Below are positions 1 through 37,310 of a stretch of 37,310 nucleotides of DNA, in pieces. The DNA comes from Rhodococcus sp. (in: high G+C Gram-positive bacteria) (lineage in GTDB: Bacteria; Actinomycetota; Actinomycetes; Mycobacteriales; Mycobacteriaceae). Location: positions 1 through 37,310 of the forward strand of contig JAAZAD010000245.1 of assembly GCA_012514505.1 (NCBI GenBank). The letters run 5' to 3'. The notes under the pieces were generated by a model. That model saw only the letters and a program-made list of their open reading frames with translations, ran no database searches and was not told where the DNA came from. The position numbers and the translations under genes are program-made. How positions within the stretch are numbered: the stretch's first letter is position 1; every line of letters begins with the position of its first letter.

Positions 1-650
1 AACTCACGAGTGCGGAAGATGAAGTTGCCCGGCGTGATCTCGTTGCGGAAGCTCTTGCCGATCTGGCCGATTCCGAACGGGGGCTTCTTCCGCGCAGTGG
101 TGAGGACGTTCGCGAAGTTCACGAAGATGCCCTGCGCCGTCTCCGGACGCAGGTAGTGCATGCCCTCTTCGCTCTCGACGGGGCCGAGGTACGTCTTGAG
201 CATCATGTTGAAGTCGCGCGGTTCGGTCCACTTGCCGACGGTGCCGCAATCGGGGCAGCCCAGGATGTCCATCGACACGTCGTCTGGGTTGTCGAGGCCC
301 TTCTTCTCCGCGTACGCCTCCTGCAGGTGGTCCTGGCGGTGACGCTTGTGGCAGTTCAGGCATTCGACGAGCGGGTCGTTGAACACGCCCACGTGCCCGG
401 ACGCCACCCACACCTCGCGGGGCAGGATCACGGACGAGTCGAGTCCGACGACGTCCTCGCGGCTGGTGACCATGTTTCGCCACCACTGCTTCTTGATGTT
501 GTCTTTCAGTTCGACGCCGAGCGGACCGTAGTCCCAGGCGGACTTGGTACCGCCGTAGATCTCACCGCACGGGAATACGAGGCCACGCCGCTTGGCGAGG
601 TTGACGACGGTTTCGACTTTGGACTTGGGTGCCACTCGGGTGCTCTCCAT
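1..650 (-). CDS. glyS: Glycyl-tRNA synthetase, N-terminal part (partial)
   Basis: Charges tRNA-Gly with glycine in the cytosol. The reading frame is open from an ATG at 650 to the left edge, giving about 216 residues of a protein that is usually about 460 residues in the alpha2 single-chain class. Visible landmarks are the start [23 protein letters not shown], the block [11 protein letters not shown], a C-x2-C pair in ECLNCHKRH and another in [10 protein letters not shown], then [12 protein letters not shown] and [16 protein letters not shown] (class II motif 2 region). The C-terminal catalytic part and anticodon-binding domain lie outside the window. Its position next to smtB-zur matches the mycobacterial order. 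The inserted membrane protein gene at 704-2359 lies 53 nt upstream on the same strand and could be co-transcribed. Confidence 0.97.
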
Positions 651-703
651 CTGGGTAATAGATGCATGGTTCACGTGCGCTTTTCGGCACTCAGCCTATC
701 TGC

Positions 704-2359
704 CTACCGGCAGCCGTCGCGGTAGACCCACAACTGGGCGGCGCCCGCGACCACGAGGGGCCGATAACTCCAGACCATTTCGGCTTCCTGGCCGGGACGC
801 TGCGAGGCGGTCACCCGGTAGCAGGAGCGGCTTCCAGGGAACTTCCACGATCCTGGCGGGGACATACCGACGCCCGAGTGATAGCCGTTCCATTCCAGAC
901 CGGAGTTGACGTCGACGGCCGGTACACCCATCGCGACCATCCGTTCGGCCGCATCCCATCGGGCGGAGTCGTATGCGAGTCCGGCGGCGGTGATGACCAG
1001 CGAGACGCCGGCCAACGCGGCGAGGGCAGCAACGGCGGGCAACCGCACTGCGATGCGGGCGAAGGACGGGTGCTCCGACGGATTCGGCGAACGTGCCGTC
1101 CGTTCGGCCAGGACCACAGCCAACAGCGGAGGCAAGGCCAGCAGCCAGTATCGGTCGAACAGCTCCTGCCCGGTCAGCGCGGTCCCGAGGTTGCCCAGCA
1201 CGATCAGTGCCCCGAACGTGCCCAGCACCGGGTCGACTCGGCGCAAGCGCCGCGCCAACACCCCGGCGAGCAGGACGCCCGAAACGCACGCGAGCGCCAC
1301 GACGACCCACCATGCGGACGCGGGAAAGATCTCAGCGGGACGGCCGTTGCCCGCTGCCCTGTACGGCCCGGCGGGGTCCAAATAGTTGCCGACGAAGAAG
1401 TCCTCCGCACTGCCGTTGGACACCGCCACCACTGCGACAACAGCGGCCGCGGCGGAAGCGACAAGCGCGCCGCATCCCCATCGCCAGGGGCGCGCGACCA
1501 GCAGGACCGCCGGCGCCGACACCAGCGCCAGTACGAAGTAGCCGTCGACCAGTGCATTTCCGCCGACCTGCACCAGACTCTCCGGCACCGCAAGCACCGG
1601 CGGGTCACCCGCGGCGTAGGACCGGCGCCACAGCTCGAATACTGTGGCCGTGACCAGGAACATCGCGCTGGTAACGATCACAACGCTCCAGTCGCGGATA
1701 CGTCGTGAGCGCCAGGCAGTCGCTGCGGCGATCAGTAAAACGGCCGCCGGTGCGGCGAGCGCCTGCTCCCGGATCGTGAAACCCCAGAGTCCGAAGGTGA
1801 TCGATACCGCGAGCAGCACCGTCGACCCGTTACGCAACGCCCTCCGGCCCAGTGCAAGGCAGACCATCATCGCGGCCATCGCGGGCACGTCGAGCATGAA
1901 ACTGGTGGCCAGCAAACCGAATCCCGGCCAGGTCGCGACGATGAGCACGGCGAGAGCGGCGCGTACCCGGCCCACCGTGTCGACGAGAAGGTCGTGCACC
2001 GCCGCGAGCGTGACCACGCCCAGCAGCGCGACGAAAACGTGCTGGGCGATCACCCATCGGGCGAGCGGCCCCAGCACCAAGAACTGTCCGAACAGCGCTG
2101 ACCGGTTCCACCCGAGCAGTTCGATGTGACCGTTGTTCCCGAAGGTCTGTGCGATCCGGCTGTACGACCAGGCATCGTTGTGCGGAATGGCCAGGCCGCC
2201 GGTGGTTGTCGCCAGCGCCAACGGCACGAGCACGCCGAGCAATCCTGCCGCGGCGAGCAACATCCAGGCGACCCGACGCGGAGCCGCTTCTCTTCTCGCC
2301 GCACGTGGAAACTCACTCGAAGGTGTCGACACGGCGCCGGGAAGCAGCGTCCGAGTCAT
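704..2359 (-). CDS. Polytopic membrane protein, GT-C glycosyltransferase-like
   Basis: Predicted integral membrane protein of 551 residues with roughly 11-12 hydrophobic helices. After the first helix comes HNDAWSYSRIAQTFGNNGHI, an acidic first extracytoplasmic loop typical of GT-C lipid-linked-sugar glycosyltransferases (ArnT/PMT-like). A soluble C-terminal tail of about 90 residues follows the last helices. The ATG at 2359 was chosen because AAAGGG lies about 6 nt upstream; a GTG at 2365 abuts that site. The gene sits between glyS and smtB, which are direct neighbours in mycobacteria, so it is an insertion relative to that order. The donor and acceptor cannot be told. The GT-C assignment rests on topology and the loop motif only; another kind of membrane protein is possible. 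Confidence 0.75.
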   Translation of the reverse strand: MTRTLLPGAVSTPSSEFPRAARREAAPRRVAWMLLAAAGLLGVLVPLALATTTGGLAIPHNDAWSYSRIAQTFGNNGHIELLGWNRSALFGQFLVLGPLARWVIAQHVFVALLGVVTLAAVHDLLVDTVGRVRAALAVLIVATWPGFGLLATSFMLDVPAMAAMMVCLALGRRALRNGSTVLLAVSITFGLWGFTIREQALAAPAAVLLIAAATAWRSRRIRDWSVVIVTSAMFLVTATVFELWRRSYAAGDPPVLAVPESLVQVGGNALVDGYFVLALVSAPAVLLVARPWRWGCGALVASAAAAVVAVVAVSNGSAEDFFVGNYLDPAGPYRAAGNGRPAEIFPASAWWVVVALACVSGVLLAGVLARRLRRVDPVLGTFGALIVLGNLGTALTGQELFDRYWLLALPPLLAVVLAERTARSPNPSEHPSFARIAVRLPAVAALAALAGVSLVITAAGLAYDSARWDAAERMVAMGVPAVDVNSGLEWNGYHSGVGMSPPGSWKFPGSRSCYRVTASQRPGQEAEMVWSYRPLVVAGAAQLWVYRDGCR

Positions 2360-2475
2360 GCGCACCCTTTCGCCGTCAGATCACCCACCGGCCGACGTTG
2401 TGGACGCTATCACCGCCTGGAGTCGGTCCAGGGCAGGACACGATGAGCATTTTCGCGCAGGTGAGAGCCACGTGG

Positions 2476-2561
2476 TTGACATGCGTGGTTGTGCATATAA
2501 AAATGGAATCGGTTTGCAATAAGGTGACGGGAACCAATCCCGCGTCACCACAAAGAAGGGG
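2476..2561 (+). promoter_or_regulatory. smtB-zur promoter/operator region
   Basis: TTGACA at 2476-2481 is a good -35 element. A/T-rich sequence at 2495-2504 (ATATAAAAAT) could hold the -10, at a 14-17 nt spacing depending on the hexamer. The stretch is strikingly AT-rich for this genome. Around it are a short inverted repeat ATGC-N8-GCAT (2481-2496) and two similar direct copies, GGTTGTGCATATAA (2488-2501) and GGTTTGCAATAA (2511-2522). The AAGAAGGGG ribosome binding site (2553-2561) lies 7 nt before the GTG of smtB. Autoregulation by SmtB is known for the mycobacterial operon; the exact operator here is an inference. Confidence 0.5.
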
Positions 2562-2568
2562 TATCACT

Positions 2569-2961
2569 GTGAGCGTTGCCGAAACTGGTGACCCCTCCGT
2601 AGGCGATCACGCTGCCACCGAGCACCCTGCCGACGAGCATTCCCACGACCGGTTCGACGCACCGCCCGCCCCGGTCCCGTCGAAAGAAACGTTGGCGGCT
2701 GCCGGTGACCTTCTGCGCGCGCTGGCCGCGCCGGTCCGCATCTCCATCGTGCTTCAACTGCACGAGTCCGACCGTTGCGTCCACGAGCTGGTGGAAGCCC
2801 TGGGCGTCACCCAACCACTCATCAGTCAGCACCTACGTGTTCTCAAGGCCGCCGGAGTCGTACGCGGCGAGCGGAACGGCCGCGAAGTCATGTACCGACT
2901 GGTCGACGACCATCTGGCGCACATCGTCGTCGATGCCGTCGCCCACGCCGAGGAAGGATAG
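2569..2961 (+). CDS. smtB: ArsR/SmtB-family zinc-responsive repressor
   Basis: DNA-binding repressor of 130 residues, expected to leave its operator when Zn(II) binds. A His-containing N-terminal tail (H14, H19, H24, H26) is followed by a winged helix: LLRALAAPVRISIVLQL (about 48-64) and the recognition helix region VTQPLISQHLRVLKAAGVV (80-98). The last helix carries D113-x-H115 and H126-x2-E129, the exact spacing of the alpha-5 zinc site of cyanobacterial SmtB. The GTG start at 2569 is fixed by AAGAAGGGG just upstream, although the frame stays open further 5'. It lies 5 nt before zur with a shared SD region, so the two are one operon, as in mycobacteria, where SmtB senses zinc and controls the downstream Zur. 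Confidence 0.93.
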   Translation: MSVAETGDPSVGDHAATEHPADEHSHDRFDAPPAPVPSKETLAAAGDLLRALAAPVRISIVLQLHESDRCVHELVEALGVTQPLISQHLRVLKAAGVVRGERNGREVMYRLVDDHLAHIVVDAVAHAEEG

Positions 2962-2966
2962 AACTG

Positions 2967-3380
2967 TTGCCCCAGCACACCAGCCGGGCCGAGGTGGGAA
3001 TCCGCTCGACAAAGCAGCGCAGCGCGATCTCAGCTCTTCTCGACGACATCGAAGAGTTCCGTTCTGCGCAGGAACTCCACGACGAGCTACGCAAACGCGG
3101 CGAAGGAATCGGTCTCACCACGGTCTACCGCACGCTGCAGGCCATGTCCGAATCCGGGACGGTCGATGTACTCCGTACCAGCACCGGCGAATCCATGTAT
3201 CGCCGATGCTCGTCGGGTCATCATCATCACCTGGTGTGCCGCGAGTGCGGTTTCACCGTCGAAGTCGAGGGACCAACGGTCGAGCAATGGTCTCAGTCGG
3301 TCGCTGAGTCCAACGGGTTCACCGACATCAGCCACACCGTCGAAATCTTCGGCGTGTGCGCGGAGTGCGCGTCCGCCTAG
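2967..3380 (+). CDS. zur: Fur-family zinc uptake regulator Zur (FurB)
   Basis: Zinc-dependent repressor of zinc uptake and zinc-sparing ribosomal protein genes. It has 137 residues, normal for the family. The DNA-binding part contains RSTKQRSAISALL and GIGLTTVYRTLQAM (about 48-60). The dimerisation half holds the HHHH cluster (85-88), C91-x2-C94 and C131-x2-C134, the structural zinc ligands. The start is a TTG at 2967: AGGAAGGA (2951-2958, inside the smtB end) sits 8 nt upstream, whereas the in-frame GTG at 2994 has no SD. The stop codon overlaps that of the convergent methyltransferase gene within a single CTAG (3377-3380), so there is no room for a terminator between them. Confidence 0.95.
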   Translation: MPQHTSRAEVGIRSTKQRSAISALLDDIEEFRSAQELHDELRKRGEGIGLTTVYRTLQAMSESGTVDVLRTSTGESMYRRCSSGHHHHLVCRECGFTVEVEGPTVEQWSQSVAESNGFTDISHTVEIFGVCAECASA

Positions 3381-4252
3381 GACACGATCCCGACGCCGAT
3401 GTTCACCGCGCAGTGCAGCTCGGCGCCCCTGTTATCCGAACCACTCTGGTCACCCGAACGACCCTGCTCCCCCGCACGATCCTTCAACATTCCCGCCAAC
3501 CTCTGTTCGACCGCTGACTTCTGCTCGGCCGTGAGCTCCGCGACGAAACGCGCGCCGATCGGGTTGCTGAACATGAACGTGGTCAACAGTCGTTCGGCGG
3601 AGTCGAAGCTCATGTGACACGTGCTGCGGTGGACGCTCACCTCGCTCAGACCCGCCTCGGTCAGTCTGCTTCGCATGACATCCGGGTCGGCAACCTGAAA
3701 GGGCAACGGCGGCGGGTCGACCGGCAACGGCGTGAACCCCGGCACCTCTGCCTTCATCGCCCCCATGACGAATCCGATGAACTCGACCGCGGGTGGTGGG
3801 CCGAAGCTGACGAGTACCACGCGCCCGCCGGGTTTCGTGACTCGAACCATCTCGGCGAGGCTGGTCGGGAGGTCCGGAAACAACGACACCCCGTTGACGG
3901 AGACAGCCACATCGAAGGTGTCGGCCTCGAGGTCGAGGGCGGTGCCGTCCATCGCCCGGCCTTCCACGTTGGCGAGTCCCTCGGCCCGTGCTCGATCGTT
4001 CAGCAGATCGATCATGACCGGCGAGATGTCGGTAGCAACCACATGGGCTCCGGTTCGCGCGGCCGGAAAGCTCAGTGCTCCCGTTCCGGCAGCTACGTCC
4101 ACTAGCCGCATCCCCGGCTGTAGGTCGAGGATCCTTAGTGTTTCCTGCGCAATCGACGCCGTTTCTGGAGTGACGAACTCGTCGAAACCGCTCGCCAGCC
4201 CGTCCCAAGCAGTACGGATCTGGTCGGCAGTGGGTGTGCGCTGCGTGTCCAT
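3377..4252 (-). CDS. Class I SAM-dependent methyltransferase
   Basis: Predicted cytosolic methyltransferase of 291 residues, UbiE/Methyltransf_11-like. Motif I is LVDVAAGTGALSFPAA, followed by VVATDISPVMIDLL (acidic residue for SAM ribose), an AMDGTALDLEADTFDVAVS block and GGRVVLVSFGPPP after motif IV. The C-terminal 35 residues are polar and low-complexity. The ATG at 4252 was chosen because AAGGGGG lies 5-6 nt upstream; the upstream in-frame start at 4282 has no such site. The substrate cannot be predicted. It is convergent with zur and its stop overlaps the zur stop. Confidence 0.85.
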   Translation of the reverse strand: MDTQRTPTADQIRTAWDGLASGFDEFVTPETASIAQETLRILDLQPGMRLVDVAAGTGALSFPAARTGAHVVATDISPVMIDLLNDRARAEGLANVEGRAMDGTALDLEADTFDVAVSVNGVSLFPDLPTSLAEMVRVTKPGGRVVLVSFGPPPAVEFIGFVMGAMKAEVPGFTPLPVDPPPLPFQVADPDVMRSRLTEAGLSEVSVHRSTCHMSFDSAERLLTTFMFSNPIGARFVAELTAEQKSAVEQRLAGMLKDRAGEQGRSGDQSGSDNRGAELHCAVNIGVGIVS

Positions 4253-4339
4253 GACATGCCCCCTTGGGCCTGGTCGGACCATTCAGCCGAATCAACAGCC
4301 GTGTTCTCTGATCCTAACCCTCGGCAGCATGCAGCAGCA

Positions 4340-4732
4340 CTACGGCAGCAGGCCCTGCCGCGCCGAATCTGCTCCGGACAGGACCAGTAACAACATGGTG
4401 GTGAGGGCTTCATCGCTCAGCCCGGCGGCCGGGAACGTGTATCGCAAAATGACGTCACCGAACCGGCCGTGGCCGAACAACGCCACCGAACCGAACTGCA
4501 CCGACTGATTACGTTCGGCCACCTTCTTGTGCAGTGCGGCACTGATCGGACGGTCCCAGGCGAGGACACAGGTCAAAGACAAAACTTCGAGGCCGTCCGA
4601 CAGCGTCATCGCGCTCAGCGAGCACAGGGCACCCGCGAATTCGAACCCCAGAGAACCGTCGTCGACGGTGTCGACGGAGACGAAGTTCGCCAAGGCCTCG
4701 GACGCCCGGCTCTGCAACTGCTCCGCGGTCAC
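4340..4732 (-). CDS. YbjN / type III secretion chaperone-like protein
   Basis: Small cytosolic protein of 130 residues, unknown function. The fold looks like the YbjN/T3SS-chaperone-like family: an N-terminal helix ([16 protein letters not shown]), then beta-strand-rich sequence with [47 protein letters not shown] and a C-terminal helix beginning [14 protein letters not shown]. It sits where mycobacteria have the hypothetical gene between zur and uppS. The GTG start at 4732 overlaps the uppS stop in GTGA, so translation is probably coupled to uppS. An upstream in-frame start at 4786 lies inside uppS and is less likely. Confidence 0.8.
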
Positions 4733-5547
4733 TTCACTCCCCCGAATCGCCTGTCCCGTGACGCGAACTCCACGCATGCGTCCCACAGGTCACGTCGATC
4801 GAAATCGGGAAAGAGCTTCTCCTGGTACACCATTTCGGCGTAGGCGGACTGCCACAACAAGAAGTTGGACGTGCGCTGCTCACCGGAAGGGCGGAGGAAC
4901 AGGTCGACATCGGGCATGTCGGGTTCGTCGAGGTAGCGGCCGATAGTGGCCTCCGAAATCTTCTCGGGGTCCAGCGTTCCGGCGGCGACCCGGCGACCGA
5001 TCTCACGAGCCGCGTCGGCGATCTCGGCGCGCCCGCCGTAATTGACGCACATCGTCAGGTTCATGACGGTGTTGTGCTTGGTCAACTCCTCGGCGATCTC
5101 GAGTTCCTTGATGACGCTGCGCCACAGCTTCGGGCGACGGCCGGCCCAACGGACCCGCACGCCCATCTCGTTCATCTCGTCTCGCCGGTTACGAATCACG
5201 TCCCGGTTGAACCCCATGAGGAAGCGCACTTCCTCGGGACTGCGCTTCCAGTTCTCCGTCGAGAATGCGTATGCGGACAACCATTCGACACCCATCTCGA
5301 TGCAGCCGGACACGGTGTCCATCAGGACACCTTCGCCGCGTTCGTGACCTGCGGTGCGGGGCAGTCCACGTTCTTGCGCCCAGCGACCGTTGCCGTCCAT
5401 CACGAGCGCGACGTGACGTGGGATCAGTTCTTTTTGCAGCTTCGGAGGTGTGGCACCGGACGGGTGCGGGTCCGGTGGGCGTATTGCCCGATCGGCGCCG
5501 GCATCATGCTGTGCTCGCGGTTCGCGTCGTCGAATCACGGTCCCCAT
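4729..5547 (-). CDS. uppS: cis-Polyprenyl (decaprenyl) diphosphate synthase
   Basis: Makes the long-chain polyprenyl diphosphate that carries peptidoglycan and arabinogalactan precursors, condensing isopentenyl diphosphate onto an allylic primer at the membrane face. The chain is 272 residues. The catalytic block is [19 protein letters not shown] (Asp51 in DGNGRW), followed by [28 protein letters not shown] and the substrate-binding [15 protein letters not shown] near the C terminus. About 40 N-terminal residues are polar and Pro-rich, as in the mycobacterial Rv2361c-type enzyme. The start is uncertain: ATG 5547 (used) or GTG 5571; both overlap the end of recO. It is coupled to the next gene by a GTGA overlap. 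Confidence 0.94.
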
Positions 5548-6319
5548 CCTGCCTGACCGGATCCGGCTCACCTACCGCCGCATGGGGGCGTGCCCGCTCG
5601 ATGAGCGGCAACGTGCGCAGTTGTCGTTCCAGGTGCCATTGCAAGTGTGCGGCCACGAGACCGCTGGCCTGCGCGCGAAGCGCCGCCGATGCCATCTCTG
5701 TTCCAGCCCACTCACCGCGGTACAACGCATCCATGTGATCGAGGACGCCAGGAGAAGGCGTGGCTGCACCCGGCGGCCTGCAATGCACACACACCGCTCC
5801 CCCAGCTGCGACGTGGAAAGCGCGGTGCGGGCCCGGTGTGGCGCATCGTGCGCACTCTTCCAGCGCCGGCGCCCAGCCGGCATATCCCATTGCGCGCAGC
5901 AGGAACGCGTCGAGAATCAACTCGGGCGCTCTCTGATGTTGTGCAATCGCTCGCAACGCGCCAACGGTGAGTCGGTGTAGCTGCACGGCAGGTGCCCGTT
6001 CCTCGCCCGCCAGACGCTCCGCAGTCTCGAGGATCGCGCAGGCCGTGGTGTAGCGGCCGTAGTCGTCGACGATGTCGGTGGCGAATGCGTCGACCGTCTG
6101 CACCTGCGTGACGATGTCGAGATTGCGCCCCGGGTAGAGCTGCACGTCGATGTGCGCGAACGGCTCGAGACGGGCACCGAACTTGGACTTCGTCCGCCGC
6201 ACCCCCTTGGCCACCGCCCGCACCAGACCGTGCTGCCGAGTGAGGAGCGTGACGATGCGATCGGCTTCGCCCAGCTTGTGCTGGCGCACGACCACCGCAT
6301 TGTCTCTGTACAGCCTCAC
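5504..6319 (-). CDS. recO: DNA repair protein RecO
   Basis: Recombination mediator that helps load RecA onto SSB-coated DNA in the RecFOR pathway. The 271-residue protein has an N-terminal OB fold ([38 protein letters not shown]) and a helical domain. A four-cysteine zinc-finger-like site is visible as C-ARC around [12 protein letters not shown] and C-VHC around [10 protein letters not shown]. The last 25 residues are polar and overlap the start of uppS by 44-68 nt, so that tail is under two coding constraints. The start is GTG at 6319 with no clear SD. Confidence 0.93.
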
Positions 6320-6368
6320 CTGCTCAGTCTCTCATGATGAGCCGACAACCAACCGCAGCAACGATGCG

Positions 6369-7322
6369 TCAGTTCAGCGCCTGCGAAGCATCATGATCGT
6401 GGGTCGGCACGATGCGCACTCGGCTTCGAACCGCGTGCAATCGGTGCAGTGTTCGCAACGCCTCACCACGATCAGCGTCTACGAGCAACCCCGGAAACGA
6501 CGCCTTGCTGCGGACGTGTTCGATCTGCAGGTGGTGCCACGCCGCGTCACCTGCGAGCAACACCGGACCGCGCGCCGTGTTGAGCAGCAAACCGATACTT
6601 CCCGGCGTGTGCCCCGGTAGGTCGACCAGCGTCACCGACCCGTCTCCGAACAGGTCGTGGCTGCGACCGAACGTCAGAACCGGTGGCCCGTCCAGCACGA
6701 ACTCTTCGATCTCCCGGCCCTCGAGGGACGGCCGTACTCCCCCGACCGGCGCCGTGACGCCGTCCATCAACCATGCTCGTTCGGGGGCATGCACCCGCAC
6801 CGGTAGATCCGGCATGTCCAGCAATCCGGAGACGTGATCCCAGTGCAGGTGCGTGGGCAATGCGAAATCGAGGTCGGCGGGCGACATCCCGACACGATCG
6901 AGAGACGTGCAGATGTCCAGCACCCCGTCCGGGGGCCGAACGAGGGGGCGGAGAATGCCCGGCAACTCGGCGACGGCACGATCGACCACGTCGGTGCAGA
7001 TGCTCGGGTCCACAACGAAAGTCGCTGCTGGATGCCGCACCAGGTACGACGTCATCGAATTGCCGGACAGCACTGGACGCCGGACGCCTTCGGCGAGGAT
7101 CGCGGTCGGCACCGGCCGCGAAACCTGATGCAGGGCCAGGACCTGAACCTCCGCACGGGCATTCGGTAGACCCACGTCGTCGAGGGCGCCCAGGAACGCC
7201 CGGTCGATCGGCCGTGGGCGGATCAGCCCGGGAACCAGGCCACCGATTGCGGCACAACACGTCAACAGACTCGGCTTGGCTACGGGAGGTTCGACTACGG
7301 ACTGGAGACCGTTTCGCGGCAT
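6369..7322 (-). CDS. Metallo-beta-lactamase-fold hydrolase
   Basis: Predicted zinc-dependent hydrolase of 317 residues. The metal site is T-H158-L-H160-W-D162-H163, which fits H-x-H-x-D-H with Leu and Trp at the variable positions. Further ligands are PGHTPGS (H238), LLAGDAAW (D259) and PTHDHD (H308/H310). The N-terminal 60 residues include CCAAIGGLVPGLI. The layout resembles quorum-quenching lactonases and related MBL-fold enzymes, but no substrate can be assigned. The ATG at 7322 was chosen as the last plausible start before conserved sequence; the frame stays open to 7385. It stands 49 nt upstream of recO on the same strand and is not part of the mycobacterial order. Confidence 0.85.
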   Translation of the reverse strand: MPRNGLQSVVEPPVAKPSLLTCCAAIGGLVPGLIRPRPIDRAFLGALDDVGLPNARAEVQVLALHQVSRPVPTAILAEGVRRPVLSGNSMTSYLVRHPAATFVVDPSICTDVVDRAVAELPGILRPLVRPPDGVLDICTSLDRVGMSPADLDFALPTHLHWDHVSGLLDMPDLPVRVHAPERAWLMDGVTAPVGGVRPSLEGREIEEFVLDGPPVLTFGRSHDLFGDGSVTLVDLPGHTPGSIGLLLNTARGPVLLAGDAAWHHLQIEHVRSKASFPGLLVDADRGEALRTLHRLHAVRSRVRIVPTHDHDASQALN

Positions 7323-7430
7323 AGCCGCCACAGTACGTGGCCGAACCGGACCGATGCAGAAGAAGCCGTTTCGGGTCAACCTCAAGCGAGAAGGTCCCTC
7401 GCGCTGTGAGGCATGTCCATGCCCGTCAGT

Positions 7431-8180
7431 TCACCACGACCCCAGCCGGAGAGTGGACGGGCCACCCGCGCACGACGGGCACGCAATTGCGGTGACGTCG
7501 TGCAACGCCAAACTCCGGCGCCACGCCACCGGCCCGAATCCGGGCAGCGAAGATGCCGCCCGACCGAGCAGGTTCGACCGTACGACGGACACGAACACCG
7601 CCACGCCGACCACGACCATCCAGATCGGGAACGGATACAAGATGATCCGTTCGGTCAGGCCGAAGTAAGCGTCGGGGAACGCGAGTAGGGCGCCACCTGC
7701 GATGCCGATGACGGCGCACACCGTCGTCCATACGGCGGTCCACCGCATCCGGCGCCACAGCGTCCACGCGACCAGAATCAGCAGAATATGCCTACCGACG
7801 AATCCGGGCAGCACGGCAACGAAATGCCCGATCGGATTGTCGTTCGCCGGGAAGAGTCCGGTGGCAGCAGTACTTACGCCGATCATCACGGCGAGCCCCA
7901 CCGACCATGTTCGTCGTCGACCCGGAGGCAGATGCCGACGCAGCAGCACGGCCCCCACAATCACGAGCAACCCCATGACCGCGAAGGAGATGTTCATGTA
8001 CCAGTGCAACGGCGAACACACCTGCTCGCAGTCGGTGACGCCCAGGTCGCTGATCGAATTGCGGACGAAACTGTAGGGCGTCGACCACGCTTCCGCGGTG
8101 AGCGCCTCCGACACCAGATATCCCACTGCGAGAATCCAGACGAGGCTGCCGACGAGTAGCCGAATGTCGTGCGTGTCCAT
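7431..8180 (-). CDS. DUF998-like membrane protein
   Basis: Integral membrane protein of 249 residues with about six or seven hydrophobic helices. The stretch SFVRNSISDLGVTDCE after the first helix is the signature of the DUF998 family, and FPANDNPIGH-x2-VAVLPGF is a second conserved loop. The C-terminal tail (about 25 residues) is soluble and holds a C-x2-C pair (ACPSC). Function unknown. The gene is divergent from the amidase, with 138 nt between the starts. That gap contains a perfect palindrome (8283-8300) which could affect both genes. ATG 8180 has GGAAG upstream. Confidence 0.8.
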   Translation of the reverse strand: MDTHDIRLLVGSLVWILAVGYLVSEALTAEAWSTPYSFVRNSISDLGVTDCEQVCSPLHWYMNISFAVMGLLVIVGAVLLRRHLPPGRRRTWSVGLAVMIGVSTAATGLFPANDNPIGHFVAVLPGFVGRHILLILVAWTLWRRMRWTAVWTTVCAVIGIAGGALLAFPDAYFGLTERIILYPFPIWMVVVGVAVFVSVVRSNLLGRAASSLPGFGPVAWRRSLALHDVTAIACPSCAGGPSTLRLGSW

Positions 8181-8282
8181 TCCCTGCTTCCACGGTTGTC
8201 CGTCGTCGATCTGGCCACGCTACCCGGTGCCGACCCACGAGTGTTATCGGTTCGTTATCAAACCGGCCCGGCGGGCTGCTAC

Positions 8283-8300
8283 TGTTCGTTCGAACGAACA
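8283..8300. promoter_or_regulatory. Perfect 18-bp palindrome, candidate TetR operator
   Basis: TGTTCGTTCGAACGAACA is identical to its reverse complement over all 18 bases and ends 18 nt before the amidase start at 8319. A TetR-family gene is the second gene of that operon, which fits autoregulation. No second copy was noticed in the window. Confidence 0.7.
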
Positions 8301-8318
8301 ATGACGGGGAGAGGGCAG

Positions 8319-9770
8319 ATGAGCACTGAGAACGTGAGCGATCGCGCACCGGATGCAACCGACCAGCGCGGTGCATCGACGTCCCCTCGCCTGGTCGATC
8401 AAGTGGCAGATCTCGCATCGGGCAAGCTCACCTCGGTCGAGGCAACGCGTACCGCTCTCGATCGCATCGACGCCAGCCAGCCGACCCTCAATGCGTTCAG
8501 GATCATCCTCCGAGAAAAGGCTCTCGCCGAGGCCGCGGAGGCCGACCGCCGACTTGCTGCCGGCGAGCGCCTCCCCCTCCTGGGTGTCCCGATGGCCGTC
8601 AAAGACGACACCGACGTCGCCGGTGAACCCACAGCTTTCGGCGCTCCCGGTAACTTCCCGCCGAAGGCCGCCGATTCCGAAATGGTTCGACGCCTGCGCG
8701 CTGCCGGGGCCGTCATCGTCGGTAAGACGAATGCGCCCGAACTCGGATGGTGGCCGCTGACCGGCGGTCACTTCGGTTACACCCGCAATCCGTGGAATCG
8801 CGATCACACGCCGGGCGGATCCTCCGGCGGCACCGCAGCCGCTGTGGCCGCGGGAATCTTCCCTGCACTCATCGGGTCGGACGGCGCAGGCTCGGTCCGA
8901 ATCCCGGCAGCGTGGACCAACCTGGTCGGCATCAAACCCCAGCGCGGGCGCATCTCCACGTGGCCGCACGCCGAGGCGTTCTACGGGCTGACCGTCAACG
9001 GCCCGCTGGCCCGCACGGTCGGCGATGCTGCACTGCTTCTCGACATCGCGTCGGGAAATCACGACGGCGACATCCACCGCCCGGATCCCGTCAGCGTGAG
9101 CGACGCCGTCGGTCGCGACCCCGGCGTGTTGCGGATTGCGCTTTCATTGCGAATTCCCTTCACCGGCACTCCTTCGACCCTGCACCCCGAGATCCGCCGC
9201 GCAGTGTGGAACACCGCGCGCGTCCTGCGATCACTCGGGCACCATGTAGTGGTCGACGACCCGGACTACGGAATCCTGTTCGGGCTCAACTTCCTCCCGC
9301 GCTCGTATGCCGGCCTGGACGACTGGACGCAGACCTTCCCCGAACCGGAGCTTGCCGACCCCAGAACACGGCTCAAAGCACGGTACGGGCGGGCGATACA
9401 TGGTCTCCCACTACGCGCAGCACGCGCCGCCGAACCACGGATGCGCCGCCGAATCGGTGCCATCTTCGACGAGTACGACATCGTGCTCGCACCGACGACG
9501 GCAACTCCGCCGCCGCGCGTCGAGGCGCTGGACGGCATCAGCTCGTGGGAAACCGACAAGGCCGTCACCGCCTTGTGCCCCTACGCCTGGCCGTGGAACG
9601 TGCTCGGCTGGCCCAGCGTGAACGTGCCCGCAGGATTCACCGAGACGGGCCTGCCCATCGGAGTGCAACTGATGGGCCACGAGAACTCCGAGCCGCTTCT
9701 CGTTTCGGTTGCAGCACAGCTCGAATCCGTGCTGCATTGGGACCGATCCACGCCTGACCAGTGGTGGTAA
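8319..9770 (+). CDS. Amidase-signature family amidase (AmiA2-like)
   Basis: Hydrolyses a carboxamide to acid and ammonia; the physiological amide is unknown. The protein has 483 residues, close to mycobacterial AmiA2, which occupies the same place between recO and era. The Ser-cisSer-Lys triad is readable: Lys95 in PMAVKDDT, Ser168 in PGGSSGG, and nucleophile Ser192 in GSDGAGSVRIPA. Further family sequence is WTNLVGIKPQRGRIST and VLAPTTATPPP. ATG 8319 was chosen because GGGGAGAGG (8306-8314) is correctly spaced; ATG 8301 is in frame but lacks an SD. The tetR gene follows after 30 nt, so the pair is probably one transcript. Confidence 0.93.
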   Translation: MSTENVSDRAPDATDQRGASTSPRLVDQVADLASGKLTSVEATRTALDRIDASQPTLNAFRIILREKALAEAAEADRRLAAGERLPLLGVPMAVKDDTDVAGEPTAFGAPGNFPPKAADSEMVRRLRAAGAVIVGKTNAPELGWWPLTGGHFGYTRNPWNRDHTPGGSSGGTAAAVAAGIFPALIGSDGAGSVRIPAAWTNLVGIKPQRGRISTWPHAEAFYGLTVNGPLARTVGDAALLLDIASGNHDGDIHRPDPVSVSDAVGRDPGVLRIALSLRIPFTGTPSTLHPEIRRAVWNTARVLRSLGHHVVVDDPDYGILFGLNFLPRSYAGLDDWTQTFPEPELADPRTRLKARYGRAIHGLPLRAARAAEPRMRRRIGAIFDEYDIVLAPTTATPPPRVEALDGISSWETDKAVTALCPYAWPWNVLGWPSVNVPAGFTETGLPIGVQLMGHENSEPLLVSVAAQLESVLHWDRSTPDQWW

Positions 9771-9800
9771 CGTGCAATCGATGACGAGGGGTCTGCGATC

Positions 9801-10385
9801 GTGAGCGCCGCCACCGGCGCTCGCGAGAAGATCATCGCGGCGGCACTTCACATCGTCGGTACCGACGGCATTCCCGCGCTCACGAACCGTAGTATCGCCG
9901 CTCGGGCCCAGGTGTCACTGGGCTCGATCACCTATCACTTCCCGACTCAGTCGGACTTGCTCAGGTCGGCGTTGACGGACTTCGTAGCGGGTGAGACCGC
10001 CCGCATCATGGAGATTTCGCAGGAGTATCGCGACAAAGGACTGAGCATCGCGGGTGCCGCGGAACTCACCGACCAGGTGGTCAAGGATCTCGCGTTCTCC
10101 GCGGAACGCATCGCACCTTTCGAGTTGTTCATTCAGGCCGGCCGCGATCCGTCTCTGCGTGAGGCGGCGGCCGAATGCTTTGCCGCCTACGACGAATTGA
10201 CCGTGACCCTCCTGTCGGTGCTCGGCGTTCCCGACCCGGAATCGGTCGTACCCACCGTGGTGGCGATCATTGCCGGGTTTCAGCTTCGCAGGCTCTCGAC
10301 CGGCAACTCGGAACAAGACATCACCGGTGCACTGATGCTATTGCTGCGCGGAGCCGTCGCCGCCGCGCTGGAACAGCAGCCCTGA
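9801..10385 (+). CDS. TetR-family transcriptional regulator
   Basis: Repressor of 194 residues. The N-terminal helix-turn-helix reads REKIIAAALHIVGTDGIPALTNRSIAARAQVSLGSITYHFPTQSDLL in outline (residues about 7-55), with the YHF typical of TetR. The remainder is an all-helical ligand-binding domain. The GTG start at 9801 has GAGGGG about 10 nt upstream. Its likely target is the palindrome at 8283-8300 before the upstream amidase. The gene ends 6 nt before the stop of the convergent era gene. Confidence 0.9.
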   Translation: MSAATGAREKIIAAALHIVGTDGIPALTNRSIAARAQVSLGSITYHFPTQSDLLRSALTDFVAGETARIMEISQEYRDKGLSIAGAAELTDQVVKDLAFSAERIAPFELFIQAGRDPSLREAAAECFAAYDELTVTLLSVLGVPDPESVVPTVVAIIAGFQLRRLSTGNSEQDITGALMLLLRGAVAAALEQQP

Positions 10386-10391
10386 CAGAAG

Positions 10392-11309
10392 TCAGAATCC
10401 CAAACGACCCATTTGCTTCGGGTCGCGCTGCCAGTCCTTCGCCACCTTCACGTGTAGTTCGAGGAAGATCTTGGTGCCCAGGATCTTCTCGATCTGCTTC
10501 CGCGCGTTGGTACCCACCTCACGTAGACGGGCGCCGCCCTTGCCGATGACGATTCCCTTCTGAGATGCACGCTCCACATAGAGCAGAGCATGCACGTCCA
10601 GCAACTCCCCTTGTTTCTCGGTGCGCCCCTCGCGCGGAATCACTTCCTCGATCACGACAGCGAGCGAATGCGGAAGTTCGTCTCCGAGTCCTTCGAGAGC
10701 CGCCTCACGAATGAGTTCCGCCATCAGTACTTCTTCGGGTTCGTCGGTGAGTTCACCGTCGGGGTAGAACGCCGGACCCGGCTCCATCTGCGCTGACAGA
10801 ACGTCGACCAGCAGTTCCACCTGCTCCCCCGACGTTGCGGACACCGGCACGATTTCTGCATCCGGGCCGAGCAACTTCGACACCTCGAGCAGCTGTTTGC
10901 CGACCGCATCACGCCCGACCTTGTCGATCTTGGTGACGATGCCCACAATCTGCGTCTTGGGCGCAATCTGCCTGACCTGCTTGACGATCCACCGATCACC
11001 CGGCCCGATGCGCTCGTCCGCCGGAATACACAGGCAGATCACGTCGACCTCGGAATAGGTGTCCTGCACCAGATCATTGAGCCGCTGCCCGAGCAGGGTG
11101 CGCGGGCGGTGCAAACCCGGGGTGTCGACGAGAATCAGCTGCGACTTCTCTCGATGCACGATTCCACGAATGGTGTGGCGTGTGGTTTGCGGACGCGACG
11201 ACGTGATCGCAATCTTGCTCCCCACCAACGCATTCGTCAGTGTGGACTTGCCGGTATTCGGCCTTCCGACGAAACAGACGAATCCGGAACGGAATTCGGG
11301 CTCACTCAT
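10392..11309 (-). CDS. era: GTPase Era
   Basis: Ras-like GTPase that binds 16S rRNA and acts in 30S subunit assembly. The 305-residue protein has the G1 loop GRPNTGKST (15-23), G3 DTPG in LVDTPGLHRP, G4 as TKID rather than NKxD, G5 SATSGEQ, and a C-terminal KH domain with GKGGARLREVGTNARKQIEKILG followed by LELHVKVAKDWQRD. The ATG at 11309 is one base after the stop of the upstream gene (TGA-C-ATG), so translation is probably coupled. The group hlyC-cda-era is a tight operon. Confidence 0.97.
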   Translation of the reverse strand: MSEPEFRSGFVCFVGRPNTGKSTLTNALVGSKIAITSSRPQTTRHTIRGIVHREKSQLILVDTPGLHRPRTLLGQRLNDLVQDTYSEVDVICLCIPADERIGPGDRWIVKQVRQIAPKTQIVGIVTKIDKVGRDAVGKQLLEVSKLLGPDAEIVPVSATSGEQVELLVDVLSAQMEPGPAFYPDGELTDEPEEVLMAELIREAALEGLGDELPHSLAVVIEEVIPREGRTEKQGELLDVHALLYVERASQKGIVIGKGGARLREVGTNARKQIEKILGTKIFLELHVKVAKDWQRDPKQMGRLGF

Positions 11310-11310
11310 G

Positions 11311-11637
11311 TCACTCCTCGATCACGGATCCATCAGGTCGCGCAAAGACGAGCGTCGCCTCCGCGCTGAGTTCACGGAGCGCGGCAACTCCAGGGTCGGT
11401 GTGGTCGCCGCCGACCACCACTGCCGCTTCGAAACCGCGCGCACCGCTCGATACTGCGACCGCGACAGCGCCCTGAAGCGCTGTCAACGTCAACGAGTTC
11501 AGCCGTGTTGCGCCCGCCGCGTAGCTACGCCCGTCCAGGTCGCGAACCGCGGCGCCTTCACCACTCTCGGTGCGGGCGAGGGCTCCCCGAGCGAGAACCA
11601 ACAGCTTCGTGTTCTCTTCTCCCAGCTCGGTCGTCAT
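11311..11637 (-). CDS. Cytidine-deaminase-like protein without catalytic residues
   Basis: Protein of 108 residues in the place where mycobacteria have the Rv2365c-type gene, often labelled cytidine deaminase. Its helix-strand pattern ([52 protein letters not shown]) resembles the deaminase fold. It contains no cysteine and lacks the HAE and PCxxC zinc motifs, so deaminase activity is not expected. It overlaps the CBS protein gene by ATGA (11634-11637) and ends 1 nt before era. A structural or regulatory role is possible. Family placement rests mostly on gene order. Confidence 0.75.
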
Positions 11638-12968
11638 CGATCCGCACCGTCGATCTCCGCGACCTGCGTACCTTCATCTGTCTCGTCCTGTTCGGGTTCG
11701 TGTGGCGCACGATGCACGAGGACGGTATTGATCCGCACCCGCCCACGAACATCGCTCGAGCCCTCCCCGCGCAGCACGAGGCCCGCGACCGTTACCTCGG
11801 AGCCGGGCAGCGGCACTCTGCCCAGTTCGTAGCCGATGAGACCACCGACGGTTTCCACCTCGTCGTTCTCGATCTCGATCTCGTACAGTTCGCCGAGACT
11901 CTCGATGGGAAGCCGTGCGGAGACGCGGTATTCGCCGCGGCCGAGATCCTCGACCGGAGGTGTTTCGTCCTGGTCGTATTCGTCGGCGATCTCACCGACG
12001 ATCTCCTCCAGCACATCCTCGATCGTCACGAGTCCCGCGATTCCGCCGTATTCGTCGACGAGAACGGCCATGTGGTTGCGGTCGCGCTGCATTTCGCCGA
12101 GCAGGCTGTCCAGAGCCTTCGAATCGGGAACGAACACGGCAGGTCTCATCACGTCGCTCACGAGCACGCTGCGGCCACCGTCGCGTGAATGGTACGTCTG
12201 TTGCACCAGATCCTTGAGGTACACGACACCGAGCACGTCGTCGACGTTTTCCCCGATCACCGGAATTCTGGAGTGTCCGCTGCGCACCGCGAGCGACGTT
12301 GCCTGGCCGGCACTCTTGTCCGCCTCGATCCACACCATCTCCGTGCGTGGCACCATCACCTCACGCGCCGAGGTGTCGCCGAGTTCGAACACGGACTGAA
12401 TCATTCGCCGCTCGTCGTCGGCGACCACTCCGCGCTCCTGCGCCATGTCGACCAGTTCGCGAAGTTCGATTTCGGATGCGAATGGGCCGTTGCGAAATCC
12501 CCGGCCCGGAGTGATGGCGTTGCCGACCAGAATGAGCAGCCGGCTGAGCGGACCGAGCACCACGCCGATGACCTGCAGCGGCAAGGATGCACCGAGAGCG
12601 ATCGAATACGCGTGCTGCCTGCCCAGCGTTCGCGGACCGACACCGATCACCACGTAGTCGACGAGGACCATGATGGCGGCGGTGGCGGTGAGCGCCCACA
12701 CCAGTGGCAGCAGATCGATGAAGGCACCAGCCAGCACCACTGTTGCGGTGATCTCGCACAAGATGCGCAGCAACACCATCAGGTTCACGTAGCGCGGGCG
12801 GTCCTCGAGAATGCGCTTCACCCGCGCGGCGCCGGCACGACCTTCCTTGGCCATCTCCTCGACGCGGGCGGGCGAGACGGTGTTGAGCGCGGAGTCCACG
12901 GCCGCGAAAATCCCGCCCAACGGGACGAGAACGACCGCGATGACGATCAGCAGAATTGCTTCGGTCAC
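11634..12968 (-). CDS. HlyC/CorC (CNNM-type) transporter-like protein with CBS pair
   Basis: Membrane protein of 444 residues with the standard four-part order of the family. The N-terminal DUF21/CNNM domain has about four hydrophobic segments (residues about 1-145), followed by a linker helix ([17 protein letters not shown]), two CBS domains (about 200-330; [66 protein letters not shown]) and a C-terminal CorC/HlyC domain ([20 protein letters not shown]). The family is linked to Mg2+/Co2+ efflux; the ion here is unknown. It lies 23 nt downstream of ybeY in the operon. Confidence 0.9.
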
Positions 12969-12991
12969 CGGTCCACCTCCAGAGGCGGCAT

Positions 12992-13537
12992 CTACCGTTG
13001 CTCCGTGCCGTCGAAGAATCCGGTCTTGCCGAGAAGCTTCTGGTCACGTGCGGCGAGTGCAGCGTCGCGTTCGGCTCGCCGGAGGTCTTCGTACCACTCC
13101 TCGAGCAACCGGTTCTGGAGACCGAACATCTCCTTCTCTTCCTCCGGCTCCGCATGGTCGTAGCCGAGAAGATGCAGGACCCCGTGCACGGTCAGAAGCG
13201 CGAGTTCGTGAGCGAGAGGATGACCCGCCTTGTCGGCCTGGTCCGCCGCGAACGACGGGCACAGCACGATGTCCCCGAGCATCGACGGGCCGGGCTCCGG
13301 CGCGTCCGGCCGGCCGCCCGGTTCGAGTTCGTCCATCGGAAACGACATGACATCGGTCGGCCCGGGAAGGTCCATCCAGCGCATGTGCAGATCGGCCATG
13401 GATGCGGAGTCCACCAGCACCATCGACAACTCTGCAGCGGGATGTACGTCCATCCGCGCAATCACGAAGCGGGCGACACTGATCAGTTCCCCCTCGGAGA
13501 CGTCCATGCCCGATTCGTTCGAGACTTCGATGCTCAT
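12992..13537 (-). CDS. ybeY: Endoribonuclease YbeY
   Basis: Zinc-dependent single-strand endoribonuclease used in 16S rRNA 3' end maturation and 70S quality control. The protein has 181 residues. The metal site is H118-x3-H122-x5-H128 within the block [11 protein letters not shown]. Upstream are the conserved [15 protein letters not shown] and [12 protein letters not shown] tail of about 45 residues after the metal site is rich in Glu, Arg and Ala. It lies 36 nt downstream of phoH, the usual bacterial pairing. Confidence 0.96.
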
Positions 13538-13573
13538 GTGTGGTGTTTCCTCCTGATTCCGGCGCCGCTCACA

Positions 13574-14638
13574 CTACCGGCGCGGAGCACGTGCATGCGC
13601 CGACCTTCGCTGTGCGCGGTTTCCCACCCGCACATCGCTCTCACGTTCCTCCTCGAAACGCGAGTATGCGTCGACGATGTCGGACACCAGTCGGTGCCGT
13701 ACCACGTCGCTGCTGTTCAGTTCTGCGAAATGGATGTCGTCGATCCCGCCGAGGATTTCGGTGGCTGCCCGAAGTCCGGACCTGGCACCACCCGGGAGGT
13801 CGACCTGCGTGACGTCGCCGGTCACGACGACCTTCGAACCGAAGCCGAGTCGCGTGAGGAACATCTTCATCTGCTCGGCCGTCGTGTTCTGGGCTTCGTC
13901 CAGGATGATGAAGGCGTCGTTGAGGGTGCGACCACGCATGTACGCCAACGGAGCCACCTCGATGACCCCGGATTGCATGAGCTTCGGGATCGCTTCCGGG
14001 TCCATCATGTCGTGCAGGGCGTCGTGCAGCGGACGCAGATACGGATCGATCTTCTCGTGCAGCGTGCCGGGCAGGAAGCCCAGACGCTCGCCGGCTTCGA
14101 CCGCCGGACGGGTGAGGATGATGCGAGACACATTCTTCGCCTGAAGAGCCTGCACGGCCTTTGCCATCGCCAGGTAGGTCTTTCCGGTACCAGCAGGACC
14201 GATCCCGAACACGATCGTGTTGGCGTCGATCGCATCGACGTACCGCTTCTGATTCAGAGTCTTGGGACGAATCGTTTTTCCGCGACGAGACAGGATGTCG
14301 AGTGTGAGCACCTCCGCCGGTGACTCCCCCACGCCCTGGGTCAGCATGCCCACGGTTCGGCGGACCGCATCCGGTGTCAACGATTGACGGCGAGCCACTA
14401 TCGATGCCAACTCGGCGACCACGCGCTCCGCCAAAGCCACGTCGGCCGGGGTTCCGCTGAGGGTCACCGTGTTCCCGCGAACGTGAACGTCGGCGTCCAG
14501 CACCCTCTCCAGTGCCCGCAGGTTTTCGTCCGAAGATCCCAGGAAGGACAACATCGACTCGGATGCAAGGTCCATCGTCGATCTCACGACGCGGTCGGCA
14601 GGAGGTGCGTCCTCGCGGTTCTCTTGTGCTTCACTCAC
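13574..14638 (-). CDS. phoH: PhoH-family ATPase (PhoH-like)
   Basis: Cytosolic ATPase with a P-loop related to helicases, probably acting in RNA metabolism with YbeY. The protein has 354 residues. A KH-like N-terminal part (ALERVLDADVHVRGNTVTLSG) is followed by KTIRPKTLNQKRYVDAI, Walker A GPAGTGKT (147-154), LTRPAVEAGERLGFLPG, Walker B FIILDEAQNTT and the sensor VVVTGDVTQVDLP. The GTG start at 14638 gives an N terminus matching the mycobacterial protein in length; no strong SD is seen. The frame stays open to 14827, and ATG 14575 is a shorter alternative. Confidence 0.94.
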   Translation of the reverse strand: MSEAQENREDAPPADRVVRSTMDLASESMLSFLGSSDENLRALERVLDADVHVRGNTVTLSGTPADVALAERVVAELASIVARRQSLTPDAVRRTVGMLTQGVGESPAEVLTLDILSRRGKTIRPKTLNQKRYVDAIDANTIVFGIGPAGTGKTYLAMAKAVQALQAKNVSRIILTRPAVEAGERLGFLPGTLHEKIDPYLRPLHDALHDMMDPEAIPKLMQSGVIEVAPLAYMRGRTLNDAFIILDEAQNTTAEQMKMFLTRLGFGSKVVVTGDVTQVDLPGGARSGLRAATEILGGIDDIHFAELNSSDVVRHRLVSDIVDAYSRFEEERESDVRVGNRAQRRSAHARAPRR

Positions 14639-14706
14639 GTGGGGGATGTGGCCTACTTCCTGGTCTTTCGCTGCCGGCACGGCACCGCAGCTTCGATGCC
14701 CAAAGT

Positions 14707-15372
14707 CTAACGCTCGCTGTCCGGGTCGCCCACCGAGTTTGCGGGGCGGCTCTCGACCAGGCCGTCCACGACGCGGTGCGCCGCCTCGGGGGGCAGGCCC
14801 ATCAACACGAGACCCGTGACAGCACACGTCTCCCCCTTGTCTGTGATCAACCCGCGGTTCGCCTGTTCGAGATGCCCGAGCGTCACGGCTTCTGCGGTCG
14901 CCACCAGCACCTCGACAGGCAGGTATGTCGAGAACCTGCCGTCGCCGCGGCCGCGTTCGACGATGTCGTGGAGGCGCCCACGGATCGGTTCGAGCATGTG
15001 GTGGATGCGGGTGTCGCCGATCTCCTTGCGCGCAACCGAGAGAAGCAGGCGGAACCTGTCGCCGACCGGCCAGATCCGGAGGGTCAGTTCGGCCAGTGCG
15101 ACGGCGGGATCACCGGAAGCCTCGTCCTCCTGCCCGGATACGGCCATGAGCTGGGCGAACGCTTCCTCTGCAATGCCCTCCAGCAGATCCTGCCGGCTGG
15201 GAAAGTGTGCGTAGACCGTGCGCCGCACCACTCCGGCCGCACGCGCAACCTCGGCCATGCTCGCGTCCGGATCGGCAGCGAGCGCCACGATGGCCGCCTC
15301 CACGATGGCTTCCCGGTTCGCACGCGCGTGCCGACGTCGCGGCGCCCCGTCCTTGGCACGTCCGACAGCCAT
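14707..15372 (-). CDS. TetR-family regulator of the adjacent exporter
   Basis: Repressor of 221 residues. After a basic N terminus (GAPRRRHARANREAIVEAA) comes a helix-turn-helix, MAEVARAAGVVRRTVYAHFPSRQDLL (about 38-63). The rest is the helical ligand-binding domain. ATG 15372 has a strong SD (AGGAGGTGAGG) 5 nt upstream; the longer frame to 15408 is not needed. It is divergent from the MFS gene, and two operator-like repeats lie between the starts (15438-15481). This is the classic layout of drug-efflux control. The inducer is unknown. Confidence 0.92.
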   Translation of the reverse strand: MAVGRAKDGAPRRRHARANREAIVEAAIVALAADPDASMAEVARAAGVVRRTVYAHFPSRQDLLEGIAEEAFAQLMAVSGQEDEASGDPAVALAELTLRIWPVGDRFRLLLSVARKEIGDTRIHHMLEPIRGRLHDIVERGRGDGRFSTYLPVEVLVATAEAVTLGHLEQANRGLITDKGETCAVTGLVLMGLPPEAAHRVVDGLVESRPANSVGDPDSER

Positions 15373-15437
15373 ACGCCTCACCTCCTGTTCGACAGCCTGC
15401 TCGCACACCAGCCGATGTGATCCACGTCAACAATACT

Positions 15438-15453
15438 TGCACACCACTGTGCA
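15438..15453. promoter_or_regulatory. TetR operator-like repeat 1
   Basis: TGCACACCACTGTGCA is an inverted repeat TGCACA-N4-TGTGCA. It lies 65 nt upstream of the tetR start (15372) and 61 nt upstream of the exporter start (15515). It matches the reverse complement of repeat 2 with one mismatch. Confidence 0.75.
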
Positions 15454-15465
15454 TGTTTACTAACT

Positions 15466-15481
15466 TGCACAGTGTTGTGCA
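15466..15481. promoter_or_regulatory. TetR operator-like repeat 2
   Basis: TGCACAGTGTTGTGCA has the same TGCACA-N4-TGTGCA form as repeat 1. The two centres are 28 bp apart, so two dimers could bind near the same face. It lies 33 nt before the exporter ATG. Confidence 0.75.
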
Positions 15482-15514
15482 GTTATGCGTAGCCAATCGA
15501 GAGAGGGAAGTGCG

Positions 15515-17131
15515 ATGGTCACATTGGCGAACCAGCCCGTATCGCAGATGAACACCCCATACCCACGGCGCTGGGCCGCACTGGGCGTTTTGTGCCTGAG
15601 CCTGCTGATCGTGGTGATGGCGAACACCGCCCTGATCGTCGCCGCCCCGAGCATGACCCAGGACCTGGGCCTGACGAGCGCCGATCTGCAATGGGTGATC
15701 GACGGATACACCGTTCCGTACGCCGCGCTGATGTTGTTGTTCGGCGTCATCGGTGACAAGTACAGCCGACGCGGAGCACTTCTCACCGGTCTCGGGGTAT
15801 TCGCCGCCGGCGCCGTGTTCGGCAGCCTCGCAGACACCACCACCTTGGTCATCGCAGCGAGGATGATGATGGGCGTCGGCGCCGCCATGATCATGCCCGC
15901 GACCCTGTCTCTGTTGGTCGCGACCTTCCCCAAGCCGGAACGCTCACGCGCGATCGCCGTATGGGCCGCAACGTCCGGCCTGGCCATCGCGCTCGGACCG
16001 CTGCTCGCCGGATGGCTCCTGGAATCCAGCTCGTGGGGCTCCACATTCCTGATCAATGTTCCGATCGCTGTCGTCGCAGCTGTGGGCGCGCTCGCATTGG
16101 TGCCACCGTCGAAGTCCGAATCCCAGGGCGCCATCGACTGGGTAGGCGGGCTCCTGTCCGTGGTCACGATCGGCGGTCTGGTCTTCGCCATCATCGATGG
16201 CTTCCACTTCGGAATCACTTCGGCGACCGTGATCGCCGGGCTGGGCTCGATCGTCGGCGCTCTGCTTTTCCTGGCCTGGGAACTCGAACACCCCCGTTCG
16301 CTGCTCGACGTCCGCAAGCTCGGCGACCGGACGGTCGGCGGTGCGACTCTCGCCGTGCTCATTCTGTTCCTCACCGCATTCGGAATCATCTACACCGTCG
16401 CTCAGCAGTTCCAGTTCGTGCTGGCCTACGGCCCCCTCGAAACCGGGGTCCGGCTTCTCCCGCTCGCGATCTGCGTCTCGATCGGCGCTGCCGTCGGTGG
16501 CCGTATGGTCGGACCGATCGGCATCCGCTTCACGATCGCGTTCGGCATGGCCGTGGCTGCCACCGGTGCGATGATCCTCACCGTCGTCGACGCAGACTCG
16601 GGCTACAGCGTCTTTCTCGTGTCGCTCATCCTGACCGGCCTCGGAATCGGGCTGTCGGTCTCGCCGTCCACGGATGCCATCATGGGCAGCTTCGACGAAC
16701 GCGACCTGGGCGCCGCCGGCGGTCTGAACGACACGGCCATCGAGTTCGGTGGTGCGCTCGGCATCGCTCTGCTGGGGTCGGTACTCGCGTCGAACTACAA
16801 GGACGGCATCGCCGGATTCCTGGCATCGTTGCCACTGGGCCAACTGACCGGACCGCAGGCCGAACAAGCGCAGCAGGCAGTGGACATCGCTGGGAACTCG
16901 GTCGGTGGCGCCACGCTCGTGGCCCAGGAACTCGCTGACGACCCGATCGCCGGATCGTTCGCACAGCCCATGCTCGATGCAGCCGGAGCGGCCTTCACCG
17001 AAGCGATCACCCATGCGGGCCTGGTCGGCGGTGCCATGCTCGGACTCGGCGCAGTCGTCGTCGCGTTCGTCCTACCCACCGACGCGCCGGGTATCTCAGC
17101 CGACCAACCCCTCGAGCACAACCTCGCGTGA
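15515..17131 (+). CDS. DHA2-family MFS exporter (14 TM)
   Basis: Proton-driven multidrug-type exporter of 538 residues with about 14 hydrophobic helices. Motif A of the family is GVIGDKYSRRGALLTG (loop 2-3). Near helix 1 is NTALIVAAPSMTQDLGLTSADLQWVIDGY, the usual DHA2 D1 motif region, and helix 5 has the GLAIALGPLLAGWLLESSSW motif C. A long loop before the last helix (LASLPLGQLTGPQAEQAQ...) is also typical of this family. ATG 15515 follows GAGAGGGAAG (15501-15510). Control by the divergent TetR protein is likely. The 3' end overlaps the convergent hydrolase gene by 36 nt. Substrates cannot be predicted. Confidence 0.93.
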   Translation: MVTLANQPVSQMNTPYPRRWAALGVLCLSLLIVVMANTALIVAAPSMTQDLGLTSADLQWVIDGYTVPYAALMLLFGVIGDKYSRRGALLTGLGVFAAGAVFGSLADTTTLVIAARMMMGVGAAMIMPATLSLLVATFPKPERSRAIAVWAATSGLAIALGPLLAGWLLESSSWGSTFLINVPIAVVAAVGALALVPPSKSESQGAIDWVGGLLSVVTIGGLVFAIIDGFHFGITSATVIAGLGSIVGALLFLAWELEHPRSLLDVRKLGDRTVGGATLAVLILFLTAFGIIYTVAQQFQFVLAYGPLETGVRLLPLAICVSIGAAVGGRMVGPIGIRFTIAFGMAVAATGAMILTVVDADSGYSVFLVSLILTGLGIGLSVSPSTDAIMGSFDERDLGAAGGLNDTAIEFGGALGIALLGSVLASNYKDGIAGFLASLPLGQLTGPQAEQAQQAVDIAGNSVGGATLVAQELADDPIAGSFAQPMLDAAGAAFTEAITHAGLVGGAMLGLGAVVVAFVLPTDAPGISADQPLEHNLA

Positions 17132-17875
17132 TACGGCCCAACACCGGCTAGCCGGATCCACGAAGGCGAAGTGGTCCTCCCCCTCGATCAGGTGGAGGGC
17201 TACTTCGTCTCCTGCGGCAACCGCAGCATCTCGGTAGCGCGTGCTGACCGTGGCCGGGACATGCTCGTCTTCGGTGCCGTGCACACACACCACCGGCACG
17301 TGAATCGGGACGCGGTGGTGCGGTGACGCCGAGCGGTAGAGATCGGGATTCTCGTCGTAGGTCGCGCCGAACAGCTTCTCGATATAGCCGATACGTCTTC
17401 CTCGCTCACCCGCGGTGGCCAGATCGAGTGCCCCCGCCTGGGCCACCACACGCTCGGGAGCGTGGGAAAGCGCCTGACCCGCAAGCCACACCGCCAACTG
17501 CCCACCGGCGGAATTGCCGACGAGTCTCGCCCGGGACACGTCCAGCCTCTGGTCTGTGGACGCAGCGACCGGCCCGTCGATCGCCTCCCACGCCGCCGTC
17601 ACATCCGCCGACATCTCCGGCCAGGCACCACCCGCGCCGAGCCGCCGATACTCGATGTTCCAGACGGCGACTCCGCACCGTGCCAGGTCGAGGGAGAAAC
17701 GTGTAGCCACGTTCAGGTGATAGTCACCGCTCCAGAATCCGCCGTGGATCATCATCACCACCGGAACCGGATCGCTGGTCGGCTCCTGAGGGAGGTACAG
17801 GTGCCCGAACTGTTCGGGCTCGGGACCGTACTCGATGCGAATGCGAGCCACGTCAGCGGCAACCTTCCTGATCAT
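17096..17875 (-). CDS. Alpha/beta hydrolase, esterase or formamidase-like
   Basis: Predicted cytosolic serine hydrolase of 259 residues. The oxyanion-hole block is MMIHGGFWSGDYHLN (H44-G-G-F-W), the nucleophile elbow is LVGNSAGGQLA (Ser122), and the acid and histidine are likely in VVCVHGTEDEHVP and EGEDHFAFVDP. VWNIEYRRLGAGG after the second strand is common in BD-FAE/kynurenine-formamidase-like proteins. ATG 17875 was taken, with GAGGG about 12 nt upstream; TTG 17884 is an alternative. It is the last gene after hrcA-dnaJ-rsmE, 15 nt downstream of rsmE. Substrate unknown. Confidence 0.85.
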   Translation of the reverse strand: MIRKVAADVARIRIEYGPEPEQFGHLYLPQEPTSDPVPVVMMIHGGFWSGDYHLNVATRFSLDLARCGVAVWNIEYRRLGAGGAWPEMSADVTAAWEAIDGPVAASTDQRLDVSRARLVGNSAGGQLAVWLAGQALSHAPERVVAQAGALDLATAGERGRRIGYIEKLFGATYDENPDLYRSASPHHRVPIHVPVVCVHGTEDEHVPATVSTRYRDAAVAAGDEVALHLIEGEDHFAFVDPASRCWAVSREVVLEGLVG

Positions 17876-17890
17876 CGAAAGCAACCGCCC

Positions 17891-18652
17891 TCATGCGACG
17901 GGCGGATGCCCCCATCTGTCGGTCAACGCACCGATAGCGCCGAGCGCGACTGCGGCTGCAGTGGACGTGCGGAGCACCTCGGGACCCAGGAGGACGGGCG
18001 TGGCGCCCGAGTCCGCGAGTTTCGCCACTTCGTCGTCAGAGAGCCCGCCCTCGGGCCCGACGACGAGGACCAATTCGGACAGCTCACCGAGCGGCAACGA
18101 TGTCAACGAATCCGTCGCCGACTCGTGCAGCACCGCGACCCGGCCACCACGGGCGACCACATCTCGAACCAACGCCACCACGTCGGCTGTGCGATGGAGG
18201 TCGGTGATGTCGGGAATGATCGCCCGTCGCGACTGCTTGGCAGCCGCCTTCGCGGCATTTCGCCACCTGGTCAGCCCCTTCGCCACCTTGGGGCCTTCCC
18301 ATCGCGCCACGCACCGCGACGACTGCCACGGCACGATCGTGTCGACACCGGCTTCGGTGGCCAAGTCGACCGCGAGTTCGGAACGGTCCGCCTTGGGTAG
18401 CGCCTGTACCAGCGTCACCGTCGGCGTCGGCGCGGACACTCGGCGCACGGTGTGCACGATCAGTTCGAGGCGATCTTTCGCTGCTGCGGTGACTTCCGAA
18501 TCGGCGAGGCCGCCCCGGCCGTCCGACAACACAACACGCTCACCCACGGCCGTCCGTCGCACCGTCGCGGCGTGACGCCCCTCAGGACCGTCGAGGACGG
18601 CCGTCGATCCGGCTTCCGGCAGCGGATCGAGGTAGTAGACCGTCGCGGCCAC
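17891..18652 (-). CDS. rsmE: 16S rRNA (uracil-1498-N3)-methyltransferase RsmE
   Basis: Methylates N3 of U1498 in 16S rRNA with SAM. The 253-residue protein has an N-terminal PUA-like domain (GPEGRHAATVRRTAVGERVVLSDGRG) and a C-terminal SPOUT domain with the trefoil knot. Diagnostic blocks are VQALPKADRSELAVDLATEAGVDTIVPW, ARGGRVAVLHES, LVVGPEGGLSDDEV and LGPEVLRTSTAA. The GTG start at 18652 is 3 nt after the dnaJ stop, so coupling to dnaJ is likely. The order hrcA-dnaJ-rsmE is widespread in Gram-positive bacteria. Confidence 0.96.
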   Translation of the reverse strand: MAATVYYLDPLPEAGSTAVLDGPEGRHAATVRRTAVGERVVLSDGRGGLADSEVTAAAKDRLELIVHTVRRVSAPTPTVTLVQALPKADRSELAVDLATEAGVDTIVPWQSSRCVARWEGPKVAKGLTRWRNAAKAAAKQSRRAIIPDITDLHRTADVVALVRDVVARGGRVAVLHESATDSLTSLPLGELSELVLVVGPEGGLSDDEVAKLADSGATPVLLGPEVLRTSTAAAVALGAIGALTDRWGHPPVA

Positions 18653-18655
18653 GGA

Positions 18656-19810
18656 TCAGCGTCCGCTGAACGCTTCGCGCAACCGCGAGAACAGGCCACC
18701 AGTGTGCTGCGACGCGGTGGTGACGACCTCGGCTTCGTCCCGAGCCCGCAGATCCTTGAGCTCCCGGAGAAGCTTGGCCTCCTTGTTGTCCAACTTGGCG
18801 GGCACCACGACGTCGAGGTGCGCATGCACATCGCCTCGGACACCGGACCGCAGCTTCGGCATACCGAAGCCGCGCACGATCGTCACAGCACCAGGCTGCG
18901 TTCCCGGCTCGACCTCGATCTCCTTGGGTCCGTCGATGATGGACTCGAAGGTGACCTTGGTACCCAGAGCCGCGTCGATCATCGGTACGCGAACCGTGAA
19001 GTGCAGGTCTTCGCCGTCGCGGACGAACACCTCGTGCTGCTTCTCGACGACCTCGACGTAGAGATCGCCGGCGGGGCCACCACCCGGACCGACCTCGCCC
19101 TGCGCCGCAAGGCGGATCCGCATGCCACCGGCCACGCCGGCAGGAACCTTCACGGTGATGTCGCGGCGAGCCCGGACGCGGCCGTCACCGGCGCACTTGT
19201 GGCACGGGTCCGGAATGGTCTCACCGGCGCCGCGACAGGTCGGGCACGGCCGGGATGTCATGACCTGGCCGAGGAACGAACGCTGCACCGATTGCACTTC
19301 GCCTGCGCCGTTGCACGTCTCGCATCGAATCGGCTTCGAGTCACCGTTGGTTCCCGACCCCGTGCAGCTGTCGCACAGGACCGCTGTCTCGACGGTGACA
19401 TGCTTACTGACGCCCGTGGCGCATTCTTCGAGTGTGAGTTTGGTGCGGAGCAGCGAGTCCGCACCGGGCTGGACGCGGCCACGCGGTCCGCGACCGGCTC
19501 CCCCGCCGCCGCCACCGAAGAACGCCTCGAACACGTCGCCGAGACCGCCGCCGAAGCCACCGCCGAAGCCTGCGCCGCCTCCGCCGCCGCCCGACGAGAG
19601 CGGGTCGCCACCGAGGTCGACGATTCGACGCTTCTCAGGGTCCGACAACACCTCGTAGGCGGTCGAAATCTCTCGGAACCGGGCTTGTGCCGCCTCGTCG
19701 GGATTGACGTCGGGGTGCAGTTCGCGGGCAAGCTTGCGATACGCACGCTTGAGCTCTTGGTCGGTCGCCTTCTGGTCGACGCCGAGCGTTCCGTAGTAAT
19801 CCCGTGCCAC
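18656..19810 (-). CDS. dnaJ: Chaperone protein DnaJ (DnaJ2 type)
   Basis: Co-chaperone that delivers unfolded proteins to DnaK and stimulates its ATPase. The protein has 384 residues. The J domain (1-70) holds HPD at 32-34. A Gly-rich linker (about 70-105, with [19 protein letters not shown]) follows. The zinc domain has four C-x2-C-x-G-x-G repeats: [32 protein letters not shown]. The two beta-barrel substrate domains end the chain. It is the copy paired with hrcA rather than with dnaK-grpE. The gene is 79 nt downstream of hrcA. Confidence 0.97.
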
Positions 19811-19889
19811 GTTCTGTCTCTCGTCCTTCTCTACTACTTCGTCTGATCACGACTTGTTCGGTTTCGGTCGGTGCATCGCCTGACCGGCT

Positions 19890-20933
19890 CTACCGCTCGG
19901 CGAGTACCTCGCCGACGTACTTCGCAACGGCTGCGACCGAGGCGATTGTTCCCGGATAGTCCATCCGGGTGGGTCCGAGCACACCCATACCGCCCAACAC
20001 CGTCCCTGCGGCGCCGTAGCCCGTCGAGATCACCGACGTGCCGCGCATCTGCTCGACCTTGGTTTCTTCGCCGATCTGTACCGTGACCTGTCCGCTCGTC
20101 TGCGTGGCGGCCAGCAGTTTCAGTACCACCACTTGCTCTTCCAGGGCCTCGAGCACGGAGCGCAGCGATCCTGGGAATCCACTGACACCCGGGAAGTCCG
20201 CCGCATTCCGGGTCAGGTTGGAGGTACCCCCGAGCACCAGCCGGTCCTCGGGATGTTCCACCAGCGTTTCCACCAACACCGTTGCCGACCGGATAACCGC
20301 GTCACGCAAGTCGTCGGGAGCCTCGTCAGCCAGTTCGGATACTGCAATCGAGGCCGCGGCCAACCGCTTGCCTTCGAGCGCTCCACCCAGCAGAGTCCGC
20401 AACCGCACCAGATCCTCGTCGTCGAGGACGTCGCCCAGTTCGACGATGCGCTGATCGACACGACCCGAATCGGTGATGAGCACCAGCAGCAGCCGGGCCG
20501 GGGTCAGTGCCACCACTTCGAGGTGCCGGACGGACGACGCCGACAGTGTCGGGTACTGCACCACAGCCACCTGTCTGGTGAGCTGTGCAAGCAGTCGCAC
20601 TCCGCGGCGCAGCACATCGTCGAGGTCGACACCGTTCTCGAGAAACTCGAGAATTGCGCGCCTCTCGGCCCCGGACAACGGCTTCACGTCCGCAATCCGA
20701 TCCACGAACAGGCGATATCCCTTGTCGGTGGGGACGCGGCCGGAACTCGTGTGCGGTTGAGCGATGTACCCCTCGTTCTCGAGCACTGCCATGTCGTTGC
20801 GAACAGTGGCACTCGACACACCCAAGTTGTGGCGGTCCACGAGCACTTTCGATCCGACCGGTTCCTGCGTGGAAACGTAATCGGCCACGATCGCGCGCAG
20901 TACCTCGAAACGTCGATCGTCCGTACTCGACAC
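19890..20933 (-). CDS. hrcA: Heat-inducible transcription repressor HrcA
   Basis: Repressor of heat-shock chaperone genes through CIRCE operators. The protein has 347 residues. The N-terminal winged helix has [24 protein letters not shown] and [20 protein letters not shown], followed by [18 protein letters not shown], all strongly conserved. The C-terminal GAF-like domain ends with [36 protein letters not shown] 20933 was chosen because GGAGGTGG lies 6-8 nt upstream; GTG 20942 would fall on the SD itself. I found no CIRCE element (TTAGCACTC-N9-GAGTGCTAA) in front of it, so it is not visibly autoregulated here. Confidence 0.95.
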
Positions 20934-21116
20934 GCTGACCACCTCCGTTTCCGATCACTGCTGTCTCGACTCGTGCCTGGTGCGCGCACGCCGCCATCGG
21001 CGGTCGGGTCGCCTGGGCCCAGTCTAATCGCCGGCCGACCACAATCCGGCCGAGGCCTTACTGTGGACGCCGCGGGGCACCACCGATACAGACGAGCAAG
21101 GCGGAATTCAGAGTCG

Positions 21117-21434
21117 ATGATCTTCAAAGGTGTGATGGACGGCAAGCCGTATCCCGAGCACGGACTGTCGCTGCGCGACTGGGCCAAGATTCCGCCGCGG
21201 CAGGTGCGTCTCGACGAGATCGTGACGACCACGAAAGTGCTCGAACTCGACCGACTGCTGTCGGAGGATTCCACGTTCTACGGGGATCTCTTTCCACACG
21301 CCGTGCAGTGGAAGGGCGTGCTGTACCTCGAGGACGGCCTCCATCGCGCGGTCCGATCGGCGCTCCGGAATCGCGTGGTTCTGCATGCCCGCGTGTTCGA
21401 CTACGACGAGATGCCGGGAATCATCACCGGCTGA
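21117..21434 (+). CDS. Conserved 105-aa protein with ParB/Srx-like motif
   Basis: Small cytosolic protein of 105 residues, conserved at this place beside hrcA in mycobacteria (Rv2375-like), function unknown. Visible sequence is SLRDWAKIPPRQVRLDEIVTT (18-38), then LELDRLLSEDSTFYGDLFPH, VLYLEDGLHRAVRSALRNR (68-86) and a final strand VVLHARVFDYDEMP. The arrangement 'xPPxxVRLDxI ... DGxHRAxAAxxxG-like helix ... strand' resembles the ParB N-terminal/sulfiredoxin fold, in which D-G-x-H-R contacts a nucleotide. That match is an inference. It may be labelled VapB-like by automatic annotation. It is divergent from hrcA and ends 3 nt before the hemW stop. Confidence 0.85.
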   Translation: MIFKGVMDGKPYPEHGLSLRDWAKIPPRQVRLDEIVTTTKVLELDRLLSEDSTFYGDLFPHAVQWKGVLYLEDGLHRAVRSALRNRVVLHARVFDYDEMPGIITG

Positions 21435-21437
21435 TAC

Positions 21438-22640
21438 TCACGCGAGAACGGAGCGGACAACCGCGTCGGCGAGCAGTCGCCCACGATCGGTCAGTACGAA
21501 TCCTTGTCCGCCTCGGATCAGAAGCCCGTCGACGACCAACTGTTGCGCGGCCCGCAACTCCTCAGCCGCCAGGTCGCCCAACGGAATACCGGTTCGCAGC
21601 CGAGCGGTGAGCATCACGCGTTCGGTGTGAATGTCGTCCGCCGTGAGGAACTCGCTTCCACCCACCGGAAGGCGGCCCGCCGAGAGCTCGTCCGCATACC
21701 GGGCGGGGTGCTTGACGTTCCACCACCGCACGCCACCGACGTGACTGTGAGCGCCCGGCCCGAATCCCCACCAGTCGCCGCCGTCCCAGTACCCGAGATT
21801 GTGACGGCATGCGCCGGCCTCGCCCCTCGCCCAGTTCGACACCTCGTACCAGGACATGTCGGCTTCGCCGAGCCGAGCATCGATCCGCTCGTACCGGCTG
21901 GCCAGCACGTCGTCGTCGGGCGCCGGAAGCTCGCCCTTGCGCACCTTTCGCGCCAGCGCGGTTCCGTCCTCCACGATCAACGCGTACGCCGAAACATGGT
22001 CGACGCCGGCTGCCAGCACCGCGTCCAACGAGGCATCGAGATCTTCGTCACGTTCACCGGGTGTGCCGTAGATGAGATCCAGGTTCACGTGGTCGAAGCC
22101 CGCTGCCCGCGCTTCCTGCGCTGCCGCCACGGCGCGCCCTGGCGTGTGCTTCCGGTCGAGCACACGAAGCACGTGTTGGGCGGCGGACTGCATACCGAGA
22201 GACACCCGGGTGAATCCGCCGGAACGCAGTGCGTCGAAGAATTCCGGCGATGTCGATTCCGGGTTCGACTCCGTGGTCACCTCCGTGGCGGTCGTCAGCG
22301 GAAAATGAGTGCGGACGGCGGCGAGTACGTCCGCCAACCCGTCTCCACCCAGCAACGACGGCGTCCCACCACCGACGAACACGGTGTCCACGGTCGGTGC
22401 GCCGGTCACTTCGGCGGCCGCCGCCAGCTCACGGCGCAGCCCCTCCATCCACGATTCGGGCGACGCGGAAGTGCCGAGTTCGCCGGCCGTGTACGTGTTG
22501 AAATCGCAGTAACCACATCGAGTCGCGCAAAACGGCACATGGATGTAGATGCCGAACGGCCGCGTGCCCACTCCGTCGGTCGCCGATGCGGGTAGATGAA
22601 ACCCCGATCCGTGCGTGTTCACTGATGCGTGCGTGTTCAC
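21438..22640 (-). CDS. hemW: Radical SAM heme chaperone HemW (HemN-like)
   Basis: Radical SAM protein of the HemN/HemW group. The family binds heme and delivers it to respiratory enzymes; coproporphyrinogen oxidase activity is not expected from this type. The 400-residue chain has C38-x3-C42-x2-C45 (CATRCGYC), VDTVFVGGGTPSLL, TTESNPESTS, GVNRVSLGMQS-like FTRVSLGMQSAAQHVL and NLDLIYGTPGE. A winged-helix-like C-terminal domain ends the chain. GTG 22640 was chosen because GGAGGT (complement of 22651-22656) lies 10 nt upstream; GTG 22649 is only 1 nt from it. The first codons contain a 6-codon tandem repeat (VNTHAS/VNTHGS type). Confidence 0.92.
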   Translation of the reverse strand: MNTHASVNTHGSGFHLPASATDGVGTRPFGIYIHVPFCATRCGYCDFNTYTAGELGTSASPESWMEGLRRELAAAAEVTGAPTVDTVFVGGGTPSLLGGDGLADVLAAVRTHFPLTTATEVTTESNPESTSPEFFDALRSGGFTRVSLGMQSAAQHVLRVLDRKHTPGRAVAAAQEARAAGFDHVNLDLIYGTPGERDEDLDASLDAVLAAGVDHVSAYALIVEDGTALARKVRKGELPAPDDDVLASRYERIDARLGEADMSWYEVSNWARGEAGACRHNLGYWDGGDWWGFGPGAHSHVGGVRWWNVKHPARYADELSAGRLPVGGSEFLTADDIHTERVMLTARLRTGIPLGDLAAEELRAAQQLVVDGLLIRGGQGFVLTDRGRLLADAVVRSVLA

Positions 22641-22712
22641 TGCGTTCACGACCTCCAGTGTCCCAGCTTCAGGACACACCTCCGACATGCCTGCGCATCG
22701 CCCACGTGTGAC

Positions 22713-22736
22713 ATTTCCCCCAAATTTGGTGGAAAT
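22713..22736. promoter_or_regulatory. 24-bp near-perfect palindrome upstream of the sirA leader
   Basis: The left arm ATTTCCCCCAAA (22713-22724) and right arm TTTGGTGGAAAT (22725-22736) are complementary at 11 of 12 positions, with no spacer. Its right end lies 35 nt upstream of the CACAAT -10 element of the leader promoter, so it covers or flanks the -35 to -60 zone. It overlaps the GTGTGACATT motif at 22706-22715. A dimeric sulfur-regulating protein is a likely binder; none is identified here. Confidence 0.6.
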
Positions 22737-22771
22737 ATGTCCCCGCTCTTCGTTCAACCGATCTGACGTGG

Positions 22772-22784
22772 CACAATCGGTCTC
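22772..22784 (+). promoter_or_regulatory. -10 element of the leaderless sirA leader
   Basis: CACAAT at 22772-22777 is followed by exactly 7 nt (CGGTCTC) and then ATG. This places the expected transcription start at or next to the A of the ATG, so the leader mRNA would be leaderless. The same spacing occurs before the subI leader. No clear -35 is seen. Confidence 0.6.
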
Positions 22785-22877
22785 ATGACCGGACCTGGGG
22801 TACGACTCGTGGCACGCCGCCATGTCGATCTCAAGCGTGTCTGCAGCTGCGCATGTCAGCGTCTCGACGCGCAGTAA
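22785..22877 (+). CDS. Cys-rich leader peptide of the sirA operon
   Basis: A 30-codon ORF, MTGPGVRLVA...CSCACQRLDAQ in outline, with Arg/His-rich middle (RRHVDLKRV) and three Cys codons in five (TGC-AGC-TGC-GCA-TGT, residues 20, 22, 24). The ORF ends 129 nt before the sirA start. Cys-rich leader peptides before nirA/sirA are established in mycobacteria (the Ms4527A-type family), where they control the operon by cysteine-dependent ribosome progress. Here ATG has no SD because the transcript appears to begin at it. The ORF was found by reading; it is too short for usual gene calls. Function by analogy; sequence evidence is strong. Confidence 0.85.
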   Translation: MTGPGVRLVARRHVDLKRVCSCACQRLDAQ

Positions 22878-23000
22878 CTTCAGCGCAGACCACCCTTCCA
22901 GCCCGTCACGCTCTTCCCGACATCCGGCCGGATTTGGATGCCCCGAGGCAGGACAGCCCTCCTCCTCGGCCCCGGACCGGTGCATCGTGAGATCCAGGAG
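22839..23000 (+). promoter_or_regulatory. Attenuator region between leader and sirA
   Basis: The leader Cys-codon stretch can pair with sequence after its stop: GTCTGC (22839-22844) with GCAGAC (22885-22890), and CTGCGC (22847-22852) with either GCGCAG copy (22869-22874 or 22883-22888). The SD AGGAG (22996-23000) is complementary to CTCCT copies at 22959-22966. GATCTCA in the leader (22827-22833) matches TGAGATC beside the SD (22988-22994). A 12-bp palindrome ATCCGGCCGGAT lies at 22922-22933. These alternatives fit an attenuator, but the true fold is not determined. Confidence 0.5.
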
Positions 23001-23006
23001 TACTCC

Positions 23007-24716
23007 ATGACGTCGACCACCGACGCCCCCGCTGCCGCGCCTGCCCGGACGCGAAGCGCCAAGCCCGTGAAACGCCGCGCCGAAGGCCAGTGGGCACTCG
23101 GCTACCGGGAGCCGCTCAACCCGAACGAGCAGTCCAAGAAGGACGACAACCCACTCAACGTGCGTCGCCGAATTCTGGACATCTACTCGAAGTCCGGTTT
23201 CGACAGCATCGACAAGGGCGACCTGCGCGGACGCTTCCGTTGGATGGGCTTGTACACGCAGTGTGAGCAGGGCTACGACGGCACCTGGACCGGCGACGAC
23301 AACGCCGACCTGCTCGAAGCCTCGTACTTCATGATGCGCATCCGCACCGACGGCGGCGAGCTGAACACCGAGCAGGTGCGGACCATCGCGGGCATCTCCA
23401 AAGAGTTCGCCCGCGACACCGCCGACATCTCCGACCGCCAGAACATCCAGCTGCACTGGGTCGAAATCGAAAGCATTCCGGAGATCTGGCGCCGACTCGA
23501 GGCAGTCGGTCTCCAGACCACGGAGGCGTGCGGCGACTGCCCCCGCGGCATGCTCGGGTCACCGCTCGCCGGTTTGTCCACCGACGAGGTCATCGACGCG
23601 CGCCCCGCGCTTGCGGAGATCAAGCGTCGCTACATCGGCAACCCCGAGTACTCCAACCTGCCGCGCAAGTTCAAGACGGCCATCTCCGGCCTCCAGGACG
23701 TCGTGCACGAAATCAACGACGTGTCGTTCGTCGGCGTGAACCACCCGGAGCACGGTCCCGGGTTCGACCTGTGGGTCGGCGGCGGTCTCTCCACCAACCC
23801 GATGCTGGCCAAGCGAACAGGCGCCTGGATTCCGCTCGACGAGGTCCCGGACGTGTGGGAAGGCGTCGTCGCGATCTTCCGCGACTACGGCTACCGGCGT
23901 CTGCGCTCGAAGGCTCGGCTCAAGTTCCTCATCAAGGACTGGGGAATCGAGAAGTTCCGGGAGGTGCTCGAGACCGAGTACCTGAAGCGTCCATTGATCG
24001 ACGGACCGGCACCTGTCGCTCCCACTCACCCGATCGACCACGTCGGCGTCACGAAGCTCAAGAACGGCCTGAACTCCGTCGGTTTCTCTGCGGTGTCCGG
24101 TCGCGTATCGGGCACCATCCTCGACACACTCGCGGACGCAATGGACAAGGTCGGCAGTGACTCGGTACGTCTGACGCCGTACCAGAAGCTGGTCGTGGTC
24201 GACGTTCCCGAGGACAAGATCGCCGGGCTGGATGCAGATCTCGAAGCGGTGGGCCTCACGTCCCGCCCCTCCCGCTGGCGCCGCAACCTCATCGCCTGCA
24301 CGGGACTCGAATACTGCAAGTTGTCGTTCACCGAAACCCGCAGCCGTTCACAGGCACTGGTTCCGGAACTCGAGAAGCGTCTCGAGGAGCTGAACTCGGA
24401 CCTCGACGTCCCGATCACCATCAACATCAACGGCTGCCCGAACTCGTGCGCCCGCACGCAGGTCGCCGACATCGGATTCAAGGGCATGCTCGTCGACGAC
24501 GGCGACGGCAATCACGTCGAGGGATTCCAGGTCCACCTCGGTGGCAGCCTCGGATTCGACACCGCGTTCGGCCGCAAACTGCGCCAGCACAAGATCCTCG
24601 GAAACGAGGTCACGGACTACGTCGAACGCATCGTGCGCAACTTCATCAAGAACAAGGACGACGGCGAACGTTTCGCACAGTGGGTCGTCCGCGCAGACGA
24701 GGAGGACCTGCGATGA
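23007..24716 (+). CDS. sirA: Ferredoxin-dependent sulfite reductase (SirA/NirA)
   Basis: Reduces sulfite to sulfide with six electrons from ferredoxin, using siroheme and a [4Fe-4S] cluster. The protein has 569 residues. Cluster ligands are C431-x5-C437 (CTGLEYC) and C477-x3-C481 (CPNSC). Tyr83 (in GLYTQ) and Cys175 (in TEACGDCPR) correspond with a constant 14-residue offset to the Tyr69-Cys161 pair that is covalently linked in M. tuberculosis NirA, and the cluster ligands keep the same offset. ATG 23007 has AGGAG 6 nt upstream. It heads the operon and overlaps cysH in ATGA. Called nirA in some genomes, but context points to sulfite. Confidence 0.96.
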   Translation: MTSTTDAPAAAPARTRSAKPVKRRAEGQWALGYREPLNPNEQSKKDDNPLNVRRRILDIYSKSGFDSIDKGDLRGRFRWMGLYTQCEQGYDGTWTGDDNADLLEASYFMMRIRTDGGELNTEQVRTIAGISKEFARDTADISDRQNIQLHWVEIESIPEIWRRLEAVGLQTTEACGDCPRGMLGSPLAGLSTDEVIDARPALAEIKRRYIGNPEYSNLPRKFKTAISGLQDVVHEINDVSFVGVNHPEHGPGFDLWVGGGLSTNPMLAKRTGAWIPLDEVPDVWEGVVAIFRDYGYRRLRSKARLKFLIKDWGIEKFREVLETEYLKRPLIDGPAPVAPTHPIDHVGVTKLKNGLNSVGFSAVSGRVSGTILDTLADAMDKVGSDSVRLTPYQKLVVVDVPEDKIAGLDADLEAVGLTSRPSRWRRNLIACTGLEYCKLSFTETRSRSQALVPELEKRLEELNSDLDVPITININGCPNSCARTQVADIGFKGMLVDDGDGNHVEGFQVHLGGSLGFDTAFGRKLRQHKILGNEVTDYVERIVRNFIKNKDDGERFAQWVVRADEEDLR

Positions 24717-25453
24717 CAGACCTCACCACAGCAACTCAGGACGACTTGCGCGCACTCGCCGAGCGGGGCGCGGCAGACATGGCCGGCGCGTCGGCGCAGG
24801 AACTCGTCCAGTGGACCGAGGACACCTTCGGGTCCGGTGCCGCCGGTACCACAGACGCCCGTAGCGGCTTCATCGTTGCATCCAACATGCAGGACGGCGT
24901 GCTGGTCCACCTCGCCGCACAGGTGCATCCGGGTGTCGACGTGCTCTTTCTCGACACCGGATACCACTTCGCCGAGACACTCGGCACCCGAGACGCCGTC
25001 GAGCAGGTGTACGGCGTCAACGTCATCAACGCGCGCGCCGCAGCCAGCGTCGCCGAACAGGATGCCGCCGAAGGCAAGGATCTCTTCGCTCGCGAACCGA
25101 ATCGTTGCTGCGCCCTCCGCAAGGTGGCGCCGCTGAAGCAGACCTTGAGTGGGTATCAGGCGTGGGTGACCGGCATTCGCCGCGTCGAGTCCCCCACCCG
25201 CGCCAACGCTCCCCTGATCTCGTTCGACGAAGCATTCGGGTTGGTCAAGATCAACCCGATCGCCGCCTGGTCGGACGACGAGATGCAGGCCTACATCGAC
25301 AAGCACTCGATTCTGGTGAATCCGCTCGTCGACGAAGGCTATCCGTCCATTGGGTGCGCTCCGTGCACCAGCAAGCCAGCACCCGGCAGCGATCCGCGCA
25401 GCGGACGTTGGGCCGGTAACGCCAAGACAGAATGCGGGTTGCACGCCTCATGA
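24713..25453 (+). CDS. cysH: Adenosine 5'-phosphosulfate (APS) reductase
   Basis: Reduces APS to sulfite and AMP with thioredoxin. The 246-residue protein has the four ligands of a [4Fe-4S] cluster, C132-C133 (RCCALRK) and C215-x2-C218 (GCAPC). These mark the APS-specific type rather than the PAPS type of E. coli. The catalytic Cys241 is in ECGLH at the C-terminal end. The N-terminal nucleotide site region is VASNMQDGVLVHLAA with LFLDTGYHFAET. It overlaps sirA and cysD by ATGA at each end (GGAGGAC SD at 24700), so the operon is tightly coupled. Confidence 0.96.
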   Translation: MTDLTTATQDDLRALAERGAADMAGASAQELVQWTEDTFGSGAAGTTDARSGFIVASNMQDGVLVHLAAQVHPGVDVLFLDTGYHFAETLGTRDAVEQVYGVNVINARAAASVAEQDAAEGKDLFAREPNRCCALRKVAPLKQTLSGYQAWVTGIRRVESPTRANAPLISFDEAFGLVKINPIAAWSDDEMQAYIDKHSILVNPLVDEGYPSIGCAPCTSKPAPGSDPRSGRWAGNAKTECGLHAS

Positions 25454-26406
25454 CAATCGACACCACACTCACCGACAGCACTCTCACCGACCCCGGGACC
25501 CGGCTGAACGGAAGCCGCTTCGACACGCTCGACGCGCTCGAGTCCGAAGCGATCCACATCTTCCGTGAGGTCGCCGGCGAGTTCGAACGCCCGGTCATCC
25601 TGTTCTCGGGCGGCAAGGACTCCACGGTGCTGCTGCACCTGGCGATCAAGGCATTCTGGCCGGCACCGCTGCCGTTCGCACTGCTGCACGTGGACACCGG
25701 GCACAACCTGCAGGAAGTGCTCGACTTCCGCGACCACGTCGTCGAGAAGTACAACCTGCGCCTGCACGTGGCGAAGGTCGAGGACTACATCGCCGACGGC
25801 CGCCTGACCGAACGCCCCGACGGCATCCGTAATCCGCTGCAGACCGTCCCGTTGCTGGACGCCATCTCCGAGAACCGCTTCGACGCCGTGTTCGGTGGCG
25901 CACGCCGCGACGAGGAGCGCGCCCGCGCGAAGGAACGCATTTTCTCGTTGCGTAACGCGTTCGGCCAGTGGGACCCGAAGAAGCAGCGTCCCGAGTTGTG
26001 GAACCTCTACAACGGCAAGCACGATCCCGGCGAGCAGGTGCGCGTGTTCCCGCTCAGCAACTTCACCGAACTCGACATCTGGCGCTACATCGCCCGTGAG
26101 AACGTCGAGCTGGCCAGCATCTACTACGCCCACCAGCGCCCGGTGTATCAGCGCGACGGCATGTGGATGACACCCGGCGTGTGGGGCGGACCGGCCGAAG
26201 GCGAAGAACTGCAGGAACTGTCGGTGCGCTACCGCACCGTCGGCGACGGTTCGACGACCGGCGCGGTGTTGTCCGACGCAGCCGACAACCAGGCGATTCT
26301 CGCCGAGGTCGCGGCGTCGCGGCTCACCGAGCGTGGCGCCACCCGCGGTGACGACCGAGTTTCCGAAGCGGCCATGGAAGACCGCAAGCGAGAGGGCTAC
26401 TTCTGA
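25450..26406 (+). CDS. cysD: Sulfate adenylyltransferase subunit 2
   Basis: Small subunit of ATP sulfurylase: sulfate + ATP to APS + PPi, driven by GTP hydrolysis in CysN. The 318-residue protein is of the PP-loop type, with SGGKDS at 53-58 and the family blocks LLHVDTGHNLQEVLDFRD, DAVFGGARRDEERARAKERIFSLR, RPELWNLYNG and FPLSNFTELDIWRYIARENVELASIYYAHQRPV. The C terminus ends in RKREGYF, as in known CysD. Its ATG overlaps the cysH TGA; cysN starts 2 nt after its stop. Confidence 0.97.
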   Translation: MTIDTTLTDSTLTDPGTRLNGSRFDTLDALESEAIHIFREVAGEFERPVILFSGGKDSTVLLHLAIKAFWPAPLPFALLHVDTGHNLQEVLDFRDHVVEKYNLRLHVAKVEDYIADGRLTERPDGIRNPLQTVPLLDAISENRFDAVFGGARRDEERARAKERIFSLRNAFGQWDPKKQRPELWNLYNGKHDPGEQVRVFPLSNFTELDIWRYIARENVELASIYYAHQRPVYQRDGMWMTPGVWGGPAEGEELQELSVRYRTVGDGSTTGAVLSDAADNQAILAEVAASRLTERGATRGDDRVSEAAMEDRKREGYF

Positions 26407-26408
26407 TC

Positions 26409-27731
26409 ATGAGCGACACGAATTCGCAGGTCGCCGACGGCGCACAGCTGCTCCGGCTCGCGACCGCAGGAAGCGTCGACGACGGCAAGTCCACACTCGT
26501 GGGACGCCTGCTGTACGACACCAAGTCGGTCCTTGCCGATCAGATCGATGCGGTCACTCGCGCATCAGTCGACCGCGGTCTCGACACACCCGACCTTTCG
26601 CTTCTCGTCGACGGTCTGCGGGCCGAGCGGGAACAGGGCATCACCATCGACGTCGCGTACCGGTACTTCGCGACGCCGAACCGGACCTTCGTCCTCGCGG
26701 ACACCCCGGGACACGTGCAGTACACCCGCAACACGGTGTCGGGTGCGTCCACTGCGCAGCTCGTGATCCTGCTGGTCGATGCCAGGAAGGGTGTCATCTC
26801 ACAGACTCGCAAGCATGCCGCCGTGCTCGCCCTCCTCGGAGTGCCGAAGCTCGTCCTCGCGGTGAACAAGATCGACCTCGTCGAGGACCCGGAAACGGTG
26901 TTCCGCGATATCTCGGCCGAGTTCAATTCGCTCACCACGTCACTCGGATGGGATTCCGAGGATGTACTCGAGATTCCCGTGTCGGCACTGCACGGTGACA
27001 ACGTGGCTGTCCGTTCCACGAACACGCCGTACTACGACGGCCCGACCCTCATCGAGCATCTCGAGTCGGTGCCGGTCGACGCGGAAGCCCACCGCGTGGG
27101 ACTGCGATTCCCCGTCCAGTACGTGATCCGCCCCCGCACCGCGGAGTTCCCGGACTACCGCGGGTACGCCGGTCAGGTCGCTGCGGGCGAGGTCTCCCCC
27201 GGCGACGAGGTCGTCGTGCTGCCATCCGGTGTGCGTACCACCGTTACCCGCATCGACACCGCGGACGGCGAGCTCGACACCGCGCATGCCGGTCGCAGCG
27301 TAACGCTCGTTCTGGCCGATGACGTCGATGTCTCGCGCGGCGACACCATTACGTCCGTTGCCGATGCGCCGGCACCGATCGCCGAGTTCGATGCCACCGT
27401 GTGCTGGCTCGCAGAAAAGTCGCTGCGTCCCGGCGCCCGACTGCTCCTCAAGCACGGCACCCGTACCACGCAGGCGATCGTCAGCGGGCTGGTCGAGCGT
27501 TTCGACGAGCAGAACCTCACGTCGGAGCAGAGTCCGGAGTCGTTGGAGCTCAACGAAATCGGCAAGATCTCGATCCGAGTTGCCGAGCCGATCGTGGCAG
27601 ACGACTACACCGTCAACCGCCACACCGGCAGTTTCCTTCTGATCGATCCGTCCGGGGGCAACACCCTTGCGGCCGGACTCGTCGGCGACGCCATCGCCGC
27701 TGTCGAGCTCGGTGCCCCGACCCCGGCATGA
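26409..27731 (+). CDS. cysN: Sulfate adenylyltransferase subunit 1 (GTPase), no APS kinase domain
   Basis: Large GTPase subunit of ATP sulfurylase. The P-loop is GSVDDGKST (21-29), the switch-II block DTPGH at 98-102 and NKID at 153-156; two beta-barrel domains follow. The protein has 440 residues and ends after the second barrel, so it lacks the C-terminal APS kinase (CysC) domain fused to CysN in M. tuberculosis. With a CysH that reduces APS directly, PAPS is not needed in this route. Gap to the next gene is 7 nt. Confidence 0.96.
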   Translation: MSDTNSQVADGAQLLRLATAGSVDDGKSTLVGRLLYDTKSVLADQIDAVTRASVDRGLDTPDLSLLVDGLRAEREQGITIDVAYRYFATPNRTFVLADTPGHVQYTRNTVSGASTAQLVILLVDARKGVISQTRKHAAVLALLGVPKLVLAVNKIDLVEDPETVFRDISAEFNSLTTSLGWDSEDVLEIPVSALHGDNVAVRSTNTPYYDGPTLIEHLESVPVDAEAHRVGLRFPVQYVIRPRTAEFPDYRGYAGQVAAGEVSPGDEVVVLPSGVRTTVTRIDTADGELDTAHAGRSVTLVLADDVDVSRGDTITSVADAPAPIAEFDATVCWLAEKSLRPGARLLLKHGTRTTQAIVSGLVERFDEQNLTSEQSPESLELNEIGKISIRVAEPIVADDYTVNRHTGSFLLIDPSGGNTLAAGLVGDAIAAVELGAPTPA

Positions 27732-27738
27732 CCGTCCG

Positions 27739-28509
27739 ATGACTGTATCGGCGACGACACCACTGGTAGCTGTCGCCCACGGCAGCCGTGACCCCCGCAG
27801 TGCGCGGATGGTCGCGGCTGCCGTGACGGCTGTTCGACGTCGCCGCCCGGATCTGGACGTGCGCCTGTGCTTTCTCGACCTCAATGCACCGTCGGTCGAA
27901 CAGGTGCTGCACGGGATAGCCTCCGAAGGTCACACCTCTGCGGTCGTCGTGCCGCTGCTGCTCGGAAACGCGTTCCACGCCAGGGTGGATCTGCCCGCGA
28001 TGCTCGGCCGTGTGCAGGTGCGACAGCCCGGATTCACCGTCGTGCAGTCCCCCGTCCTCGGCCACGACGAGCGTCTGGTCGAAGCGGTCCGTGACCGCAT
28101 CGTCGAAACCGGATTCAACGAGGGCGATCCCACCGTCGGAGTCGCGTTCGCCGCGGTCGGCTCGTCGGATGAACGCGCAAACGACCGCACCCAGCACCTC
28201 GGGGCCACCCTCGGTCACGGAACGAACTGGGTGGGAGTGCATACCTGCTTCGCAACCGCGACCGAGCCGACCGTGTCCGAGGCGATCGCTCGACTGCGCG
28301 GCGCGGGCGCCGAACGAATCGTTGTCGCGCCCTGGTTCCTCGCCCCCGGACTGCTCACCGACCGGCTCGGTCGTGCGGCCTGCGATACGGCACCCGACGC
28401 AGTGTTCGCACCGCCGATCGGAGCTCACGACAACCTCGTAGACGTCGTTCTCGACCGGTACGCAGAATCCTTGGCGGACATCGATCAGCCGCTCATTCGC
28501 TCCGCCTGA
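27739..28509 (+). CDS. Sirohydrochlorin chelatase (CbiX/SirB-like)
   Basis: Predicted to insert Fe2+ into sirohydrochlorin to give siroheme, the cofactor of SirA; the cobalt-inserting CbiX type has the same fold. The 256-residue protein has two similar halves. The first half has LVAVAHGSRDPRS with the metal-binding His in AHGSRDP, then VVVPLLLGNAFHARVDLP. The second half has VGVAFAAVGSSDER and IVVAPWFLAPGLLTDRL. ATG 27739 is the only good start near the cysN stop. Operon position with sirA supports the siroheme role. Iron or cobalt preference cannot be told from sequence. Confidence 0.87.
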   Translation: MTVSATTPLVAVAHGSRDPRSARMVAAAVTAVRRRRPDLDVRLCFLDLNAPSVEQVLHGIASEGHTSAVVVPLLLGNAFHARVDLPAMLGRVQVRQPGFTVVQSPVLGHDERLVEAVRDRIVETGFNEGDPTVGVAFAAVGSSDERANDRTQHLGATLGHGTNWVGVHTCFATATEPTVSEAIARLRGAGAERIVVAPWFLAPGLLTDRLGRAACDTAPDAVFAPPIGAHDNLVDVVLDRYAESLADIDQPLIRSA

Positions 28510-28552
28510 CCGGTCTCCCACCACCTGACTGCCCATACCCTCGCACCCCACG

Positions 28553-28593
28553 AATGTCACACCGGTTCGCGTGAGTAGAACCTGTGTGACATT
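28553..28593. repeat. Long inverted repeat after the sirA operon
   Basis: AATGTCACAC (28553-28562) and GTGTGACATT (28584-28593) are perfect 10-bp arms. The stem continues inward with GGTT (28564-28567) and AACC (28579-28582) after one mismatch, leaving an 11-nt loop. It lies 43 nt after the chelatase stop and about 85 nt before the usp ATG. It may be a factor-assisted terminator (no T-tract; a G-rich run follows) or an operator. The arm GTGTGACATT recurs upstream of sirA at 22706-22715. The right half also resembles a CRP site half, TGTGA-N6-TCAGT (28585-28600). Confidence 0.6.
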
Positions 28594-28677
28594 GGTCAGT
28601 GGGGGGGAACCTTTCGTATCACTAGCGCAGAGCTTCCTGTCTGATTCAGACTGGAAGCAAGGCTAGGAGAGACGATC

Positions 28678-29565
28678 ATGACGACAGCACCGGTTCGACA
28701 CGGGATCGTGGCGGGCATCGATGGATCGGACAGCGCCCTCGAGGCTGCGAAATGGGCCGCTGCGGCCGCCGAGCGATTCGGCGAACCCGTGTATCTGACC
28801 CATGTGGTTCGCGGAAACTCCGACCTCGCCTCACTCGGTGACGACGAAGTCGCAACGCGAGACGCGCACCCGAACAGCCACGCCTTCCTCGATGCCGCTG
28901 AGACGGCAATACGCGACGGTCGCACGAACCTCACGCTCGAACGGCGAATCCGCCAAGGCCCTCCGGCGAAAGCGCTGGTCGAGATGTCGCGTACCGCACG
29001 GATGCTCGTACTCGGTCCAGCGGAGACCACCGAGATGCAGTCCGTGTTCGTCGGCTCCAACGTGGTCCGCATCGCGAATCATGCCAAGTGCCCTGTCGTC
29101 GTCTGGCGTGGTCCTGCCGTCCCCGCCGATCAGGACGACCGTCCGATCGTGGTCGGTGTGGACGGTAGCGACCTCAGCGACATGGCCGTCGCCCACGCGT
29201 TCGAGTTCGCTGCCTTCTTCGGGGCACCGCTCGTCGCCGTACACACCTGGTCCGAGCACTCGTCGCTGGGTGGATACTCGGAAGCGCGCCGCTTCATCGA
29301 CTGGGCTCCCCACGAGGAGCACGAGCACGCTGTTCTCGCAGAAGCGCTTGCCGGTTGGAGCGAAAAGTACCCCGATGTCGAGGTCACCCACAGCGTTCAG
29401 CGCGGTGGGCCGATGAAAATTCTTCTCGAACACTCCGCCGAGGCTCGGATGGTCGCGGTGGGCAGTCACGGCCGCAACCCGTTCATGGCCTCCGTAGTCG
29501 GCTCCACCAGCCAGGCACTCATTCACCGCGCGTGGTGCCCGGTATTGATCTGCCGAGAAGGCTGA
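28678..29565 (+). CDS. Tandem universal stress protein (UspA family)
   Basis: Cytosolic protein of 295 residues with two USP domains in tandem, as in the mycobacterial dormancy-type proteins. Domain 1 (about 8-143) starts IVAGIDGSDSALEAAKWAA and domain 2 (about 155-293) starts IVVGVDGSDLSDMAVAHAF. Domain 2 has the full ATP motif G-x2-G-x9-G-S-T (VGSHGRNP...VGSTSQ). Domain 1 has a degenerate one: LGPAETTEM...VGSN, where the second Gly is Glu, so ATP binding there is doubtful. SD CTAGGAGAG is near 28662. It is not part of the sulfur pathway by sequence; its insertion between the two cys operons is unusual. Confidence 0.9.
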   Translation: MTTAPVRHGIVAGIDGSDSALEAAKWAAAAAERFGEPVYLTHVVRGNSDLASLGDDEVATRDAHPNSHAFLDAAETAIRDGRTNLTLERRIRQGPPAKALVEMSRTARMLVLGPAETTEMQSVFVGSNVVRIANHAKCPVVVWRGPAVPADQDDRPIVVGVDGSDLSDMAVAHAFEFAAFFGAPLVAVHTWSEHSSLGGYSEARRFIDWAPHEEHEHAVLAEALAGWSEKYPDVEVTHSVQRGGPMKILLEHSAEARMVAVGSHGRNPFMASVVGSTSQALIHRAWCPVLICREG

Positions 29566-29577
29566 ATCACGCGACGA

Positions 29578-29592
29578 AGCGGTGGAACCGCT
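29578..29592. terminator. Small hairpin between usp and cysA
   Basis: AGCGGT-GGA-ACCGCT is a perfect 6-bp stem with a 3-nt loop in the 33-nt gap between the convergent usp and cysA stops. There is no T-run on either strand. A weak bidirectional terminator is likely, by position. Confidence 0.4.
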
Positions 29593-29598
29593 ACACCG

Positions 29599-30603
29599 TT
29601 ACGACAGTGACGTCTCCGGGAGTTGAGGAACCCGGGTCGCGCGGGCGTACACCGTCTCCCCTGCCCGAAGTCCGAGCGCTTCGCTGTCACCCCGGGTCAC
29701 CTGCGCGGCGAAGAGTTCCCCGGTCGCAGCATTCACGAGATCCACACGCACCTCGAACCCGAGATGGACGACGCGCTGCACGGTTGCCCGGGTGATACCG
29801 AGTGTTTCGGCTGTGCCGGACTCTTGCGCCAATGCCAGGCTCGAGCCTCGCCCCAGTCGAATATCGTGCGGACGAACCAACTGCCCGTTCAGTTTGGCGA
29901 CGGGACCGAGAAATGACATCACGAAGCCATTGGCCGGGCGGTCGTAGAGGTCCTCGGGGACACCGACCTGCTCGATCCGTCCCTTGTTGAGTACGGCGAT
30001 CCGGTCTGCGACATCAAGGGCCTCCTCCTGATCGTGCGTGACCAGAACCGTCGTGACGTGCACCTCGTCGTGCAGGCGCCGCAACCAGGTACGCAGATCG
30101 GTGCGCACCTTCGCGTCGAGGGCTCCGAACGGTTCGTCCAGCAGGAGGACCTGCGGATCGACGGCCAGTGCACGCGCCAGCGCCATCCGCTGACGTTGAC
30201 CACCGGACAACTGGGCCGGATAGCGGTGCTGAAATCCGTCCAACCCGACGATCTGGAGCAGCTCGTCCACCCGCTTGGCGATCTCGGACTTGGGACGCTT
30301 ACGGATCTTCAACCCGAATGCGACGTTCCCGCGCACCGTCATGTGCTTGAACGCCGCATAGTGCTGAAAGACGAACCCGATGTCTCGTTTCTGCGGTGAA
30401 ACGCCGGTGACGTCCTTACCGCCGATCGTGACGATCCCGGAGTCGAGCCCCTCGAGGCCGGCAATGGCGCGGAGCAATGTCGACTTTCCCGAACCACTCG
30501 GACCCAGCAGAGCTGTCAGGCTGCCCGCCGGGATATCGATCGTCACGCCGTCGAGGGCCGCGAAGTCCCCGTAGTTCTTGCGCGCGCCGGTGACCGTGAT
30601 CAT
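29599..30603 (-). CDS. cysA: Sulfate/thiosulfate ABC transporter ATP-binding protein
   Basis: ATPase that powers sulfate import with CysT and CysW. The 334-residue protein has Walker [10 protein letters not shown] (34-42), signature LSGGQ (132-136), Walker B LLLDEP (153-158) and H-loop H190 in VTHDQ, then a TOBE-like C-terminal domain ([11 protein letters not shown]...). ATG 30603 has GAGGAG upstream and overlaps the cysW stop in ATGA. The reading frame is open further upstream inside cysW, but that extension is an artefact. Confidence 0.96.
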
Positions 30604-31406
30604 GTCGTGCTCCTCTTTCGGTCGAGCAGAGTCATCAGCAGCAAAGCGACAAGCGCAATTCCCATGAGCAGCACTGCCGCGCAGTACGCGCCGAACGTGT
30701 TGTGGTCGTCGATGTACCGCGCGTGCACCAGAAGAGTCAGCGTCTGCGACACGCCCGGAAAGCCGGAGGACACCATGATCACCGCACCGAACTCGCCGAG
30801 TGCGCGGGCAATGGTGAGGACCACTCCGTACGTCAGACCCCATCTGATCGCCGGCAGAGTCACCAGCCAGAACGTCTGCCATTTGGTGGCCCCGAGTGTG
30901 GCGGCCGCCTGCTCCTGTTCGTCACCGATTTCGTGCAGAACAGGTTCGACCTCTCGGACAACGAACGGCAAGGTCACGAATATCGTGGCCAACACCATCC
31001 CCGGCAGGCCGAATATCACTTTGAAGCCGAGGGATTCGATCCCACCGAACCAGCCGTGTACGCCCCACAGCAAGATGAGCGAGACACCGACGATGATCGG
31101 CGACACTGCGAACGGCAAGTCGACCATGGCCTGAAGTACCCCACGACCGCGAAACCGTCCACGCACCAGCGCTAGCGCCGCCACGACACCGAATACCACG
31201 TTGATCGGCACCACGATCGCAACGATGAGCAACGAGAGATTCAGCGCGGAAATGGCTGCCGGCGTGCTGATCCAGCCGAAGAACGTTCCGATGCCGTGCT
31301 CGAACGCGCGGTAGAAAATCATCAGAACCGGAACGAACAGCAATCCGAACAGGTACAGCAGGGCGATGCTGCGCAGCCCGAGCCTGACCGGCGTCGACGT
31401 CTTCAC
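30600..31406 (-). CDS. cysW: Sulfate ABC transporter permease CysW
   Basis: Inner-membrane permease of 268 residues with about six helices. The EAA-like loop that contacts CysA reads [23 protein letters not shown]. Other conserved blocks are [22 protein letters not shown] and [17 protein letters not shown]. The GTG start at 31406 overlaps the cysT TGA as GTGA. Its stop overlaps the cysA ATG. CysT and CysW form the heterodimeric pore. Confidence 0.95.
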
Positions 31407-32281
31407 GCGGCCTGCTCCTGTCGCCTTTGGTTGCGGCCGGCAAGGATCCGCAATACGAAGAGCACGATAAATGCGATCGCGAGCAGCGTCACCGATACGG
31501 CTGCGGCATTCATCTGACGGTCGATCTCGATCTGCTGCTGAATGTACTGCGACGCAACCTGAGTTTCGCCGGGGATGTTTCCGCCGATGAGCACCACGGA
31601 ACCGTATTCTCCGATTGCGCGGGCAAACGCGAGCCCTGCCCCACCGAAGATCGCCGGCGCCAACGTGGGCAGCACGACCCGTCGGAAGATCGTCACATTG
31701 TTCGCACCGAGCGATGCGGCAGCTTCCTCCACATCCATGTCGAGTTCGATCAGCACCGGCTGCACCGATCGAACGACGAAGGGAAGGGTCACGAAGGCGA
31801 GTGCCACGACGAGACCGGGCTGCGTTGCATTGAGATGAATGTCGATGGGGCTGTCGGGACCGTACAGCGACAACAGCACGATGCTCGCCACGATGGTGGG
31901 TAACGCGAACGGCAGGTCGATCAACGCGTTGACGATCCGCTTCCCAGGAAAGTCGTCGCGCACGAGGACCCACGCGATGAGGGTGCCCATCACGACATTG
32001 ATCAGGGCCACAACAGCGGAGACCAGTACGGTCACCTGCAACGTCGCCAACGCGGCCGGCTCGGTCACGGCGTCGACGAACCCGCCGATCCCGTCATCGA
32101 GGGAAGCCACCGTCAACGCGGCGAGGGGCAAGAGCACGATCACGCTCAGCCAGAGCGCCACGATTCCGATGCCGATCGGTCCTACGGCCCCCGTGACATT
32201 CATCAGCCGCGAACGATTGCCGGCCGGCACGGTCGCCTCCGAGTCTTGGATCCCGTCACCTGCGGTGTCGCGGGCGGTCAC
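31403..32281 (-). CDS. cysT: Sulfate ABC transporter permease CysT
   Basis: Inner-membrane permease of 292 residues, partner of CysW, with about six helices after an N-terminal polar segment of about 30 residues. The EAA loop is EEAAASLGANNVTIFRRVVLPTLAPAI. Also seen are LIDLPFALPTIVASIVLLSLYG and AIGEYGSVVLIGGNIPG. GTG 32281 was chosen because CGAGGTGA (about 32297-32290) is spaced about 8 nt upstream, and it begins 7 nt after the subI stop. GTG 32305 would overlap subI by 17 nt. Confidence 0.93.
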   Translation of the reverse strand: MTARDTAGDGIQDSEATVPAGNRSRLMNVTGAVGPIGIGIVALWLSVIVLLPLAALTVASLDDGIGGFVDAVTEPAALATLQVTVLVSAVVALINVVMGTLIAWVLVRDDFPGKRIVNALIDLPFALPTIVASIVLLSLYGPDSPIDIHLNATQPGLVVALAFVTLPFVVRSVQPVLIELDMDVEEAAASLGANNVTIFRRVVLPTLAPAIFGGAGLAFARAIGEYGSVVLIGGNIPGETQVASQYIQQQIEIDRQMNAAAVSVTLLAIAFIVLFVLRILAGRNQRRQEQAA

Positions 32282-32288
32282 GGCGCCG

Positions 32289-33317
32289 TCACCTCGTCGC
32301 GTCACCGTAGATCCTCGCGATCGCGCCCACGTCCTGCTGGAACAGGTCGGCGTTCACTGTCGGCCAACCACCCAGATCATCGATCGTGTAAAGGCGCTCC
32401 GGCTCGAGAAACTTGTCCGCGAACTCCTTGGCAACCCCGGGATCGACCGGACGGAATCCTGCCTCGGCCCACAATCGTTGCGCCTCCGACGTGTAGAGGA
32501 AGTCCTGGAATGCACTGGCCTTGGCGAGGTCCTGACTGTGCTGAACCACCGCCACCGAATTCTCGATGTCGAATGTTGTCGGCGGCGTGATGTGTTCGAC
32601 AGGTTCGCCCTCCGCTTCGATGAACAGTGCTTCGTTCTCGTAGCTGAGCAGCGCGTCGCCTGCCCCTTGCAAGAAGGCCTCCGTAGCCTCACGCCCCGAC
32701 TTCGGCTGAATCCGGACGTGCTCGTCGATCAATTGTTCCACGTACTCGAGTCCGGCCTGAGGGTTCTGGCCGCCATCGCTCTTGGCTGCATACGGTGCCA
32801 AGAGATTCCATTTTGCCGAGCCCGAACTGAAGGGATTCGGTGTGACCACCTCGATCCCCGGCCTCAGGAGATCGTCCCAGTCGCGAATCCCCTTCGGGTT
32901 GCCCTCCCGCACGACGATCGTGACTACGGATCCGAACGGCGAGCCGCCGTAGGCGTCCTCGTTCCAGTCCTCCGCCACGAGTCCCGCATCCACCAATCGA
33001 GTCATGTCGGGTTCCACGGAAAAGCTGACGAAATCTGCCGGCGCGCCGTCCTTGGTCTTACGTGACTGGTCACCCGATGCCCCGTACGACTGATGAAACT
33101 CGACGTCCTCGCCTGCCTCGGTCTCCTGGAACGCCGGAATCACCTTCTCGAACCCGACCTTGGCCACGGCGTAGGCGTACAAGTTGACCGTTCCGGCTTC
33201 GCCGCCGGAGTCCGGTTCGGCACCCGGAACATCGCTCGAGCCGCCGCTGCACGCGCTCACCGCCATCACCGTCACCGCAGCCAGTGCGGCGAACATCAGA
33301 CGCGAGCGTCGTCTCAT
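32289..33317 (-). CDS. subI: Sulfate-binding lipoprotein SubI (Sbp)
   Basis: Extracytoplasmic sulfate-binding component of the CysTWA importer. The 342-residue precursor begins with MRRRSRLMFAALAAVTVMAV and then SAC, a lipobox (AVSAC) with lipidated Cys23. Mature sequence has the type-II solute-binding fold: LYAYAVAKVGFEKVIPAFQ, HQSYGASGDQSRKTKDG, PADFVSFSVEPDMTRLVDAGL, VTPNPFSSGSAKWNLLAPYA and SYENEALF, all typical of sulfate-binding proteins. ATG 33317 lies 9 nt after AAAGG of the SD, which is the target of the anti-SD element in its leader. First gene of the import operon. Confidence 0.95.
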   Translation of the reverse strand: MRRRSRLMFAALAAVTVMAVSACSGGSSDVPGAEPDSGGEAGTVNLYAYAVAKVGFEKVIPAFQETEAGEDVEFHQSYGASGDQSRKTKDGAPADFVSFSVEPDMTRLVDAGLVAEDWNEDAYGGSPFGSVVTIVVREGNPKGIRDWDDLLRPGIEVVTPNPFSSGSAKWNLLAPYAAKSDGGQNPQAGLEYVEQLIDEHVRIQPKSGREATEAFLQGAGDALLSYENEALFIEAEGEPVEHITPPTTFDIENSVAVVQHSQDLAKASAFQDFLYTSEAQRLWAEAGFRPVDPGVAKEFADKFLEPERLYTIDDLGGWPTVNADLFQQDVGAIARIYGDATR

Positions 33318-33326
33318 GTCGGGCAA

Positions 33327-33437
33327 CCTTTCGGATGGGCCGCACTCGCGGCAGTCGAATGGAGAGAGGAATCGAACGATCAACTGACCGAACGGCATTC
33401 GTTCGCCACCCGAAGGCCGGATCAGCCCACCGAAAGG
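33327..33437 (-). promoter_or_regulatory. subI attenuator: SD and anti-SD pair
   Basis: In the minus-strand RNA, CCTTTCGGTGGG (33437-33426) directly follows the leader stop. It can pair with CCCATCCGAAAGG (33339-33327), which holds the subI SD (GAAAGG). The match is 8 bp plus 4 bp with a single bulged base. A ribosome paused at Cys28-Cys29 of the leader would cover the upstream strand and free the SD. The 86 nt between the elements holds the loop. Confidence 0.7.
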
Positions 33438-33438
33438 G

Positions 33439-33531
33439 CTATCGGCAACAGTCGATGTCAGCGACCGCGGACGCGCCGACTGCGATCAACGCCAACTCGT
33501 GGCGGACCTGGTGGGCGGCAGTATCGGGCAC
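33439..33531 (-). CDS. Cys-rich leader peptide of the subI operon
   Basis: A 30-codon ORF starting GTG (MPDTAAHQVRHELALIAVGA in its first 20 residues) and ending ADIDCCR with adjacent Cys codons TGT-TGC (33450-33445) two codons before the stop region. It has the same length as the sirA leader. Cys-rich leaders before the sulfate-import operon are known in mycobacteria (Ms4533A-type family), where they repress downstream translation when cysteine is plentiful. The stop TAG (33439-33441) is 1 nt before the anti-SD element, the spacing expected of this mechanism. There is no SD; leaderless initiation is proposed. Strong sequence support, function by analogy. Confidence 0.85.
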   Translation of the reverse strand: MPDTAAHQVRHELALIAVGASAVADIDCCR

Positions 33532-33544
33532 GGAGCCGACTTTA
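33532..33544 (-). promoter_or_regulatory. -10 element of the leaderless subI leader
   Basis: On the minus strand TAAAGT (33544-33539, TANNNT type) is followed by exactly 7 nt (CGGCTCC) and then GTG. The spacer differs from that of the sirA leader (CGGTCTC) by two bases. The expected start of transcription is the G of GTG. No clear -35 at 17 nt. Confidence 0.6.
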
Positions 33545-33575
33545 TCAGGTAGCCGATGCACCACCCGAAACGAAG

Positions 33576-33653
33576 TCAGAGTGTCAACAGCCATGCGACG
33601 ACGACGAGGATCAGCAAGGCGATCAGCGCCAGTGTGACTCGTGAACGCGGCAT
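33576..33653 (-). CDS. 25-aa single-helix membrane peptide
   Basis: A 25-codon ORF: basic start MPRSR followed by one uninterrupted hydrophobic helix (VTLALIALLILVVVAWLLTL). ATG 33653 follows directly after the TAG of the 63-aa gene (33654-33656), and GGAGG (33666-33662) lies 8 nt upstream, so coupled translation is likely. Positive-inside topology is predicted. Function unknown; it ends 32 nt before the subI leader -10. It is below normal gene-calling length. Confidence 0.6.
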   Translation of the reverse strand: MPRSRVTLALIALLILVVVAWLLTL

Positions 33654-33845
33654 CTACGGATCCTCCGATTTCGACGTGTCTCTGCGAAGCAGGACGAATA
33701 TCGCGGCAAGTCCACGATCGAGCAGCCACGCGAGCGCAGCACACAGTGGGACCAGCACGAGCAGCACCAGAACGACCTGCGGGACGAACGGAAGTCCGAC
33801 AACCCACAATTCGAAGCTGTCCCACCACCCTGCCGCGCGTTCCAT
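33654..33845 (-). CDS. Small membrane protein, 63 aa
   Basis: Protein of 63 residues: a polar start (MERAAGWWDSFELW), two hydrophobic helices (about 15-35 and 36-53: VVGLPFVPQVVLVLLVLVPLCAALAWLLD, then LAAIFVLLRR) and a charged tail (DTSKSEDP). A small membrane gene lies at this place in mycobacteria (Rv2401A-like), which supports it. Function unknown. Start ATG 33845 has only a weak SD. It is followed without a gap by the 25-aa ORF. Confidence 0.7.
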   Translation of the reverse strand: MERAAGWWDSFELWVVGLPFVPQVVLVLLVLVPLCAALAWLLDRGLAAIFVLLRRDTSKSEDP

Positions 33846-33907
33846 TCGCCCAGCTTAACGTCCGGGTAATCCACTACGCGTGCCGGTGCGGACCAGCGAC
33901 GAACAGC

Positions 33908-34846
33908 CTAGGTGCGCAGGCGTGCGAGCATCTCGTCTGCTTGTTCGGCAATGCTGCGGACCACGTCTGCGGCCGGAACCGATTCGTGAACCAATCCTGC
34001 CGCCTCGCCCGCGTAGACCACCCCGATGCTCGGGTCTGTCGCGTCGTAGGCGTCTGCCAACGTGCTCTCTTCCGCATCGGTACCGTGCCAGCGGGCCGTG
34101 AAGTCGTTGGTCAGCGCGCGACCACCCCATCGCTGCGGCCACGGCTGGTTTCGCGCGCGGTCGAAGACTGCGGTGTAGACGGTATCCGCGCTACCCGCGG
34201 ACACCACCCGATCACGCGCGTAGTCGGGACCGACCGTTTCCGGGCTCGCCAACAGTGCGGTCCCGATCAACGCCCCTTCGGCCCCTGCTGCGAGCACCGC
34301 GGCCAACCCACGGCCTGTGCCGATACCTCCGGCAGCGAGCACCGGGAGACTCGTCGCCTCCAGTACTTCCTGAAGCAGCGGAAGTGTGCCGATACGGCCG
34401 GTGTGCCCACCTGCCTCGCCGCCCTGTGCCACCACCACGTCGACGCCGGCAGCTTCCACCACACGGAGGTCGTCCACAGAGTTGATCTGAGACATCACGA
34501 GGGCACCAGCCTCGTGAGCACGCCCCACGTACGGTGCGGGGTCACCGAACGACAACGACACCAACCGCGGGCGATGCTCCAGCGCGGCATCGAGTAGCGA
34601 ATCGTCGTCGTCCAGAGCCCACGTCATCAGGCCGATTCCGAATGTGTCGCCGCCGATCTCGCGTGCGGTCGCAACTTCGTCGGCAATCCATTTCGGTGTG
34701 GCATACCGCGCCGCGCCGAGAAGACCTATTCCACCGGCTTTCGATACTTCGCCGGTCAGTACACCACCGGCTCGCCCTCCCATCGGCGCACCGACGATCG
34801 GATGATCGATCCCCAAAGTTCGAGTGAGCCATGTATCGATCGCCAC
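33908..34846 (-). CDS. Nitronate monooxygenase-like FMN protein
   Basis: Predicted FMN-dependent enzyme of 312 residues in the NPD/2-nitropropane-dioxygenase family, which oxidises alkyl nitronates to carbonyl compounds and nitrite. It has a TIM-barrel pattern with PIVGAPMGGRAGGVLTGEVSKAGGIGLLGA at the start, VVVAQGGEAGGHTGRIGTLPLL (the family's catalytic His block), and the FMN phosphate loop LAAGGIGTGRGLAAVLAAGAEGALIGTALLAS. The GTG start at 34846 has AGAGGA upstream. It lies 20 nt after lepA on the same strand. The substrate is not known. Confidence 0.88.
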   Translation of the reverse strand: MAIDTWLTRTLGIDHPIVGAPMGGRAGGVLTGEVSKAGGIGLLGAARYATPKWIADEVATAREIGGDTFGIGLMTWALDDDDSLLDAALEHRPRLVSLSFGDPAPYVGRAHEAGALVMSQINSVDDLRVVEAAGVDVVVAQGGEAGGHTGRIGTLPLLQEVLEATSLPVLAAGGIGTGRGLAAVLAAGAEGALIGTALLASPETVGPDYARDRVVSAGSADTVYTAVFDRARNQPWPQRWGGRALTNDFTARWHGTDAEESTLADAYDATDPSIGVVYAGEAAGLVHESVPAADVVRSIAEQADEMLARLRT

Positions 34847-34866
34847 GATGCCAGTCCTCTCGGGAG

Positions 34867-36750
<1,884 letters not shown>

Positions 36751-36811
36751 CTGTCACCCCACAGGATATCCAAGGTGAACCCCGTGGACACAGGGCACCC
36801 TGGCGAACGAA

Positions 36812-37310
36812 TCAAATATCCAGTTCGTCGACGATCATGTCGGCGACGGCCTGCATTCCCCGCTCGTTGAAGTGGCCCGGTTGTGCCCAGGAGGTAGGGA
36901 TCAGTCCCTCGAACCACTTGTCGTCCGGGGCAGCGCACGGGCCGTGGCCACCTTCGACTGTGGCGGCGCCGATGTCGATGTAATGCACGCCGTACTTTTC
37001 GGCCGCATCGACATACACCTGATTGAACCGATCGAAGTAGGTGACCAGCCACTTCGCGTCCTCGTCCGAGTAGGGCATCGAGGGCCAACAACCTCGGTTG
37101 CCGACGGCACCGCCGTGACCGACGATCACGATCTCCGCGTTGGGCGCCTTCTCGGCGATCGCACTGATGACCCGGTCGATCTTGGGGGCGACTTTCGCGA
37201 TCCCTTCGACGACCTTCTGCTCCACGTCGGGGTTGTTACGACAGCCTCGATCCATTCCGGGCAGCGGAATCGCGCAACTCTCCCTCGTGATGACGACATG
37301 GTTGGAATCG
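36812..37310 (-). CDS. SGNH-type esterase, C-terminal part (partial)
   Basis: The C-terminal 165 or so residues of a predicted secreted SGNH hydrolase; the 5' part lies beyond the window. The visible frame reads VVITRESCAIPLPGMDRGC, then APNAEIVIVGHGGAVGNRGCWP, GVHYIDIGAATVEGGHGPCAAPDDKWFEGL and PGHFNERGMQAVADMIVDEL. The His in PGHFNERG is the likely catalytic His. Several Cys residues (CAIP, GCRNN, GCWP, PCAA) suggest disulfides, fitting an exported enzyme of the Streptomyces-esterase type. The frame continues past the edge, so the true start is unseen. ATG 37255 is internal. Substrate unknown. Confidence 0.8.
   Translation of the reverse strand, partial: DSNHVVITRESCAIPLPGMDRGCRNNPDVEQKVVEGIAKVAPKIDRVISAIAEKAPNAEIVIVGHGGAVGNRGCWPSMPYSDEDAKWLVTYFDRFNQVYVDAAEKYGVHYIDIGAATVEGGHGPCAAPDDKWFEGLIPTSWAQPGHFNERGMQAVADMIVDELDI

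Follow-up and report, generated by a model that had tools for sequence, protein, structure and literature searches.

The window, by which we mean the whole 37,310-nt stretch of DNA analysed here, contains a short leader ORF with terminal cysteine codons upstream of subI and three further genes of a sulfate ABC importer (Table 1). The leader, VPDTAAHQVRHELALIAVGASAVADIDCCR, consists of 30 sense codons from a GTG at 33531 and ends with a TAG at 33441-33439 on the minus strand, as the first-pass annotation had claimed. Its stop lies 121 nt before the ATG of subI on the same strand. The last codons read UGU UGC CGA UAG. Two adjacent Cys codons are thus present, but they do not stand directly before the stop, as had been stated, since one Arg codon (CGA) intervenes.

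Table 1. Features of the leader and importer region, with their positions in the window
Feature	Positions	Strand	Basis
-10-like TAAAGT, 7 nt before GTG; leaderless promoter by spacing	33539..33544	minus	sequence
Leader ORF, 30 aa, Ms4533A family (NF042937)	33439..33531	minus	NCBIfam match
Hairpin CGCCA-CGAGU-UGGCG, codons 10-14	33490..33504	minus	conservation of pairs
Cys codons 28 (UGU, 33450-33448) and 29 (UGC, 33447-33445), presumed stall site	33445..33450	minus	
Anti-SD element CCTTTCGGTGGG, one nt after leader stop	33426..33437	minus	sequence and fold
Sequestered stretch CCCATCCGAAAGG with SD GAAAGG (33327-33332)	33327..33339	minus	sequence and fold
CCTTTCGG and CCGAAAGG, partner segments in the SD:anti-SD stem			
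subI, sulfate-binding lipoprotein, 342 aa	32289..33317	minus	TIGR00971 163.5 bits (cut-off 155.5), SBP_bac_11
Sulfate ABC permease, cysT-like, start codon not fixed	31403..32305	minus	BPD_transp_1; name from gene order
Sulfate ABC permease, cysW-like, start approximate	30600..31400	minus	BPD_transp_1; name from gene order
ABC ATPase, cysA-like, start approximate	29599..30600	minus	ABC_tran, TOBE_3; name from gene order

The leader ORF matched NF042937, 'Ms4533A family Cys-rich leader peptide', with 48.9 bits against a cut-off of 31 (5.6e-13), which agrees with the Ms4533A type that had been proposed for it. Judged by this match, it is a further member of a leader family that is already catalogued, and the original claim was therefore mostly a rediscovery in another genus. 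It shares with the Ms4533A family the peptide HMM, the leaderless spacing, the terminal Cys codons, and the site before subI. Within the taxonomic family, NF042937 matched in 165 of 301 genomes (151 above the cut-off), while the 14 control genomes gave no match. In an order-level draw of 200 genomes it was found in 21 (18 above the cut-off), and three of the matches in that draw, one of them above the cut-off, lay outside the taxonomic family. No Rfam family matched in the window at the gathering score.

In 122 of the 135 leader rows of the comparison set described below, a TANNNT box precedes the start codon by exactly 7 nt; the script that located leader starts demanded a TA...T box within 16 nt of the start and left the exact spacing free. 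The start codon was GTG in 124 of these rows. Promoter spacing and its conservation together suggest that the leader mRNA is leaderless, with its 5' end at the start codon. At E <= 1e-60, subI was found in 320 of 401 genomes. The operon imports sulfate, the sulfur source for cysteine, and we counted this in favor of cysteine-responsive control. Between the leader and a nitronate-monooxygenase-like gene there are two ORFs of 63 and 25 aa (33654-33845 and 33576-33653, minus strand); neither had an NCBIfam match, and the 63-aa ORF had no Pfam match either.

Predicted pairing of the subI SD and its simulated relief by a ribosome

The first-pass annotation had described an element just past the leader stop that complements the subI SD region, and both partners are present. 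CCCATCCGAAAGG complements CCTTTCGGTGGG in 8+4 pairs with a one-nt bulge across a distance of 86 nt, and the SD GAAAGG stands 9 nt before the subI ATG at 33317. The minimum-energy fold joins the two segments, so the SD is paired in the default fold, as the annotation had expected. To set this against chance, 200 dinucleotide shuffles of the intergenic stretch were used as the null. Opening the SD cost 9.2 kcal/mol in the window, compared with 4.0 +/- 1.6 kcal/mol in the shuffles, of which only two reached 9.2. The stability of the whole 235-nt leader fold was unexceptional (z -0.99). The folding model thus makes a convincing case that the SD is sequestered in the window's genome beyond shuffled expectation. 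The attenuation by polycysteine leaders that Canestrari described in 2020 reportedly works by masking of the ribosome-binding site, and the structure predicted here is of that sequestering type. A search for intrinsic terminators (a hairpin followed by a T run) in 33250-33700 found none.

We then simulated a ribosome on the leader by blocking its footprint and recomputing the SD opening energy, with the 3' edge counted from the first P-site nucleotide. With the edge at +15, the energies for an A site on codon 28, 29, 30, or the stop were 10.6, 4.7, 1.6, and 2.7 kcal/mol, compared with 9.2 kcal/mol for the free RNA. The corresponding values were 7.8, 3.8, 2.1, and 3.6 kcal/mol at +16, and 4.2, 1.9, 3.8, and 4.8 kcal/mol at +18. 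In the model, the geometry therefore fits a ribosome that has reached at least the second Cys codon, and whether the first Cys codon would suffice depends on the footprint. The earlier proposal that the SD is uncovered when Cys codons are decoded slowly accordingly stood in these calculations for UGC29 (4.7 and 3.8 kcal/mol at the two shorter edges), but not for UGU28 unless the edge lay at +18. A ribosome at the stop codon also opened the SD, and the switch would thus have to depend on how long the ribosome dwells. Among the 113 other leaders, no relief of 5 kcal/mol or more was seen with the ribosome on the codon following the first Cys or on the stop codon; in one leader of group g42 (L122), a relief of 5.5 kcal/mol appeared at the first Cys codon.

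Two other pairings were considered. A Trp-like alternative would pair GCCCACC, spanning codons 5-8, with the GGUGGGC that lies in the anti-SD element. This pairing arises in growing transcripts with a probability of up to 0.9 and loses once the SD is made. GCCCACC also precedes the core in seven other distinct leaders, all from g10 loci. The fold of the window also hinted that the leader core might pair over a long range with the start codons of subI. This was rejected, because leaders with their own subI (-12.51) did no better than swaps with other genera (-12.57) or shuffles (-12.47).

A conserved leader and a proposed SD switch that varies

The comparison set was built from 80 fetched regions, hand-chosen among the matches listed for subI and NF042937, together with earlier loci, and comprised 140 subI rows from 136 distinct places. 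A motif scan found the leader core before subI in 135 of the 140 rows. The set held 119 distinct leaders; dropping the five rows without the core motif (L109, L110, L116, L129, and L132) and 21 near-identical ones left 114 non-redundant intergenic stretches, the window included. Two of the five, L109 and L110, lack the motif yet carry a diverged leader. For the analysis of the 114 stretches, the subI start of L113 was set by hand. Genus groups are given by number; that g50 is Mycobacterium-like and g1, the window's group, Rhodococcus-like is by inference only.

SD masking was not a general property of this set. Over the 114 stretches the mean SD opening energy was 5.0 kcal/mol both as observed and as shuffled (mean z -0.01, Wilcoxon p 0.21); 49 stretches lay above their own null mean and 12 reached p <= 1/16. 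The annotation had staked its reading on conservation of the stem in related species, and this expectation failed: in the window's genus only one of 18 stretches, namely the window, reached p <= 1/16. The failure counts against the pairing as a trait of the family and leaves the ORF untouched, since NF042937 matched in 165 of 301 genomes. An anti-SD element after the stop was likewise rejected as a family feature, as complementarity to the SD was not enriched across the relatives and opening energies equaled the shuffled expectation. The window's SD pairing thus appears to be real but lineage-specific, and it is not a design that the sampled relatives, none of them close, have in common.

Mean z exceeded 1 in three genera, g50 (8/8 above the null), g42 (3/3), and g45 (2/2). 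The masking in g50 was robust, since nine g50 leaders with a correct start were also above the null in another fold run. That in g42 and g45 was fragile, with L119 (g42) and L123 (g45) falling below the null when the fold ends were changed slightly. The Ms4533A leaders of g50 resemble the window in having a sequestered SD and differ in how it is held: in 8 of 10 of them the main SD partner lies 64-81 nt past the stop, whereas in the window the partner begins one nt past it. The other two had one SD partner inside the ORF and one mis-called start. Six of eight g50 leaders already gained at least 1 kcal/mol of relief with the ribosome on the first Cys codon, whereas in the window relief came only at the second. 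We take g50 to be the group in which cysteine-dependent attenuation was published.

The leader itself is far more uniform. Start and core are 12 codons apart in 134 of 135 rows, and 133 of the 135 have a spacing of 15 codons between the core and the first Cys. All 119 distinct leaders use TGT for the Cys at the fixed position, codon 28 of the window, whereas the subI genes of the comparison set use TGC for the lipobox Cys in 123 of 131. Recoding by SubI codon usage gave 14 TGT on average and at most 22. The leaders are related and the TGT counts are not independent events. The first of the terminal Cys codons was TGT in 118 of 119, the exception (L112) having one TGC ahead of it. Third positions of neighboring codons nevertheless vary despite this relatedness, as in Asp (86 GAC, 33 GAT). 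The UGU of these leaders is presumably decoded by wobble. Three candidate loci for tRNA-Cys in the genome gave no tRNA.

A second adjacent Cys codon is replaced by Arg in 40 of the 119 distinct leaders, including all 17 of g44. In 30 leaders a single Cys is the only one in the whole peptide, while 10 of the 40 CR leaders carry another Cys further up. Ms4533A-type leaders ending CR* were seen in L071-L087 (g44) and in others, and scanning for consecutive Cys codons would overlook one-Cys and CR* leaders. In g10, six loci (L059, L061, L062, L063, L065, and L066) have tandem subI copies, each with its own Ms4533A-type leader; in four of the six, the two leaders differ at their ends, with CR in one and CC in the other.

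The peptide core is, as judged from substitution ratios, under amino-acid selection. In a random 60 of the 119 leaders, pN/pS was 0.16 for RHELALIAVG and 0.08 for VADI plus the Cys, compared with 0.64 for the eight counted codons that precede the core and run into it. All 119 distinct leaders have the Val and Asp of VAD; the finding motif permits only similar residues in the core (V/L, A/S, and D/E for VAD) and so favors conserved leaders.

A short hairpin lies inside the ORF. All five pairs of CGCCA-N5-UGGCG were present in 116 of the 119 distinct leaders (the exceptions being L028, L108, and L113), and without exception in 13 of 15 genera. Synonymous recoding gave a mean of 18.4 and a maximum of 28 of 119, and when the arms were slid, no hairpin was found in 119 at any slide from -3 to +3. 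Codon choice in the hairpin was biased, with CGC for Arg in 110 of 110 (48% of Arg codons in SubI) and GCG for Ala in 111 of 118 (36%). Six g50 leaders have both arms altered (GGCCA/UGGCC), a compensatory change. When the 3' arms were shuffled among sequences, the hairpin count still averaged 103.9 with a maximum of 112; the contrast is weak, as one arm pair is shared by 109 of the 119 leaders. The mean pairing probability of the hairpin over 114 leaders was 0.905. In 97 of 119, the stem is extended past a two-nt bulge by three outer pairs.

These leaders thus do not look like bare counters of Cys codons, given the conserved core, the invariant UGU, the hairpin, and the 40 of 119 that lack a second adjacent Cys. 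The sensor is conserved over many genera and the proposed SD switch is not. This makes it testable whether cysteine leaders work by codon starvation alone or also through peptide arrest and RNA structure.

Proposed mechanism and alternative explanations

We consider it probable that the locus is a cysteine-responsive translational attenuator of the sulfate importer operon and belongs to the Ms4533A family; that the leader as such responds to cysteine is very likely. In the mechanism that we infer, including the stalling, the direction of regulation, and the roles of hairpin, UGU, and peptide, transcription would begin at G33531 or an adjacent nucleotide, and the 5'-terminal GUG would serve a 70S ribosome for initiation, as promoter spacing and conservation suggest. 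When Cys-tRNA is plentiful, the ribosome would pass both Cys codons, terminate, and depart, as expected from homology. The post-stop element would then pair with the subI SD, as in the computed fold, and subI and the operon would be translated little. When Cys-tRNA is short, the ribosome would dwell on the Cys codons, and from codon 29 on its 3' edge is predicted to cover the anti-SD element and free the SD. The core VAD(I/V)xC, the invariant UGU, and the hairpin of codons 10-14 probably tune the dwell time. In most sampled genera, where the stretch behind the same sensor is C-rich and the SD is not sequestered above chance, the output step probably differs.

The same leader and the same cysteine sensing might instead act through Rho-dependent transcription termination between leader and subI, in a tna-like manner. 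Seliverstov et al. (2005, PMC1262725) proposed such an output for mycobacterial cys operons, and in the portion of that paper available to us rate their own prediction as rather weak. In relatives the leader-subI stretch is C-rich, with C exceeding G in 112 of 116, and its densest 78-nt C excess is above that of the upstream control in 87 of 109; most sampled genera also show no SD sequestration above chance. The window, however, lacks such a C-rich stretch: its C-G value of 0.02 is the smallest among the 18 of its genus, and the densest C excess is the same as in the upstream control (0.05 in both). Over 114 leaders, masking and C excess were weakly anticorrelated (rho -0.27, p 0.004). At the genus level the relation was not significant (rho -0.39, p 0.15), so for the C-rich genera an output of the Rho type is only a suggestion, and as an explanation of the locus we regard it as distinctly unlikely. 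It is also unlikely that the window's anti-SD complement is a chance pairing and that the leader acts on subI by translational coupling or some other route. The pairing is without conservation in relatives and was spotted after the whole window had been read, both of which would suit chance; against this, just 2 of 200 shuffles reach its SD opening energy, and the element occupies the place that a ribosome terminating or stalling late would cover.

Two further explanations concern the conserved parts of the leader. The inverted repeat CGCCA-N5-TGGCG, which as DNA is perfectly palindromic and spans +28 to +42 relative to the inferred start, might be an operator at which a repressor regulates the operon, with the leader incidental. 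We judge this highly improbable: the genome holds 16 sites with the palindrome and 16 with a reversed control pattern, G-T wobble in the outer pairs and the asymmetric bulge suit RNA, and leader peptide and UGU are conserved independently. A nascent-peptide arrest, in which the core in the exit tunnel and the Cys residue or Cys-tRNA hold the ribosome beyond what codon starvation alone would do, deserves more weight, although we still see it as somewhat unlikely. It would fit the low pN/pS of the core, the invariant Val and Asp, the Arg in place of the second Cys in a third of leaders (40 of 119, with one Cys in 30), and the constant spacing between core and Cys (133 of 135 rows). Conservation, however, is no demonstration of arrest; the core also partly overlaps the hairpin, which constrains codons as well, and the leader-finding motif, passed by 135 of 140 rows, favors conserved cores.

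Beyond the attenuator that we favor for the window, a broader reading of the family can be put forward tentatively, as a possibility that we would not yet bet on. The Ms4533A leader would be a composite sensor with an exchangeable output that has been rewired between lineages. Its four parts, held at fixed distances, would be a 5'-terminal start codon, the hairpin at +28 to +42, the core LALIAVG..AVAD, and an obligatory UGU at +82. A run of Cys codons would be dispensable, and arrest would need the peptide, the wobble-decoded UGU, and Cys-tRNA jointly. Outputs would be SD masking in the Mycobacterium-like group, a different, post-stop SD masking in the window, and a C-rich, Rho-like output in most others.

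Relation to known leaders and a second cysteine leader in the window

Cysteine-responsive attenuation in M. smegmatis is attributed to Canestrari (2020) in the accessible text of PMC9031893, PMC9094748, PMC13236596, and PMC7790235, and Shell (2015) is the source of the speculation that cysteine uORFs are attenuators (PMC4633059, in the part available). The available parts of PMC4833913 and PMC11133741 contain nothing on cysteine leaders of this kind, and the name Ms4533A had no match in the literature searched. In the accessible literature on Cys leaders, UGU codons, and arrest peptides, which mostly excluded subscription journals and was searched without terms for the hairpin itself, we noticed no report of the UGU rule or the hairpin.

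The mycobacterial cys leaders described in the consulted part of Seliverstov (PMC1262725) are likewise short, with Cys codons near the stop and no conserved terminator hairpin. They differ in the output, for which Rho-dependent termination was proposed, whereas in the window the SD is predicted to be sequestered and the stretch is not C-rich. TnaC of E. coli is, according to the available text of PMC10941005, also a leader peptide in which conserved residues matter. TnaC arrests at high Trp, whereas an Ms4533A-type leader would be expected to answer low Cys. In the ilvB1 leader of mycobacteria, the position of the ribosome on regulatory codons likewise selects the mRNA structure; as far as the available text of PMC13236596 goes, ilvB1 uses an intrinsic terminator, whereas none was found in the leader region of the window.

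A second cysteine leader, MTGPGVRLVARRHVDLKRVCSCACQRLDAQ, lies on the plus strand of the same window at 22785-22877. It scored 43.3 bits (41.9 in another run) against NF042936 (leader_Ms4527A), below the cut-off of 45. It stands 129 nt before the ATG at 23007 of a nitrite/sulfite-reductase-like gene, named from matches under the cut-offs, and this gene is followed by CysD and CysN, both above the cut-off. Ms4527A (NF042936) is likewise a Cys leader of sulfur assimilation, but its peptide (CSCAC) differs, and UGC encodes the first two Cys. With UGC, UGC, and UGU as its Cys codons, the leader at 22785-22877 shows that the UGU rule does not extend to all Cys leaders. Elsewhere in the same genome, at 7127-7183 of contig C341 (G000, L147), a further putative attenuator leader matched NF042934 (cis_reg_atten) with 30.8 bits, above the cut-off of 27.
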